The translations under genes and the position numbers were made by a program. Source: Flavihumibacter profundi (lineage in GTDB: Bacteria > Bacteroidota > Bacteroidia > Chitinophagales > Chitinophagaceae). From it: DNA of 64,000 bases. The notes beneath the pieces are model-generated. The model ran no database searches. It saw only the letters and a list, made by a program, of their open reading frames with translations, and was not told the DNA's origin. Below are positions 1 to 64,000 of this stretch, piece by piece (the first letter of the stretch is position 1; the number at the start of each line of letters is the position of its first letter). The stretch lies in NCBI RefSeq assembly GCF_020076305.1, contig NZ_JAIQXE010000001.1, positions 124,001-188,000 of the forward strand. The letters run 5' to 3'.

Positions 1-1
1 A

Positions 2-223
2 GTCAGGATCATCCAAACACCACAAACTTTTTTCTCTGACCTGATCAAATCGGCCTTTGAACAGGATTTCCATGAGTCTTTTACAGATGAGGCAAGTGTA
101 GTTGAAAAACTGGGCGTTAAGATCAACCTCATTGAAGGGGAAAGCAGTAATATTAAAATTACCCGTCCACTCGACCTGCTGATTGCAGAGAGGGTGCTTG
201 AAGAAAGGGAAATGGGTCTCTGA
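2..223 (+). CDS. ispD: IspD (2-C-methyl-D-erythritol 4-phosphate cytidylyltransferase), C-terminal part
   Basis: This is the 3' end of a gene that begins before the window; 73 codons are visible, ending in TGA. The translated piece carries family hallmarks of IspD: QTPQTF near its start, then TDEASVVEKLG, and EGESSNIKITRPLDL near the C-terminus. IspD transfers CMP from CTP to methylerythritol phosphate, the third step of the MEP isoprenoid pathway, in the cytosol. It is convergent with the minus-strand gene whose stop codon starts right after this one, so there is no intergenic space. The identification rests on these motifs; the N-terminal nucleotide-binding half is not visible. Confidence 0.9.
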   Translation, partial: VRIIQTPQTFFSDLIKSAFEQDFHESFTDEASVVEKLGVKINLIEGESSNIKITRPLDLLIAERVLEEREMGL

Positions 224-1144
224 TTATTTTTTTAACCATTTTAAAAAGGCGGGTAACCGGTTTAATTTAATTACCGGGTAATGTTCTTCTATTGCCCCGT
301 AGCTGCTGTAGAAAAAAGCCAGGTTACGTATATCCGAGCCTTCAAAATCCAGTGTTAAATCAAGACCTGCATGATCTTTAATAAAGGCATCAATCAGGGC
401 ATGGGAAGCACCCGCTGTTTTCCCGTCAGGATGATTGCCCACTAAAATGTAATAAGCCCTTTTAGTTGAGAAGAGGAAGACACAGGAGGCCAGTAATACG
501 CCTTGCTGGTTCCTGACCCCATAAGTTACCGCTGCCTGTTTTGAAGCCATACGGTTGTATAATTTTTCAAACCGGGTATAGGTTTCATGATCTATCAGGC
601 CGGGTATGCTATAAGACCTGGCAAGTGCAATTACTTCGGCAACCGGAAATCCTTTGTCAACATAATAATGCAGGTCTGCACACTTCCTGATATTCCTTTT
701 AAGGTTTTGCCGGTATGCACCATAAATCGTTGGATAGTCGTGGCGAAGGGACAAAATATAATTTGCCCTTTGCTGCAAAGCGAATTTTTCCAGCCTGAAG
801 TTATTACCTGCATTAAGCGGGAAATCCCAATACCTGAATTTTTCGGGAATGGCCTGCAGGAAGGCTTCTACAATTGCTGCTGTTAAATGATTCCCGAAAA
901 GACCCAGGGCCGCACAGAAAGGTGGATAATAGAGGTAATAGACTCCCCATTTTTTTCGCCATACCAGGGGCATTACAGCTTCATAATTGTTAAGAACCAG
1001 GCCATCCCAATCACTGCACATGCCATCTAGCCATTCACTTTGCGCATATATTACGCCATTATCCGATGATTCAATACAGCGGTCCCATGCAATGGTATCC
1101 AGCTCCCGGCGTTTTTTATATTGTATGTTTAATGCGTTTGTCAT
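224..1144 (-). CDS. FemAB/GNAT-like acyltransferase family protein
   Basis: A 306-residue protein resembling the FemAB-like or GNAT-fold acyltransferases that Bacteroidota use in envelope or polysaccharide gene clusters. Visible features are an aromatic-rich N-terminal half (YLYYPPF), a central NLKRNIRKC segment and a C-terminal FEGSDIRNLAFFYSSYGA segment, which resembles the end of FemAB-like domains. The ATG at 1144 lies one base after the stop of the preceding M1 peptidase gene; an upstream in-frame TTG at 1198 would overlap that gene by 53 bases and is less likely. It is the last gene of a four-gene operon with a sugar-phosphate transferase, suggesting a role in modifying a surface polymer. 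Substrate unknown; family assignment is moderately sure. Confidence 0.65.
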   Translation of the reverse strand: MTNALNIQYKKRRELDTIAWDRCIESSDNGVIYAQSEWLDGMCSDWDGLVLNNYEAVMPLVWRKKWGVYYLYYPPFCAALGLFGNHLTAAIVEAFLQAIPEKFRYWDFPLNAGNNFRLEKFALQQRANYILSLRHDYPTIYGAYRQNLKRNIRKCADLHYYVDKGFPVAEVIALARSYSIPGLIDHETYTRFEKLYNRMASKQAAVTYGVRNQQGVLLASCVFLFSTKRAYYILVGNHPDGKTAGASHALIDAFIKDHAGLDLTLDFEGSDIRNLAFFYSSYGAIEEHYPVIKLNRLPAFLKWLKK

Positions 1145-1145
1145 G

Positions 1146-3902
1146 TTATAGTCCAGCTTTCGCCAATAATTTCCTGCTGCTGATTTTCTGTATGTCAATA
1201 CTGAAGGAAATCGTTTTCAGGAATTTATTGTTACCCAGGGTTGTTTGGTTATAGTTGCGGAAAACCATGCTGTTTACAACGGGAATATAAATGTTAACCA
1301 ACTCACTGAAGAGGCTGAGTTGAATGCCTGAATCAAACAATAACCTCCCATCTTCATTGTCTGTCTCCCAGGCTTCTGCATAAGTACCGATATCCAGGAA
1401 TACTTTCAGGGGTATCTTTACCGGAAGTAAAGATAATGGGTTGAATTTATGGGGAATACTGGTAGTGAAATTCATCGCTGCCAGCCAGTTATCGGTTTTA
1501 CCGATTTCCTGGCTATACAAATCAGTCCTTACTTTGAATCCGCCATCCCGCAGCATAATTTGCTGGCTCATCCAACCCGAGAATTCATTCCGGCCCACAA
1601 AATAATTTGAATAAGTATAGTCTTCGTATCCATTTGCACCGGTCATGTTCAGGTGGTAGCGATCAAGGGCCAATTGCTTGGAAGCCGTTTTTGTACCATT
1701 GTAAATAAATTTCCCGACAAAAAATCGAAAGTCAAGTCCACCGTTTTTTTCGGCATAGTTGAAAAAATACTGCCCTGTGAATGCCAGCCGGGTAAAGTCT
1801 TTCATAAAATTTATGGTTGCATCAAATGCATAAGGGTATAAAGCCCTGTGATCAGCATAATAGAATTTCAGCTCTTGCAGGTTTCGGTTCAGTGCCTGTT
1901 TGGTAAGCATGGTGCTGGTGTCTGTACCAACAATGCTGGTTTGGATATCCGATGATTCTTCCCTGAAGAAAAAGGATTTCAGTTGCAGGAATCTTTCCCT
2001 TTTGGATAAGGGGCTTCGTTCTTTCATGGAGAACTTCAGGTAAGGAGAAAATTTACTGTAATGCAAAACCTGTTGCTCAGATTCATAAGTCAGCTGGTTC
2101 CCGGCAAAACGGGAAAGATTTATGCCTGCTTCAACCTGTTGCAGGTTACCCGCCGGGTACCAATTATAAGATAGGTTTGCCAATCCGGCAAAGCTCTTAC
2201 TTTTAGTGCCGTACAATGGTGCAATGAAAAACCTGAATCGCGGAAGCGGCAACTGGTAATTGTGGAGGAACCCACCCAGCATAAAGCCATCATAAAAGTT
2301 GTAGCCGGGCAGTGGGCCGATGCCAATAGTTTGGTAATGCGGGTTTCCGCGGAAATCAAATAGGAAGACCGGCTTAATTTTTTTAGGGACAGGGTTTTCC
2401 ATAGGCCCGGTCTTCGATAGCAGGTTGAATATTCCAATGGGTTGCTTACTAACCGTCTCAAATACCTGCTGAAAATCCGAAGGGCCGGGATGATGGAACG
2501 AGAATTCCCGGTAATATTCTTTCATGCAGCTGTCGAATAGCGATCGCCCAAGAGTTTGCTCCAGTTTTTCCAGCCATAACGCTGCCTTGTAATAAGGAAC
2601 CAGTCCGTAGTTTGCGGCATTGAATGCATCAGCGCTGGTTGCAATTGCCTGGTCGCGGTGAATGCTTTCTATTCCACTTAATAATTCAGGTTCCGGATCA
2701 AATGGTAACATATGCGAAAGAAACGCCGGCATTTTCTCAGAATAGTCGGGATGCTGTTGTTCATAGCGCCTGTCGTAATAGGTATCCAGGCCTTCATCGA
2801 GCCACGGGTATAGCCTTTCATTGGAACCCAGTGCAGCATAAAACCAGTTGTGGCCAATTTCATGTTCGATAGTCATTTCCAATTCCCGTTCTGCATAAAT
2901 ATTATTCAGAACAGTAATGGTTGGATATTCCATACCACCATTCTCTTCACCCTGGTAACCATCTACTACCCGGGCAACCGTATAGGGATATTCACCGATA
3001 ACACTGTTCCTGAACCGGATAGCTGATTTTAAATATTGCACACTCTTTTGCCATACCTGTTCATGGCCGGGAAGCTGGTAACTGAACAATTCTATTGTTT
3101 TGCCGGTTGGGGTTACCAGGGTGTCGGCCCGGACAATAAATTTATTAGAAGCAAACCAGGCAAAATCGTGGATGTTTTCCTGGGTATAGTTCAATGTTTT
3201 CAATTTTTCACCAGAAATACCTGTCAATCCTTTTATACTATCATTTAAAACGCCCGTACCTGCAACAATAAAATCATCGGGCACGGTAATGGCAACGGCA
3301 TAGTTGCCAAACTCACTATAAAATTCACCCTGGTCAAGGTAGGGCATAGGGTGCCAGCCGTCTTTATCATAAACTGCAGGTTTGGGATACCATTGCGTAA
3401 TAGCATAAAATCCTTTTTGGTAGCCCATCCTGGAAAATATAGCCGGTAATTTAATGTGGAATACTGAACTTATAACCAGCGACTGGTGGGGTGGAAGAGG
3501 GCTGGGTAAAAGCAGTTTCAGGATATCCTGGTGTACCGGGTGGTCTTCGGTTGTTGCGATAATGCCATCCACAGAAAACTGCAATTGGTTCATATACCCT
3601 CTTTCTTCTTCCCTGCTGAAATAAAAATCAATGCGGTTATTTGCCAGTAACTGTTCACTGAATGCGGTTTTATCATTCCTGTAAGCATTTGGCCAGCAAT
3701 GCATCCAGATGTAATAAAGGGTATCGGGACTATTATTAAAATAGTGCATGCTCTCTGTGCCCTGCAGGCTATGGTCTTTGTCGTTGAGGCTGACTTTGAG
3801 TTGCACATCGCATTGTTGTTGCCATTGGATGGTTTGCGCCTGGCAATTATCTGGCAGGAAAAAAATCAAAGAAAACACAACTGCAGGGAAGGTTGCTTTC
3901 AT
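1146..3902 (-). CDS. M1-family metallopeptidase with C-terminal barrel-like region
   Basis: A 918-residue secreted protein with an N-terminal signal peptide (ends about NCQAQ). The catalytic zinc site is intact: HEIGH with His347, Glu348 and His351, and the third ligand Glu370 in LDEG, the spacing of gluzincin M1 aminopeptidases. Residues about 30-500 are the peptidase part. Residues about 510-918 are not a usual M1 ERAP-like domain: they are rich in alternating aromatic/polar stretches (YYADHRALYPYAF, FTGQYFFNYAEKNGG), like an outer-membrane beta-barrel. It sits in an operon with a polyprenyl glycosylphosphotransferase (stop one base before this ATG) and a FemAB-like protein. M1 assignment is sure; the barrel is inferred from the residue pattern. 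Confidence 0.88.
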   Translation of the reverse strand: MKATFPAVVFSLIFFLPDNCQAQTIQWQQQCDVQLKVSLNDKDHSLQGTESMHYFNNSPDTLYYIWMHCWPNAYRNDKTAFSEQLLANNRIDFYFSREEERGYMNQLQFSVDGIIATTEDHPVHQDILKLLLPSPLPPHQSLVISSVFHIKLPAIFSRMGYQKGFYAITQWYPKPAVYDKDGWHPMPYLDQGEFYSEFGNYAVAITVPDDFIVAGTGVLNDSIKGLTGISGEKLKTLNYTQENIHDFAWFASNKFIVRADTLVTPTGKTIELFSYQLPGHEQVWQKSVQYLKSAIRFRNSVIGEYPYTVARVVDGYQGEENGGMEYPTITVLNNIYAERELEMTIEHEIGHNWFYAALGSNERLYPWLDEGLDTYYDRRYEQQHPDYSEKMPAFLSHMLPFDPEPELLSGIESIHRDQAIATSADAFNAANYGLVPYYKAALWLEKLEQTLGRSLFDSCMKEYYREFSFHHPGPSDFQQVFETVSKQPIGIFNLLSKTGPMENPVPKKIKPVFLFDFRGNPHYQTIGIGPLPGYNFYDGFMLGGFLHNYQLPLPRFRFFIAPLYGTKSKSFAGLANLSYNWYPAGNLQQVEAGINLSRFAGNQLTYESEQQVLHYSKFSPYLKFSMKERSPLSKRERFLQLKSFFFREESSDIQTSIVGTDTSTMLTKQALNRNLQELKFYYADHRALYPYAFDATINFMKDFTRLAFTGQYFFNYAEKNGGLDFRFFVGKFIYNGTKTASKQLALDRYHLNMTGANGYEDYTYSNYFVGRNEFSGWMSQQIMLRDGGFKVRTDLYSQEIGKTDNWLAAMNFTTSIPHKFNPLSLLPVKIPLKVFLDIGTYAEAWETDNEDGRLLFDSGIQLSLFSELVNIYIPVVNSMVFRNYNQTTLGNNKFLKTISFSIDIQKISSRKLLAKAGL

Positions 3903-3903
3903 G

Positions 3904-5313
3904 TCATTTTCCTTTTCCGGATAAGATAATTCGAATAGTATGAAACATGATTTTAAAATCTAGTGCCAGAGAAATATTTTCAATGTAGAGCAGGTCATAT
4001 TTCATTCTTTGCAGCATATCTTCCAGGTTTTCAGCATATCCGAATTGTATCATGCCCCAGGAAGTTAGTCCGGGTTTTACTTTAAGCAGGTACCGGAAAT
4101 AGGGTTCTTTTTCAATGATCCGGTCGATATAGAATTTTCTTTCCGGCCTTGGGCCAACCAGGCTCATTTCATCCCTGAAAATGTTCCAGAGTTGCGGTAG
4201 TTCATCCAGGCGCCATTTGCGCATCACTTTTCCCCAGGAAGTGATCCGGGGGTCTGTATCAGAAGACAGGGCAGGGCCATTTTTCTCCGCATCGGCTACC
4301 ATAGAACGGAATTTGAGTATTGTGAACGGCTTACCTTTATAACCGATCCTTTCCTGCTTGTAGATAATCGGGCCCGGAGATGAAAGCCTTACCCTGATGG
4401 CCACATATACCAATAATGGAAAAAGGATAACCATTCCCGTTATAGCGAAGAAAATATCCAGTAACCTTTTGATGTTTTGTTGCCAAACCGGCATAAGGTT
4501 GGTGTGGATATCTGTGAGAAGTGGACTGAATACATTATCGGTTCTGATTGATCCGGATAATATGCTGATTGCACTGGGCAATAATTTTATTTCAACGTCT
4601 TTGTCGCTTAACCTTTTTATATATTGTTCGGCTTCAGACAGGTGGCTTGTTTCAAGGGCCAGTACAACCAGGTTAATATTATTATTATCAATGATTGACT
4701 CAAGTTCTTCGGGTGTACCGAAATAAGGCAGTTTCTTGCTGAGGCCATTGGGTTGCATGGCTACATAACCACTATAATAGTAACCTGCATTGCGCAGTTG
4801 CTGGCCGGTTGCCTGGAATATATTCCTCGCAATAGTTGTATCGCCTACCAGAATGGTGTTAAACCGGATTGAACCATTCAGCAATTGTTTTTTTGCCCTG
4901 TTCAGCAAGAGCAAACGGCCGGTGAAAGTGAATCCTGTTTGTAAAGCCACCAGCGATAAAAATATAGTATAATAGTAAGCAAGTGTTTTTTGGTCATCAT
5001 TCAGCAAAATCATAAAAAAGATCGCCGTAGAACCAATGAGGCTGGCAATGAATGTAGTTGTGAATTCACGCAACCTTGATTTCTTATAGAGGGACTGGTA
5101 ACTGCCGATCAGGAAATAAAAGAGTACCCAGATAACTGGTAATATGGCGAGTCCTTCAAGTATGCCATTATTGATAAAAAAATGTCCATCCTTCAATACG
5201 GGAAAACCCAGCAGCCTGTTGCGTAAAAGGAAGAAAAGGAACCAGACCAATGCTGCAGCCAGGTAATCGCTCAGGGCGTACCAGGCTGGGTGGATAGGTC
5301 TGGAGGTCTTCAT
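3904..5313 (-). CDS. Polyprenyl glycosylphosphotransferase (WcaJ/WbaP type)
   Basis: A 469-residue integral membrane enzyme that should move a sugar-1-phosphate from a nucleotide sugar to undecaprenyl phosphate, the first step of exopolysaccharide or O-unit assembly at the inner membrane. The N-terminal part has several hydrophobic segments (residues about 10-130), followed by a Rossmann-like region with [11 protein letters not shown], another membrane segment near residue 285 ([16 protein letters not shown]) and the catalytic bacterial sugar transferase domain with [27 protein letters not shown] and GPRPE. Length fits the full-length class. It follows the Gfo/Idh oxidoreductase by 5 bases and precedes the M1 peptidase by 1 base, so all are probably cotranscribed. 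Confidence 0.92.
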
Positions 5314-5318
5314 ATTTA

Positions 5319-6293
5319 TCAGGTATTGATCGTATTATTGCGGATTTTTTGCAGTATCTGGTGGGCAACTTCCATAGCCCTGAAACCATCCACTTCAGAA
5401 ACTACAGGTACCGTATTATTCAGTATAGCATCCCTGAACTCTTCCAGTTCCAGTTTGATGGCATTTACTTCAGGGACCATCGGGTTGGCTACTGCAATTG
5501 TCTTTTTCCCCTTTGGTGTATCAATATCAAATTCAAAAACATTTTCATCTTTATCAGCTTTCAGGCGTATAACTTCTGTTTTTTTATTCAGGAAGTCGAT
5601 ACCTACATAAGCATCTTTCTGGAACAGGCGCATCTTCCTCATTTTTTTCATGGAAATCCTGCTGGATGTAAGGTTGGCCACGCAACCATTATTAAATTCA
5701 ATGCGCACATTGGCGATATCCGGCGTGTCAGTTAAAACAGAAACCCCGCTTGCAGAAATGTTTTTCACTTCGCTTTTCACCAGGCTCAGGATGATATCAA
5801 TATCGTGAATCATGAGATCAAGGATTACACTTACTTCGGTGCCCCTGGGGTTGAATTGCGCAAGTCGGTGAACTTCCATAAACATAGGGTTCAATTTCAG
5901 CGATTTTGTGGCCAGGAAGGCAGGATTGAAACGTTCTACATGGCCTACCTGAAGTTTGATATTGGATTCCTTTACCAGTTTAACAAGTTCACGGGCCTCT
6001 TCCATGGTATTGGCCAGGGGCTTTTCCACAAAAACATGTTTACCGTTACGTATAGCAAGCTGGCAAAGTTCGAAATGAAAATTAGTAGGCGCGACAATAT
6101 CGGCCGCATCAATCTGGGCTATAAGTTCGGCCGGATCTGTAAATCGCTTTAATTGGTATTTCGCCATAACCTCACTGGCAATCTCATCATTGGGATCGTA
6201 GAAACCTACCAATTCCACATTTTTGATTTCCTTCCAGTTATTCAGGTGAAATTTTCCAAGATGACCAGTACCAAAGACGCCGATTTTCAACAT
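5319..6293 (-). CDS. Gfo/Idh/MocA family oxidoreductase
   Basis: A 324-residue NAD(P)-dependent sugar or amino-sugar dehydrogenase family member. The Rossmann motif GTGHLG lies at residues 8-13, and the family EKP motif at residues 90-92 (VFVEKPLAN) contains the conserved Lys. The C-terminal half matches the Gfo/Idh alpha/beta domain. It is the first gene of the minus-strand operon leading into the polyprenyl glycosylphosphotransferase, so it probably oxidises or epimerises a nucleotide sugar for the same polymer; the exact substrate cannot be read from sequence. About 70 bases separate it from the upstream L,D-transpeptidase-like gene. Confidence 0.9.
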
Positions 6294-6363
6294 ACACTTT
6301 AATTAATCCTTCAAAGATAATTAAGCAGTGCATAGGTAGTTCAGCTAAACCGGTTAACCGTAT

Positions 6364-7119
6364 TTACCTTACGAGGTCTGAACGCTGCGCATAATAGGTA
6401 GTTGGCGCATAAATAAACAGGCAGCTGCCATTTTTAATGGTATTGATAATTGGACGGGTAAGTTTTGTAGGAATAGCCGGACAACCCTGTGACCTTCCGA
6501 TATAACCCATGCTGCGAATCATGCCTTCATTGACATAGTCGGCCCCATGCATCACAATAGCGCGGGATTCGGCATTATCATTAATGCCTTTTTCAAGTCC
6601 TTCCAGCCTAAGGGAATAGCCATTGTTACCATAATAAGTGTTTTCAGTGCGGTAAAAACCAGGACTGCTTTTATAGGAAGAAGGGTTGTTTGAAAAATTG
6701 ATGGCCTGCTCTTTGCCCGAATTCCTGCCATGGGCAACATAGGTATTAAAGAGAAGGGATTTGCGCCGGATATCTATTACGTACAGTCTTTTACGGGTAC
6801 TGGGCTGGCTGAAATCAACAATAGTCAGCAGGTCTTCATTCGATAGTTGGTTGCTTTCTTTCAGTTTTTTCCAGCCTTTAATCGCCTGTTCAAAGGCTGT
6901 TGCACTTAATCCGGAATTTTCCAGGTTCATTTGTGTGTAGGCGCTGAAGAAGTCGGCTTTTTCATTTCCATCAGCGACTATTGGGTTCTCTGGTATATTC
7001 AGACCCGAACTATCGGCTGTAGATTTTTTACCGCTAAATGCTGGAATGCCGTTCTCTGAAAAGGATAATAATACGATCGCTATTACGGCAAAAAGTATTC
7101 CGGTTACACGATATTTCAT
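6364..7119 (-). CDS. L,D-transpeptidase catalytic-domain (YkuD_2-like) protein
   Basis: A 251-residue protein with an N-terminal signal or anchor segment (GILFAVIAIVLLSF). The C-terminal half carries the catalytic signature of the murein L,D-transpeptidase family: VMHGADYV followed by GRSQGCPAI with the nucleophile Cys213. Such enzymes cross-link or modify peptidoglycan in the periplasm; the YkuD_2-type branch is common in Bacteroidota but its activity is less well proven. An in-frame TTG five codons upstream (7134) would give a longer form; the ATG at 7119 places the signal segment properly and is preferred. It is 70 bases upstream of the Gfo/Idh gene, possibly in the same transcript. Confidence 0.85.
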   Translation of the reverse strand: MKYRVTGILFAVIAIVLLSFSENGIPAFSGKKSTADSSGLNIPENPIVADGNEKADFFSAYTQMNLENSGLSATAFEQAIKGWKKLKESNQLSNEDLLTIVDFSQPSTRKRLYVIDIRRKSLLFNTYVAHGRNSGKEQAINFSNNPSSYKSSPGFYRTENTYYGNNGYSLRLEGLEKGINDNAESRAIVMHGADYVNEGMIRSMGYIGRSQGCPAIPTKLTRPIINTIKNGSCLFIYAPTTYYAQRSDLVR

Positions 7120-7342
7120 GAGCTTTGCCTTCAATACTTAAATCTTTAGTGTCCCATAAAGACGGCGATTTAAAAAATATGGTTGCCGGTGAACAAGCCC
7201 AAAATTGCAAAATTTGAACAAGTACTAAGTGAACTGGGTAATTTATTTAAAAAAAGGCTCATAGCTGTTGATAAATAGAGTATTAAATATATTAATGACA
7301 ATAATGTGAATTGTTAAAGAACTGTTGCAATTGGGTGGGGTA

Positions 7343-7373
7343 CAAAAAAAACCGCTCCTTTTCAGGCAGCGGC
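7343..7373 (-). terminator. Rho-independent terminator of the outer-membrane barrel gene
   Basis: On the minus strand, stem CCGCT-(G)-CCT pairs with AGG-AGCGG around a short GAAA loop (7352-7372), followed by eight T residues (complement of the A run 7344-7351). It lies 21 bases after the stop codon of the gene at 7394-7993. Confidence 0.8.
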
Positions 7374-7393
7374 TCATTTTTCAGCAGTGTAAT

Positions 7394-7993
7394 TTAGAAA
7401 TTAAAAATGCCATGCACACCAAATGTATTTGGCTTATTCTCATTCAATCCTTTCATATAAGAAAGAAGTATTTCAATGTTGTGGGTTCCCTGGCCAACGC
7501 CAAATCGTACCCCGCCATTCGCAGCGGGACCATATGTTGTTAATGATTTTTCAACTGTTTGCTCATAGGGATTTCCATCATTTGCAATAGTTTCATCGAT
7601 TACATAAGAGCCATGGTTGAGGCCAAACCCGCCTCCGAGGAAATAACCAAAACGATCGCTGGATTCTTTAGAAGAACCCGCCCCCCAATTTATATTCAGC
7701 ATAACAGGGGCATTAATCATGTATTGCAGCGAATTTGAAGTACCATAGTAATTATCATAATTGTAAGAACCGGATACACCAAAAGAAAGGGGGATGCCAA
7801 CTGTTAGGGATGATGATTCTGATTCCATTACAGTAACTCGTGGGGAATACATTAATGTTCCAAAAGCAGATGTTTGTGCTTTTTGCATCGAGTTAACCAA
7901 AAAACCAGTACCAACACCATGCATAAAAGTTTGCGCGTGGGCATGGCCCAGGAATAGGGAGACAACCAGAAATACCGCTAATTTTTTCTTCAT
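7394..7993 (-). CDS. Small outer-membrane beta-barrel-like protein, unknown function
   Basis: A 199-residue exported protein. The ATG at 7993 gives a clean signal peptide (MKKKLAVFLVVSLFLGHAHA, cleavage before QTF); an upstream non-ATG start would add 17 residues before it. The mature part is Gly/Tyr/Ser-rich with amphipathic stretches (SFGVSGSYNYDNYYG, FGYFLGGGFGLNHGSYV) and ends in a phenylalanine (GVHGIFNF), the usual C-terminal beta-signal of outer-membrane barrels. No catalytic motif is visible. A strong terminator follows. No specific family recognised; barrel nature is inferred from the pattern. Confidence 0.7.
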   Translation of the reverse strand: MKKKLAVFLVVSLFLGHAHAQTFMHGVGTGFLVNSMQKAQTSAFGTLMYSPRVTVMESESSSLTVGIPLSFGVSGSYNYDNYYGTSNSLQYMINAPVMLNINWGAGSSKESSDRFGYFLGGGFGLNHGSYVIDETIANDGNPYEQTVEKSLTTYGPAANGGVRFGVGQGTHNIEILLSYMKGLNENKPNTFGVHGIFNF

Positions 7994-8093
7994 TGAATAA
8001 AATTTGCAGCGAACATAATAAAAGTCTTTCGGATATACAAGCAAGTTAGGATAATGGCTTTGTAAAGGTTTTAAATTTGTTTTTCGGATGTAA

Positions 8094-9389
8094 TTATTTA
8101 CTATAAGTATGTCCGGCGTTTACCCAGTTGGCAATCTTCAATTTTTCGGCTGCTGTTAATGGGGCGCCCGGTGGCATGGATCCGTTTGTAGTTGTAGTTT
8201 GTATCCTGCTCCACCGACTTACAATTTCACAATCGGTTAAAAAGTTTACACCACCAGAACTTGAAGAGGTATGGCATGGTGCACATTTTGTGATCAGCAG
8301 GTTTTTAACATCAGTAAATAAAGGGCCGGGAGGCAAAGTCCCGACGGTTACTGATGTTGTTTTTACACAACCTGCCGCATCTTTTGCACCAACCGTATAT
8401 GTGCCTGCTGCTAAATTATTAAAGCTATTTCCTGCCTGGTAAGTGCCACCGTTTATATTAAATGTAAAACCTGTTGAACCTGAAGCGGATACAGTTATAC
8501 TTCCGTTATTGGCTGTGGTTGTACAATTCGTAACGCCAACCGCTGTTCCTGATACTGTAATTGTTTTTCCTGCACATGGATCAACTGAAGTACTGCCTAA
8601 TGTAATTTGTGCTGTTCCTGTGCATCCATTTGAATTTTTTGCAGTCACAGTATAAGTGCCGGCTTTAAGACCAGTGAAACTTCCACTTGATTGGAATGTA
8701 CCGTTATTAATGCTATAAGTAAATCCTGAACCACCGGTTGCTGAGACAGAAATAGTGCCATTGGATTGGTTGGACGCAGGATCTGTTTTGGTTGCTGTAA
8801 CTCCAATTTTAACGCCAGCACAAGGATCAGTTCCAACTAATACGACTTGCACGGTTCCTGTGCATCCGTTAGCATTCTTTGCAGTTATTGTATAAGTTCC
8901 TGCTTTAAGATTTGTAAAGCTGTTGCCTGACTGGAATGCACCATTATTAATACTATACGTATAACCTGATCCACCAGTTGCAGAAGCCGTTATTGACCCG
9001 TTTGACTGCCCTGTTGCCGGGTCTTTTTTAGTTGTAGTTACTGTGATTGTTATCCCTGCACATATATTATTCTGGTCGATCTTTACAGCTATTTCTCCTG
9101 TACAGCCATATGAATTTTTTGTTACAATTTTATAGTTGCCTGCAGAAAGTCCGGTAAAACTGCCGCTTTGCTGGAAATCACCATCATTAAGACTGAATTG
9201 AAAATCTTTACCGCCAGTAGCGGTTGCGGTAATCACACCATCATTTTTAGTTGAAGCATCTTTTTTGGTAACGGTTACCAATACTGTTATCCCTTTACAG
9301 GGATCAATAGTTTCGTGTTGGCAGGAAACAAAGAAAACGATGGCTGCAATAAAAGTAAAGCCTGATAAAAGAGTTATAAACTTTTTCAT
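8094..9389 (-). CDS. Lipoprotein with four SprB-like repeats and a C-terminal c-type cytochrome domain
   Basis: A 431-residue surface or periplasmic lipoprotein. The lipobox FVSC places the lipidated Cys at residue 23. Four consecutive repeats of about 80 residues start at Cys31, Cys110, Cys190 and Cys272; each has the pattern NGSI-ATGG-YSINNG-FQ-SF-L-AGTYT-AKN-GC that resembles the SprB repeat of gliding adhesins. Residues 357-431 are a different domain with heme-binding CAPCH (Cys369, Cys372, His373) and a downstream MPPG (Met405) that could be the second axial ligand. The gene is divergent from the T9SS protein at 9604. A heme domain on an adhesin-like stalk is uncommon; the functional meaning is unknown. 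Confidence 0.8.
   Translation of the reverse strand: MKKFITLLSGFTFIAAIVFFVSCQHETIDPCKGITVLVTVTKKDASTKNDGVITATATGGKDFQFSLNDGDFQQSGSFTGLSAGNYKIVTKNSYGCTGEIAVKIDQNNICAGITITVTTTKKDPATGQSNGSITASATGGSGYTYSINNGAFQSGNSFTNLKAGTYTITAKNANGCTGTVQVVLVGTDPCAGVKIGVTATKTDPASNQSNGTISVSATGGSGFTYSINNGTFQSSGSFTGLKAGTYTVTAKNSNGCTGTAQITLGSTSVDPCAGKTITVSGTAVGVTNCTTTANNGSITVSASGSTGFTFNINGGTYQAGNSFNNLAAGTYTVGAKDAAGCVKTTSVTVGTLPPGPLFTDVKNLLITKCAPCHTSSSSGGVNFLTDCEIVSRWSRIQTTTTNGSMPPGAPLTAAEKLKIANWVNAGHTYSK
8322..9299 (-). repeat. Four tandem ~240-bp coding repeats (SprB-like units)
   Basis: Units at 9063-9299, 8823-9062, 8577-8822 and 8322-8576 encode 79, 80, 82 and 85 residues, each beginning with Cys. Units 2 and 3 are closest in sequence, sharing NGS/TI-SATGGSG-TYSINNG and LKAGTYT-TAKN-NGCTGT; unit 4 is the most diverged and has an extra NC insertion. 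This suggests duplication within the gene, most recently between units 2 and 3. Confidence 0.85.
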
Positions 9390-9603
9390 AAGTACTGGAT
9401 TGTGAACTTAGGTTTCCAATATCTGTGCCAGTAAGCCTTTTATGTGGATAACTATTGTTTTAGAACTCCATAGTATTTTTGGGAATCAGGTAGTAGCATT
9501 ACCTGGCTGGTATGTCCTGGCAGTTTTGTAGAATTTAAGGTAAAGAGTATATTTATCAGTTATTTGGATATTCAACTCCTTCTTTTAAAGTAAGCTGTTA
9601 AAA

Positions 9604-11040
9604 ATGAAACTAATCAGGTGCCTGGCATGCAGCTTATTGCTTATTCACTTATTAATTTCTTCGGTTAACGGGCAGCAATGTACTGGTTCATTAGGGGATC
9701 CGATAGTTAATATCACTTTTGGTGCTGGTGGAAATTTTGGGAAGCCCTTACCCGCAGGTGTTACAAGCAATTTGCAATATGTAGCATCTGTATGCCCCAA
9801 TGACGGTTATTATTCCATCACTAATTCTACATCAGGATGTTTTGGAAATTCCTGGCTAACAACAAAAGACCATACCGGTGATCCGAATGGTTATTTTATG
9901 TTGATTAATGCATCATATGAGCCCAGTAATTTTTTTATTCAAAAGATAGACGGGCTTTGTCCGGGTACCACCTATGAATTCGCAGCATGGTTACTCAATG
10001 TGCTCTATAATAATGGGATACTTCCCGACATAACTTTTTCAATTGAAACTGTAACCGGCGATACTTTAGGGCTTTATAATACAGGCCAGATTCCAGTAGA
10101 CCGGGCCGGGAACTGGAAGCAATACGGCTTTAATTTCACTACACCTTCCGATATTTCAACTATTGTACTGCGTATGCGTAACAATGCACCGGGCGGCAAC
10201 GGGAATGACCTAGGCCTGGATGATATCACTTTTCGCCCGGCAGGTCCATCAATTAGTGTAGGCATACAAGGACATCCGGATAATGAGTTAGTCGTTTGTC
10301 CAGGTAGTCCTGATATTTTTACATTCAATTCCACCATTGACCCTTGTTATGTTTCAGCTGCATACCAGTGGCAATTGAGCCGCGATACGGGCAGGAACTG
10401 GATCAATATTCCGGGCGAAACCTCTGCCAGCTTTCAGCGTAAGCCAACCAGCAGTCCGGGAATATATTTATACCGGCTGGCTGTAGCACAAACGGGTAAT
10501 ATTGGCATATCAAATTGCCGGGTCGTATCCGCTAACATTAAAATAGCGGTACCACCAACCCCGGCACCCGACCTGGGCCCTCCGGCATTTCTTTGTAAAG
10601 ACGATTCCCTGCTTTTGTCTCCAGGTAACTTCGACAGCTACCGCTGGCAGGATGGCTCAGTTTTACCCACCTTCCTGGTAAAAAAAGGCGGCAATTATTC
10701 TGTTACGGTAAGCAATGCCTGCGAGTCTGTTTCGACGAGTGTGTTTATCCAGGAAAGGGTATGCGGATTCTTCTTCCCGACAGCCTTTACACCCAATAAT
10801 GATGGCATTAATGAAACATTTAAAATTTTGAGCTCTTATTCGTTGTCTACCTACGATCTTAGGGTCTTCAACCGGTGGGGGCAGCTGGTTTTCCATACTA
10901 ATGATTTCCGGAATGGTTGGGATGGAACCATCAATGGACAGGCTGCCGCTTCGGGCTTATATGTCTGGAAGTGCGAAATGACAGTTGCAGGGTCCAATCA
11001 AACAGTCTATAAAAACGGTAGGGTTAATTTGATCCGATAG
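9604..11040 (+). CDS. Secreted protein with T9SS type B (gliding motility-associated) C-terminal domain
   Basis: A 478-residue exported protein with a signal peptide (ends about SSVNG). The N-terminal domain (about 25-210) has a cysteine-rich start and a jelly-roll-like CBM/GEVED-type pattern (FEFAAWLLNV-like segment, LGLDDITFRP). An Ig/PKD-like segment follows (YQWQLSRDTGRNW). The last 90 residues are the CHU_C domain: FFFPTAFTPNNDGINE, then LRVFNRWGQLVF and GLYVWKCEM, the signal used by Bacteroidota for export through the type IX system and surface attachment. No catalytic residues are evident, so it may be an adhesin or glycan binder. Divergent from the SprB-repeat lipoprotein. Confidence 0.85.
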   Translation: MKLIRCLACSLLLIHLLISSVNGQQCTGSLGDPIVNITFGAGGNFGKPLPAGVTSNLQYVASVCPNDGYYSITNSTSGCFGNSWLTTKDHTGDPNGYFMLINASYEPSNFFIQKIDGLCPGTTYEFAAWLLNVLYNNGILPDITFSIETVTGDTLGLYNTGQIPVDRAGNWKQYGFNFTTPSDISTIVLRMRNNAPGGNGNDLGLDDITFRPAGPSISVGIQGHPDNELVVCPGSPDIFTFNSTIDPCYVSAAYQWQLSRDTGRNWINIPGETSASFQRKPTSSPGIYLYRLAVAQTGNIGISNCRVVSANIKIAVPPTPAPDLGPPAFLCKDDSLLLSPGNFDSYRWQDGSVLPTFLVKKGGNYSVTVSNACESVSTSVFIQERVCGFFFPTAFTPNNDGINETFKILSSYSLSTYDLRVFNRWGQLVFHTNDFRNGWDGTINGQAAASGLYVWKCEMTVAGSNQTVYKNGRVNLIR

Positions 11041-11076
11041 TTTATATTTGGTCTTATTACCAAAACATGCTGTTTG

Positions 11077-12264
11077 ATGATAAAGCAAACGCCCACACAG
11101 ATTTTTTTGCGTTTCCTGAAATTCGGTTTATTGGCCTGGGGCGGACCCGTGGCGCAAATAGCCATGATCAGGAAAGAGCTTGTTGAAGAAGAGGAGTGGG
11201 TAACCAAGGAACAATTCAACCGGGCATTAGCGGTGTACCAGGTATTACCAGGACCGGAAGCCCATGAGCTTTGCGTTTATTTCGGCATGAAGGCTGGAGG
11301 CCGATGGGGTGGTTTCCTGGCCGGGTTGGCGTTTATGCTACCCGGATTTTTATTGATGTTGCTTTGCACTGCCCTGTATATCCATTTTGGTTTGCAATCA
11401 CCCACTTTTAAAATTCTATTTGAAGGAATTCAGGCAGTTGTTGTTGCTCTGATTCTTTTTGCCGTATACCGTATTGGCAAACATACTGTTACTAATGCCT
11501 CCTTGCTGGTCATTGCTTTGTGCAGCGCAATGGCCTCTTTTACAGGTGTCCATTTTGTGATTGTGTTGTTGGTTGCTGGATTGGCCTATGCAGCCTGGCA
11601 AAAAGAACAATATTTGGTTACTGGCTTAATTGCCATAATCTGGTTAACATCCATGGGTTTCCAGGTAAAGGAAAATGGTTTTCCGTGGTCACAAAAAAAA
11701 CAGCAGCAACACATTGTAAGCACTTCGTATAACCAGGCTTATGGAAAAGTATTTCTGACTGGATTAAAAGGCGGACTGCTCACTTTCGGTGGGGCATATA
11801 CCGCCATTCCATTTATTCAGCGGGATGCAGTTGTACAAAACAAGTGGATGAGCAATGAAGAGTTCCTCGATGGCATTGCACTTTCGGGTATACTCCCCGC
11901 ACCCCTCATTATTTTCTCCACTTTTGTTGGCTATTTTGGCGGAGGATGGCCAGGTGCCGTCCTGATTACTATTGCTATTTTCCTTCCGGCATTTTCTTTT
12001 ACCCTTGCAGGCCATGGTGCAATGGAAAAACTCATCGCCAATACTGCTTTACATAATTTGCTGGATGGTATTACTGCGGGGGTTATTGGGCTAATTGGTG
12101 TAACCGCCATTCAATTATTGTTAACCACTGTTACAAGTTGGATGGCGCTTGCAATTGTTGCGGCCAGTATTATTATACAAATAAAATTCAGGTCTAAATT
12201 CACAGCAATCTTTCTGATCCCTGGTGCCGGCGCCTTCAGTTTAATATGGCACTATTTCGTTTAG
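11077..12264 (+). CDS. chrA: ChrA-type chromate transporter (CHR family)
   Basis: A 395-residue polytopic inner-membrane protein built from two homologous halves, as in bidomain ChrA. Half one has [35 protein letters not shown] and a hydrophobic run; half two has [18 protein letters not shown] and [16 protein letters not shown]. The family exports chromate, or sulfate-like oxyanions, in exchange for protons. The ATG at 11077 is preferred over the TTG three bases upstream. It overlaps the convergent ClC gene by 4 bases at the stop codons. Substrate not proven by sequence; the family call is firm. Confidence 0.9.
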
Positions 12265-13550
12265 TGGTAAAGGTGAGCGTGTAATTTTGAAACGCCTTTT
12301 CTTTGCGCGGCATAAATTCCCGAATGGCCACTGAAATAATATGCCGTGAAACAGGCAATAGCATAATAAATTGCCTGCTCCCCGCCGAATAATTCTATAC
12401 CCATAATTGTACAGGCCAGGGGGGTATTGGTGGCACCGGCGAATACGGCAATAAAACCAAGAGCGGCAAATAAATCCACTGGAGCACCGGAAATAGTTGC
12501 CAGTGTATTGCCCAGCGTTGCACCTATAAAAAACAAGGGTGTTACTTCACCGCCTTTAAAGCCCATTCCCAGCGTTATGGCGGTAAGTAACAACTTCCAA
12601 AACCAGCTGAAACTGCCGGCCCCACCCGGCGAAAATGCTCCGACTATACTTACTCCGTTACCCGGATTGGTAACGCCCAAACCAAGGTAATCGAAGCTGC
12701 CTAGAGCATAACTGATACCAATAATCAAGGCTCCTCCGATTACTGGGATTAACCATCCCGGGGAGATCAGTTTCTGGCTTTTGTTTTTAATGGTATGGGA
12801 TAACTCTGCGAAAGCAAATCCGGCCAAACCGAATAGTACAGAGGCAATAATTACTTTCAGCAAAAGTACCAGGTCGAAAGCCAGGTAGGGAATAAATCTG
12901 GTTACAACAGCAGGCGCAATATGGTATTGCGTATGTAAAATACCAGTTGACCTGCAGGTTATGTCAGCAACAATGCTGGCAATGAGGCAGGGGATGAGTG
13001 CATCATATTTTATCCGGCCGATCGTTAAAACTTCCAGGGCAAAAACAGCACCGGCAACAGGTGTGCCAAATACAGCGCCGAAGCCGGCCGACATGCCGCA
13101 CATCAGCAATATCCTTTGCCGTTCGTGGTGCAGGCTGAACCACCTGGAAAATAGTGCGGCAATACTTCCCCCCATTTGCACGGCTGTTCCTTCGCGGCCG
13201 GCTGAACCACCAAATAAGTGCGTAATAACCGTAGTGGTTAAAATAAGTGGTGTCATTCTTGCCGGAACCCCTTCAGCCGGTTCATGGATTTCATCCATGA
13301 TAAGGTTGTTGCCGGCGGCTGCGTTCTTTCCAAAATAAGCATACAACCAATAAATAAAGAGACCAGCCAGGGGCAGTAAAAAGATAAGCCAGGGATGCAT
13401 CCAGCGGTTACTGGTAGCCCAATCCAAAAGCCATAAAAATAATGCTACTAATAAGCCAATGGAAATGGCAACGGGAAGAATCAGGATGGTCCAGCGGATC
13501 AGTTGCCTGGCGATAAAAAGCTGCTCAAATGAATATTTTGGTTTGTTCAT
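12261..13550 (-). CDS. ClC-type chloride channel or antiporter
   Basis: A 429-residue membrane protein with about ten hydrophobic segments. Selectivity-filter motifs are visible: [14 protein letters not shown], with the gating glutamate in GREG, then [19 protein letters not shown] and [17 protein letters not shown] in the position of the GxFxP filter loop. The last reads GGEVTP rather than GxFAP, and GREGP is GREGT, as in the smaller voltage-gated chloride channel subfamily of bacteria. It exchanges Cl- (or F-) across the inner membrane. Convergent with chrA, overlapping by 4 bases. Whether it is a channel or an H+/Cl- antiporter cannot be decided here. Confidence 0.9.
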
Positions 13551-14319
13551 CCTACAAATAATTTAATGGCCTGATTGGCCGAGATGCAACATTTGTAGGC
13601 GCCATTAGCTCTTGCGGGAAGAACGGTTGAATAGGAAGACACCATTTCCTTGGCCTTAAAAATAAACGAATTATACAAAACTTGCGTTTTCTTCCAAATG
13701 TTTTAATTAGCTGCATTTTGTCATTCACCATTTTGTCGGATAAAATTGCTTTACCTGGTATTTTCACCAGGTTGACCAACCTGTTTTACTTCAAACAATC
13801 CTCTGGAATTTACTTTCATTTTTGTTCTTAAAAATTGGCAGGATTTATGAGATTTCCCGGGGTGGCCGGGCCTCATCCGGCCAGCACTTTTAGTTCTATT
13901 GCCTTAAAATGAGTTTGGTCCTGTTATTGCTTCAGGAAAGCTATAGGCAAGCTTTATAATACGGCTATCCTTTATACCTATAATATTTACGGATGATTTA
14001 CGGATGATGAACGGAGGATGAACGGAGAGTATTGCTTTTAAAGTGCCGGGATGAAGCCCGGTTTAAGCCGTATGTAAGTATCGAAAGTGGGCATTCCCGG
14101 AGCGACATTACCCTTTATACATGTAGAATAATCAACCGGCTGGGTATTTTTGTGCATTATTGCAAGTGGTCATTTTCGTGAGGAATTTCCACTTTGCTGG
14201 ATTACTTGTAAAATTTCAATGAATTACTTATATTCATTAAACCGTCCTCTCTCCGCAATACCCCCAAAGTAATAACTCGTACTCCCGATTTTTTAATTAA
14301 TCAATTTCAAACAAAAAGT
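13551..14319. other. Gene-poor intergenic region (769 bp)
   Basis: No convincing coding sequence lies here. A 75-codon minus-strand frame at 13552-13779 has no recognisable features. The stretch holds two GC-rich short hairpins, TGGCCGG/CCGGCCA at 13863-13883 and CCGGG/CCCGG at 14046-14061, neither followed by a good T run, and an 11-bp tandem repeat at 13986-14029. It should contain the promoter of the NTF2-like lipoprotein at 14320 and, on the other strand, of the ClC gene. Confidence 0.6.
13986..14029. repeat. Four 11-bp tandem repeats
   Basis: Units are TTTACGGATGA (twice, perfect), TGAACGGAGGA and TGAACGGAGAG. The common core is ACGGAnGA with an 11-bp period, close to one helical turn. 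It lies about 290 bp upstream of the lipoprotein gene at 14320. Meaning unknown. Confidence 0.75.
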
Positions 14320-14865
14320 ATGAAACAGTTATTTGTATGGGCTTTATTTGCTCCCCTGGTTTTCTCATGTAATACGCCAAAGCCGGAGGAAAAAAAGGAA
14401 GAGCCTCCGGTAGTTACAGAAGCAAAACCGCAACAACCTGCTGAATTCGCTGATCCCAAGTATACTGAACTGGGAAAAAGTGCTCTTGCTGCTTTAACCA
14501 ACGGGGATGTTGATGGTTGGGTGAGCGCCTATGCCGACAATGCAGTGTTTATGTGGAATAATGGCGATAGCATTGTTGGTAAACCTGCCATAACCGCGTA
14601 TTGGAAGAAACGCAGGACAGAAGTAATTGATTCCATTTCTTTCAGCAATTTGATCTTTTTGCCTTTAAGGGTAAATCAGCCGCAGAGTATTGAACAGCCC
14701 GGTGTTTGGCTATTGGGTTGGTATAGGGTAAGTACCAAATATAAATCTGGTGGAAAAATGACCCAGATGCTTCATACCGACATGCATTTTAATGCTAATG
14801 ACCAGGTTGACCGTGTGATCCAATATATTGACCGTGTTCCTGTTAATGCTGCTATGAAAAAATAA
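14320..14865 (+). CDS. NTF2-like (SnoaL/DUF4440-type) lipoprotein
   Basis: A 181-residue predicted lipoprotein: hydrophobic N-terminus with lipobox VFSC (Cys at residue 17) followed by a Lys/Glu/Pro-rich linker (residues 18-45). The rest resembles the NTF2-like fold: LAALTNGDVDGWVSAYADNAVFMWNNGDSIVGKPAI is typical of SnoaL/DUF4440 proteins, which form small cone-shaped pockets. No catalytic residue can be assigned, so the function is unknown. It stands alone on the plus strand and is followed 22 bases later by a clear terminator. Confidence 0.75.
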   Translation: MKQLFVWALFAPLVFSCNTPKPEEKKEEPPVVTEAKPQQPAEFADPKYTELGKSALAALTNGDVDGWVSAYADNAVFMWNNGDSIVGKPAITAYWKKRRTEVIDSISFSNLIFLPLRVNQPQSIEQPGVWLLGWYRVSTKYKSGGKMTQMLHTDMHFNANDQVDRVIQYIDRVPVNAAMKK

Positions 14866-14887
14866 CAGTAAGGATTTATAAAGAGTT

Positions 14888-14914
14888 AAAAGGTGCTGAA
14901 GGGCACCTTTTTTT
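14888..14914 (+). terminator. Rho-independent terminator
   Basis: Stem AAAGGTGC (14889-14896) pairs with GCACCTTT (14903-14910) around loop TGAAGG, followed by a run of T to 14914. It ends the transcript of the NTF2-like lipoprotein gene. Confidence 0.9.
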
Positions 14915-14941
14915 GGCACTTATTATTTAGTTTTAGCAGAT

Positions 14942-15391
14942 ATGCTGCTCAGTAAAAATCAATTGTTCGGGATTGTTTTCGGCTTAATTCTTATTCCGTT
15001 TTTTTTAAACCGGGTAATTTGGATTGCCCAGTCTTCAACAACCATCGGCAAAATGCGGTTTATGGGGAAAACTATAAACGGTCAGCTGACCAGCACTTAC
15101 CCTGTAATCAGTTTTAGTTCAACGGGTAAGGATACTGTTTGGTTCAATGGGCAGGATGACCTGGTTTACACACCAGGACAACCTGTACCCGTTCGGTACC
15201 TGCAACATGATCCAACAGATGCCCGGATCAATACCTTGTACAGTTTGTGGATCGATGTGCTGATCATAGCAGGGGTCCCCTGCTTAATGGTGTTGCTGAT
15301 CTACCTGCATAGAAGCATTTTCCCAAAGGGTACAAAATTTTTAATTGGAAAGAAACCTTTTTTCCAGGTTATTCCTGTTGAAGGTTCATAA
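14942..15391 (+). CDS. DUF3592-like membrane protein
   Basis: A 149-residue protein with one hydrophobic segment near the N-terminus (GIVFGLILIPFFLNRVIWI) and another near residues 100-122 (WIDVLIIAGVPCLMVLLIYL), enclosing an extracytoplasmic loop. The loop contains YPVISFSSTGKDTVWF and YTPGQPVPVRYLQHDPTDARI, which is the pattern of DUF3592 proteins. No enzymatic motif is present. It begins 27 bases after a terminator, so it has its own promoter. Function unknown. Confidence 0.65.
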   Translation: MLLSKNQLFGIVFGLILIPFFLNRVIWIAQSSTTIGKMRFMGKTINGQLTSTYPVISFSSTGKDTVWFNGQDDLVYTPGQPVPVRYLQHDPTDARINTLYSLWIDVLIIAGVPCLMVLLIYLHRSIFPKGTKFLIGKKPFFQVIPVEGS

Positions 15392-15674
15392 AAGAAAATA
15401 ATATTATCGCTTTGTGCCGGGGTTTTGTTCAAAATCAAATCACTCCTGGCATAGGGGGCCTTCTACTGAAAATCATTTCGATTCTGGAAATGAATGCATT
15501 TTTGGTAATTAACCAGTTCCCAATATTTAGCCCGGTTCCATCTTCCCGGTAACCTGTTGCAGCAATATGACAAAATTCCTGTTATCTCATGACCAATATC
15601 AGGGCTATACAGCATTATACGGTTTAAATTGGTACACTAAGTATCATGGGTTAAAGGCGTTAAAATATTACAAT

Positions 15675-18383
15675 ATGGAAGAGTCATTATCTGCTGTTTC
15701 ATTACCTGTTTCGCCAAATCTGTCTGACTACGAATCTTTCCGGCAATCTTTCACCTGGGCCCGGGAGGGTAAATATATTTCCGGCCTGCCGGATAATAAA
15801 GGATTGAATATTGCTTATGAGGCGGTGGACAAACACGCCGGAGGAAAGTTGAAAAATACCACCGCACTTCGTTGGATCCGCAAGGACCGGACTATTAAAG
15901 ATTATTCCTATGATGATATGTCGCGGCAAAGTTCCCGTTTCGCCAATATGCTGGTGAAATTGGGTATTCAAAAAGGGGAGCGGGTATTCACTTTATTAGG
16001 AAGGGTTCCTGAATTATATATTGCATCATTAGGCACACTCAAAACAACAGCTGTTTTTTGTCCTTTGTTTTCAGTATTCGGCCCCGAGCCGGTTTTTCAA
16101 CGATTAAGTAAGGGCGAAGCTAAAGTACTGGTAACAACCACTGCTATGTTTGAAAAAAAAGTCCGGGAATTATTGGAACGCCTGCCTTCAATCCAATTCA
16201 TTATGTTGACTGATGCGGACCAGCATACTGATCAGAAAATTCTTTCCCTGCCGAAACTTTTGAATGAAGCACCGGATGAATTCACCATTCCGCCTACCCA
16301 GCCGGAAGACCCGGCATTACTGCATTTCACCAGTGGCACCACTGGTATGCCGAAAGGGGCCTTGCATGTCCATAATGCGGTTTACATGCATTATGTTACC
16401 GGTAAATACGTGCTCGATTTTCATGAAGGGGATATTTTTTGGTGTACAGCTGATCCGGGTTGGGTTACGGGCACATCTTATGGAATTATTGCGCCTTTTG
16501 TAAACGGGATAACCAATATCGTTGATGAAGAAGAATTTGATGCAGCAAGGTGGTATTCAATATTGGAAGAACACAAAGTGAATGTATGGTATACCGCGCC
16601 CACTGCCATTCACCGGTTAATGCGGATGAATATCAAGGCAAGGGAACAATATCACCTTGGGGCACTTCGGTTGATCTGCAGCGTTGGTGAACCTCTTCCC
16701 GCTGAAGCAGTGAAATGGGGTGAACGCACATTTGGGATGCCTATCATGGATAATTGGTGGCAAACAGAAACGGGTGGTATCATGATTGCCAATTTCCGGG
16801 CAATGCCTGTAAAACCTGGCTCAATGGGGAAGCCGCTGCCCGGTATAGAGGCAGCTATTGCCGAAATTACAGCTGATGGTCTTCAATTGATCAGCGAACC
16901 TGGCAGGCAGGGTCAACTGGTTCTGAAAAAAGGCTGGCCTTCGATGTTCCGGAATTATTTACATGAGCAAGAGCGCTATAACAAGTGCTTTAGCGGGGAA
17001 TGGTATATTACCGGTGACCTAGCCAGTATAGACAGCGATGGTTATTTCTGGTTTAAGGGCCGGGCGGATGATATTATTAAAACATCAGGTCACCTGGTTG
17101 GTCCGTTTGAGGTGGAAAGTAACCTGTTGCAACATGAAGCTGTGGCTGAAGCGGCGGTAATTGGCAAACCTGATCCAGTGATAGGGGAATTGGTAAAAGC
17201 ATTTATTGTTTTAAAACCTGGCATTGTTGCCAATGAAAATACCCAGATGGATATTATGGCTTTTGCCCGGAAAAAAATGGGTCCGGCGGTAGCCCCCAAA
17301 GAGATCGCTTTTATTGATGCTTTGCCAAAAACAAAAAGTGGTAAAACATTGAGGCGCTTGTTAAAAGCAAGGGAACTTGGATTGCCGGAAGGTGATTTAT
17401 CTACACTGGAAGCAACAGTATTAAGTCGCGATCATGGCCTTGATCTCCTGTACAAAATGATGCTCACCAGGCGGTTTGAAGAAGCGGCAGCAGAAATGTA
17501 CACCAAAACAAAGATTCGCGGTTTCCTGCATTTGTATATTGGCGAAGAAGCAGTTGCAACAGGCGTTATGGTTTCTTTGTCCGCGCAGGATAATGTATTG
17601 TGTACTTACCGGGAACATGGACAGGCACTGGTTCGGGGCATTGATCCCAATTCGATTATGGCAGAGATGTATGGTAAGCAGGAAGGATGCAGCAAAGGCC
17701 GCGGTGGATCAATGCATTTGTTTGATGCGAAGACGAAGTTTTTTGGTGGCAATGCGATAGTTGCGAGTCATTTACCTGTTGCTGTGGGCATGGCATTAGC
17801 TGATAAGAAAAAGCAGCAAAAAAACATCACCTGTTGTTTTTTTGGGGATGGGGCAGCAGCAGAAGGCGAGTTCCATGAAGCGATGAACCTGGCTGCTTTG
17901 TGGTCTGTGCCTGTTTTGTTTGTGTGTGAAAACAATCTTTATGCCATGGGTACAGCAATTCGGTTCTCCCATGCTGTTACTGAACTGGAGAAAAAAGGCC
18001 CGGCTTACGGTATTGACACTGCAGTAGTAGACGGTATGGATGTTTTGGCAGTAGAAAAGGCTGCACAAGGGGCCATTGCAAAAATAAGGGCTAGTGGAAA
18101 GCCATTTTTCCTGGTGTGCAATACATACCGTTTCAGGGCGCATTCCATGTTTGATGCAGAGTTATACCGCGAGAAAAATGAAGTGGAAGAATGGAAAAAG
18201 CAGGATCCCATAAACAAGCTTCAGCAAACTCTCCTGAAGGATAACACAATCACCCAAAACGATATTGATGAGCTTTCAAAAAAAGTGGAAGTGAAAGTCC
18301 GGGAAGCAGTTGACTTTGCGGAAGCTGGTACCTGGGAGCCGGTGGATCAGCTGACAAATTTTGTGAATAGTCCGGCACGTTAG
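15675..18383 (+). CDS. Acetate-CoA ligase fused to pyruvate dehydrogenase E1-alpha subunit
   Basis: One reading frame of 902 codons joins two enzymes. Residues about 20-585 are an AMP-forming acyl-CoA synthetase of the AcsA type: P-loop TSGTTGMPKG at 219-228, then YTAPTAIHRL, NWWQTETGG and WYITGDLASID, with catalytic Lys557 in PKTKSGK. Residues about 590-902 are a thiamine diphosphate E1-alpha: TYREHGQALVRG, CSKGRGGSMHLFD and the TPP motif GDG at 724-726 followed by CENN. The ATG at 15675 is preferred; the ATG at 15567 would add 36 residues unlike either family. It heads an operon with zinc-ribbon, E1-beta, E2 and ACP genes. It could make acetyl-CoA (or another acyl-CoA) from both the free acid and the 2-oxoacid; this is inferred. 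Confidence 0.9.
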   Translation: MEESLSAVSLPVSPNLSDYESFRQSFTWAREGKYISGLPDNKGLNIAYEAVDKHAGGKLKNTTALRWIRKDRTIKDYSYDDMSRQSSRFANMLVKLGIQKGERVFTLLGRVPELYIASLGTLKTTAVFCPLFSVFGPEPVFQRLSKGEAKVLVTTTAMFEKKVRELLERLPSIQFIMLTDADQHTDQKILSLPKLLNEAPDEFTIPPTQPEDPALLHFTSGTTGMPKGALHVHNAVYMHYVTGKYVLDFHEGDIFWCTADPGWVTGTSYGIIAPFVNGITNIVDEEEFDAARWYSILEEHKVNVWYTAPTAIHRLMRMNIKAREQYHLGALRLICSVGEPLPAEAVKWGERTFGMPIMDNWWQTETGGIMIANFRAMPVKPGSMGKPLPGIEAAIAEITADGLQLISEPGRQGQLVLKKGWPSMFRNYLHEQERYNKCFSGEWYITGDLASIDSDGYFWFKGRADDIIKTSGHLVGPFEVESNLLQHEAVAEAAVIGKPDPVIGELVKAFIVLKPGIVANENTQMDIMAFARKKMGPAVAPKEIAFIDALPKTKSGKTLRRLLKARELGLPEGDLSTLEATVLSRDHGLDLLYKMMLTRRFEEAAAEMYTKTKIRGFLHLYIGEEAVATGVMVSLSAQDNVLCTYREHGQALVRGIDPNSIMAEMYGKQEGCSKGRGGSMHLFDAKTKFFGGNAIVASHLPVAVGMALADKKKQQKNITCCFFGDGAAAEGEFHEAMNLAALWSVPVLFVCENNLYAMGTAIRFSHAVTELEKKGPAYGIDTAVVDGMDVLAVEKAAQGAIAKIRASGKPFFLVCNTYRFRAHSMFDAELYREKNEVEEWKKQDPINKLQQTLLKDNTITQNDIDELSKKVEVKVREAVDFAEAGTWEPVDQLTNFVNSPAR

Positions 18384-18419
18384 TTTAAATCATATGAATT
18401 ATTAACCAAAATATTTTTT

Positions 18420-18698
18420 ATGGAAAACAAGAATTTTTGCCAGAGTTGCAGCATGCCGATAGATAAGCCTGAACTTATGGGTACAGAAAAGGATGGTTCC
18501 AGGAATAAGGAATACTGCACTTACTGTTATCAAAACGGATCTTTCGTTAATCCCAATATGTCATTAGATGAAATGAAAAAATTGGTGAAGGCACAAATGG
18601 AGAAAATGAAAATCGATACAGCAACAATCAATCTTGCAGTAAGTACTCTGCCCCATCTCATAAGATGGAAAACTGCGGTTTCGGATGAATCAATATAA
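18420..18698 (+). CDS. Putative zinc-ribbon domain protein (zf-ribbon_2 type)
   Basis: A 92-residue protein with Cys pairs FCQSC at residues 7-10 and YCTYCYQNG near residues 33-36, spaced by GTEKDGSRNKE, the pattern of the small zinc-ribbon family seen in many bacteria, followed by MSLDEMKKLVK. The C-terminal third has no clear homology. It lies between the E1-alpha fusion and E1-beta genes, 36 bases after the first and 5 before the second, so it is translated from the same transcript. Its role with the dehydrogenase is unknown; possibly regulatory or a scaffold. Confidence 0.8.
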   Translation: MENKNFCQSCSMPIDKPELMGTEKDGSRNKEYCTYCYQNGSFVNPNMSLDEMKKLVKAQMEKMKIDTATINLAVSTLPHLIRWKTAVSDESI

Positions 18699-18703
18699 TG
18701 TAA

Positions 18704-19696
18704 ATGGAAAATAATAAGATAAAGCTCACTTACCGGGAAGCTATCAAACAGGCACTGAGGCAGGCTTTGCAGGAAGATGAAAAAGTATTCCTGATGGGAG
18801 AGGACGTAGGCCGGTATGGAGGGGCTTTTGCAGTAAGTAAAGGCCTGTTGCAGGAATTCGGTCCTGAAAGGATCATGGATGTGCCCCTGTCTGAATCTGG
18901 TTTTGTGGGTGCCGGAATTGGGGCAGCATTAAACGGTATGCGGCCAGTGGTAGAAGTAATGACCGTTAATTTCAGTTTGCTGGCTATGGACCAGATCGTG
19001 AATAATGCTGCGACCTTATTGCATATGTCGGGCGGACAATTAAATGTACCTGTTGTTATCAGGATGGGCTGTGGAATTGGAAGGCAACTCGCTGCCCAGC
19101 ACTCCCACAGCTGGGAACCTTTATATGCGCATATTCCCGGTCTGAAAGTTGTTTCAGCCGGAACGCACGATGACGCCAGGGGTATGTTGCTTACTGCCCT
19201 GAAAGACCCTGATCCCGTAATTATATTCGAATATACCTTCCTGTTAAATATGGAGGCTGAAATTGCTGCAGATGCGGGCGCGGTAGATATTAATTCCTGT
19301 AAGGTGCGCAGGACAGGTAAAGACATTTCGCTGGTCACCTATGGTGCAGCGGTTTATAAGGTGCTGGAAGCTGCCAATGAACTGGCTGCCGCAGGAATAG
19401 ATGCTGAAGTGATCGATTTACGCGTGCTAAGGCCAATTGATATGGAAACCATAATTTCTTCCGTAAGGAAAACACACCGGGTGCTTATAATTGAAGAAGC
19501 CTGGCGCTCCGGTGGAATAGCTGCAGAAGTTTCAGCACGGATAATGGAAAATTGTTTTTATGACCTTGATGCCCCTGTACAGCGCCTTTGCGGCATAGAA
19601 GTGCCTATTCCTTATCCGAAGCACCTGGAAGATGCTGCTGTTCCGCAAAAAGAAGATATTATGCTTTTGGTGAAGAAAATACTGCAACATGATTGA
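18704..19696 (+). CDS. pdhB: 2-oxoacid (pyruvate) dehydrogenase E1-beta subunit
   Basis: A 330-residue transketolase-type E1-beta subunit. Motifs include [36 protein letters not shown] with the Glu that contacts the thiamine ring, [17 protein letters not shown] and [13 protein letters not shown]. With the E1-alpha half of the upstream fusion it forms the TPP-dependent decarboxylase that passes an acyl group to the lipoyl E2. Length is that of canonical E1-beta. It overlaps the E2 gene by 8 bases, which suggests translational coupling. Pyruvate is the likely substrate, but acetoin or branched 2-oxoacids cannot be excluded. Confidence 0.92.
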
Positions 19697-20801
19697 ATTT
19701 ACAATGCCAAGCCTGGGAGCAGATATGGAAGCCGGTACCCTGTGCGACTGGCTGGTTAAACCTGGTGATAAGGTTAAAAGGGGCGATATAATAGCCCAGG
19801 TGGATACCCAAAAAGGACTAATTGATATTGAAGTTTTTGATGAAGGTATTGTAGATCAATTGCTCATTAAGGAAGATGAGAAAGTGCCTGTAGGAACTGT
19901 AATGGCGCTGATCAGGCCCCTGGGGGAAAAGGCTGTGCCAACCATTGAGAAGCCTGCTGCAGTTTATCCCGTAGCCGAACATATCAGGGCATCGCCACTG
20001 GCTAAACGGATTGCTGCTGAAAAGAACATTGATTTATCGGCAATAACAGGTACTGGTGAAGGTGGTGCAATTACAAAAGAAGATGTTGAAAGGGCGGCAG
20101 GATTGAAACTTAGTGCTGCAGCGGAAAAGCGCGAACAGCCAGCTGATAGTATCCGCATGGCTGTTGCAGCGGCCATGAGTAAATCAAACCGGGAAATTCC
20201 GCACTATTACCTCGAAACGAAGGTTGATATGCGGCATTTGATAGATTGGCTGGCTTCGGAAAATAAAAAGAGGACAGTAAAGAATCGCCTGCTTCCAGCG
20301 GCAGTTTTGTTAAAAGCTGTTGCAAAAGCATTGGCCATTGTTCCAGAACTGAATGCATATTGGGAAAATGGCCTGCAATTGAAAAATGAGATCAATATCG
20401 GCTTTGTTGTTTCCCTGCACAAGGGCGGAGTGATGATCCCTGCAATTCTTGATGTTGCCCATAAATCAATTGATGAAATTATGGCCTTGTTGTCTGATAT
20501 AATTCCCAGGGCAAGGAATTTAAAACTTCGAAGTTCAGAATTGAGTGCGTCAACAATAACGGTTACGAGCCTGGGTGAAGGAAGCGTTGAAACGGTTTTT
20601 GGCATTATTTATCCGCCGCAGGTGGCGATTCTTGGCTTTGGAAGTATAACGGAACAACCCTGGGCAGAAAATGGAATGCTGGACGTCCGTCCGGTTATGC
20701 ATATTACTTTATCGGCAGACCACCGGGCAACGGATGGCCAGACCGGAAGCCGGTTCCTCAATGAATTAAAGCAGCAATTATTAAAACCTGAAGAATTATG
20801 A
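19689..20801 (+). CDS. pdhC: Dihydrolipoamide acyltransferase (E2) of the same complex
   Basis: A 370-residue E2 with one N-terminal lipoyl domain (Lys42 in DTQKGL is the lipoylation site), a peripheral subunit-binding domain at about 100-140 ([27 protein letters not shown]), and a catalytic domain ending with DHRATDG, which holds the active-site His and Asp. Single-lipoyl E2s of this size occur in pyruvate and acetoin dehydrogenases. It overlaps E1-beta by 8 bases and the ACP gene by 4 (ATGA). No E3 (lipoamide dehydrogenase) gene is in the cluster, so E3 must be shared from elsewhere. Confidence 0.92.
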
Positions 20802-21049
20802 ACGAACCTGAACTGAAACAGACTATCCTGAAAATGCTGAAGAAAGTGGCCCCGGACAGTAATCCCGAAACCCTGCAACCTGATGATAATATACGCCAGG
20901 TATTGGAAATGGATTCATTTGATGCCTTGCAATTTATTGTTGCCCTGGATGAACACCTTGGTATTGAAATCCCTGAAGAAGACTATGGTAAAATTGATAC
21001 GCTTAATAAACTTATAGCTTACCTGAAGCAGAATATGCAGAAAGGGTAG
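20798..21049 (+). CDS. Acyl carrier protein
   Basis: An 83-residue acidic protein with the ACP signature EMDSFDALQF; Ser40 in DSF should carry the phosphopantetheine arm. The second half, EHLGIEIPEEDYGKIDTL, matches helix III of the ACP fold. Translation starts inside the E2 stop (ATGA overlap). It is not next to fatty acid synthase genes; its place at the end of an acyl-CoA synthetase/2-oxoacid dehydrogenase operon suggests that the acyl product may be loaded onto it, which is an inference. Its 3' end overlaps the convergent hydrolase gene by 38 bases. Confidence 0.9.
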   Translation: MNEPELKQTILKMLKKVAPDSNPETLQPDDNIRQVLEMDSFDALQFIVALDEHLGIEIPEEDYGKIDTLNKLIAYLKQNMQKG

Positions 21050-21680
21050 CATATTTCTCAAACCACCTGGCTGCGAGTTCACAAACTTTTTCCATTGTGC
21101 CTGGTTCCTCAAATAAATGAGTGGCTCCTTCCACAACCTGCAACTCTTTTATACCTGCTAATTGTTGATAGGCTTCCTGGTTTAATTGTAAAACATCGGT
21201 ATCACGGCTGCCAACAATTAGTAAGGTTGGTGCGGATACTTTTGATAACCTGTCACCGGCAAGGTCAGGCCGACCGCCTCTTGAAACAATGGCTGTTACA
21301 CGAGGTAATAGGGAAGCCGCTTTCAAAGCTGATGCTGCACCTGTACTGGCACCAAAATACGCAGGTTGAAGGCCACTGGCTTCAGGAATTTTTTGCAGCC
21401 AGTTTGTAACGGCGATCAGGCGACCGGATAGCAGGTCTATATCAAACCGGTTGCTATATAACAGGTCTTCTTCAGGGGTGAGCAGGTCAAATAGAAGTGT
21501 TGCGAAATTGTATTGGTGAAGGTATCGGGCAACCATCCTGTTCCGCGGACTAAACCTGCTGCTTCCACTGCCATGTGAAAAAATAACGATTCCCCTGGAA
21601 TTGTCGGGAATTGTAAGTTCACCCCCCAATTCCACATTCCCAATCCGGATACTAACTTGTTTATGGAATTCCTTATTCAT
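21012..21680 (-). CDS. Alpha/beta hydrolase (dienelactone hydrolase-like)
   Basis: A 222-residue alpha/beta hydrolase. The oxyanion segment FSHGSGSSRFSPRNR (residues about 34-48) and nucleophile elbow GASTGAA (Ser112) are clear; Asp160 or Asp162 in GSRDTDV and His188 in GATHLF complete the triad. Family members hydrolyse esters or thioesters, with unknown natural substrates. It is convergent with the ACP gene (38-base overlap) and follows the coiled-coil gene by 6 bases. The juxtaposition to an acyl-carrier system raises the possibility of a thioesterase, which is speculative. Confidence 0.85.
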   Translation of the reverse strand: MNKEFHKQVSIRIGNVELGGELTIPDNSRGIVIFSHGSGSSRFSPRNRMVARYLHQYNFATLLFDLLTPEEDLLYSNRFDIDLLSGRLIAVTNWLQKIPEASGLQPAYFGASTGAASALKAASLLPRVTAIVSRGGRPDLAGDRLSKVSAPTLLIVGSRDTDVLQLNQEAYQQLAGIKELQVVEGATHLFEEPGTMEKVCELAARWFEKYATLSAYSASGKL

Positions 21681-21686
21681 TGAAGG

Positions 21687-22076
21687 TTATTTATTCAGCA
21701 GCCCGGACAGGAAATTATAGCAGCTGTATTTAGTGTCTATATAACTCTTTTCAGCCTCCTGCATTTTCTCTCTTATTGTATTTTGCTGGACTTTTATTTT
21801 TGGCTTTATTGCCTCTTTTTCAACCGGTATATCATTGTTTAGAAGGATTTTTTCCTGTTCATCTATTTCTTTTTCCAGCAATTGGAAGCTTATTTTCTGG
21901 TTGTTTAAGGTATTCATGAAATGTTCAGCATTGGCTGCAAGGTTTGGTATGGTGTTTTGGTGAATTACCTCCATCAGTTTATCTTCCATTTCCTCAATTT
22001 CTTCCTCGTAAAATTCAATAGCCCTGATCCAGTCGTTTAATTCCGATAAATAATAATCTGATACTGAATGTGTCAT
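21687..22076 (-). CDS. Coiled-coil protein of unknown function
   Basis: A 129-residue, strongly charged, helical protein. Long Glu/Lys-rich heptad-like segments (YEEEIEEMEDKLMEV, LLEKEIDEQEKILL, IREKMQEAEKSYID) suggest two or three coiled-coil helices. No signal peptide, membrane segment or known domain. It starts about 165 bases from the divergent SGNH gene and is 6 bases upstream of the alpha/beta hydrolase, so the two form an operon. I do not recognise a family. Confidence 0.75.
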   Translation of the reverse strand: MTHSVSDYYLSELNDWIRAIEFYEEEIEEMEDKLMEVIHQNTIPNLAANAEHFMNTLNNQKISFQLLEKEIDEQEKILLNNDIPVEKEAIKPKIKVQQNTIREKMQEAEKSYIDTKYSCYNFLSGLLNK

Positions 22077-22240
22077 AGCATATTAATATAATATAAAGGT
22101 GAGGGTTGATAATTTCACAGGCAATGACCGGAATCACCGGGATTTTTGATTGTTATCAGGGTGGTTTTATACCTGTTAAAAACCGGGAGCCAATAAACTA
22201 TCTTAGGGTTCAATTAATAAGTATCGGTTAAATTAGCGCC

Positions 22241-23185
22241 ATGAAAAAATATTTCCTGTTGTTTTTTTCTGTATTCAGCTTCATTTTTGTCTTCCCTGCA
22301 CAAATAAGAAAAAATCCGGTTTCATCAGATAAGCAGAAAATAAAAAAAATTCTTTTCCTTGGCAATAGCATCACCTACCAGGGCAATTATATTACCGACA
22401 TCGAAACATATTATATAACCCATTTTCCCAAACAACAATTTGAATTTATTAATGTAGGGCTTCCAAGCGAAACAGTATCGGGACTTTCAGAGCCTAACCA
22501 TGCGGATGGCCGGTTTCCACGCCCGGATTTGCATGAACGTCTCGAAAGGATATTGGAACTCCTCCAGCCCGACATTGTCTTTGCCTGTTATGGTATGAAT
22601 GATGGCATATACCTTCCACTGGACCAGCAGCGGTTTCAGCAATTCAGGGACGGTATACTATGGATGCATAACCGGCTGGCAAAAACGGGTGCGAGAATTA
22701 TTCACCTCACACCGCCAGTATATGATGACAAACGGGCCGGAGCTGCCGGATATAACAGCGTACTCGATTATTATTCAACATGGTTATTACAGCAAAGGGA
22801 TTCACTGCACTGGGAAGTTGCCGATATTCATTTCCCGATGGCAATGTTCCTTGAAGAAAATAGAAAGATTAATCCAGGTTTTGTTTTGGCTGATGATGGT
22901 GTGCATCCCGGCGAATTAGGTCACTGGATCATGGCCAAACAGGTTTTGTTGTACCTGGGATTCAAAAAGGATGTAGCCGATGCAAATGAGGTAAAGGATA
23001 TATATGCGAATCAAAAAAATGGGGAAGCCATTTACAAACTGGTTGCTGAACGGCAATTGATTATGAAAGATGCATGGCTTACAGCAACAAAACATACCCG
23101 GCCGGAAATGCCTGTTGGCCTGCCGTTGGATGAGGCCAAAACAAAAGCTTCCACGATTGATATGCAAATCCGTAAATTGAATTAA
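22241..23185 (+). CDS. SGNH/GDSL-family hydrolase
   Basis: A 314-residue exported esterase with a signal peptide (LLFFSVFSFIFVFPAQ). The conserved blocks are present: GNSIT near residue 45 with the nucleophile Ser, YGMNDG with the conserved Asn of block III, and DDGVHPG with the catalytic Asp and His. Such enzymes often remove acetyl groups from plant or microbial glycans. It is 14 bases upstream of the GH95 gene, suggesting joint action on an acetylated fucosylated glycan. Confidence 0.88.
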   Translation: MKKYFLLFFSVFSFIFVFPAQIRKNPVSSDKQKIKKILFLGNSITYQGNYITDIETYYITHFPKQQFEFINVGLPSETVSGLSEPNHADGRFPRPDLHERLERILELLQPDIVFACYGMNDGIYLPLDQQRFQQFRDGILWMHNRLAKTGARIIHLTPPVYDDKRAGAAGYNSVLDYYSTWLLQQRDSLHWEVADIHFPMAMFLEENRKINPGFVLADDGVHPGELGHWIMAKQVLLYLGFKKDVADANEVKDIYANQKNGEAIYKLVAERQLIMKDAWLTATKHTRPEMPVGLPLDEAKTKASTIDMQIRKLN

Positions 23186-23199
23186 TTACTGTTATAAAT

Positions 23200-25548
23200 A
23201 TGACTCGCCTATCATTGAAGCACTTGATTTTTTCGTTGGCCGCGCAACTTTTTTATTATTGTGTATTTGCTGGCGATCCGCATAAACCACTAACGCTTTG
23301 GTATGATAAACCAGCGAACCGTTGGGAGGAGGCCCTGCCGGTGGGGAACGGTCGTTTGGGCGGAATGGTTTATGGTAATCCTGTTCGCGAAAGAATCCAG
23401 TTAAATGAAGAAAGTATCTGGGCTGGTTCCAAAATAAATAATAATAATCCGGCTGCCTTACAACATTTAAAGGAACTGCAACAAGCTATTTTTAATAATG
23501 ACTACGAAAAAGCTGATGCGATTTCGCAACAATATTTTATTGGTACGCCCCCTGAAGTGCGCAGCTACCAACCCCTTGGTGACCTGTTAATTGATTACAG
23601 GTGGAGCCAGAAACCTGCTGGTTATAACCGTGAGCTCGATCTTAAAACAGGTATAGCCACTACTACTTTTAGTGTTGCTGGAAATAAATATTCCCAAAAG
23701 GTTTTTGCATCGGCGCCGGATAATTGTATGGTAATTAAACTCGATGCTGAACAACACGGATTAATTAATGCCAGCATTAGTTTGAAAAGGGAAATTGATG
23801 CAGTTTCCATGGCAGGTAATGATGGCAGCATTACCTTAAAAGGCCAGATTATTGACAGGGAAGACCCAAAAAAAGGTCCGGGTGGAGCGCATATGCGGTT
23901 TAATGGTGAATTAAGGGTGAAAATAAATAAAGGAAGAATTGTGGCTGAGGGCGACAAACTGATTATAAGTAATGCGCAGCAGGTATTAATCATCCTTACG
24001 GCAGCTACAGATTACAATATTGAAAAACTGGATATAGATCTGGCTTTACAACCTGAAAAAATTACTGGTAAAATTCTTGACCAGGCAGGAAAATTTTCCT
24101 GGGAAACATTATTGCAAAGGCATTTGCAGGAGTACCAACTTATGTTTAACAGGGTGGACCTGCAACTTGGAAAAGATGCATTTCAAAATATACCTATCAA
24201 TAAACGATTGGAAGCAGTGAAGAAAGGCGGTGCAGATAATGGGCTGGAGGCTTTGTACTTTCAGTATGGCAGGTACCTGCTAATGAGCTCATCGCGAAAG
24301 CCAGGAGTACTACCTGCTAATTTGCAGGGGATTTGGAATAAAGAACTGGCAGCGCCATGGAATGCCGATTTCCATACCAATATCAATTTGCAGATGAATT
24401 ACTGGCTGGCAGAAAATTGTAACCTTGCAGAAACCAGTGAGATACTTGCGCATTTTATGGAAAAAATTGCAGTTCCGGGAGCTGCCACTGCACATGAAAC
24501 ATATGGCACAAAAGGCTGGACCTTGCATCACCTCACTGATCCCTTTGGCCGTACGGGCGTTGCCGACGGGGTTTGGGGTATCACACCGATGAATGGGCCA
24601 TGGATGACATTTCCATTATATGAGCATTTTTTGTTCACCAGGGACACTGCCTATCTAAGGCAAACGGCCTACCCATTAATGAAAGGCTCAGCAGAATTCG
24701 TACTGGGTTTTCTGACCAGGTCGCCGGAAGGTTATTTGGTGACCAATCCTTCTCATTCGCCCGAGAATACTTTCTATGACCCCATTGCCAAAAAGAAATC
24801 CCAGCTTACCTATTCGGCAACCATTGACGTAGAGATTGCCAATGCACTTTTTGATTATTGCGCCGAGGCCGCCGGTATATTGCAGACCGATCCTGATTTT
24901 GTACAACAGATCAGGGCGGCCCAAAAACAACTGCCCCCAATCAGGATTAATTCGAAAGGTTGCATACAAGAGTGGGTTCGGGATTTTGACGAAGTCGAGC
25001 CTGGTCACCGGCATATGTCGCATTTATTAGGCCTGTACCCTCTGGAAGAATTCAGTCCGGCAACACCAGATTTGTTCAAGGCGGCAAAGGCATCACTTGA
25101 AAGGCGGTTGTCTAACGGCGGGGGACATACGGGTTGGAGCAGGGCCTGGATCATCAGTTTTTATGCGCGGCTATTGAATGGCGATAAAGCTTATGAAAAC
25201 CTGTTAAGCCTGTTGGCGAAATCAACGGATGTCAATTTATTCGATATGCATCCGCCTTTCCAGATCGATGGCAATTTTGGTGGCGCTGCCGGAATCGCTG
25301 AAATGCTCTTACAGTCACATAAAGGCAGTATAAGATTGTTGCCGGCATTGCCGAAAGCCTGGCCCGAGGGTGAGGTAAAAGGCCTGGTCGCCAGGGGTGG
25401 GTATGTAATTAACATGAAGTGGAAAGATGGACACTTACAGCATGCAACAATATCGTCAAAGCCTGGCGGAGAAACTACAATACTGTTTGAGGCTTTAGAG
25501 CGGAAAATTAATTTAAAGCCAGGGGAAATGATTGAAATGACCTTTTGA
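23200..25548 (+). CDS. Glycoside hydrolase family 95 (alpha-L-fucosidase-type)
   Basis: A 782-residue secreted enzyme with a signal peptide (ends about YYCVFAG). The N-terminal motif LPVGNGRLGGMVYG, LNEESIWAG, the central HTNINLQMNYWLAENCNLAE (sites of the catalytic Asn pair) and the C-terminal DGNFGGAAGIAEMLLQSH are typical of GH95, which cleaves 1,2-alpha-L-fucosides or related alpha-L-galactosides by an inverting mechanism. Length fits the family. Likely cotranscribed with the SGNH hydrolase. It ends 17 bases before the convergent MCE gene. Confidence 0.92.
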   Translation: MTRLSLKHLIFSLAAQLFYYCVFAGDPHKPLTLWYDKPANRWEEALPVGNGRLGGMVYGNPVRERIQLNEESIWAGSKINNNNPAALQHLKELQQAIFNNDYEKADAISQQYFIGTPPEVRSYQPLGDLLIDYRWSQKPAGYNRELDLKTGIATTTFSVAGNKYSQKVFASAPDNCMVIKLDAEQHGLINASISLKREIDAVSMAGNDGSITLKGQIIDREDPKKGPGGAHMRFNGELRVKINKGRIVAEGDKLIISNAQQVLIILTAATDYNIEKLDIDLALQPEKITGKILDQAGKFSWETLLQRHLQEYQLMFNRVDLQLGKDAFQNIPINKRLEAVKKGGADNGLEALYFQYGRYLLMSSSRKPGVLPANLQGIWNKELAAPWNADFHTNINLQMNYWLAENCNLAETSEILAHFMEKIAVPGAATAHETYGTKGWTLHHLTDPFGRTGVADGVWGITPMNGPWMTFPLYEHFLFTRDTAYLRQTAYPLMKGSAEFVLGFLTRSPEGYLVTNPSHSPENTFYDPIAKKKSQLTYSATIDVEIANALFDYCAEAAGILQTDPDFVQQIRAAQKQLPPIRINSKGCIQEWVRDFDEVEPGHRHMSHLLGLYPLEEFSPATPDLFKAAKASLERRLSNGGGHTGWSRAWIISFYARLLNGDKAYENLLSLLAKSTDVNLFDMHPPFQIDGNFGGAAGIAEMLLQSHKGSIRLLPALPKAWPEGEVKGLVARGGYVINMKWKDGHLQHATISSKPGGETTILFEALERKINLKPGEMIEMTF

Positions 25549-25565
25549 AACAAAGGTATTATTTG

Positions 25566-26570
25566 TTATTTGGGCAGCGAATCGGCTTTTTCAGCCTTTT
25601 GTTTTTTCTTTTCCTGCTTCCTGAAATAGCCACTTAACAGGAAGCTGTGTTTTAATGCTTCCATATTCTGGTTAAAGCCATCTGTACCTTTTTGGATATT
25701 GTCGAGGCTTACACTGAGTTTTGCTGCGGCCACAGAATCTCTTAATATTAAATTCACCGTGCCCTTTCCGGAATTGATATCCTGTTTAACACCGTCAATA
25801 AGTTCACTGACTTCCCTGGCCAGGGAATCTGCTTCACTTCCAACTTTATTGATCTTTAGTATGGCTTCATTCAGGTTGTAAGCGATACCGGTATCTTTTA
25901 AAATTTCACCCAAAGATCCTTTACCGCTTTTTACATCCGATACCAGCTCATTTAAACTGTTGGCCATACCAGCTGCTTTTCCGGTAGCTACTTTAATATT
26001 AGCTACAGATATTCTCAGGTTTTTTGGAATGGTAGAGTCATTCAGTAATGCCCATAATCCACTGCTGCTGTTTATTTTTTGTATGGTGGTCTTTAATCCC
26101 GTAGCAATTTCAGCAACATCGTTATTGGTTTTGGAAAGCGTCTGTATCATTTCATACGTGTCCACATTTTTCTGGGAGGATAAAAAATCGCCTTCAACCG
26201 CGAGGTTTGCCGGTTCGCGCGAAGGCACAATATTGACGACCTTATTGCCTACCAATCCTTCCGTACCAATAGATACGATGGCATTTCTACGGATGATTGT
26301 TTGCATTCTCTTTTCAATAAGCAGGGTTACTTCAATGGTAGTATCGTTAAGGATATTTATTTTTTTAACTGTTCCTGCTTCAATACCGGAAACACGAACA
26401 TTGTTGCCTGTCATTAGCCCCTGCACATTTTCAAATTTTACTTTTAGCTCGTAAGTGGATCCAAATAAATTCCTGTTCTTGCCAATCATATAAAGTAAAA
26501 GCACCAGGAATAATAATCCTGACACCACAAAAATGCCCAGTTTTGCATTATCCATTAAACGTTTTGCCAT
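25566..26570 (-). CDS. mlaD: MlaD-like MCE-domain protein
   Basis: A 334-residue periplasmic substrate-binding protein of the Mla phospholipid transporter. One N-terminal transmembrane helix (LGIFVVSGLLFLVLLLYMIG) anchors it. The MCE domain covers about residues 37-120: KFENVQGLMTGNNVRVSGIEAGTV is its start and IGTEGLVGNKVVNI its end. A long helical tail (Gly/Ser/Lys repeats around residues 200-280) resembles tails that assemble into hexameric tubes. It ends in a charged KKKQKAEK region. It follows the ATPase gene by 9 bases. Confidence 0.92.
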   Translation of the reverse strand: MAKRLMDNAKLGIFVVSGLLFLVLLLYMIGKNRNLFGSTYELKVKFENVQGLMTGNNVRVSGIEAGTVKKINILNDTTIEVTLLIEKRMQTIIRRNAIVSIGTEGLVGNKVVNIVPSREPANLAVEGDFLSSQKNVDTYEMIQTLSKTNNDVAEIATGLKTTIQKINSSSGLWALLNDSTIPKNLRISVANIKVATGKAAGMANSLNELVSDVKSGKGSLGEILKDTGIAYNLNEAILKINKVGSEADSLAREVSELIDGVKQDINSGKGTVNLILRDSVAAAKLSVSLDNIQKGTDGFNQNMEALKHSFLLSGYFRKQEKKKQKAEKADSLPK

Positions 26571-26579
26571 AAGCGTCTT

Positions 26580-27353
26580 TTATTCAAAGAATTGTTTAAC
26601 TTTTGGATCATTGTTTTGTTTCAGTTGGTCATAAGTACCCATTGCGAAACATTTTCCCTCTAACAAAATCACCACCTTATTGCTCGCCATTTTCACACAA
26701 TTCATATCATGCGAAATGATTAGTGAAGTTGTATTGTATTTGTGTTGTATTTCTACCATGAGCTCAATAATTTCCTTTCCGGTAATAGGATCGAGTCCGG
26801 TCGTTGGTTCATCATACAATATAATTTCCGGTTTCAGGATAAGTGTCCGGGCCAGGGCTATCCGCTTTCGCATACCGCCCGATAATTCTGCCGGCATCAT
26901 GTCTACTGTGTGTGCCAGTCCTACATCATCCAGGGCTTCCTGCACCATTTTATTGACCTCGTCCTGTGCAACCTGGATCCAATGGCGGCGCAGGGGAAAT
27001 TCAAGGTTTTCGCGCACTGTCATCGAATCATAGAGGGCATTGCTTTGGAACAGGAACCCAACTTTGGCCCTTATTTGATCAAGCTCGTCTTCATTAATAT
27101 CCGGAATATTCTCACCAAATACTTCAATCCTGCCCTGGTCTGGTTTCAATAATCCGATAATGCATTTAATCAGTACGGATTTTCCTGACCCTGATTTTCC
27201 CAGGACAACAACGGATTCCCCTTTCTTCAGTTCCAGGTTAAAATCAATAAGTACATGGTTATTGCCAAATGATTTATAAAGGTGTGAAATAACCAGCATA
27301 TGGCCCTGCTGCAAAAGATTGCCTGCCTGTAATAATTGTTTTTCCTGGGTCAT
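26580..27353 (-). CDS. mlaF: MlaF-like ABC transporter ATP-binding protein
   Basis: A 257-residue cytoplasmic ATPase. Walker A GKSGSGKS is at 52-59, the ABC signature LSGG at 157-160, Walker B ILYDEP at about 178-183 and the switch His in ISHD. The closest ABC subfamily is MlaF/Ttg2A, which powers lipid transport between outer and inner membranes. Between the MlaE-type permease and MlaD-type MCE gene, with gaps of 5 and 9 bases. An internal ATG (residue 19) would shorten the N-terminus and cannot be excluded. Confidence 0.93.
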   Translation of the reverse strand: MTQEKQLLQAGNLLQQGHMLVISHLYKSFGNNHVLIDFNLELKKGESVVVLGKSGSGKSVLIKCIIGLLKPDQGRIEVFGENIPDINEDELDQIRAKVGFLFQSNALYDSMTVRENLEFPLRRHWIQVAQDEVNKMVQEALDDVGLAHTVDMMPAELSGGMRKRIALARTLILKPEIILYDEPTTGLDPITGKEIIELMVEIQHKYNTTSLIISHDMNCVKMASNKVVILLEGKCFAMGTYDQLKQNNDPKVKQFFE

Positions 27354-27358
27354 GATTA

Positions 27359-28129
27359 TTAATTAAAACCAAAAATATCTGTAATCTGTACGGCCAGTAA
27401 GTCAATCACAAATATCATCACCGATGATACCACTACCGCTGAATTGGCAGACCTTCCTACACCTTCCGTACCCTTGCTGCTGTTATATCCTTTATAGCAG
27501 CCAACAACGGCTACTGCAAATCCAAAGAAGAAACTTTTTAAAAAAGATGGCACAACATCGTAAAATTCGAGGTTGTCAAAGACCTGCGTCCAGTATAAAT
27601 TAAAACTGGTGGTCGCGCGGATGTTTACGCCAAGATAAGAACCATATAATGAAATGGCATCACCCAGCATAACAAGTACCGGTAGCATTAATGTGGCAGC
27701 CAAAACCCTGGTAACCACCAGGTATTTGAATGGATTTGTGCCACTCACTTCCATTGCGTCAATCTGTTCGGTTACCCTCATCGAACCCAGTTCAGCACCG
27801 ATGCTGCTGCCTATTTTTCCAGCGAAAATGAGGGCTGTAATCACCGGGCCAATTTCCCGGACAATAGCAATGCCTACTATAGCCGGCAGTTGGGATTCAA
27901 CGCCATAATCCACCATCGATGGCCTTAATTGCATGGTAAGTACCAATCCAAGGATAAATGCGGTTAAGGCAACCAGCGGGAGTGATTTATACCCGATTAC
28001 AAAGCATTGGTGCATAAATTCAGCGACTTCATATCGCGGCTTAAAGCCTTGTTTGAAGAATTTTGCCGTAAACCGGGCCATATCCCCGGCCTCGCTTAGA
28101 AATGCTTTTGATGTTTTAGGGATGGGCAT
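27359..28129 (-). CDS. mlaE: MlaE-like ABC transporter permease
   Basis: A 256-residue polytopic inner-membrane protein of the MlaE (Ttg2B) family with about five hydrophobic segments (LVALTAFILGLVLTMQL, VLAATLMLPVLVMLGDAI, FFFGFAVAVVGCYKGY). The family loop IAIVREIGPVITALIFAGKIGSSIGAELG and MRVTEQIDAMEVSGTNP are both present. First gene of the Mla operon; its promoter lies in the 325-bp gap shared with the divergent SusC gene. No MlaB or MlaC homologue is nearby. Confidence 0.93.
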   Translation of the reverse strand: MPIPKTSKAFLSEAGDMARFTAKFFKQGFKPRYEVAEFMHQCFVIGYKSLPLVALTAFILGLVLTMQLRPSMVDYGVESQLPAIVGIAIVREIGPVITALIFAGKIGSSIGAELGSMRVTEQIDAMEVSGTNPFKYLVVTRVLAATLMLPVLVMLGDAISLYGSYLGVNIRATTSFNLYWTQVFDNLEFYDVVPSFLKSFFFGFAVAVVGCYKGYNSSKGTEGVGRSANSAVVVSSVMIFVIDLLAVQITDIFGFN

Positions 28130-28454
28130 AATTTATTTACCTACAAGTTTTCCATTTTATTCTGTCCGGGGGATGACTACCGTCATTAGCTGTATTGATA
28201 ATGGTCAAAATCTATTTTTTAATGATGCAACATTTAGATAAAATTTGTTGCCTTGGCCTATTAGTTGAGGTTGGAAACAATATTTTCAGGTTTTCCCCAA
28301 ATAATGCGCAATCGGTTGCACGGTATTTACGCAGCGGTTTAAGGGAAAATTAAACATATAACTGCATGATTTAATTAGGGTTATATAGGAAAAAATCACC
28401 AATTTCATCTCAGGATTAATTTATTATTGCTTTTTTGTTAAAAAATCACTGCTT
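28130..28454. other. Divergent promoter region mlaE / susC
   Basis: AT-rich stretch between divergent operons that must contain both promoters. I find no coding frame, no clear repeat and no unambiguous TAnnTTTG box at a usual distance from the SusC start. Confidence 0.5.
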
Positions 28455-31400
28455 ATGACACTCAAAAAACATTTGTTTACTCTCCTGTTGCTCTTTTCCT
28501 GCGCATACCTGATGGCGCAGGATAGGGTAGTTACAGGTAAAGTGCTATCTGCCAAGACCAATAAGGGACTGGCAGGGGCCAGTATTTTGGTAAAAGGCAC
28601 AAAAAGAGGTACTTCAACTGACGAGAACGGCAGTTTTAGTATTTCTGTACCATCAGGACCCCAAACCCTGGTAATTTCTTCTGTTGAATCGGCATCCAAA
28701 GAAGTTAAAGTGGCTGCTGGTGAAACTATGGTTTCGGTTAGCCTGGAAGAAGGTAATGGCCAATTAGGGGAGGTAGTGGTAACAGCGCTGGGTATTACAA
28801 GGGAAAAGAAAACCCTGGTATACGCCACGCAAGCTGTCAAACCTTCAGAATTAACGGAGGCGAGGGATCCAAATAACGTGCTTAACTCTCTCTCAGGGAA
28901 AGTTGCAAATGCGGTAATTAACCAGGGATCTGGTGGTCCCGGTAGTGGTGTACGCCTTGTATTGAGGGGTAACCGTTCTATTCAGGGAAGTAATAATGCC
29001 CTTATTGTTGTGGATGGTGTTCCATTGTCGAACAATACAAATGGAACTGCCGGAAGTGATTTTGGATCCGTACAGGGTTCTGATGGTGCTTCCAGCATTA
29101 ACCCTGATGATATTGAATCTGTAAACGTATTACGGGGCGCATCAGCTGCCGCACTTTATGGTAGCCAGGCAGGTAACGGTGTAATCGTTATTACTACTAA
29201 AAAAGGCAAGAAAGACAGGGTGGCTGTGACCCTTAATACAGGGGTGGCCGTTGAGTCCGTTTTTGCTTTACCTGATTTCCAGAATTCATATGGACAAGGT
29301 AATGGTGGCGTTTTGAAAGATACCCTTATCTCTGGTGAAAGCTGGGGCGCTAAAATGACTGGTCAGCCCATTACTACCCATTTGCTGCAACCAGGAACCT
29401 ATTCTCCGCAGCCCAATAACGTTAAAGATTTCTTCAACGACGGCGTTAGTTATAATAATTCTATAGGTGTTTCAGGTGGTACTGAAAAAATGCAGACCTA
29501 TTTATCTTATACCAATAACAACATAACAGGTATTATTCCAGGGAATAGCCTTAACAGGCACACTGTGAACCTTCGCCTTTCTAATCAGATTGGAAAAAGG
29601 TTTTCTACAGACGCCAAAATTACGTACCTGAACCAGGATATTAAGAACAGGCCACGGACAGGTGAAGAAAACGCTCCGGTTATTGACATATATAATATGG
29701 CCCGGAATATTTCCACTGCAGATGCGAAAAATTACGAGATGATGAATAATGTGGGAATTCCTACACCTACATTCTTCCCATCAACGCTGAGTTCTATTTA
29801 CCAGAATCCTTACTGGGTAACTAATCGTACACATATAAATGAATCCCGGGATCGTATAATCGGTTTTATTACTGCGAAATATAAAATTACAGACTGGTTA
29901 ACCCTCTCTGGTAAAGCCAACCTTGATAAAACATTTGACCGGGGTGAAAGCCAGTATTCTGAAGGAACCATTCTTTGGGGAAAACCTGGTGGTGATTACC
30001 AGAAGAATAATATTATGGTTACTGAGAAATGGTTTGATGCAATGTTGGACGGAGCCAATAAAATTACCAATGACCTGAAAATCAACTATCGGATTGGGGG
30101 AATTTTCCAGGATTCAAAATATGATGCTGACTTTTCTTCTGCGAATGGTTTAAATATTACCAATAAGTTCAGTATGAATTTCGCGAAGGCCCCGGCAGTT
30201 AGTGCTTCATATACACAGGTTCAAACGCAATCTGTATTTGGTCAGGCTAACCTTTCATACAAAGATGCGATCTACCTGGATATGAGTTTACGGAATGACT
30301 GGGATTCCCGTTTACCTAAACCGTATAGCTTCTTGTATCCTTCAGTTGGTGTTTCCGCATTACTTTCTGAATTAATCACTTTGCCGACTGCTATTTCCTT
30401 CCTGAAGGCCAGTGTTAACTATGCTGAAGTGGGTAATGGTGGTAAGTTCGGCTTACTTAATTCTGTTTACAATTATGGACAAGGCGCCGGAAACGGTTTC
30501 CTGCAAAGAAGTTCAACTTTACCTTTACCAGGGTTGAAACCTGAAATTGTTAAGAACCTTGAGTTCGGAATTGAAGCCAGGTTTTTACAAAACCGTATCG
30601 GATTTACAGCAACCTACTACAAGAGTAATTCATTTAACCAATTACTCCAGGTTGCTTTACCAGTTGCAACTGGCTATTCCAACAAGTATATCAATGCGGG
30701 TAATATTCAGAACTCCGGATTTGAATTAGTAATAACAGGATCTCCAATTCAGAAGAAAGACTTCAAATGGGATCTTACCCTTAACATGGCAATGAACACC
30801 AATAAGGTAATTTCGTTAAGTGATGAAGTGAAGATTTTCTACCTGGGTGGCGGATACGGCCGTTCAGCAACTCCTGTTGTTGAAGAAGGCAAACCATATG
30901 GAGACCTTCTTGCATTTAAATGGGCAACAGATGCCAAGGGAAATTATATAGTTGATGCAACAAATGGCAAGCCAGTTCTTACCGGCGATCAGCAGTATAT
31001 TGGAAACTTTAACCCTAAGGCAACCTTCGGTTTTTCCAATACGTTTGAGTATAAGGGCTTTTATCTCCGTTTGTTGATTGATGGTCGTGTTGGAGGAACA
31101 ATGGTTTCAGGTACTGAAATGAACCTTGCATTCAGTGGAATTCCAGCGGTAACAGAAAATTACAGGGAAGGTGGATGGAGCCTGGGAGGTGTAGATGCAA
31201 ACGGTGCTCCGGTTACTAAAACAATTTCTGCACAGGACTTCTGGCAGGTTGCCTCTGGTAAGCGTTATGGTGCTGGAGATTTTTTCGCTTATGACGCAAC
31301 TAATTTCAGGGTTCGAGAGTTTTCATTAGGATATGGTATTCCAATTAAGAATACAGATATCGTGAAATCTGCAAGATTGTCCTTTGTAGCACGCAACGTT

Positions 31401-31568
31401 TTCTGGATTTTCAGAGGAGATTCAAAAATGAATATTCCTGGTTTGGGTACCCGAAAAATGTGGTTTGACCCGGATATGAGTTTGGGTAATGGAAACTACC
31501 AGGGTGTTGAGTATGGAACTTTACCTGCCACACGTAGTTTAGGACTTAATTTACAGGTAACTTTTTAA
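28455..31568 (+). CDS. SusC/RagA-type TonB-dependent outer-membrane transporter
   Basis: A 1037-residue outer-membrane protein. After the signal peptide (LFSCAYLMAQ) comes a CarboxypepD_reg-like domain (VTGKVLSAKTNKGLAGASILVKGT) and a plug with GEVVVTALGITREKK, VVDGVPLSNN and VNVLRGASAAALYGSQAGNGVIVITTKKG, the SusC hallmarks. A long beta-barrel ends with SLGLNLQVTF. It should import an oligosaccharide or peptide with the SusD-like lipoprotein 25 bases downstream. No sigma/anti-sigma or hybrid two-component regulator is visible beside it. The substrate is unknown. Confidence 0.95.
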   Translation: MTLKKHLFTLLLLFSCAYLMAQDRVVTGKVLSAKTNKGLAGASILVKGTKRGTSTDENGSFSISVPSGPQTLVISSVESASKEVKVAAGETMVSVSLEEGNGQLGEVVVTALGITREKKTLVYATQAVKPSELTEARDPNNVLNSLSGKVANAVINQGSGGPGSGVRLVLRGNRSIQGSNNALIVVDGVPLSNNTNGTAGSDFGSVQGSDGASSINPDDIESVNVLRGASAAALYGSQAGNGVIVITTKKGKKDRVAVTLNTGVAVESVFALPDFQNSYGQGNGGVLKDTLISGESWGAKMTGQPITTHLLQPGTYSPQPNNVKDFFNDGVSYNNSIGVSGGTEKMQTYLSYTNNNITGIIPGNSLNRHTVNLRLSNQIGKRFSTDAKITYLNQDIKNRPRTGEENAPVIDIYNMARNISTADAKNYEMMNNVGIPTPTFFPSTLSSIYQNPYWVTNRTHINESRDRIIGFITAKYKITDWLTLSGKANLDKTFDRGESQYSEGTILWGKPGGDYQKNNIMVTEKWFDAMLDGANKITNDLKINYRIGGIFQDSKYDADFSSANGLNITNKFSMNFAKAPAVSASYTQVQTQSVFGQANLSYKDAIYLDMSLRNDWDSRLPKPYSFLYPSVGVSALLSELITLPTAISFLKASVNYAEVGNGGKFGLLNSVYNYGQGAGNGFLQRSSTLPLPGLKPEIVKNLEFGIEARFLQNRIGFTATYYKSNSFNQLLQVALPVATGYSNKYINAGNIQNSGFELVITGSPIQKKDFKWDLTLNMAMNTNKVISLSDEVKIFYLGGGYGRSATPVVEEGKPYGDLLAFKWATDAKGNYIVDATNGKPVLTGDQQYIGNFNPKATFGFSNTFEYKGFYLRLLIDGRVGGTMVSGTEMNLAFSGIPAVTENYREGGWSLGGVDANGAPVTKTISAQDFWQVASGKRYGAGDFFAYDATNFRVREFSLGYGIPIKNTDIVKSARLSFVARNVFWIFRGDSKMNIPGLGTRKMWFDPDMSLGNGNYQGVEYGTLPATRSLGLNLQVTF

Positions 31569-31593
31569 TTCAAACATATAAACACAATTATAT

Positions 31594-33192
31594 ATGAATC
31601 GAATCTCAATTTTTAACCGGTCGTATATTGCACTTCTTTGTTGCAGTATTTTCCTCTGGTCATGTACGAAAAAATATGATGAGATTAATACAGACAGAAA
31701 TACAATTGCAACAGTAGGTCCTGCTGAATTGCCTTTCCTTTTTTCAAAAGCAGAAGCTTCCGCTGTTCCGAATATCTGGAACTACCAGGTTGCGCAAAAT
31801 CTTTTTGCAGACCAGTATGCCCAGTATTTCGCCTGTACTGCTACGTATTTCCCATCAGATCGCCTCAATATCAGGATGGATTGGGTAGGCGCAGCCTTTA
31901 ACCCGGTGTATACGGATATGGTTCCCCAATTGCAGTCAATTTTCCAGTCTTCAGACCCTCAAAGTGCCGAACATGCGATGGCAAGAATCGTATGGGTTTT
32001 AGGCTTTCACCGGGTAACTGATTATTGGGGCCCTATACCTTATTTCAGCGCAGGCCAACCTGGGAATTCTGTTCCCTATGATGCACAGGATAAGATTTAT
32101 GCTGACTTCTTTAAGCAGCTGGATACAGCAGTTACAGTGCTTAAAACCCATACCAGCGATAAGCCTTATGGAAGTTTTGACCTGATTTATGGCGGGGATG
32201 TAAATAAGTGGATCAAATTTGCCAATTCGCTCAGGCTTCGACTGGCTTTACGGATTTCTAAAGTGAATCCGGATGAAGCTAAAATACAAGCTGAAGCCGC
32301 TGTTGCAGGTGGCCTTGTTTTATCCAATAGCCCAACGGATGATGCCCTGCTACAAAAGAGTACTGCAGGGTCAGATAACAACGGTCTTTCCATTATGTCT
32401 GACTGGAATGAGTTCAGGATGAGCGCCACCATGGAGTCTGTATTAAAAGGCTACCAGGATCCCCGTATGCAGGTTTATTGGCTGCCAGACGGCGCCACCA
32501 AGACAAATCCAAACGGAAATGGCCAGTATGATGGTTTGAGGAATGGATTAACTTCTACCCAACTTACTGAAACGCCAAATCTTGCAACATCGAACGCTAA
32601 AGTGGGTAAACGCTGGTCCTCCCCGGATTTTGCTGGTAATGCTGATTACCTGACGACCCCACAGAATATTATGTCAGTTGCAGAAACATATTTCAATATG
32701 GCTGAAGGTGCTTTATTGAACTGGAATATGGGCAAAACCGCTAAAGAATTGTATGAAGCGGGTATTACAAACTCTATGAAGCAATGGGGTATTACTGACG
32801 GAGCTGCAATTACTGCGTATATTAATAGCAGCAATGTGCCAGTTGCACCTGGTGATTATTTAAATTCACCGGCTGTTTCTGATGCCCCTATCAAATTTGC
32901 AGCAGATGCAGAGACCCAATTAAAACAAATCGCCATTCAGAAGTGGATTGCGATGTTTCCTGATGGCAATGAGGCCTGGGCTGATTATCGCCGGGGTAGG
33001 AACTTCATTATGTACCCGGTTGCAAATTCTGAAAATCCTGATATCCCGGATCCAAAAACCCAATGGATCAGAAGGATACCTTTCCTGTTGTCAGAAAAGC
33101 AAAACAATAGTAAAGCAGTTGAAGATGCTGTTCCATTACTTGGCGCAGGTGGTGATAAAGTTACCACACCGCTATGGTGGGATAAGAACTAA
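31594..33192 (+). CDS. SusD/RagB-family nutrient-binding lipoprotein
   Basis: A 532-residue outer-membrane lipoprotein. Lipobox LWSC places the lipidated Cys at about residue 24. SusD-like_2 features are WNYQVAQNLFADQYAQYF in the N-terminal TPR region, FHRVTDYWGPIPYF and AEASFFNMAEGA-like helices, and a C-terminal region with IAIQKWIAMFPDGNEAWADYRRG. It binds the substrate on the cell surface and sits on the SusC barrel. A strong terminator follows the stop codon. Confidence 0.94.
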   Translation: MNRISIFNRSYIALLCCSIFLWSCTKKYDEINTDRNTIATVGPAELPFLFSKAEASAVPNIWNYQVAQNLFADQYAQYFACTATYFPSDRLNIRMDWVGAAFNPVYTDMVPQLQSIFQSSDPQSAEHAMARIVWVLGFHRVTDYWGPIPYFSAGQPGNSVPYDAQDKIYADFFKQLDTAVTVLKTHTSDKPYGSFDLIYGGDVNKWIKFANSLRLRLALRISKVNPDEAKIQAEAAVAGGLVLSNSPTDDALLQKSTAGSDNNGLSIMSDWNEFRMSATMESVLKGYQDPRMQVYWLPDGATKTNPNGNGQYDGLRNGLTSTQLTETPNLATSNAKVGKRWSSPDFAGNADYLTTPQNIMSVAETYFNMAEGALLNWNMGKTAKELYEAGITNSMKQWGITDGAAITAYINSSNVPVAPGDYLNSPAVSDAPIKFAADAETQLKQIAIQKWIAMFPDGNEAWADYRRGRNFIMYPVANSENPDIPDPKTQWIRRIPFLLSEKQNNSKAVEDAVPLLGAGGDKVTTPLWWDKN

Positions 33193-33212
33193 TTTATTTT
33201 TTTGATTAGGAT

Positions 33213-33257
33213 AAAAGATTCCATCGAAGCAGTTAAATTCGATGGAATCTTTTTTTT
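33213..33257 (+). terminator. Rho-independent terminator after susD
   Basis: A perfect 16-bp stem, 33213-33228 pairing with 33238-33253 (core GATTCCATCGAA), loop GCAGTTAAA, then an uninterrupted T run to 33257. It separates the SusC/D unit from the following operon. Confidence 0.95.
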
Positions 33258-33286
33258 ACTGCATACCGCCAACCAAAATTTATTTT

Positions 33287-36200
33287 ATGTTTCGTCTTTC
33301 CGGATATACCGCTATTCTTTTTTTTAGCCTGGTTTTTTGGGGTTGTAGTAACGAAGAATCCCATTTGTTTACTGCTTTGCCCGAATCAAAAACCGGCGTT
33401 AATTTTAAAAACACCTTATTTGAAGACGGTCCCTTAAACGTGGCGAATTATATTTATTTCTATAATGGCGGCGGCGTTGCCATTGGTGATATCAATAACG
33501 ATGGATTACAGGATGTACTGTTTACCGGAAACATGGTACGCAACCGACTCTTCCTCAATAAAGGGAATTTTCAGTTTGAAGACATTACCCTAAAAAGCGG
33601 CGTTGATAAAATGCAGGGCTGGTGTACAGGGGCTACAATGGCGGATGTAAACGGTGATGGTAAACTGGATATCTACATCTGCAGAAGTGCCGATATAAAT
33701 CCCGATCGCCGCAAAAACTTACTGTTTATCAATAACGGCGACCTGAGCTTTACTGAGAAAGCAGATGAATATGGTCTTGCCGATAATGGCTATTCTACGC
33801 AGGCTGCTTTTTTTGATTATGATAAAGACGGCGACCTCGATTGTTTCATTATTAACCACTCCCTCCAGAAATATACTGCCGGCGTTCAGGACAACCCTGA
33901 ACTGCGCAAAGAACACAATCCCGATTACGCCAGCAAACTGTACCGAAACGACAACAACCATTTCACTAATGTGAGCGACCAGGCTGGTATCACATCCAAT
34001 GTGCTCACCTTTGGTTTGGGCGTAGCTATTTCAGATTTTAATAACGATGGCTGGCCAGATATAATAGTATCCAATGACTTTAATGAACCCGATTATTTTT
34101 TCCTGAACAACCGCAATGGAACCTTTACAGAACAGCTCTCCAAAGCCATGGACCAGGTATCCCTCTACTCAATGGGCTCCGATGCGGCAGATTATAACAA
34201 TGATGGTTTAACTGACCTTATAACGCTGGACATGATGCCAGAAGACAACAAGACCATCAAGATGCACAGCGGGGCTGAAAATTTCGACAAGTTCCAATTC
34301 CTGTTTACCCAGGGATTTTATTACCAGTACAGCCGCAATATGTTGCAGCAAAATAATGGTGATGGTACATTCAGCGAAGTAGGACAACTTGCCGGGGTAT
34401 CCAATACAGACTGGAGCTGGGCCGCCCTTTTCGGCGATTATGATAACGATGGGTTTAAAGACCTTTTTGTGACCAATGGCTATGTTAAGGATTATACCGA
34501 AATGGATTTTTTAAAATACTCTGTTGATCGGGTCATCCGCAATATGCATAAAGATTCAGTTGACCCCATCCCCGAATACATCAGGAAAATGCCTTCCAAC
34601 CAAATTCCCAATTATATTTTCCAGAACCAGGGTAATGGCACTTTCAGGAAAAAAACCAGTGAATGGGGCTTCGATCAGAAAGGGGTATCTGCGGGTGCCG
34701 CCTATGTTGACCTGGATAATGACGGCGATCTTGACCTGGTGGTTAACAACTCCAATGATTTTGCAAGTATTTATAAGAACAACAGCGAAATACTGGTGAA
34801 GAATAATTACCTGCGTGTACAGTTAGATGGTGGGAAACTAAACCCGCGGGGAATTGGTACAAAAGTGAAACTGTATTGTAAAGGACAATTAATCTACCAG
34901 GAACAATCACCTGTGCGTGGATTTCAATCTTCATCAGACCCTGTTTTAAATTTTGGTGTAGGTAAAAATGCGCAGATCGATTCCGTATTGGTTATATGGC
35001 CCAATGATCATTTTCAAAAACTGGTATCCGTTCCGGCGAATCAATTGCTCAACCTGAAAATGGCAGATGCTAAAGAAACCTGGACTTATGATACCGTGCT
35101 GGACAAAAGCAAGGCCCTGTTAACACAGACCATCATGCCCGGTATACGCCACCAGGAAAATAATTTTAACGACTTTACCGTACAAACATTATTGCCCAAT
35201 TACCTGAGCCGGCAAGGCCCATGCGTTGAAGTGGCAGACGTAAATAAAGACGGGTTGGAAGATTTTTATATGGGAGGCGCAAAAGGATTTCCTGCGCAAC
35301 TTTTTTTACAGAATACTGACCATAGTTTCAAATTGAAGCCTATATCAGATTTTGTGAAGGACGCCGCCAGCGAAGATGTTGCAGCTGCATTTTTTGATGC
35401 CGACGGAGACGGTGATGCAGATCTTTATGTGGCAAGTGGCGGGTATGAATTCAATGAAAATGATCCTGCATACCAGGACCGTCTTTATCTTAATGACGGG
35501 AAAGGAAATTTTACCGGGAAGGCAAATGCCCTGCCTGCAGTTTTGGCCAGTAAAGGTTGTGTAAAAGCGGCTGACCTGGATGGTGACGGCGACCTGGATT
35601 TATTTGTGGGAGGAAGGGTAGTGCCTGGTAAATACCCGACTGCTCCAAGGAGCTATATTTTAACCAATGATGGCAAAGGTAACTTTACAGATGCCACACA
35701 AACTGCCTGTGCAGCACTTATGCAGCCAGGCATGGTAACGGATGCGCTTTGGACAGATCTTAATAATGATAAACAACCCGACCTTGTATTGGTTGGTGAA
35801 TGGATGCCCATAAAAATATTTGTCAATAATAAAGGCAAGTTTTCAGATGCATCGTCCACCTATATACATTTCGCAAGCAGTGGTTGGTGGAACAGGATAT
35901 CAGCCGCTGATATGGACGGAGATGGTGACCTCGACCTGGTAATTGGCAACTGTGGTAACAACACACAATTTCATGTAAATGACAAGGACCCCATGAGTAT
36001 CTATTTCAAAGACTTTGATATGAATGGCTCCATTGACCCCGTGTTGTGTTATTATATTGATGGCGTGTCTTATCCGGCTGTTTCAAGGGATGACCTAACA
36101 GACCAGCTTCCTTTTGTAAAGAAAAAATTCCTTGAATACAAGGAATATGCAACGGCAACGATAAATGATATTTTTACGCCCGACCAATTAAAAAATGCAG

Positions 36201-36586
36201 GTATCCTGAAAGCTGAAACCATGCAAACTGTGTACCTGGAAAACCAGGGTGACAAGGGATTTGCAGTTCATGAACTGCCATTGCCTGCACAATATGCGCC
36301 AGTGTTTGGAATTGTTCTCGAAGACCTGAACAAAGATGGAAAAAAAGATATCCTCCTGGCTGGAAACAATACCTGGACCAGGATAAAATTTGGCCGTTAT
36401 TGCGCCAATCATGGCGTGCTGTTGCTTGGTGATGGCCATTCCGGATTTAATTATGCTCCGCAAACCATCAGTGGATTAAGCTTAAGGGGAAATGTAAAGA
36501 ACATGAAACTTATCCATGCCGGCGATTCACCAAAAATCATTGCCGGTATAAATGACGATAATGCCATTTTAATTTCTACCCGATGA
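33287..36586 (+). CDS. VCBS/FG-GAP repeat and ASPIC/UnbV-domain lipoprotein
   Basis: A 1099-residue lipoprotein. The ATG at 33287 gives a signal with lipobox FWGC; an ATG at 33242 lies in the preceding terminator hairpin and is unlikely. The protein holds at least twelve DxxxDGxxD-type calcium-binding loops, such as DINNDGLQD, DVNGDGKLD, DYDKDGDLD, DFNNDGWPD, DLDGDGDLD and DMDGDGDLD, arranged as in FG-GAP beta-propellers, and a middle ASPIC/UnbV segment (RGIGTKVKLYCKGQL, SDPVLNFGVGKNAQIDSVLVIWP). Such proteins are common beside SusC/D pairs in Bacteroidota; the function is unknown. It overlaps the SDR gene by 4 bases. Confidence 0.9.
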   Translation: MFRLSGYTAILFFSLVFWGCSNEESHLFTALPESKTGVNFKNTLFEDGPLNVANYIYFYNGGGVAIGDINNDGLQDVLFTGNMVRNRLFLNKGNFQFEDITLKSGVDKMQGWCTGATMADVNGDGKLDIYICRSADINPDRRKNLLFINNGDLSFTEKADEYGLADNGYSTQAAFFDYDKDGDLDCFIINHSLQKYTAGVQDNPELRKEHNPDYASKLYRNDNNHFTNVSDQAGITSNVLTFGLGVAISDFNNDGWPDIIVSNDFNEPDYFFLNNRNGTFTEQLSKAMDQVSLYSMGSDAADYNNDGLTDLITLDMMPEDNKTIKMHSGAENFDKFQFLFTQGFYYQYSRNMLQQNNGDGTFSEVGQLAGVSNTDWSWAALFGDYDNDGFKDLFVTNGYVKDYTEMDFLKYSVDRVIRNMHKDSVDPIPEYIRKMPSNQIPNYIFQNQGNGTFRKKTSEWGFDQKGVSAGAAYVDLDNDGDLDLVVNNSNDFASIYKNNSEILVKNNYLRVQLDGGKLNPRGIGTKVKLYCKGQLIYQEQSPVRGFQSSSDPVLNFGVGKNAQIDSVLVIWPNDHFQKLVSVPANQLLNLKMADAKETWTYDTVLDKSKALLTQTIMPGIRHQENNFNDFTVQTLLPNYLSRQGPCVEVADVNKDGLEDFYMGGAKGFPAQLFLQNTDHSFKLKPISDFVKDAASEDVAAAFFDADGDGDADLYVASGGYEFNENDPAYQDRLYLNDGKGNFTGKANALPAVLASKGCVKAADLDGDGDLDLFVGGRVVPGKYPTAPRSYILTNDGKGNFTDATQTACAALMQPGMVTDALWTDLNNDKQPDLVLVGEWMPIKIFVNNKGKFSDASSTYIHFASSGWWNRISAADMDGDGDLDLVIGNCGNNTQFHVNDKDPMSIYFKDFDMNGSIDPVLCYYIDGVSYPAVSRDDLTDQLPFVKKKFLEYKEYATATINDIFTPDQLKNAGILKAETMQTVYLENQGDKGFAVHELPLPAQYAPVFGIVLEDLNKDGKKDILLAGNNTWTRIKFGRYCANHGVLLLGDGHSGFNYAPQTISGLSLRGNVKNMKLIHAGDSPKIIAGINDDNAILISTR

Positions 36587-37329
36587 ACAATACTTTAAGC
36601 AAGCAGGTCGCTATTATCACTGGAGCAGCATCCGGATTAGGATTGGCCATGGCTAAGAAAATGTCAGAATCAGGTATTCAACTTGCCCTGATTGATCGTT
36701 ATACCGAAGGGCTTTCACAGATCAGGGAAGAGATCAGGACTGAATTTGAATTTTACCCTATTGATATCACAGATGAACCTGCAGTAAAAAAAACAATTGA
36801 AAAAATTGCCCAACATTTTGGCAGGATTGATATACTGGTAAATTGTGCCGGCATCACAGGTATTACAAATATAAAAAGCCATGAGGTCGATACAGAAAAC
36901 CTTGTAAAAGTATTTAATGTCAATTTCATGGGATCCTGGTTCACCTCAAAATATACCCTGCCGGTAATGCTGAAAAACAATTATGGCCGTATCCTGCATT
37001 TTGCGTCAATTGCCGGAAAGGAAGGGAATGCCGGGATGCTGGCTTACTCATCATCTAAGGCCGCAGTAATTGGCATGACTAAAGTGCAGGGAAAGGAGTA
37101 TGCGGAAACGGGTATAACAGTTAATGCTATTGCGCCTGCAGTTATTAAAACCGCACTGGTGGATAAGATGCCCGAAGAGCAGGTGAAATATATGACCGAT
37201 AAAATTCCAATGAAACGTTGTGGCACTCTCGATGAATTAGTGAATATGGCGTGCTTTATAGTTTCTCCTGAAAATAGTTTTACCACTGGTTTTGTTTTTG
37301 ACCTTTCAGGTGGAAGGGCAACATACTAA
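36583..37329 (+). CDS. Short-chain dehydrogenase/reductase (SDR)
   Basis: A 248-residue classical SDR. The cofactor motif TGAASGLG is at 13-20, NCAG at 87-90, and the catalytic residues Ser142, Tyr155 and Lys159 (YSSSK) are all present. The C-terminus ends FDLSGGRATY, as in FabG-type family members. Starts with ATGA overlapping the preceding stop. Expected to oxidise or reduce a sugar, polyol or 3-hydroxyacyl compound; the neighbour 3-hydroxyacyl-CoA dehydrogenase-like gene suggests a small catabolic pathway. Confidence 0.9.
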   Translation: MNNTLSKQVAIITGAASGLGLAMAKKMSESGIQLALIDRYTEGLSQIREEIRTEFEFYPIDITDEPAVKKTIEKIAQHFGRIDILVNCAGITGITNIKSHEVDTENLVKVFNVNFMGSWFTSKYTLPVMLKNNYGRILHFASIAGKEGNAGMLAYSSSKAAVIGMTKVQGKEYAETGITVNAIAPAVIKTALVDKMPEEQVKYMTDKIPMKRCGTLDELVNMACFIVSPENSFTTGFVFDLSGGRATY

Positions 37330-37340
37330 AATCTTACTTC

Positions 37341-38342
37341 ATGGATAAAATAACAGATGTTTCAACGATTGAGGTTGGAGTTGTAGGCCTTGGATTGATG
37401 GGCTGCAGTATTTCTACCTGCCTGCTGATGGCAGGTCATAAAGTCATTGCAGTAGCGCCACTTCCCCTTGACCTTGAGTTAGCTGAAAAAAGGATCCGGG
37501 AGCATTTAAGCAGGTCGCATGAACATGGACTGCTTGCGCAACTCCCGGATATTTATTTGCAGAATATTACGATCACAGAAGATTTTGGGCAACTGAGTAA
37601 CTGTAAAGTAGTTATTGAATGTACCCTTGAAAATATAGAAATTAAGAAATCAGTCTACGATAAAATTGAAAATGTAATTTCCAGTGATGCTATTTTAACC
37701 AGCAATACATCTGCGATTCCGATCAGCATTCTCCAAAAGCAAACCCGTTTTCCGGCAAGGTTTTTTGGTTTGCATTGGGCTGAACCTTCCCATACAACAA
37801 GGTTCCTGGAAATTATTTGTGGCGAATTGAGCGACCCAGAACAGGCAGAATTCTTGTATGAATTATCCCATTTCTGGGGTAAGGAGCCCACTCTGGTGCG
37901 AAAGGATATCAGGGGATTTATTACTAACCGGCTGATGTATGCGATGTACCGGGAAGCCTGTTTCCTTGTAGAAAATGGTTATGCTACGGTTGAAGATGTT
38001 GATCGGGCTTGCCGCAATAATGCTGGTTACTGGATGACCCTGGTGGGTGTTTTTCGCTGGATGGACCTGACTGGTGTGCCTGCTTATCACACTGTAATGA
38101 AGGACCTTTTCCCAACCTTGAATAACAGCACCGAAGTGCCTGAACTGATCGATAAAATTGTAAGGGAAGGGGGAAAAGGTGTTGCGAATGCAAAGGGATT
38201 TTATGAATATACGCCGGAAGAAGCTAAACTATGGGAAGAAACCTTTACTGAATTCAGTTATGAGATCCGGAAACTGGCACTTAAATATCCCGCTGATGTT
38301 GTGAAAAGGAAACTTGCGCAAAAGCAAAATTCAATTTATTAA
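37341..38342 (+). CDS. 3-hydroxyacyl-CoA dehydrogenase family protein
   Basis: A 333-residue NAD-dependent dehydrogenase. The Rossmann motif GLGLMG lies near residues 17-22; SNTSAIPIS and FFGLHWAEPSHTTRFLEI correspond to the catalytic His region of 3-hydroxyacyl-CoA dehydrogenases, where canonical HFFNP reads HWAEP. The C-terminal dimerisation domain contains GFITNRLMYAMYREA and GKGVANAKGFYEYT. The altered active-site motif fits the branch that may act on hydroxy acids or L-gulonate-like polyols. It is 11 bases after the SDR and 11 before the double SGNH hydrolase. Confidence 0.88.
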   Translation: MDKITDVSTIEVGVVGLGLMGCSISTCLLMAGHKVIAVAPLPLDLELAEKRIREHLSRSHEHGLLAQLPDIYLQNITITEDFGQLSNCKVVIECTLENIEIKKSVYDKIENVISSDAILTSNTSAIPISILQKQTRFPARFFGLHWAEPSHTTRFLEIICGELSDPEQAEFLYELSHFWGKEPTLVRKDIRGFITNRLMYAMYREACFLVENGYATVEDVDRACRNNAGYWMTLVGVFRWMDLTGVPAYHTVMKDLFPTLNNSTEVPELIDKIVREGGKGVANAKGFYEYTPEEAKLWEETFTEFSYEIRKLALKYPADVVKRKLAQKQNSIY

Positions 38343-38353
38343 AAATAGAACAG

Positions 38354-40129
38354 ATGGTTTCTTATAAGCTGGTAATACGCTTTCTGTCTTTTGTTTTTTT
38401 TACATTAAGTTCAGGTATTGCATCATCGCAGAAAATCTATAAGAACTGGAACCCTGCAATGGATACCGCGATCCTTTTGAATGGCCAGGCCTGGCCTAAG
38501 GAGGTAAAGAATTATTATGACCGTCTCCCGGCGCGGGCAGCATCTAAAGTCCGGAAAGATGTGTGGGACCTTTCTGAAAATTCTGCGGGAACATTCCTGC
38601 GTTTCAGGACCGATGCAAAGGAAATTCTTGTTAAGCTAAAAGTTACAGGAAGTCTTCAATTACCACATATGCCTGCAACAGGTGTAAGCGGAGTGGATCT
38701 GTATGCCAGGAATAGCGATGGACAATGGTTATGGTGTGGTGGTAAATTTAGTTTTGGAGATACAATCACCTATCAATTCAATGACCTGCTTGCGAAAGAC
38801 CAATATATAAACGACAGGGAATACACGCTATACCTCCCATTGTATAATGGAGTGCGTTGGCTGGAGGTCAGCGTTCCGGCTGAAAGCAACTTTGCTGTAA
38901 TGCCGGTTTCCCAGGAAAAGCCCCTGGTAGTTTATGGTACTTCCATTGCACAGGGCGCCTGCGCCTCGCGTCCGGGTTTAGCATGGACATCAATTTTGGG
39001 GCGGCATCTTGACCAGCCGGTTATTAACCTGGGATTCTCGGGAAATGGCAGGCTCGAAAAAGAAGTGCTTGACCTGGTTGGAGAAGTTGATGCGAAACTT
39101 TATGTATTGGATTGCCTGCCCAACCTCACCAGTAAGGAGATCTCACCTGCTGCTTTAAAAAATCTTATCCGTTCTGCCATTTTACAACTGCAAAGCAAAA
39201 GGGCTGGCGTTCCCATACTGTTGGTGGAGCATGATGGCTTTACCGGTGATGCAGTGGATCCAAACAGGCAAAGCGCTATCGAAAATGTAAATAAGGCCCA
39301 GAAAGAACTTTATGATTCTTTACTCCTGAAGAAAGTGAAAGATATTTATTATCTCTCCAAAAAGGAGATTGACCAGGACATAGAATCAATGGTTGACGGG
39401 ATCCATCCCAATGATCTTGGTATGATGAAATATGCATTGGCCTATGAAAAAAAAATAAGGCTCATTTTTAATGAACCAGCAGGAACTTTAACAACTACGA
39501 TTCCGGTTACACAACACCGCGATGGGGCTATATATGATTGGGTAAAAAGGCATGAAGAAATCCTGGCTAGAAATAAAACCCAAATGCCACAAACTGTATT
39601 GATAGGCAATTCTATAACCCATTATTGGGCCGGCCTGCCAACTGCGCCAATTGCAAGGGGAGTTAATTCATGGAGCAAATACTTCGGCCTTGGAGAAAGC
39701 ACCAATATGGGTTTCGGCTGGGACCGTATTGAGAATGTATTGTGGCGGGTTTACCACGGCGAACTGGAGGGCATTTCCCCAAAAAATATTGTGTTAATGA
39801 TCGGGACAAATAATATAGGGTATAATTCAGACCGGGAAATTGCTGAAGGATTAAAGTTCCTTGTAAATGCTATCAGGGTACGGCAGCCAAAAGCAAAATT
39901 GCTGGTAATGGGCATTTTGCCCCGCCGTGAATCGGAAAAGAGGGTAGCCGGATTAAATGCGCTTATTGCTAAAAATTTTTCATCCACTCCGGTGAAATTT
40001 GCAGATGCGGGAAAACTGTTTATAAAAAAAGGTGGCCAGATTGATGAATCTCTTTTTAGCGATGGTTTGCATCCTAATGAAAAGGGTTATGAAAAGCTGG
40101 GCGCATTTATTGGCGCAGCACTTCACTAG
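38354..40129 (+). CDS. Tandem double-domain SGNH/GDSL hydrolase
   Basis: A 591-residue exported protein with a signal peptide (ends about SGIASSQ). Residues about 30-180 are the SGNH_hydro N-terminal jelly roll with [11 protein letters not shown]. The first catalytic domain (about 190-370) has [11 protein letters not shown] with the nucleophile Ser, and DGIHPNDLG. The second (about 405-591) has [20 protein letters not shown] and DGLHPNEKG. Both catalytic Ser and Asp-His blocks look intact, so two active sites are expected. Probably an acetylxylan- or glycan-esterase. Its 3' end overlaps the convergent amine oxidase gene by 23 bases. Confidence 0.88.
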
Positions 40130-41444
40130 CGGCCCTTTCACCGCTGAGTACTGCACCTTCCATATAGCCATTCCAGTTCGTTGCTGTTTCTGTTCCGGCC
40201 CAATGGATATTTCCGGTAACCATCCTGGCTCCGTCTTCAATGGTAGTCCAGGCATTCAATGGCATCATACCAGCATAACAGCCCAGGCTAAAAGCTTCTT
40301 CTGTGAAACTTTTATCCATATAGAATTCCGGTACTCCGGCGGCTTTGCCAAAATATTTAGAAAAGCAATCCAGTACCACTTTCTTTCTTTGCTCCTCTGT
40401 TAGTAAAAGCAATTCCTTTGCCTTACCGGCCAGGGAAAAGCCCATCAGGATTCCTTTATTTCCATCTGCAGGGGAATTATCGAAAGTAACGGAAACAGGC
40501 TGTCCTGGCGCTGCGCATAAACCATTTCGATTCTCTTTTCGCCAGAATGGTTCCTTGTAAATGGCATAACATTTAAAAACCGTTCCCATAAAGTTTTCTT
40601 GCAGGAATTGCCGTTTTTTATCTGGCAGTGGTTGAGCAAAAGTGATTTTGTTCGCTACAGCAGGCGGCACTGCCAGGATTAATTTTTTAGCTGAAAATAT
40701 AAAATCCTCGCCACTGATTTCAACGCTATCTGCCAACTGGTTGATATACTTTACCTCGGTATTCAGTTGGATGCATTCTGTCAGTTCATCAGCTATTTTA
40801 TTAGCAATACTTTGCGCACCACCTTTTATCCGGTCCTGTTGCGCCCCTTTTTTAATATTCATCAGGGTATCGAAATCCTTCCCGCTTTTTGTATAAAATA
40901 AAGCATGCAGGAAAGAAATCGTTGATGCGTCTGTTGCAAAAATCGCATCCGCAGCAACAGTAAATAATTGCCTGGCTTTTTCATTTTTCATTTGCCGCGC
41001 CATCCAGTCTGCCAGGCTGATCTGGTCATATGCTGCTGCATTGGGCGACAGCCACGGCTTGTCCAGGTTGATTTGCTTGCTCAGCTTATTTATTTTTTTT
41101 ATGGCAGCATCCAGGCTCAGTAAAGCGAAAAGCGGTAGTGGCGGGATAATGCCCCGGTATAGTTTTGTTTTTTCATTGGTATATAGGGTGCTTTTCCCCT
41201 TATCATAAGTTGAAAATGTTTCAATGCCATATTCGCCTGCTAACGCATACATACGGTCCTGTGTCGGGCCGATCCATTGCCCGCCAAGATCAATATAATT
41301 TCCATCATCGAGGGTTTGTGTATGGATGCGGCCACCAACCCTGTCGCGCGCTTCAATAACCAGGATTTTTTTTCCCGCCCTCTTTAACTGGCGTGCCGCA
41401 GCCAGACCGGCATAGCCGGCTCCGATAATGATTATGTCATACAT
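40107..41444 (-). CDS. Flavin monoamine oxidase family protein
   Basis: A 445-residue FAD enzyme. The dinucleotide motif [20 protein letters not shown] at the N-terminus, then RVGGRIHTQ and [11 protein letters not shown] are the family signatures; the C-terminal flavin-binding segment [25 protein letters not shown] is complete. It oxidises amines or amino acids with release of hydrogen peroxide; the substrate is unknown. No signal peptide is visible. The stop is followed by no spacer, since it overlaps the 3' end of the SGNH gene. It is probably cotranscribed with the nitrilase-like gene 10 bases upstream. Confidence 0.9.
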
Positions 41445-41454
41445 ATTGCTAAAC

Positions 41455-42612
41455 TTATTTTTTAAACCAAAGATTAGTTATCCTTCCATTGTTTTTTGCC
41501 GGATCACTAATATGCAATGAATCATTTTGCAAGGTTAGTGTTCGGCCTTCCGGGTGCATATCCCACATTTTCCCTGAAAAGAAAACATTCATGCCATTGT
41601 GTATGCCTGCTGCAGGCGCCCGCTTTGCCATGGCATATTTTGCCCATGCATCTCCTTCGGTGATATGGTGGTAATCTGCAACGGTATCAACATCTGCAGG
41701 TGGCGGAAATCCATTGTAACCATTCCAGGGAGAGGTCCATACCGAATCGGGTCCTCCCAAAGAAGGGATAGCGATCACATCGGCCTTGTTGTTTAAATTC
41801 CTGTAAGCTGCAGGAAACCAGGAATCCGCACAAACCAGCACTGCAAGCCTTCCGGCAGGTATATTAAAAATCGGCGACTGGGTTGTTTCGGCAGCACAGG
41901 TGAACCCCTGCTCGTCGGTGATGGGGAATATTTTTTTGATCAAAGGCTGCATTACTTTTCCCTGGATATCAAATACCGCTGAAGTGTTATACAATTTTCC
42001 TGGCCTCGTTGCAATTATACCATCAGGAGTTACCTCGGGATCTGCCAGCACTGCTGATCCAGCGACTATTGTTACCTGGTAGTCCCTGGCAAGCCTGCTG
42101 AAAACGGATTGATAAATACCGGCGATTTCTTTTTGTTTCATCCGGAATAATGCTTCTTTAGTCCTGTCGGCCGAACTGCTGCTGAAATATGCAGGAAGGT
42201 ATGCAAACAGGTTGCTGACTACCTGCAGGGTCAGGGCATCAGTAATTGTTGCGGCGGGATCGAAAACTTTCTTCTTTTCATTGGCAGCCACGAGCCAGGA
42301 ACCGATATACTCGGGGAAAACTACAATGGTCTTTTTATTGAATAATCCACCTGATTTTGCCCGTTCCATATAGATCCGCAATAACTGGTAAAAACTGGCT
42401 TCATTGGCATAGTTAGCAGGGGTTAAAATGGGTTGCATGCCAATTATATTCCCGTCTGCAGAATCGGCCTTGCCAAAATTAATAACTTCAATGGCAGCAG
42501 GTTCTATTTTAGTTGCCAGGGGGGTCTCATCTACCCGCCCAAACCTGGACCAGATCCAGCCACATAACAAAAGGGCGAGCAGCACAATCCCAATGTTCCG
42601 AAGCACCTTCAT
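41455..42612 (-). CDS. Membrane-anchored carbon-nitrogen (nitrilase-family) hydrolase
   Basis: A 385-residue protein with an N-terminal hydrophobic helix ([16 protein letters not shown]), so it is anchored in or exported through the inner membrane. The nitrilase superfamily triad is visible: Glu101 in VFPEY, Lys226 or Lys227 in LIKKIFP, and the nucleophile Cys261 in VCADSWFP. The region resembles nitrilase, amidase or apolipoprotein N-acyltransferase catalytic domains; the small size and single anchor argue against the last. It probably hydrolyses an amide or nitrile. Same strand as the amine oxidase that follows. Confidence 0.8.
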
Positions 42613-42713
42613 CAGTTTTTTTTTTAAAAGATAATGGGTTTGTCTGATTGTAGGAATTTAATTAATCAATAAACCTGCACACAACAGAATGTTTTGGTCA
42701 TTTTTTTTGGAAA

Positions 42714-42731
42714 ACATGATTAAAATCATGT
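42714..42731. promoter_or_regulatory. Perfect palindrome ACATGATT-AA-AATCATGT
   Basis: An 18-bp inverted repeat with 8-bp arms and a 2-bp centre, immediately upstream of the Crp/Fnr-like site at 42737. Palindromic AT-rich form could be a second regulator site. Only the symmetry is seen; the factor is unknown. Confidence 0.4.
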
Positions 42732-42736
42732 CATAA

Positions 42737-42781
42737 TGTAACTTTTGTAACAGAACAGGCTATGTTTTTTGGCCAATTTTA
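42737..42781 (+). promoter_or_regulatory. Crp/Fnr-like operator and -7 box, cstB-like promoter
   Basis: TGTAACTTTTGTAACA at 42737-42752 (one mismatch from a TGTAAC-N4-GTTACA palindrome). Exactly 29.5 bp from its centre begins CAATTTTA (42774), a degenerate TAnnTTTG -7 box. The same spacing occurs in three other promoters of the locus, which is the main evidence. ATG is at 42811. Confidence 0.6.
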
Positions 42782-42810
42782 TAACCAGTAAACCGTGAAA
42801 AATATTAATT

Positions 42811-44226
42811 ATGAAATTAGAACAAATTTATACTGGCTGTATTGCACATGCTGCTTATTACCTCGAAAGCAAAGGTGAGGCAGCTATATTTGACCCCCTC
42901 AGGGAAGTTCAACCCTATATCAATAAGGCGGAAAAAGATAATGCAAAAATCAAGTATGTATTTGAAACACATTTCCATGCAGATTTTGTGAGTGGTCACC
43001 TCGACCTCATGAAAAAGACCGGGGCAAAAATTGTTTTCGGCCCGACTGCAAAACCTGCTTACGAGGCGATCATTGCAGAGGATAACCAGGTATTTAAAGT
43101 GGGTGATTGCAGTGTAAAAGTGATTCATACGCCCGGCCATACCATGGAAAGCACCACCTATATGTTGATTGATGAAAATGGCAGGGAACACGGCCTTATT
43201 ACAGGAGATACCTTGTTTATTGGCGATGTGGGCAGGCCTGACCTTGCTCAGCATGTAATTGCTGAATTGACAGAAGAAAAACTTGCCGGACATTTATACG
43301 ATTCCCTTCGGAATAAGATCATGCCGTTAAGTGATGACCTGATCATCTATCCAAACCATGGTGCAGGAAGTGCTTGCGGTAAGATGATGAGTAAAGAAAC
43401 TACCGATACGCTGGGTCACCAGAAAAAAGTGAATTATGCACTTAATCCAGCGCTAACCAAAGAGGAGTTCATTAAAGTATTGCTAAAGGGCCTTACAGCA
43501 CCTCCGGGATATTTTCCGCAGAATGTACTTATGAATATTAAAGGGTATGAGAGCCTGGATACAATTATGAAAAGAGGCAAGCACCCATTGAATGTGGGAG
43601 AGTTTGAAGCAGCTGCTAATGAAACAAGGGCATTGATTTTAGACACCAGGGAAGCTTCTGAATTTGCTAAAGGATTTATCCCGAATAGTATAAATATTGG
43701 TATTGATGGAAGTTTTGCTCAATGGGTAGGGGAGATGATTCCTGATGTAAAACAGGAAATCCTGTTGGTAACTGAACCAGGCCGGGAAGAAGAATCAATC
43801 ATCAGGTTGTCCCGTGTTGGCTATGATAACACCCTGGGTTATTTGCAGGGTGGCATTTCTGCCTGGAAAGCATCAGGCAAGGAAGTGGATACCATAAATC
43901 GGATTACAGCCACTGAATTTGAGCGGCAGTACAAAGCCGGGAAGCCTGTTGTTTTTGATGTAAGAAAAGCTAGTGAATACGATTCTGAGCATGTCATTGG
44001 GGCCATCAATATTCCTTTAAACCAGATTAACAGCCACCTGGCTGAAATTCCAAAGGAAAAACCTTTTCTTTTGTATTGTGGCGGTGGTTATCGAAGCATG
44101 ATTGCTGCGTCTATCCTGAAGCAAAGGGGCTGGGAAAATTTCTCAGATGTTGTTGGCGGCTTTACTGAACTGAAAAATACAGATGTGGCGAAATCGGAAT
44201 ATGTTTGTCCGACTACCCTTTTATAA
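42811..44226 (+). CDS. CstB-like persulfide dioxygenase fused to two rhodanese domains
   Basis: A 471-residue cytosolic protein in three parts. Residues 1-230 are a metallo-beta-lactamase fold of the ETHE1 type: THFHADFVSGH with His54 and His56, HTPGHT with His110, and GDTLF with Asp133. His54, His110 and Asp133 match the ETHE1 mono-iron site, and Phe59 replaces the His of a second metal site. Residues about 270-365 are a rhodanese-like domain without the catalytic Cys (LVTEPGREEE). Residues about 370-471 are an active-type rhodanese with Cys423 in YCGGGYRS. This is the CstB arrangement: it oxidises persulfides and transfers sulfane sulfur. First gene of the sulfur locus. Confidence 0.9.
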   Translation: MKLEQIYTGCIAHAAYYLESKGEAAIFDPLREVQPYINKAEKDNAKIKYVFETHFHADFVSGHLDLMKKTGAKIVFGPTAKPAYEAIIAEDNQVFKVGDCSVKVIHTPGHTMESTTYMLIDENGREHGLITGDTLFIGDVGRPDLAQHVIAELTEEKLAGHLYDSLRNKIMPLSDDLIIYPNHGAGSACGKMMSKETTDTLGHQKKVNYALNPALTKEEFIKVLLKGLTAPPGYFPQNVLMNIKGYESLDTIMKRGKHPLNVGEFEAAANETRALILDTREASEFAKGFIPNSINIGIDGSFAQWVGEMIPDVKQEILLVTEPGREEESIIRLSRVGYDNTLGYLQGGISAWKASGKEVDTINRITATEFERQYKAGKPVVFDVRKASEYDSEHVIGAINIPLNQINSHLAEIPKEKPFLLYCGGGYRSMIAASILKQRGWENFSDVVGGFTELKNTDVAKSEYVCPTTLL

Positions 44227-44253
44227 ATATTGACGGTTTGATTATTGGACATT

Positions 44254-44279
44254 AGCCCCGGTATTTTGCCGGGGCTTTT
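44254..44279 (+). terminator. Rho-independent terminator after the cstB-like gene
   Basis: Stem AGCCCCGG (44254-44261) pairs with CCGGGGCT (44269-44276) around loop TATTTTG, followed by T residues. It lies 28 bases after the stop of the cstB-like gene. Confidence 0.9.
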
Positions 44280-44321
44280 CGTAATTTAACGGCAATACTA
44301 AGCTGCCATATAGAAATATTT

Positions 44322-44741
44322 ATGATGATGGGAAAATCAAGCCGGTTGTTTATATGTTGTTTTGTTTTCGCCATTTTTTGGCTGGCTTGTGATACGCAGG
44401 AGAAAAAAGAGGTCCATAAAAAGGCAGATTATATCCGGAAAATAGATGGGCCTAGTGACAGCATCCCTATAGAGGTTGCAAGGCGTGGTGAAGTGCTGAT
44501 CGCCTATTCCGACTGTTATGAATGCCATACTAAAGAGAATAGGGCAAAGGGCCCTGCATTTAAGGATATTGCAAAAAGATACCCGGTAAACAATGGGTAT
44601 ATAAGCTTGCTGGCACAGCGGGTCATACTTGGGGGATCTGGTGCCTGGGGTAAATCTGTAATGTTGCCCCATCCTAAAATCCCTCAGGAAGAAGCAGAGA
44701 CAATGGTGAAATTTATTTTATCACTTAAAGATTCCCCGTAA
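44322..44741 (+). CDS. c-type cytochrome lipoprotein
   Basis: A 139-residue periplasmic lipoprotein with lipobox FWLAC and a single heme site CYECH (Cys65, Cys68, His69) flanked by YSDCYECHT and KGPAFKDIA; the sixth ligand is probably Met in KSVMLPHP. It is a class I monoheme cytochrome c. In a sulfur-oxidising context it could accept electrons from sulfur or thiosulfate oxidation, which is inferred from position. Three consecutive ATG codons precede the signal; the first is taken as the start. Between it and the next gene lies the long hairpin at 44780. Confidence 0.85.
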   Translation: MMMGKSSRLFICCFVFAIFWLACDTQEKKEVHKKADYIRKIDGPSDSIPIEVARRGEVLIAYSDCYECHTKENRAKGPAFKDIAKRYPVNNGYISLLAQRVILGGSGAWGKSVMLPHPKIPQEEAETMVKFILSLKDSP

Positions 44742-44779
44742 TATATCCGTTACGCATAACACGTAATTCCTTATGTTTT

Positions 44780-44841
44780 GAAGCAACCGGGCTATTTGTA
44801 ACCTTTGTTACAAATAGCCCGGTTGCTTCTTTCTAATTTTG
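44780..44841 (+). promoter_or_regulatory. Perfect 23-bp hairpin with Crp/Fnr-like operator at its tip, plus -7 box
   Basis: Arms 44780-44802 and 44807-44829 are perfectly complementary, with loop CTTT. The inner part, TGTAACCTTTGTTACA (44797-44812), is a perfect example of the operator found elsewhere in the locus. The -7 box TAATTTTG starts at 44834, again 29.5 bp from the operator centre. The hairpin starts 39 bases after the cytochrome stop and is followed by a short T-rich tract, so it may also act as a terminator. It is unusual that an operator is embedded in such a large stem. Confidence 0.75.
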
Positions 44842-44911
44842 GTTCTTGAATTTATATAGCTACCTGAGCTTATTATAGGAAGGCATATTTATATACGATA
44901 ATTAATAAAAG

Positions 44912-45154
44912 ATGAAGCAGCAAATATTTAGTAATTGGAATTTTATGAGGGTCATCAGGTTGGTTTTGGGTTTGGCCATATTTGTACAGGCTATCCTGTC
45001 AAGAGATACGATGTTTGGCCTGGTTGGCTTATTGATATCTGGTATGGCAATATTTAATATAGGTTGTTGTGGAACTGGCGGATGTTATACTCAACCAAAG
45101 AAAAATTTGACATCTGAAACTAATAAAGAAATCATTTATGAAGAAGTGGGTTAA
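44912..45154 (+). CDS. Small membrane protein with C-terminal Cys cluster (YgaP/DUF2892-like)
   Basis: An 80-residue protein with a hydrophobic N-terminal half (VIRLVLGLAIFVQAIL, MFGLVGLLISGMAIFNI) forming two membrane helices, then CCGTGGC and a charged tail. The topology resembles the membrane part of YgaP-like proteins that bind or pass sulfane sulfur. The cysteines could carry persulfides or bind a metal. It overlaps the DUF6132 gene by 17 bases. The family assignment is tentative. Confidence 0.7.
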   Translation: MKQQIFSNWNFMRVIRLVLGLAIFVQAILSRDTMFGLVGLLISGMAIFNIGCCGTGGCYTQPKKNLTSETNKEIIYEEVG

Positions 45155-45359
45155 CGGAAATAAACTTTACCTGTTTGGTGCCCTCATCGGGGCAGTTGCC
45201 GGATTTTTATACTGGCAGCAGGTTGGATGTTCATCAGGAACCTGTATGATAACATCAAAACCGTTTAACAGTACTGTTTATGGCGCGGGTATGGGGGCTT
45301 TATTATTCGGTATGTTTAAAAAGGACATTAAGGCGAAGGATGAAAATAAAGCAGTTTAA
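45138..45359 (+). CDS. DUF6132 family small membrane protein
   Basis: A 73-residue protein with a hydrophobic start (YLFGALIGAVAGFLYW) and the motif GCSSGTCMITSKPFNSTVYG characteristic of DUF6132, found in Bacteroidota next to rhodaneses. Two membrane helices are likely, with the two cysteines between them. Probably handles sulfane sulfur at the membrane, inferred from neighbours. Start codon lies inside the previous gene (17-base overlap), indicating coupling. Confidence 0.82.
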   Translation: MKKWVNGNKLYLFGALIGAVAGFLYWQQVGCSSGTCMITSKPFNSTVYGAGMGALLFGMFKKDIKAKDENKAV

Positions 45360-45398
45360 AAATCAACTTATAAATCAAAAATCGTAAAATTAAAAACA

Positions 45399-45707
45399 AT
45401 GAATATTTTTCAATCATTATTTGGCGGTGAAACCGCAGATTTAAAAAGCATAATTGAGAAAGGCGCTTTTTTAGTGGATGTAAGAACTCCTGCTGAATTT
45501 GCAGGCGGTAGTGTACCAGGTGCTGTAAATATACCTTTGGATACTATTGGGTCTCAACTTGCCAAATTTAAAGGCAAAGAAAATATTGTCGTGTTTTGCC
45601 GCAGCGGAAACCGTAGCGGCCAGGCAAAATCAATTTTAATGCAGAATGGATTTACCAATGTTATAAACGGTGGAACGGTTGATGACGTAATCAGGTTTGT
45701 GCATTGA
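45399..45707 (+). CDS. Single-domain rhodanese
   Basis: A 102-residue rhodanese with DVRTPAEFAGGSVPGAVNIPLD and the active-site loop FCRSGNRSGQA; Cys67 is the sulfur carrier. It should transfer sulfane sulfur between thiosulfate or persulfides and an acceptor. It is 39 bases after DUF6132 and is followed by a strong terminator, ending the unit that starts at the operator at 44797. Confidence 0.92.
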   Translation: MNIFQSLFGGETADLKSIIEKGAFLVDVRTPAEFAGGSVPGAVNIPLDTIGSQLAKFKGKENIVVFCRSGNRSGQAKSILMQNGFTNVINGGTVDDVIRFVH

Positions 45708-45758
45708 TGATTATGAAGTTTTAAGGTATATAAACCTGCTTCAGGCAATGGTTTTATT

Positions 45759-45801
45759 AAAGTACTGTTCATAGATAATTTCTTGAACAGTACTTTTTTT
45801 T
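45759..45801 (+). terminator. Rho-independent terminator after the rhodanese gene
   Basis: Stem AAAGTACTGTTCA (45759-45771) pairs with TGAACAGTACTTT (45784-45796), loop of 12 bases, followed by a run of T residues. Ends the small membrane protein/rhodanese unit. Confidence 0.93.
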
Positions 45802-45838
45802 ATGCCCTGTTGAAAAATATTTGAGTAAAAAATCCATA

Positions 45839-45883
45839 GGTCACAAAAGTCACAATTAAAGCTTTTTACGCCAATTACTTTTG
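45839..45883 (+). promoter_or_regulatory. Crp/Fnr-like operator and -7 box, tolC promoter
   Basis: GGTCACAAAAGTCACA at 45839-45854 (9 of 12 arm positions agree with TGTAAC-N4-GTTACA); its centre is 29.5 bp upstream of TACTTTTG (45876), a good TAnnTTTG box. The tolC-like ATG is at 45902. The spacing equals that of the other three promoters. Confidence 0.65.
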
Positions 45884-45901
45884 CGCATAAATTTTTAATT
45901 A

Positions 45902-47245
45902 ATGGACAAAAGAAAATATTTTATCTCAGTGGCGGTCGGAACATTTGCTTTGTTTATTAGTAGCGTATTAAGTGTTTCAGCACAGGATAGTTCAAGGAAT
46001 TTAAGTCTGGATGAGGCTATTGCTGCGGCTTTAAATAATAATAAAGCTATTCAGTTAACAAAACTGGATGAAAGTATAGCAGCCCAGAATTATAAGCAGA
46101 CTGATGCTATTTTTCTACCGCAGGTTGGTTTTTCATACACTGCATTAACTTCGAATAATCCCCTTAATGTTTTCGGATTTAAACTGCAGCAACAATCTGT
46201 TACGGCGAAAGATTTTAATCCTGATCTGCTTAATAATCCCTCCGCAACTGGCGATTTTACAACCAGGCTGGAAGTGCAGCAACCATTGTTAAATATGGAT
46301 TTAATCTACAAAAGGAAAGCGGCTGCAAAGCAAACTGAATTGTACCAGTTTAAAACACAGCGAACAAAGGAATACCTGACTTTTGAAGTACAGAAAGCCT
46401 ACCTGCAACTACAGTTGGCATATAACGCTGTAAATGTGTTAGAAGAGGCATTGAAAACCATAAATGAAGTGTACAGTTTTACTGAAAATCACTTTAAGCA
46501 GGGTTTGATACAGAAATCTGATTTGTTAAATGCTCAGGTGCAAGTTAAAACTATTGAGAGCAACCTTTCAAAAGCCAGGAGTAATGTCCGCAATGCATCT
46601 GATTATATAAGCCTGTTAATGGGTGCAAAAGATGGTACGGTTTATAAAGTTGGAACTGACCTTAGTACTAATCCAAATGTAATTGATACTACAGTTAAAG
46701 TTGCTGATTCGAGGGCTGATTTTGTGGCCATGCAAAAGGCGCTTGAAGCTTCTGACCTGATGATAACAGCGAATAAGAAAACCTACCTGCCAAAATTGAA
46801 TGCATTTGGAAATTACCAGCTCAATGATAGCAAAATGCTGGGTTTCGGTTCAAATTCCTATTTAGCAGGCATTCAGTTGTCTTGGGATATATTTAAAGGG
46901 AACCGGACAAAAAATACAATTGCCACGCAAACATTGGAGCGCGACAAATTAGCCATGGAACTGGAGCAACAAAAGGACCAAAGCCAGTTGGAACTCGATA
47001 AAGCTTTTCGTGACTTAGGCGATGCCCGTTTTGAAATAACCCAAAAGAAGGCCTCCATTGAGCAGGCAACCGAATCATTGCAGATTTTGCAAAACAGGTA
47101 CCAGCAGGGTTTAGTCAATACAACAGATGTATTGATGTCTGCAACGCAATTGTCACAACAAAAATTTGCCCTGGCACAGTCGGTGTTTGCTGCTGAAGTA
47201 ACCAGTGCATATGTACAATTTTTAACAACTACTTCAAATAAATAA
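45902..47245 (+). CDS. TolC-family outer-membrane efflux protein
   Basis: A 447-residue outer-membrane channel with a signal peptide (ends about VLSVSAQ). The paired alpha-helical repeats are visible (SLDEAIAAALNNNKAIQLTKLDESIAAQNYKQT; the second repeat near residue 340), with the TolC-type YQQGLVNTTDVL. It connects a plasma-membrane pump to the outside. First gene of a three-gene pump operon. Substrate unknown. Confidence 0.93.
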   Translation: MDKRKYFISVAVGTFALFISSVLSVSAQDSSRNLSLDEAIAAALNNNKAIQLTKLDESIAAQNYKQTDAIFLPQVGFSYTALTSNNPLNVFGFKLQQQSVTAKDFNPDLLNNPSATGDFTTRLEVQQPLLNMDLIYKRKAAAKQTELYQFKTQRTKEYLTFEVQKAYLQLQLAYNAVNVLEEALKTINEVYSFTENHFKQGLIQKSDLLNAQVQVKTIESNLSKARSNVRNASDYISLLMGAKDGTVYKVGTDLSTNPNVIDTTVKVADSRADFVAMQKALEASDLMITANKKTYLPKLNAFGNYQLNDSKMLGFGSNSYLAGIQLSWDIFKGNRTKNTIATQTLERDKLAMELEQQKDQSQLELDKAFRDLGDARFEITQKKASIEQATESLQILQNRYQQGLVNTTDVLMSATQLSQQKFALAQSVFAAEVTSAYVQFLTTTSNK

Positions 47246-47257
47246 ACTACGGAAAAC

Positions 47258-48367
47258 ATGAATATGACTAATAATTTTAAAAAGACTTTTCAGATTTTTA
47301 CCGGGGTTGGACTCCTGGCTTTAACAGCATGCTCCTCAAATGAAAAAAGGGAAACTGAGGCTGTAACTAACACGCCAATTGTTGTAACAGTGGGAACTCC
47401 TTCGGGATCTGATCAAAAGGAATTGAATATCAGCGGGAAGATTGAAGCTTCACAATCCGTTAATATCAGTACCAGGGTCATGGGTTACATTACCATGCTG
47501 AAAGTGAAAGTTGGTGATCGTGTAGCAAAAGGTCAGTTGCTGGCAACTATCAGTAACCAGGACATGCTTGCAAAAAGGGCCCAGGCAGATGCTATGATTG
47601 AAGAAGCTCAGGCTGCATTGAATAGTGCACAAAAAGACTATGACCGGTTTACTGTTTTATACAAACAGCAAAGTGCTACGGAAAAGGAATTAGACAATGT
47701 TACCCTCCAGTATAATGCAGCCAAATCAAGGTTAGAGGGTGCGAAACAAATGCGTAATGAGGTAAATGCAATGCTTGGTTATACCAATTTAAAAGCACCT
47801 TTTGCCGGAATAGTTACCCAAAAATTAGCAGAAGCCGGTAATATGGCCAACCCAGGTATGCCTATCCTGGTAATTGAGCAGAGTGGCAGCTACCAGGTAA
47901 GTGCTTCCGTTCCTGAAAATTCTATCAGCCAGATTAAGCAGGGGGGAACCGCCACTATAACTATTAGTGCAATTGGCAAATCAATTCCAGGAACTATTAC
48001 ACAGGTTAATCAATCTTCTGAGTTTACTGGTGGCCAATACCTTATAAAAGTGGCTATCGCCGATAAAGATAAAGTTGGTTTGTATGCAGGTATGTACGCA
48101 AACGTAGCCATTCCTGTGGTACAAAAAGGTACTGTTGAAATTGATGGCGACAGGTTAATGGTGCCGGTTTCCAGTATTGAATTTAAAGATCAACTGACCG
48201 GTTTATATACCATTGGTAGTAATAATACGGCATTGTTGCGTTGGGTTAGACTGGGCAAGACTTATGGAGCGAATGTTGAAGTGCTTTCCGGCCTTGGTAA
48301 AAATGAACAGTTTGTTGTAAGTGCCGATGGTAAATTATACAATGGTGCCCAGGTGAAAATTAAATAA
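47258..48367 (+). CDS. RND efflux periplasmic adaptor lipoprotein
   Basis: A 369-residue membrane-fusion protein with lipobox LTACSS (Cys at about residue 26). The barrel-sandwich start (VSINISTRVMGYITMLKVKVGDRVAKGQLLATI-like segment) and end (GYTNLKAPFAGIVTQKLAEAGNMANPG) flank a coiled coil; a beta-barrel domain follows. It bridges the TolC and RND components. 12 bases after tolC and 54 before the RND gene. Confidence 0.93.
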   Translation: MNMTNNFKKTFQIFTGVGLLALTACSSNEKRETEAVTNTPIVVTVGTPSGSDQKELNISGKIEASQSVNISTRVMGYITMLKVKVGDRVAKGQLLATISNQDMLAKRAQADAMIEEAQAALNSAQKDYDRFTVLYKQQSATEKELDNVTLQYNAAKSRLEGAKQMRNEVNAMLGYTNLKAPFAGIVTQKLAEAGNMANPGMPILVIEQSGSYQVSASVPENSISQIKQGGTATITISAIGKSIPGTITQVNQSSEFTGGQYLIKVAIADKDKVGLYAGMYANVAIPVVQKGTVEIDGDRLMVPVSSIEFKDQLTGLYTIGSNNTALLRWVRLGKTYGANVEVLSGLGKNEQFVVSADGKLYNGAQVKIK

Positions 48368-48421
48368 GAAGTATTGGTGATTGGAGCATTGTAAAATGAA
48401 TTAACGAATTAATATAATCAA

Positions 48422-51400
48422 ATGAAAAATGGTTTTTCCGGAAATATTGCAAAGGGCTTTTTGCAGTCGAAATTAACAATACTGCTGATGCTCGCCTTTC
48501 TCCTGATTGGCGGGTACAGCACCTTTTTAATTCCGCGCGAAGAAGAGCCCCAGATCAAGGTTCCAATGGCTGATATATTTATTGGCTATCCCGGAGCTGA
48601 GCCTAAAGATGTTGAAACTAAAGTTTCGGCGCCAATGGAGAAAATGATCTCCAATGTAAAGGGGGTGGAATACGTTTATTCTACCTCTATGAAAGGTCAG
48701 GCGATGCTGATTGTTCAGTTTCATGTAGGGGAAGATGTTGAACGTTCACTGGTTAAATTGTACAGTGAACTGATGAAGAATATGGATAAAATGCCCCAGG
48801 GGGTTACCATGCCACTCATTAAAACAAGGGCCATCGATGATGTTCCGGTGTTGGGCTTAACCCTGTGGAGTGATTCCTACGATGATTACCGATTGAAGCA
48901 GCTTGGCCAGGTATTGACAAATGAAATAAAGAAAGTTCCCGATGTTTCTGACGTTAATATATTGGGAGGCAGGAGCCGCGAGGTGAGGGTATTCCTTGAT
49001 AAAATAAAAATGGCTGAGAACCATGTTGATTTTTTATCTGTAAGCAAACAAATCCAGGGTGGAAATGCACAGATGCAAAGTGGCAATCTCCTGCAACAGG
49101 ATACTGCTTTTTCAGTGGAAACAGGGAATTTCCTGACTAATTCCGATGATGTTGCTAACCTGGTGGTGGGATTAAACCAACAGCAGCCGGTATACCTCAA
49201 ACAAATCGCAAAGGTTGAAGACGGACCGGAAACATCAAGTCAATACGTGTTGTTTGGATATGGAAAGGCAGATACGTTGAATTCAGCGAAATTCAAATCA
49301 AATTACCCTGCAATTACTTTAAGTATCGCCAAGAAGAAGGGTGCTGATGCAATGAAATTGTCCCAGCAAATTATCTCAAAAGTTGATCACCTTAAAAAGG
49401 ATTTAATTCCTGCTGATGTTCAATTGACTGTTTCCAGGAATTACGGTGAAACAGCTTCTGATAAAGTGTCGGAATTACTATTCCATTTATTTATTTCAAT
49501 TGTTGTTGTTACAGCATTCGTAATGCTGGCTATGGGCTGGCGCGGCGGACTGGTGGTGTTCTTGTCTGTTCCCGTAACGTTTGCGCTAACATTGTTCAGT
49601 TATTACTTCATGGATTATACATTGAACCGTATAACCCTGTTTGCACTTGTATTTATTACGGGTATTGTGGTGGATGATTCCATTATTATAGCAGAGAATA
49701 TGCACAGGCATTTTAAGATGAAAAAACTGCCACCGCTGCAGGCCGCAATCTATGCTATTAATGAAGTGGGTAATCCTACAATCCTGGCCACTTTTACAGT
49801 TGTCGCGGCAGTATTGCCAATGGCCTTTGTATCTGGAATGATGGGCCCTTATATGAGCCCGATGCCAATAGGTGCATCTATTGCGATGATGCTTTCCTTG
49901 GTAGTGGCTTTAACACTTACACCATACCTCGGTTATATATTCCTTCGTGAAAAAGAAAAAAAGGGTGTGGCGCATGAGGAGAGCAAACCATTGTCACTTG
50001 AAGAGAGCGGTATTTATAAAATTTATCGTTCGTTTATTCACCCAATGCTGGAAACAAGGTGGAAGCGCTGGACATTTATCGTTAGCATAGTTGTCATTTT
50101 GCTTGGGTCTCTGTCAATGTTCTATACAAAGGCAGTGGCAGTAAAAATGCTGCCTTTCGATAACAAGAATGAATTCCAGGTTGTAATTGATATGCCGGAA
50201 GGAACAACCCTGGAGAAGTCCCAGGCCGTTGCGAAAGATATCGCTGGTTATATTTCAATGCAACCTATGGTTGAAAATTACCAGGTTTATATTGGTACTG
50301 CAGCTCCTATAAGCTTTAACGGGCTCGTAAGGCACTATGATTTGCGTCGCGGTGAAAATGTGGCAGATATACAGGTTAATTTGGTCGACAAGAAGGATAG
50401 GAAAATTCAGAGTCACGATATCGCTAAGGAAATGCGTGGACCTATCCAGGCCATTGCAAAAAAATACAATGCCAATGTGAAAATTGTTGAAGTGCCACCT
50501 GGTCCCCCGGTATTATCTACTTTGGTCGCTGAAATATATGGACCAGATTATAAGGAGCAGGTAAAAATTGCCTCACAGGTCAAGTCCTTGTTTAATAATA
50601 CCAAAGATGTTGTTGATGTGGACTGGATGGTTGAAGACGACCAGCCTGAATACCATATAGAGGTTGATAAAGAAAAAGCTATGAAATACGGAGTCACTGC
50701 GGCACAGGTTACAAACACCATTAACGCAGCGCTTTCCGGAATGCCAGTTGGGAATATTTACCAGCCTGCTTCGTATAACCAGACAATTATAAAGCTGCAA
50801 TTAAGTGATTCGGACAAATCAGATATCAACGATATCCTCGATTTGAAAATTACCGGAATGCAGGGAAATAGTGTGCCTGTGCGGGATGTAGTAACAGTTG
50901 CCAGGCAAATCAGGCAGAAAAGTATTTATCGCAAGAACCAGAAAGAGGTAGTATACGTATTAGCTGATATGGCCGGTAAACTGGAAAGTCCGTCATATGC
51001 TATTTCTAATATCTCTGATAGTTTGAAAAATATTCAGGTTGCCAAAGGCTTTTCAATTAAGGAAGAATACACTCACCAGCCAGAACTTGAGGATAATTAT
51101 TCAATTAAATGGGATGGAGAATGGCAAATTACTTTTGAAGTGTTCAGGGATCTTGGTATTGCATTTTTGGTAGTAATCATAATGATCTATATACTGATCG
51201 TAGGATGGTTCCAGAATTTTACAGTGCCACTGGTAATGCTGGCAGCAATTCCATTATCATTAGTGGGAATTGTTTTGGGACACTGGATGATGCATGCATA
51301 TTTTACCGCTACCTCCATGATCGGATTCATTGCATTAGCCGGGGTGATGGTAAGGAATTCAGTACTGCTGATTGACTTTATCAATATACGCTTAAGGGAA

Positions 51401-51631
51401 GGTGTTCCATTGAAGCAGGCTATTATCGAAGCCGGTGCAGTGAGAACAACACCAATTTTGTTAACAGCTGGTGCAGTTGCATTAGGCGCAGTGATCATTT
51501 TGTTTGACCCGATATTCCAGGGACTCGCAATTTCACTGATGGGCGGTACAATTACCTCAACCTTTTTGACCTTATTGGTTGTGCCTTTACTGTATTATAG
51601 GATGATGAGAAAAAAATACCCTGAACAATAA
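48422..51631 (+). CDS. RND-family efflux permease
   Basis: A 1069-residue inner-membrane proton antiporter of the AcrB/MdtB type with twelve membrane segments and two large periplasmic loops. The first helix region FLIPREEEPQIKVP, the TM4 motif GIVVDDSIIIAENMHRH containing the proton-relay Asp pair, and the second-half FIALAGVMVRNSVLLIDFINIR are visible. Metal (CzcA) or drug/lipid substrate cannot be fixed from sequence. Regulated with sulfur genes, so it might export a sulfur-stress product, which is inference. Confidence 0.93.
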   Translation: MKNGFSGNIAKGFLQSKLTILLMLAFLLIGGYSTFLIPREEEPQIKVPMADIFIGYPGAEPKDVETKVSAPMEKMISNVKGVEYVYSTSMKGQAMLIVQFHVGEDVERSLVKLYSELMKNMDKMPQGVTMPLIKTRAIDDVPVLGLTLWSDSYDDYRLKQLGQVLTNEIKKVPDVSDVNILGGRSREVRVFLDKIKMAENHVDFLSVSKQIQGGNAQMQSGNLLQQDTAFSVETGNFLTNSDDVANLVVGLNQQQPVYLKQIAKVEDGPETSSQYVLFGYGKADTLNSAKFKSNYPAITLSIAKKKGADAMKLSQQIISKVDHLKKDLIPADVQLTVSRNYGETASDKVSELLFHLFISIVVVTAFVMLAMGWRGGLVVFLSVPVTFALTLFSYYFMDYTLNRITLFALVFITGIVVDDSIIIAENMHRHFKMKKLPPLQAAIYAINEVGNPTILATFTVVAAVLPMAFVSGMMGPYMSPMPIGASIAMMLSLVVALTLTPYLGYIFLREKEKKGVAHEESKPLSLEESGIYKIYRSFIHPMLETRWKRWTFIVSIVVILLGSLSMFYTKAVAVKMLPFDNKNEFQVVIDMPEGTTLEKSQAVAKDIAGYISMQPMVENYQVYIGTAAPISFNGLVRHYDLRRGENVADIQVNLVDKKDRKIQSHDIAKEMRGPIQAIAKKYNANVKIVEVPPGPPVLSTLVAEIYGPDYKEQVKIASQVKSLFNNTKDVVDVDWMVEDDQPEYHIEVDKEKAMKYGVTAAQVTNTINAALSGMPVGNIYQPASYNQTIIKLQLSDSDKSDINDILDLKITGMQGNSVPVRDVVTVARQIRQKSIYRKNQKEVVYVLADMAGKLESPSYAISNISDSLKNIQVAKGFSIKEEYTHQPELEDNYSIKWDGEWQITFEVFRDLGIAFLVVIIMIYILIVGWFQNFTVPLVMLAAIPLSLVGIVLGHWMMHAYFTATSMIGFIALAGVMVRNSVLLIDFINIRLREGVPLKQAIIEAGAVRTTPILLTAGAVALGAVIILFDPIFQGLAISLMGGTITSTFLTLLVVPLLYYRMMRKKYPEQ

Positions 51632-51641
51632 ATTTGACTAT

Positions 51642-51950
51642 ATGAAATTATTTATAATAACCTGTTTGAAAGAATACCAGGAAGATGTTCAAAAAATATT
51701 TAAAAAGGCCCTGATTAATGCCTTTAGTGTGACAGATGTAATTGGATTTAAGGATAATAATCTTCATCCAAACCCTTTGGGGGAGTGGTTTGCCAGTGGC
51801 GATGAAAAATTTGATTCTGTTATGATATTCAGCTTTACTACTGAGGAAAATGCTGAAAATGGGCTGGAGTTGATCAGGATCTATAATGAAACTAATAACA
51901 GCGGATTTCCTGTCAGGGCATTTTTAGTCCCTGTTGAAAAGTCTTTGTAG
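51642..51950 (+). CDS. Small conserved protein of unknown function in the efflux operon
   Basis: A 102-residue soluble protein beginning MKLFIITCLKEYQEDVQKIF and containing GFKDNNLHPNPLGEWFASGDEKFDSVMIF. The alternation of short beta strands and helices suggests a ferredoxin-like or PII-like fold. It starts 10 bases after the RND stop, so it belongs to the pump transcript. I do not recognise a family. Confidence 0.75.
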   Translation: MKLFIITCLKEYQEDVQKIFKKALINAFSVTDVIGFKDNNLHPNPLGEWFASGDEKFDSVMIFSFTTEENAENGLELIRIYNETNNSGFPVRAFLVPVEKSL

Positions 51951-51989
51951 TTAGGATTCTTATTCTGAAAATTTATTAAATGAAATAAA

Positions 51990-52172
51990 ATGAGAGAAAA
52001 AATAGTTCGTTCCGTTGCAGGAATTATGATTTTACTAAGTGTGTCCCTGGCTTATTTTGTCGGTATTCACTGGCTCCTGCTGGGTGTATTTGTTGGTGTG
52101 AACCTGTTGCAGAGCAGTTTTACGAATTTTTGCCCTTTGGAAAAAATCCTGGACAAGCTGAAGATTGATTGA
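51990..52172 (+). CDS. YgaP-like (DUF2892) inner-membrane protein
   Basis: A 60-residue protein, almost all hydrophobic (VAGIMILLSVSLAYFVGIHWLLL, LGVFVGVNLLQSSFTNFCP). The motif NLLQSSFTNFCPLEKIL is the end of the DUF2892 membrane hairpin of YgaP, where it is normally fused to rhodanese. Here it is separate. It follows the unknown small gene by 39 bases. Role probably in sulfide or sulfane-sulfur handling at the membrane. Confidence 0.85.
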   Translation: MREKIVRSVAGIMILLSVSLAYFVGIHWLLLGVFVGVNLLQSSFTNFCPLEKILDKLKID

Positions 52173-52193
52173 TCATAAGTGCCGGAGCTATAC

Positions 52194-52238
52194 AGTAACA
52201 AAAGTTACTGACACATTTTAATTACTAATTTAATTTTG
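52194..52238 (+). promoter_or_regulatory. Crp/Fnr-like operator and -7 box, thioredoxin promoter
   Basis: AGTAACAAAAGTTACT at 52194-52209 has perfect 6-bp arms; centre 52201.5 lies 29.5 bp before TAATTTTG (52231). The ATG of the thioredoxin gene is at 52257. Same spacing as in the three other promoters of the locus. Confidence 0.7.
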
Positions 52239-52256
52239 TAGTAAATAGTTATAAAT

Positions 52257-52652
52257 ATGGCAACAATACAACTGACAACTCAGGGGTTTAAGGAAAATAT
52301 ATTTAATTACGAAACAGAACAAGATTGGAAGTACCAGGGAGCATTGCCTGCAATAATTGATTTTTATGCTGACTGGTGCGGGCCATGTAAAATGGTAGCT
52401 CCAATTCTTGAAGAGCTTTCGAAGGAATATGAAGGCAGGCTTGTTATATATAAAGTGAATACAGATATTGAGCAGGAATTGTCGGCCGTATTTGGTATCC
52501 AAAGTATTCCTACAATTCTGTTTATTGGAGTTGATGGCGAACCAATGATGCAGCCAGGAGCCTTTCCCAAACATGTGTTCAAACAAGTAATTGAAGAAAG
52601 ATTACTTGTTCCTGTTACAAACGAATTGGGCGATAACCAGATTGACTTATAG
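52257..52652 (+). CDS. Thioredoxin
   Basis: A 131-residue cytosolic thioredoxin with DWCGPCKM (Cys41, Cys44), the cis-Pro loop SIPTILFIGVDG and FAVFGI-type core. It reduces disulfides or persulfides and may recycle the rhodanese or dioxygenase partners of this locus. It ends 1 base before the convergent GH127 gene. Confidence 0.95.
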   Translation: MATIQLTTQGFKENIFNYETEQDWKYQGALPAIIDFYADWCGPCKMVAPILEELSKEYEGRLVIYKVNTDIEQELSAVFGIQSIPTILFIGVDGEPMMQPGAFPKHVFKQVIEERLLVPVTNELGDNQIDL

Positions 52653-52653
52653 T

Positions 52654-54654
52654 TTAGTCCGTTAAAGGGAATTCACTTATTCTTAAGGTAGTACAACCAT
52701 AAGGTATTAGTGTAATTAATTCTTCCGGGGCGCCATTGCTGGCTGCCCTGCTGATGGGTAATTTACCTGCCGAATTGTTGTACTCCTTCCATTGCATTAA
52801 GCGTTTCCCTTTGACCGTAATACTTATTGGTGCATTTTGTAAATTCCAGGGCATGTCAGCAACTGTTTTCTTTTCTGTTATTTTAAACTGGCTTTTCCGG
52901 ACAGACTCATCTGTGATCCCATAATTCCAGGGTGATTTTGGAAGCACTTCATAAAAAGCTTGTGGAAAATCATTGTTCTTACCGGATTTCCATTCCTCCT
53001 CAATTTTTAGCGCATACAACAATGGCCCCCGTTCAATTGCTATCGAGTTTTCTGCCCAGCGGCTGGTATGTATTTCCATTGGCAATTGCAGGTCCAGGAT
53101 ATCTCCTTTTTTCCAGGTCCTGTTAATCACTATAACCTGGTTTCCGGCAGGTTGCTCAATTATTTCTCCATTTACCCTGATGACCGCTTTCTTACACCAG
53201 GCAGGTATGCGCAGGTGAAAAGGCATGGAAACTGATTGGTTGGTGGTATAGGTAAATTTTATATGGTCATCAAACGGGTAATTTGTTTCCTCGGTAAAGC
53301 TAATGGTGTTTCCTCCACGAACTTTTAGTTTTACATCACTGCTGCCGTAAACTAAGGCTGCAACACCTTCATCAGCAGTGGCGTACCATAAATTCTGTAC
53401 ATATTTGGGATATCCCTGGTGCATATTGGCTGTGCAGCATGGGTAGCCTGTAAGGACACCAAACACAAGACGGCCATCAATATCATCAAAGAAATTCCGG
53501 TGATCATATGTGACTTTTATCTGGTTGGGTTGTTGAAAATATTGGCGTAGGGTAAATTTATCATTGTGTTGCGCCGGTAAAACATTGAAGGCGATTTTTT
53601 CTAAGTAGTCAGCATAAGCCACATCCCCCGTGATAGGTAGCATACTTTCAAAGGAAAACATCATTTCCACCGCACTGCATAGTTCTGATCCCTGTGTAGG
53701 GTCATTGCCATGCATTGACTCATCGGCACCATACATGCCATTGGCGAAGCCATGGACTTTCCTGATGGTTTCCAGTCCTGTTTTCACCGAAGCCAGGTAG
53801 CTGCTGTCACCTGTACGCTGGTAATATATTACCGGCGTTTTAATACCCTGGGCTACGTTTACACAATGTAGTTGGGGAAAAGGATTCACCGTTGCCAGGG
53901 TGCCGTCTGTGAAAATTGATTTCCAGGGGGTGGTTTGTTTATAGATCAGGTCGCCTAATTCTATAAGAAAAGGCTCTTTGGTTATATTGTATAACCAATA
54001 AACAACAGCAAGGTTATCGCCTCCCCGCTGGGCACCCCAGAAGGTCCAATGGTCTAAGGGTTGCTGGGGAAGATGGAGGAGCATATATTTAAAATATCCC
54101 GACATCAGCTTCAGTACCCTTTTGTCTTCTGTTGCTGAATAATATTGCTGCAATACTTTCAACATCACCATTTTGGGCCACCAGTCTTCATGGTCAGTAT
54201 TTTGTACACCTTTTACACTGGGCAAAGGTTTGGTCGGTGGTCGCGGGCCGAAATAGCCATCTTCCCGCTGGTTGGCAATACTCCATTCAATCCATTGCTG
54301 TGCTTTATCCTTTAATTGCTGGTCGTTGAGTATATAGGCTAAAGGCACCAGCCCATCTAGCCAATAAGGGCCCCGTTCCCAGGCATCGCCATTTCCACCC
54401 AACCAGGCATTGGCGGGACCGCAAACTTCTTTATAAACACTATCAAGATTGCTGGTAAGTCCAGCCCTTTGTAATTCCAACATTTTTAAAAGCCAGCCCT
54501 TTGGTTGTATGCTCCCCAGCGGAAGTGCAACATAAGCTTGTGGTTGCAGCGGCGCCTGGTTGGTAATATAGTAAGGGTTGGATTGGGCCTGGCTAAAAAG
54601 GCTACAATAACAAATGGTAATAAGTGCAAGGTATTGAATGACTCTGTATTTCAT
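52654..54654 (-). CDS. GH127-type beta-L-arabinofuranosidase-domain protein
   Basis: A 666-residue secreted protein with a signal peptide (ends about LFSQAQ). The (alpha/alpha)6 barrel hallmarks are WLDGLVPLAYIL, WGAQRGGDNLAVVYWLYN, and the metal/cysteine centre: Glu324 and Cys326 in SELCSAVE, and Cys406-Cys407 in YPCCTANMHQGYPK, matching the Zn-Cys site of GH127, whose nucleophile is a cysteine. A beta-sandwich C-terminal region follows. The family hydrolyses beta-L-arabinofuranosides of plant glycans. No operon partner on this strand. Confidence 0.9.
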   Translation of the reverse strand: MKYRVIQYLALITICYCSLFSQAQSNPYYITNQAPLQPQAYVALPLGSIQPKGWLLKMLELQRAGLTSNLDSVYKEVCGPANAWLGGNGDAWERGPYWLDGLVPLAYILNDQQLKDKAQQWIEWSIANQREDGYFGPRPPTKPLPSVKGVQNTDHEDWWPKMVMLKVLQQYYSATEDKRVLKLMSGYFKYMLLHLPQQPLDHWTFWGAQRGGDNLAVVYWLYNITKEPFLIELGDLIYKQTTPWKSIFTDGTLATVNPFPQLHCVNVAQGIKTPVIYYQRTGDSSYLASVKTGLETIRKVHGFANGMYGADESMHGNDPTQGSELCSAVEMMFSFESMLPITGDVAYADYLEKIAFNVLPAQHNDKFTLRQYFQQPNQIKVTYDHRNFFDDIDGRLVFGVLTGYPCCTANMHQGYPKYVQNLWYATADEGVAALVYGSSDVKLKVRGGNTISFTEETNYPFDDHIKFTYTTNQSVSMPFHLRIPAWCKKAVIRVNGEIIEQPAGNQVIVINRTWKKGDILDLQLPMEIHTSRWAENSIAIERGPLLYALKIEEEWKSGKNNDFPQAFYEVLPKSPWNYGITDESVRKSQFKITEKKTVADMPWNLQNAPISITVKGKRLMQWKEYNNSAGKLPISRAASNGAPEELITLIPYGCTTLRISEFPLTD

Positions 54655-54723
54655 AATTCACTTCGCTTAAGCAATGCGCATATGAAGTAACAGAATAATT
54701 TGGTCATTTCTACTTTAGCGAAG

Positions 54724-55164
54724 CTATTTTGTTATTTTCTTAAATACTGACCATTCAATTGAACCAATACTTTCAAGGATCTCTTTCTCATCACTATTTT
54801 CAATAGTTACATAATATTTTGTTTCACCATGGGTTGTGTATTGAAACAAATCAGTTATCCAGTAGTTTGGAAAGTTATTTCCTAATGATTCATGGAGCTG
54901 GGTGGGAAGCTCAGTAGAAATGATATTTCGGGTAACTGCAATTATATGCCCATCCTTAGCAAAGACAGCATTCAATGCTAATCCGTTCATCCAGAACGAA
55001 GCTTTGTAATAGGTATTTATTTTTTCCCAGGTGACATCTGTAGCATTTGCGAATTTTGATGAAAAATTATTAAGTACATTTTTGTCAATACCATCACTAT
55101 AAGCGAATGAACTTGTTGCCAAAAGTGTAAAAATGGTTATGATGGTGAATATTTTCTTTTTCAT
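54724..55164 (-). CDS. PepSY-like secreted small protein
   Basis: A 146-residue exported protein. The ATG at 55164 gives a clean signal peptide (MKKKIFTIITIFTLLATSSFA); an upstream non-ATG frame would add 24 residues. The mature part, FSSKFANATDVTWEKINTYYKASFWMNG and YYVTIENSDEKEILES, resembles the beta-lactamase-inhibitor-like/PepSY-like fold found in pairs in many Bacteroidota proteins. No enzyme motif. Function unknown. Confidence 0.7.
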   Translation of the reverse strand: MKKKIFTIITIFTLLATSSFAYSDGIDKNVLNNFSSKFANATDVTWEKINTYYKASFWMNGLALNAVFAKDGHIIAVTRNIISTELPTQLHESLGNNFPNYWITDLFQYTTHGETKYYVTIENSDEKEILESIGSIEWSVFKKITK

Positions 55165-55359
55165 TTTTTCTGTTTTTATGGTAATGAAATTTATTTTCTG
55201 AATCAATTGCATAACAAATGTACATACCTGTTTCACTGGTTATTGACAAATGAGATGAAACGGAAAGAAGATGCGATAAATCATGGAAAGCATAGGGTTA
55301 TTTCTGATATACCTTATTAACAGTCGCCCGGGTTGGATTCTATTTGTATATTTATTGGC

Positions 55360-56280
55360 ATGAAAAGAAGTTTACTATTCCTTGCAGTTTTAATAGTGGG
55401 CTCGCTGGAACTGGCAGCCCAAAAAATTATCCCTTTATACGACAAAGCCATACCTAATTCTATTCCTTACAATATGAAGGAAACCACATTGTATTGGGAG
55501 GGTAAGTTTGGTGGCTACCAAAGTATTTCCTATCCGACACTGGAAATTTACCTGCCTGCAAAGGGAAAGGGCAATGGTGCTGCTGTAGTAATCTGCCCGG
55601 GTGGCGGATATGGTATGTCAAGTTACCAGAAAGAAGGGATCAATATCGCCAAAACCTTTATCAGCCATGGTGTTGCTGCATTCATCTTAAAATACCGCCT
55701 GCCTTCAGACTCCATAATGCAGGATAAAAGTATTGGCCCATTGCAGGATGCGCAGCAAGCTGTTAAACTTGTAAGGCAAAGAGCTGCTGAATGGGGTGTA
55801 GATACCCATAAAATTGGTATCATGGGATTTTCTGCAGGAGGCCATCTTGCATCAACAGCTGGTACTCATTTCGACTCTTCCTTTATACCGAATCCTGAAA
55901 AAACAAGCCTTCGTCCGGATTTTATGATTCTGGTATATGCGGTTATCAGTTTAACCGACAGCCTGGCACATATGGGTTCCAGGGAAAATTTACTGGGTGA
56001 TAATCCTTCACCGGAGAAAATAAAATATTTCTCCAGTGAATTGCAGGTAACAGATAATACCCCGCCAACCTGGATTACACATACAGGTGATGATAGAGTG
56101 GTGGTGGTTGACAACAGTATAGTTTTTTATAAAGCTCTTTTGCATCACCATGTACCGGCAGAAATGCACCTGTATCCGAAGGGTGACCATGGCTTTGTAC
56201 TAAGCATACCTACGGAGAAATGGATGGGCTCAATTTTTGAATGGATGAAATCAAATGGATGGCTGCTCACAAAAAAATAG
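55360..56280 (+). CDS. Alpha/beta hydrolase (acetylxylan esterase-like)
   Basis: A 306-residue exported esterase. The ATG at 55360 gives a signal peptide (LLFLAVLIVGSLELAAQ); the longer frame starts with TTG at 55333. Features are CPGGGYGMSSYQKEG (oxyanion region), the nucleophile elbow GFSAGGHLAS, and later HTGDDRVV and DHGF for Asp and His. The architecture matches esterases of polysaccharide-degrading loci. Convergent with the MFS transporter gene at 56309. Confidence 0.88.
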   Translation: MKRSLLFLAVLIVGSLELAAQKIIPLYDKAIPNSIPYNMKETTLYWEGKFGGYQSISYPTLEIYLPAKGKGNGAAVVICPGGGYGMSSYQKEGINIAKTFISHGVAAFILKYRLPSDSIMQDKSIGPLQDAQQAVKLVRQRAAEWGVDTHKIGIMGFSAGGHLASTAGTHFDSSFIPNPEKTSLRPDFMILVYAVISLTDSLAHMGSRENLLGDNPSPEKIKYFSSELQVTDNTPPTWITHTGDDRVVVVDNSIVFYKALLHHHVPAEMHLYPKGDHGFVLSIPTEKWMGSIFEWMKSNGWLLTKK

Positions 56281-56308
56281 CGTCATACATCTAAGGCTAA
56301 AGACTGGT

Positions 56309-57511
56309 TTACCGATTCAGCAACTTTTTGCCCGGAAGCATCCAGATGGCTAAAGTGCCAATGACCGACAGTAGAATTAAAGCAGTAAAACCGATAGCAT
56401 AACTGCCATTCCTGTCACGAAGCCATCCTGCTAATACAGGACCAAATGCTTCAGCTAATCCATCAACTGTTAGTATTAGTCCCATTACCCGGCCCATTAC
56501 TTTTATGCCGAATAATTCAGCAGCCATCAAAGGAATAATCATGTAATCACCACCAATGGATATGCCGAAAACCAGAACGAAAAAATACACAAGGCCGGGA
56601 GTATCCACAAAATATAGTAACAGTATGGATAAAGTGTTCAGCATGTAAATCAGCATCATTACATGTTTTTTAGGATAACGGTCAGCCAGCCACCCCATCA
56701 GCAAACGGCCAATGATACTGGCACCCAGGATACCGGAAACCACGTTCGCAGCCTGTCCCTGCGAATAATGTAAATCGAGGCTAAAGAATAATTTCAGGTT
56801 CTGGCTTACACCTGTAATCGCACCAATAGAACACATGCTGCCAAGGGCCAGGAAGTAGAAGGACTTGTTTTTTAAAATGGCGGAAAAAGGAATTGTGGGT
56901 TCACCTGCCTTTGCAGCTTTAATAACATCGCCAGGATTTTCCTTTACGAATAAGGCCATCGGTAAAGCAACAACAAGCATCAATATCCCAAGGACAACCA
57001 GGGATAAGCGCCAGTCCATTTGCTTGTTGAGCCATTTCGCAATTTGCGGAACCAGCATGCCGCCAATTCCTACGCCCAGGTAAGAAAAGCCCATTGCCTT
57101 GCCCCTTGAATTGTTGAACCACCTTGACGTCATCACCTGGTTGGGTAATGGACCGCCGCACATATATCCCAACACCATCAGCATATACAGGGAATAGAAT
57201 TCAAACAGCGAATGCATTTTGCTTAAGCCAATTACCGCAAGCCCGGAAATGACAATACCAAACAGCATCAACCGTTTCGGTCCAAAGCGATCAACGATCC
57301 ATCCTGCAGCGAAACCAAACAAGGGGCCGATGATGATTTTCCCGAATATATTTCCTGAAGTAACGGTGGCCCGGTTCCATCCAAAATCGTTAACCCAAAA
57401 ATCAAAAAAGAAGGGTAGGCCATAAAACATAATACCAATTATAGAGAACAAACTCAGGAAGCCTGTGGCGGCAACTTTATATTGCCCTATGGTAATTTTT
57501 TCTGATGGCAT
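56309..57511 (-). CDS. MFS transporter (OFA/oxalate-formate antiporter-like)
   Basis: A 400-residue inner-membrane carrier with about twelve hydrophobic segments, including IIGIMFYGLPFFFDFWV, and loop motif GWIVDRFGPKRL between helices 2 and 3, the MFS signature. It resembles the OFA subfamily. It starts 3 bases after the GH20 gene's stop and probably imports a sugar or organic acid released by that operon. Confidence 0.88.
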   Translation of the reverse strand: MPSEKITIGQYKVAATGFLSLFSIIGIMFYGLPFFFDFWVNDFGWNRATVTSGNIFGKIIIGPLFGFAAGWIVDRFGPKRLMLFGIVISGLAVIGLSKMHSLFEFYSLYMLMVLGYMCGGPLPNQVMTSRWFNNSRGKAMGFSYLGVGIGGMLVPQIAKWLNKQMDWRLSLVVLGILMLVVALPMALFVKENPGDVIKAAKAGEPTIPFSAILKNKSFYFLALGSMCSIGAITGVSQNLKLFFSLDLHYSQGQAANVVSGILGASIIGRLLMGWLADRYPKKHVMMLIYMLNTLSILLLYFVDTPGLVYFFVLVFGISIGGDYMIIPLMAAELFGIKVMGRVMGLILTVDGLAEAFGPVLAGWLRDRNGSYAIGFTALILLSVIGTLAIWMLPGKKLLNR

Positions 57512-57514
57512 GGT

Positions 57515-59683
57515 TTATTGTAAATTATTTACAATCATTCTTTCATATAATTCCTGTGCCTGGATCATCCAGGTTAAATCTTCCCGCTGGCTGGCCAAAT
57601 GGAAATACCTGTCAGGTAAATAATTGGCAGGATTGGCTATGAAACGGGTTTGGGTATATACTTCCTCTAGTTCTGTCCAGGCAAGGTGTGATGCAATCAA
57701 TGCCTTTTTTACTTCTGCAATCCCGGCATTATGTTCTGCTAAATCTTTACTGTCGTAATGTTTTAATGCTATTAATAAGCGGGGAGTTTCGGTTTGGAAT
57801 TTGTATAATGAACCGGCAAGCTTCCAGTAGTATTTATTCCGCCTGGAATTATTTTGCAGGTCTTCCAGTTTTTGTGAAAGTTCAGGGTAGTTTTTTAATG
57901 CTGATTCGGCGCGGCTGAGTTTGTCGCTATACTTTTCGCTCCATAAACCCGGTGATTTCTTATCTGGCAATTCAATCAGTTTAGAAGTATAGTCAAATTG
58001 TTTATTTTCCTGTCCTTCTGACGGAGGCAGCCAGTGCTCTACCTGCTTCATGCTCTGCAGGGCATTTTCATCATCGAATAGACTTCCTTTTTTGTATAAG
58101 GCCTCATACCATAATAATGAGCCCGCTCTCAGTTGTTCATTTAATGTGGTATAGCCTGGCAGGGATAAACCGAACTCCCTTTGCAGCCAGGCCTCATCAA
58201 ACCCTTCAAGGCTGCGGCCATTTGGCGACCAGCTGTATTCAGCTGCTGCAATAAAACCCCGCCAGTAATTTTCCATATGGGGTGATTTATCATCCCATGC
58301 TGTGCAAAGCATACCGGATATGTTTTTTTCTGCCGCCATTTGTATAAAACTCCTTATGGAAACTATACCCGATGATGCCGCACCTTTATTCCTTTCATCT
58401 GCCTGGAACAGCATGCCACCTTCGGCATTTGTAGCTGTTGCGACCATCGCCTGTAATTTGTGTTGCCTGTACCAGTCAAGGGCGAGGATATTTCCGGGTT
58501 GCCTGGCCATGGAATAGTTCCAGCGCATATACACACAGTTTTTTGGAAAATCCTGCTGCAGGCTGTCGAGGGTTGCAATGCCTTTCTTCCAGGCTTCAGT
58601 AGCCTCAGCAGCTGTAACCTCATCACTCCAGGTTGTTTTGTACAAGCCGGCATGTTGCAGTGGCATGTCATCCCAGAAGATAGGAATCCGGTTATTTTCT
58701 TTTGCGAATTCACAAACCCTTTTCAGCCAATATAAATTAAGGCTCATCATACCTTCTTTATCTGCAGTGGGTTTACATCGGGGGCATAACCCGATATTAC
58801 CAATCTCATCACCGCCAATATGCAGGTATTTTGATCCCGGTGTTGCTTTGATGGCATCCCGGTAAAGGTCGAACAGTACCTGGTAAGTGCCTTCATTCAA
58901 AGGGCAAAAGGCCCAGTGGTTCCAGGGCAATTCCCTGAGACCGGCATATTGCTCATGTTTCAGGATAAATGTAGCATGACCCAGTCCCTGCACAAGCGGG
59001 GTGATTTCAATATACCTTTCGCGGGCATATTTTGTGAGGGCCGACATTTCATCGAGGCTGATAGACTGCGGCGCGCCAACAAGGGGCTGCAGTTGGTAGC
59101 GGAGTTTATCTTCAAATTCAAATACTATTGCATTGATTTTATACCGCGCTAACCTGTCAATGCTTTCATAATAGTAATTCATGTGATCCAGGTGGTGTTT
59201 CACATCAAAATGAACAGCACGGTAACTGAGTGCAGGAAAATCAGTTATACTGCAGCTTGGCAGCGGTATATTATTATCCCTTGCATCTTCCAGTAATTGC
59301 TCCAGTGACTGGCAGCCATAGAATAACCCGGCTTCGCCTTTAGCTGTTATTTCTATACGGTCCCTGGTAATTGCAAGGATATAGCCTTCTTCAGAAGGGA
59401 GGGATGCTATTGTTTTATTAAGGATAAGGGCAACTGTTCCTTTGCCTGCAGATTTTCCAACAGGGAGTTGAGATAGCAGGGTACCTATAACCGGTAGTTT
59501 ACTATCTCCTTTGAGTAAGATGCTCACAAGGTTACCTGGCTTAAGCCCTTTTCCATTCAGTAAGTCCACTTTTTGTGGTTGGGGCAAAATTTTAAAAGGG
59601 TAGGGTAGCTGTGCCGCATAACCGCTTGAACAGACAAAGCAAATCAGTTTTAGTGCCAGAAAAAATTGAAACTTTATTTTCAT
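57515..59683 (-). CDS. Glycoside hydrolase family 20 (beta-N-acetylhexosaminidase-type)
   Basis: A 722-residue secreted protein with a signal peptide (ends about CSSGYAA). An N-terminal GH20b domain (about 30-150, EEGYILAITRDRIEITAKG, AGLFYGCQSLEQLL) precedes the catalytic TIM barrel with HIGGDE; Asp292-Glu293 are the catalytic pair, Glu293 the acid/base. A C-terminal helical extension of about 200 residues is unusual for a simple hexosaminidase. It is 50 bases downstream of the amidohydrolase gene in one operon with the MFS gene. Acts on N-acetylhexosaminides of chitin, glycoprotein or peptidoglycan origin. Confidence 0.9.
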   Translation of the reverse strand: MKIKFQFFLALKLICFVCSSGYAAQLPYPFKILPQPQKVDLLNGKGLKPGNLVSILLKGDSKLPVIGTLLSQLPVGKSAGKGTVALILNKTIASLPSEEGYILAITRDRIEITAKGEAGLFYGCQSLEQLLEDARDNNIPLPSCSITDFPALSYRAVHFDVKHHLDHMNYYYESIDRLARYKINAIVFEFEDKLRYQLQPLVGAPQSISLDEMSALTKYARERYIEITPLVQGLGHATFILKHEQYAGLRELPWNHWAFCPLNEGTYQVLFDLYRDAIKATPGSKYLHIGGDEIGNIGLCPRCKPTADKEGMMSLNLYWLKRVCEFAKENNRIPIFWDDMPLQHAGLYKTTWSDEVTAAEATEAWKKGIATLDSLQQDFPKNCVYMRWNYSMARQPGNILALDWYRQHKLQAMVATATNAEGGMLFQADERNKGAASSGIVSIRSFIQMAAEKNISGMLCTAWDDKSPHMENYWRGFIAAAEYSWSPNGRSLEGFDEAWLQREFGLSLPGYTTLNEQLRAGSLLWYEALYKKGSLFDDENALQSMKQVEHWLPPSEGQENKQFDYTSKLIELPDKKSPGLWSEKYSDKLSRAESALKNYPELSQKLEDLQNNSRRNKYYWKLAGSLYKFQTETPRLLIALKHYDSKDLAEHNAGIAEVKKALIASHLAWTELEEVYTQTRFIANPANYLPDRYFHLASQREDLTWMIQAQELYERMIVNNLQ

Positions 59684-59733
59684 GATACTTTTTTTACCCG
59701 ATCAATTAAAATTGGCCAGTGGTTGTGCCCTGT

Positions 59734-60822
59734 TTATTGGTTCATTAATTTCATGGCATTTCCCTGGTATAGCTTATTAAGGATACTGTCAGAAAGCTGA
59801 AGGCCATATAAAGGCCAGTGGTATTTGAAAAGGTCATGTTCATAAATGTGCTCATCTGCTGATTCCAGCAACCTGAAAGTTGCCTGGTAAATTTTGGTTG
59901 CAAAATCAAGCGTGCTTTTAGGATCATAACCCGCGTCACTTCCATATAATAGCCTGTCCTGGTACTTTTCAATAAATGATTTTGCATACCGGGGTACAGT
60001 TGCAATTTCCTTCAGCCGTGAAGTGATATCTGCATAAAGGTTCTGATAGTTATCCAGCATATTACCCAGGATTTCCAGGTCGTGTGAACAGTTCGCTAAA
60101 TGGCAGGCAATAAAATTAGTACCTGGGTTTTTTCTTACGGCTTCTTCAAGGGTATCTAAAAGTTGGGCATGGTTTAGTATCCCTTCCCCGGTCGTATCTA
60201 TCCGCCAGTTATAAGCATTCATTAAGCCATCATTATGTTCGTCCATAGGGAGGTACATCCAGATTGGGTCTGCAATATGTACGCTGACAGGCAATCCTAA
60301 TTCGCCACTTCTTTTCAAAAGGGGTTGCATTCTTTCATCATTCAGGTGCATGCCATATCCCGGAACGGGCCTTGAGTAATATTCCCCGATTCCCTTATCT
60401 CCTAATTCACCAACTCCTTTTGCCCCCTTCTTCTGGCATCGCTCCAGTTCTGCAATTGCATGGTCTATCCAATGATTGCCTGGTTCATCATAGCCAGTAT
60501 AATCAAATCCACACCAGATGTCAAATTTGTCAGGATAGTCAGCATACCTTGTTGCGATGTCATCAAATCCGGGTCCTGTTTCGAAAGAGAGCACAACAGA
60601 TTTTTTTACGTTGGCAGCTTCCATCCTTTTTACCAATTCATGGATGTCTGTATCGGGTTGCCAGGCATGGGCATGCATATCAATTACAGGGTGCCTGGAT
60701 TGTAAAATAGTGGTTGTGGTTGTTTTGAAGGCTGATATTGGGTGGAAGTCCTTTAGCTTTATGTTTTCCGGGGAGCCTGGTACATCTCCTAATGGTTTTG
60801 GTTTAACATCCTCAAGATTCAT
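59734..60822 (-). CDS. Amidohydrolase-2 family TIM-barrel protein
   Basis: A 362-residue metal-dependent hydrolase. The HxH metal motif lies in VIDMHAHAWQ, with later ligands in VSVHIADP, ACHLANCS and LLYGSDAGYDP. The amidohydrolase_2 superfamily includes lactonases and decarboxylases, so the reaction is unknown. It is the first gene of the operon with GH20 and MFS genes; no signal peptide is seen. Confidence 0.85.
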   Translation of the reverse strand: MNLEDVKPKPLGDVPGSPENIKLKDFHPISAFKTTTTTILQSRHPVIDMHAHAWQPDTDIHELVKRMEAANVKKSVVLSFETGPGFDDIATRYADYPDKFDIWCGFDYTGYDEPGNHWIDHAIAELERCQKKGAKGVGELGDKGIGEYYSRPVPGYGMHLNDERMQPLLKRSGELGLPVSVHIADPIWMYLPMDEHNDGLMNAYNWRIDTTGEGILNHAQLLDTLEEAVRKNPGTNFIACHLANCSHDLEILGNMLDNYQNLYADITSRLKEIATVPRYAKSFIEKYQDRLLYGSDAGYDPKSTLDFATKIYQATFRLLESADEHIYEHDLFKYHWPLYGLQLSDSILNKLYQGNAMKLMNQ

Positions 60823-61000
60823 TGCTGCTTTATTTTACACTTATCCTATAGATCGGTTACAGTATTCCCAGTTTTAATATCGGTTATTTTATTGGAATGC
60901 ATTTAGCAATATCTGTTTATATAGCCTAAAAAGCACCTGTTGCCGGTATAAATATGCCTGGCAAGTTATTTTGGAAGTATTTGCTGGTTATGTTTTACAC

Positions 61001-61043
61001 AAAAAAAGCAACAGCCCGAATTTTCGGGCTGTTGCTTTTTTTT
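61001..61043. terminator. Bidirectional rho-independent terminator
   Basis: A near-perfect inverted repeat: AAAAAAAGCAACAGCCCG (61001-61018) faces CGGGCTGTTGCTTTTTTT (61025-61042) with a 6-base centre, giving A and T runs on both sides so that it can act in both directions. It lies 53 bases after the DUF4382 stop on the minus strand. Confidence 0.9.
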
Positions 61044-61095
61044 GGGATATTTATTCCCCGTCCAACTGCGGAGAACTAAAAATGACCTGTTATAT

Positions 61096-61983
61096 TTATT
61101 TGTGCAGGATAATTTTTCCTAATTCTGTTTCTCTCCTGTTATACACTTTTACGTCATTGATTGTGCTGTCCTGGTAACCATTTTTGCCGGCAATCAAAAC
61201 GGAATAGGTGCCTTCCTTCAATCCCCTGATTTTAAATTCGCCTTCTCTTTCATGGTCAGGCAGTGCATAGGCAGTATCGGTAGAGTTGAAAGCTGTGATC
61301 ATGCCATAGGCACTATCGGGTCTGACTTTTCCTTCAATTTCACCGGTATTCCGCTTACAAAATGGTTTTACAACCGGTTTCAGCCAATAAGTGCCATCGT
61401 CAAAGCGGATCGACTTAGCCAGGTTGAAATCCAGGATTAACTGAAAGTTATTCTGTGCAATCGAATCAAGGTGTTCATTACGGATATTGATAATAAAATA
61501 GTCTTTATTACCCCTTATTTTCAATGGGGCAACTATGCTGTCGGCCATTATGCTGTTATTGCTTCCAAGGGTAATTTTTATCTGCTTTATTTTACCCTGC
61601 GGAATAAAACTTGACCCTAATAAAGTATCCAGGCCATTTCTCAAGTGCAAAAGATCGTATATGCCAGGGTGGATATCAAGCGGAGTCCATACATCGCAAT
61701 GGCCCATAGAATCTTTGACCTCCCTGTCATGGTTGCCATCCATTTCATCATCTTTATCTCCAAAGTGATGACAGGTGTCCACTTTTACATCAATACTTTT
61801 AATGTCGACCATTACATTCTCGTAATCATATGGCCCGTCTGTTAAATAAACTGAAAGTTGTGCTTTGCCTGCCGGTACAATACCATTGTTACCTGCAGAT
61901 GCTTCTTTCTGGCAGGCATAAAAAACGGTTATAGACAAAAGAATAATAACCGGCATAATTAGCTTTGCGAGCTTTGTTTTCAT
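61096..61983 (-). CDS. DUF4382 lipoprotein
   Basis: A 295-residue lipoprotein with lipobox FYAC (Cys24). The DUF4382 domain covers about residues 40-210 with QLSVYLTDGPYDYENVMVDIKSIDV, a conserved beta-rich start. A carboxypeptidase-regulatory-like beta-sandwich domain closes the protein (GEFKIRGLKEGTYSVLIAG, GYQDSTINDVKV). Asp/His-rich loops (HHFGDKDDEMDGNHD) could bind metals. Function unknown. A bidirectional terminator follows. Confidence 0.88.
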   Translation of the reverse strand: MKTKLAKLIMPVIILLSITVFYACQKEASAGNNGIVPAGKAQLSVYLTDGPYDYENVMVDIKSIDVKVDTCHHFGDKDDEMDGNHDREVKDSMGHCDVWTPLDIHPGIYDLLHLRNGLDTLLGSSFIPQGKIKQIKITLGSNNSIMADSIVAPLKIRGNKDYFIINIRNEHLDSIAQNNFQLILDFNLAKSIRFDDGTYWLKPVVKPFCKRNTGEIEGKVRPDSAYGMITAFNSTDTAYALPDHEREGEFKIRGLKEGTYSVLIAGKNGYQDSTINDVKVYNRRETELGKIILHK

Positions 61984-62308
61984 GATAATTGATTAACGGT
62001 TTTGAAATTGACTGATTGGGTTACTTAAATAAAAAAATATAGCAGGGTAGAATTATAGATTCATTTGTCAATATTAGTTACCTCATTGATATGCTGAAGG
62101 AAGACCCGATTAATTATGGTATAGGATAATCTATCATCCAATAGTAAATAGGACAAAAAAGATGCCATTGTCCTTTCGAAAAATATCTTTTCGATAAAGT
62201 GTCAGCAGATTGATTTTTTTTAGGTTAATCCTAACAAATCGGTTTGTTAAATGCAATTAATTGGATCAGATGAAAATTTATATATTTATTTAGTTGTAAT
62301 ACCTGGGA
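61984..62308. other. Intergenic region with palindromes, divergent promoters
   Basis: No coding frame found. It carries two overlapping inverted repeats: TTAGG-TTAAT-CCTAA (62220-62234) and TAACAAATCGGTTTGTTA (62232-62249, perfect 7-bp arms, 4-bp centre), a TetR-operator-like symmetry, about 60 bp upstream of the first possible start of the flippase-like gene. Confidence 0.5.
62232..62249. promoter_or_regulatory. Perfect palindrome TAACAAATCGGTTTGTTA
   Basis: An 18-bp inverted repeat (7-bp arms, TCGG centre) of the size and symmetry of TetR/AcrR-type operators. No regulator gene is visible next to it. Only the symmetry is seen; the factor is unknown. Confidence 0.4.
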
Positions 62309-63400
62309 TTGGGGTTGGCCAATGTTAAATTTATTTCCGTGTCAGTTATAAATAACAATAACATATTTACTTTCCGTGAGGGAAGGGTGAAATCCAGGTC
62401 GTGGATATTATTTTTTATTTTCTTCCTTATGGTTTTTGGGTTCGTTGTGTATTATTTTTCGGAAATAAAAACAGAAATCAGGCTTCTTGGTAAGGTGGAT
62501 ATAATCTGGTTGATTGTTGCTGTTGTTGCCCAAATCCTCACTTATTTATTCACTGCCATTATTTACAGATTATTATTAAGTGCTCAAAAATTGAAGCAAT
62601 TACCCAAACTCCTGGATATTCTTAAAGCTTCTGTTATTTCCCTGTTTTTCAATCAAATCGTACCCAGTGCCGAAATAAGTGGCAATACTTTTATTTTCAA
62701 TTTCCTTTCTAAACTCAATATTAGGGTAGCGCAAATTATTTCCCTGATATTGGCGGAACTGCTGATTTATTACGCAGCTATGGAGGCGATAATTTTATTA
62801 TTACTGTTTGCCTGCCTGTTTTTTAATAAGGTACAAACTGTTTTTATTGGCACACTTGCTGCAGGATTAGCTATTTACCTTGTTTTTGGAGCCTTGATAT
62901 CACTTGCCGGAAGGAAAAAATCCCTTTTGTTTATCTATAAAAAGATTAAAAGGATGAAGCATATTAAAAAGTTGTTTGAAAATATTGTCCAGACGATTCA
63001 GCAACAGGGAATTTCAAAAGAAGATGTAAGGCTGTCAAAGTTCCTGAAGCACAATAAAATAACAGTATTAAATAACTTTCTCGTTCAGTTGCTACTTGTT
63101 GCTGCGGATGTATTTACCTTGTTTGCGCTATTTTATGGATTGGGTATTCACGTTTCGCTTTTTGTTGTGTTGCTTGGTTTCATATGTGCCCGTATTATTT
63201 GCTTAATCCCACTTTTACCTGGTGGCCTCATTCTTTATGAAAGCAGCATGAGTTTCTTTTTTGTAAGTCTTGGTATTCCTTTGGGGACAGCAATAATAGT
63301 AACGCTTATCTACAGGTTTTTGTCATTTTGGGCACCTATGCCCATTGGGTTATTCTTATACAGGAAATGGCTTAAGGGTGATTTTGGTGTAATTAAATAA
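62309..63400 (+). CDS. Flippase-like (lysylphosphatidylglycerol synthase TM-domain/UPF0104) membrane protein
   Basis: A protein of up to 363 residues with about eight hydrophobic segments (WILFFIFFLMVFGFVVYYF, LILAELLIYYAAMEAIILLLLF, FVVLLGFICARIICLIPLLPGGLILYE). Family motifs are FNQIVPSAEISGN and PLLPGGLILYESSMSFFF. The family transports or flips lipids or isoprenoid-linked groups. No ATG is available before the first helix: candidates are TTG 62309, GTG 62339 and GTG 62387, the last just after a purine-rich GAGGGAAG. The true start is therefore uncertain. Confidence 0.8.
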   Translation: MGLANVKFISVSVINNNNIFTFREGRVKSRSWILFFIFFLMVFGFVVYYFSEIKTEIRLLGKVDIIWLIVAVVAQILTYLFTAIIYRLLLSAQKLKQLPKLLDILKASVISLFFNQIVPSAEISGNTFIFNFLSKLNIRVAQIISLILAELLIYYAAMEAIILLLLFACLFFNKVQTVFIGTLAAGLAIYLVFGALISLAGRKKSLLFIYKKIKRMKHIKKLFENIVQTIQQQGISKEDVRLSKFLKHNKITVLNNFLVQLLLVAADVFTLFALFYGLGIHVSLFVVLLGFICARIICLIPLLPGGLILYESSMSFFFVSLGIPLGTAIIVTLIYRFLSFWAPMPIGLFLYRKWLKGDFGVIK

Positions 63401-63421
63401 TGAATCTTCTGTACTATTCTA

Positions 63422-64000
63422 TTAATAACAATCAACCCCATTACAATCTGATGATTTGCTTTCCGTTTCTAATGTCACATGTTGAATATTTTCATGCGCG
63501 AATAAGTGCTTAAGCTGCTCTTTTATTTGTTGCGCCTTCCGCATGTCTGCTTGTTCGTCGATAACAATATGGGCTGTCAGCGCATTTCTTGTGGTACCTA
63601 TGGCCCAAACGTGTAAATGATGAATATCGATTACTCCATTGATTTTCAGGGCGATTTCTTTTAGTTTGTCGATGTTGATATTTTCAGGTACTCCATCCAT
63701 GGAAAGTCGAAGGCTGTTTTTCAAAAGGTTCCAGGTACTTGCTATAATAACTAAACAAATTATAATGCTTAGTAAAGGATCAATCCAGTAAATTTTGGTA
63801 AAATATATTATAATGCCGCCAACTACCATGCCTAATGAAACTATTGCATCAGATGCTAAATGAAGAAAAGCACTTTTAAGATTTATGTCGGTCTCTTTAT
63901 CCTTAAAAAACATAAAAGCGGATATTCCGTTGATTACGATCCCAATTGCTGCAATAATAGCAATTGTTTTGCCAGGCAACTCCTGGGTATATTTGAACCT
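63422..64000 (-). CDS. Cation diffusion facilitator (CDF) transporter, C-terminal part
   Basis: The gene begins beyond the right edge; 193 codons minus the N-terminus are visible. The first codons on the minus strand read RFKYTQELPGKT, a typical CDF loop. Then come membrane helices TIAIIAAIGIVINGISAF and AFLHLASDAIVSLGMVVGGIIIYF with HLASDA (the family HxxxD metal-site motif), followed by the cytoplasmic domain with IDIHHLHVWAIG. It exports Zn2+, Cd2+ or Co2+ in exchange for protons. It is convergent with the flippase-like gene. Confidence 0.92.
   Translation of the reverse strand, partial: RFKYTQELPGKTIAIIAAIGIVINGISAFMFFKDKETDINLKSAFLHLASDAIVSLGMVVGGIIIYFTKIYWIDPLLSIIICLVIIASTWNLLKNSLRLSMDGVPENINIDKLKEIALKINGVIDIHHLHVWAIGTTRNALTAHIVIDEQADMRKAQQIKEQLKHLFAHENIQHVTLETESKSSDCNGVDCY

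Follow-up and report, generated by a model that had tools for sequence, protein, structure and literature searches.

The window (the whole 64,000-nucleotide stretch of the Flavihumibacter profundi contig NZ_JAIQXE010000001.1 that we analysed) carries on its + strand a block of genes whose content suggests sulfide/persulfide handling as a common theme. A gene combining a metallo-beta-lactamase fold with two rhodanese domains (42811-44226), whose product may be persulfide-dioxygenase-like, precedes that of a c-type cytochrome (44322-44741; Pfam Cytochrom_C, E-value 8.2e-5, 24.3 bits with the cut-off at 21.3), which represents the upstream transcript in what follows. The first gene downstream (44912-45154, + strand) encodes a small protein without a Pfam match that, judged by eye, is probably membrane-bound, and it is followed on the same strand by a DUF6132 protein gene (45138-45359) and a single-domain rhodanese gene (45399-45707), both identified by domain calls. 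Past the rhodanese lie genes for a TolC-like protein, a YgaP-like protein and a thioredoxin, with HlyD and RND genes (called from reading their sequences) between the TolC and YgaP-like genes. A separate terminator-like hairpin of 13 bp (45759-45796, + strand) is found between the rhodanese gene and the operator of the TolC-like gene. Another terminator-like hairpin follows the lactamase/rhodanese gene (44254-44277), some 45 bp ahead of the cytochrome start; its middle, GGTATTTTG, is by eye near to a -7 box, and this could be a second terminator-promoter overlap.

Between the cytochrome and small-protein genes, positions 44780-44829 (+ strand) contain the arms 44780-44802 and 44807-44829, which pair at 23/23 positions around the four-nucleotide loop CTTT (GAAGCAACCGGGCTATTTGTAAC-CTTT-GTTACAAATAGCCCGGTTGCTTC) and which we predict to be the intrinsic terminator of the cytochrome transcript. 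As RNA, 44770-44845 folds at -41.1 kcal/mol, where shuffled sequences average -11.67 (sd 2.59; z -11.36) and 0/200 fold as well. The initial annotation had described a perfect hairpin with a 23-bp stem beginning 39 bp past the cytochrome stop; the hairpin is real and does begin at the 39th base past that stop codon (which ends at 44741), so that a stable stem stands shortly past a coding region. Its count of 11 outer pairs on each side was wrong, since the stem runs 17 pairs beyond the 16-bp operator in either direction. Six perfect hairpins with stems of 10 bp or more (loops 3-12) occur in the window, this one being the longest, while 20 sample stretches of the same genome (400 kb) hold 10 of at least 12 bp (loops 3-10) with a maximum of 24 bp; thus long perfect hairpins do occur here and one of 23 bp is rare. 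Other very long ones in this genome are at L150 3862-3913 (24 bp) and at window 61001-61042 (19 bp). A search of the 4.87-Mb genome returned only the self-match, on both strands, and hence none of the further copies that were sought as a sign of a dispersed palindromic repeat or mobile-element end. No Rfam family matched at gathering score within 42600-52700.

The tip of the hairpin coincides with TGTAACCTTTGTTACA (44797-44812, + strand), a predicted Crp/Fnr-type class II activator site that has 0 mismatches to the consensus TGTRACN4GTYACA. Located 21 bp past it, and separated from the stem by four bases, is TAATTTTG (44834-44841, + strand), the putative -7 box of the next unit, which falls within the terminator tail; the claim of an overlap with the next promoter is thus borne out by the sequence. 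Three sister operators lie on the same strand: TGTAACTTTTGTAACA (42737-42752) before the metallo-beta-lactamase/rhodanese gene, with a weak box CAATTTTA at 42774 (two mismatches; its unit is left out of the 44 counted below), GGTCACAAAAGTCACA (45839-45854) before the TolC-like gene, with box TACTTTTG at 45876, and AGTAACAAAAGTTACT (52194-52209) before the thioredoxin, with box TAATTTTG at 52231. In all, four related operators occur within 9.5 kb (at 42737, 44797, 45839 and 52194), each exactly 21 bp before a -7-like box, and these four pairs, spanning 42737-52238, suggest a small class II regulon of sulfur, efflux and thioredoxin genes.

An operator scan of the window alone is not significant (four matches with up to three mismatches, 4.59 expected), so the argument is carried by the spacing and by the relatives. 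Genome-wide, the exact core GTAACN4GTTAC occurs in five places, base composition predicting 5-6 by a hand estimate, and the same core read backwards, as a control, in 24. Spacing was scanned in the window plus fetched loci (1,687,772 bases including overlaps, identical sites being counted once); 30 listed places had been read as loci and 60 more as stretches, the remainder of the list being mostly weaker. There are 128 stranded exact GTnAC-N4-GTnAC sites, most places being counted twice because the pattern is the same on both strands. Allowing at most one mismatch in the box TAnnTTTG, 44 distinct units have it at gap 21, against 0-4 at every other gap from 5 to 44; with the exact box the figures are 19 sites at gap 21 versus 8 over the 39 other gaps of that range. 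None of the 104 sites of a reversed-core control has a box at gap 21. Since most scanned loci were gathered around homologues of the block genes, the 44 units are kin by descent rather than independent, and none of them lies in the 20 sample stretches of this genome (400 kb) or in the 21 named loci found through the cytochrome. In E. coli, class II CRP and FNR activators sit at -41.5. According to PMC9723704, the TAnnTTTG box of Flavobacterium spans -12 to -5, which would place the operator centre, 29.5 bp upstream of the -7 box, at -41.5 as well. The gap of 21 in the 44 units therefore puts the predicted operator centre at the class II position, given a start site that is itself predicted. 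Taken together, the fixed 21-bp gap and the presence of the same core in the orthologous promoters of two relatives (G058 and G177) make the operator identity of 44797-44812 well supported as a prediction.

The kind of regulator that may use this site is suggested by neighbouring genes. The genome has seven matches to HTH_Crp_2, one of them partial (45 positions in a 51-aa frame); none lies in the window and one adjoins a second lactamase/rhodanese gene (C3). A blastp search with the C3 Crp/Fnr protein found a homologue in 10 of 20 fetched regions, its own included. Among the 20 units examined (of 44), the gene upstream of the operator is a Crp/Fnr homologue in 11 (34-50% to the C3 protein), and there its stop codon occupies operator positions 3-5, directly before the next promoter, as the TAA of TGTAAC in 10 (L185, L189, L202, L203, L205, L219, L221, L223, L224 and L227) and as the TGA of TGTGAC in L208. 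In a twelfth unit (L210) the Crp/Fnr gene ends 40 bp upstream of the operator, and in the other eight the upstream gene encodes another protein. Thus, with a Crp/Fnr gene adjoining it in 12 of the 20 examined units, the operator appears to be tied to a Crp/Fnr regulator, and one or other of this genome's Crp/Fnr proteins probably binds and activates at TGTAACCTTTGTTACA. The C3 cluster of the same genome (L124 4243-7344, G000:C3) comprises the Crp/Fnr gene, the lactamase/rhodanese paralogue (62%), a small protein (40%) and a thioredoxin-like match, and in it TGTGACAAAAGTCATA stands 21 bp upstream of CAAATTTG.

Several features speak for termination at the hairpin. The T-rich tail TTTCTAATTTTG (44830-44841) is present on the + side only, with a T score of 3.33 on + and 0.05 on -, although some of its T residues are those of the -7 box. 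No second perfect stem of at least 7 bp occurs in the 260 bases past the cytochrome stop. By crude ORF calls, none of the 10 perfect hairpins with 12 bp or more in the 400-kb sample lies inside a called ORF, though one shares 17 bases with the start of an ORF; a terminator role would suit such hairpins in this genome. The tail TTTCTAATTTT is interrupted, which counts against a terminator. A separate terminator-like hairpin before the operator in G058, described below, adds support, and the poor T-tail of its counterpart in G177 detracts from it. On balance, 44780-44829 probably terminates the cytochrome transcript.

The relatives keep the operator and lack the long arms. Outside the central four bases, the arms of the 44 units have two pairs in 20 units, five in 17, six in three, seven in one, eight in two, and 23 only at 44780. 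G058 has an identical operator (TGTAACCTTTGTTACA) in its orthologous promoter, starting 5 bp past the end of AAAAGCAGC-TTTTTG-GCTGCTTTT, a hairpin that resembles a terminator (T-tail score 3.1); in the orthologous promoter of G177 the operator is TGTAACCTTTGTTACC and an 11-bp hairpin with a poor T-tail (0.9) lies 24 bp upstream. Separate hairpins also stand 26-69 bp before the operator in the TolC promoters of the window, G058, G177 and G173 (tail scores 4.1, 3.8, 1.7 and 2.6, respectively). Hairpin and operator are therefore in tandem at the G058 and G177 orthologues and at the TolC promoters, and nested at 44780. In 22 of 31 co-oriented units no hairpin of at least 7 bp was seen in the stretch examined, by gene calls so crude that the upstream-gene label of a unit may be wrong. 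This leaves unsupported a general rule that long arms occur wherever the upstream gene is co-oriented; with most co-oriented units lacking a terminator, the separate-terminator pattern rests on the G058 and G177 orthologues and on the four TolC promoters.

Searches for the nested element itself, with the hairpin DNA and with a structure model in 294 genomes of the family, found it in this genome only, and a genus search in one of 15 genomes, again this one. In the large model search the filters were strict and one hairpin alone served to build the model, which means that nested hairpins whose arms differ greatly could have escaped it. Weak DNA matches in G107 and G207 look by eye like coding sequence without a matching hairpin, and structure-model matches in G033 and G227 are other hairpins whose tips lack GTnAC-N4-GTnAC. 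A terminator-like hairpin of G033 (L228 646-685) has as its apex TGTAAATTAGTTTACA, a CRP-like palindrome, with no -7 box at a 21-bp gap when examined by eye. Among 30 cytochrome-orthologue loci, an operator (at most two mismatches) or a perfect stem of more than 12 bp within 260 bases past the stop was found only in the window's own, the stops being located crudely. A near relative, G013, still has the lactamase/rhodanese gene (88%) and, at 73%, the cytochrome, but the 18 kb fetched from it contain neither the downstream block nor the hairpin. The initial annotation had proposed that the arms should stay complementary in relatives, and this formally failed, the operator being kept and the long arms found in no other genome searched. 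Its broader suggestion of a terminator and an operator at once is supported in each part by the position, the polar T-tail and the gap of 21, but not by conserved arms. Since the relatives keep the operator without the long arms, we regard the fusion as lineage-specific and perhaps recent, and with the nested form in one genome only, selection on the nesting is unproven.

We favour, and regard as likely, a reading in which the next operon has its operator in the loop and upper stem of an intrinsic terminator, the tail of which doubles as the -7 box of that operon. As RNA, the 23-bp hairpin and its T-rich tail would end the cytochrome transcript at about 44832-44841; it is the upstream transcript that contains the hairpin RNA, which is encoded before the predicted downstream start (about 44846). 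As DNA, TGTAACCTTTGTTACA at the tip would be bound by a Crp/Fnr-family dimer, centred at about -41.5, which would activate the operon of small protein, DUF6132 and rhodanese genes from the -7 box within the terminator tail, with transcription starting at around 44846. The hairpin would terminate in this scheme, and the signal sensed would presumably be sulfide or persulfide. A terminating polymerase would have to cross the operator and would stop on the -7 box, and termination and activation should therefore interfere with each other.

Among the alternatives, a regulator bound at the tip could roadblock or pause the polymerase and so alter termination, while cytochrome transcripts strip the activator, each unit thereby controlling the other. 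The layout is suggestive, as the terminating polymerase must traverse 44797-44812 and halt on the tail and box (44830-44841), and roadblocking by bound proteins is reviewed in PMC10310618. In G058 and G177, however, hairpin and operator are separate, which indicates that nesting is not a conserved feature of the regulon, and we consider such coupling unlikely. Decidedly unlikely, too, is its fullest form, a two-way switch in which a tip-bound Crp/Fnr dimer would activate the downstream persulfide operon and alter cytochrome termination, and cytochrome transcription would evict the activator; if true, one 62-bp element would exchange expression between two neighbouring units.

One could also regard the palindrome as passive, replication template switching at the operator having copied one flank into the other with no role beyond that of the operator. 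A perfect, operator-centred hairpin not found in relatives is what this would produce, and RNA hairpins reportedly can arise by template switching (PMC8794818). Against this stand the location 39 bases past the cytochrome stop, the polar T-tail and the fact that the 260 bases past that stop contain no further perfect stem of at least 7 bp; flank comparisons gave no ancestral arm, as the similarity of the spacer and left flank to those of other units was uninformative. A purely passive palindrome is thus quite improbable, yet an origin by template switching could be true together with the terminator-operator reading, and the fusion possibly arose in this way at the operator palindrome. The perfect two-fold symmetry about the operator might instead mean that the long arms belong to a protein site, either as a longer version of the operator or as a cruciform that another DNA-binding protein recognises; given that the other 43 units have arms of only 2-8 pairs and that the T-tail is polar, this is highly improbable.

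On the terminator-operator reading, one palindrome would be read twice, as RNA for one transcript and as DNA for a regulator, with the tail serving as the -7 box of the next promoter. The locus would offer a natural test of terminator-promoter interference, for which G058 and G177, with their parts separate, are the controls. More broadly, the comparison, with its strict 21-bp gap between operator and box, suggests that sulfur and persulfide genes of this Bacteroidota family form a class II Crp/Fnr regulon. Searches of the open-licence literature gave no description of a sulfur/persulfide class II regulon (the results were mostly off subject) and no report of a terminator with an activator site nested within it. 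Terminator and operator would each be of a known kind, and what appears new is their nesting and the shared -7 box. The site resembles those of class II Crp/Fnr promoters, as known from E. coli CRP and FNR, in being a symmetric TGTRA-N6-TYACA-type sequence at -41.5, but it differs in working with a Bacteroidota TAnnTTTG box and in forming the tip of a terminator-like hairpin. With intrinsic (Rho-independent) terminators the element shares a perfect stem (11 G-C pairs), a short loop, a T-rich tail and a position near a stop codon, whereas its 23-bp stem, its operator in the loop and upper stem and its promoter element in the tail set it apart. The closest parallel is the tandem arrangement of G058 and G177, which has the same operator core, the same 21-bp gap and a hairpin placed after the upstream gene and ahead of the operator; there the two parts lie 5 and 24 bp apart, whereas at 44780 they are nested.
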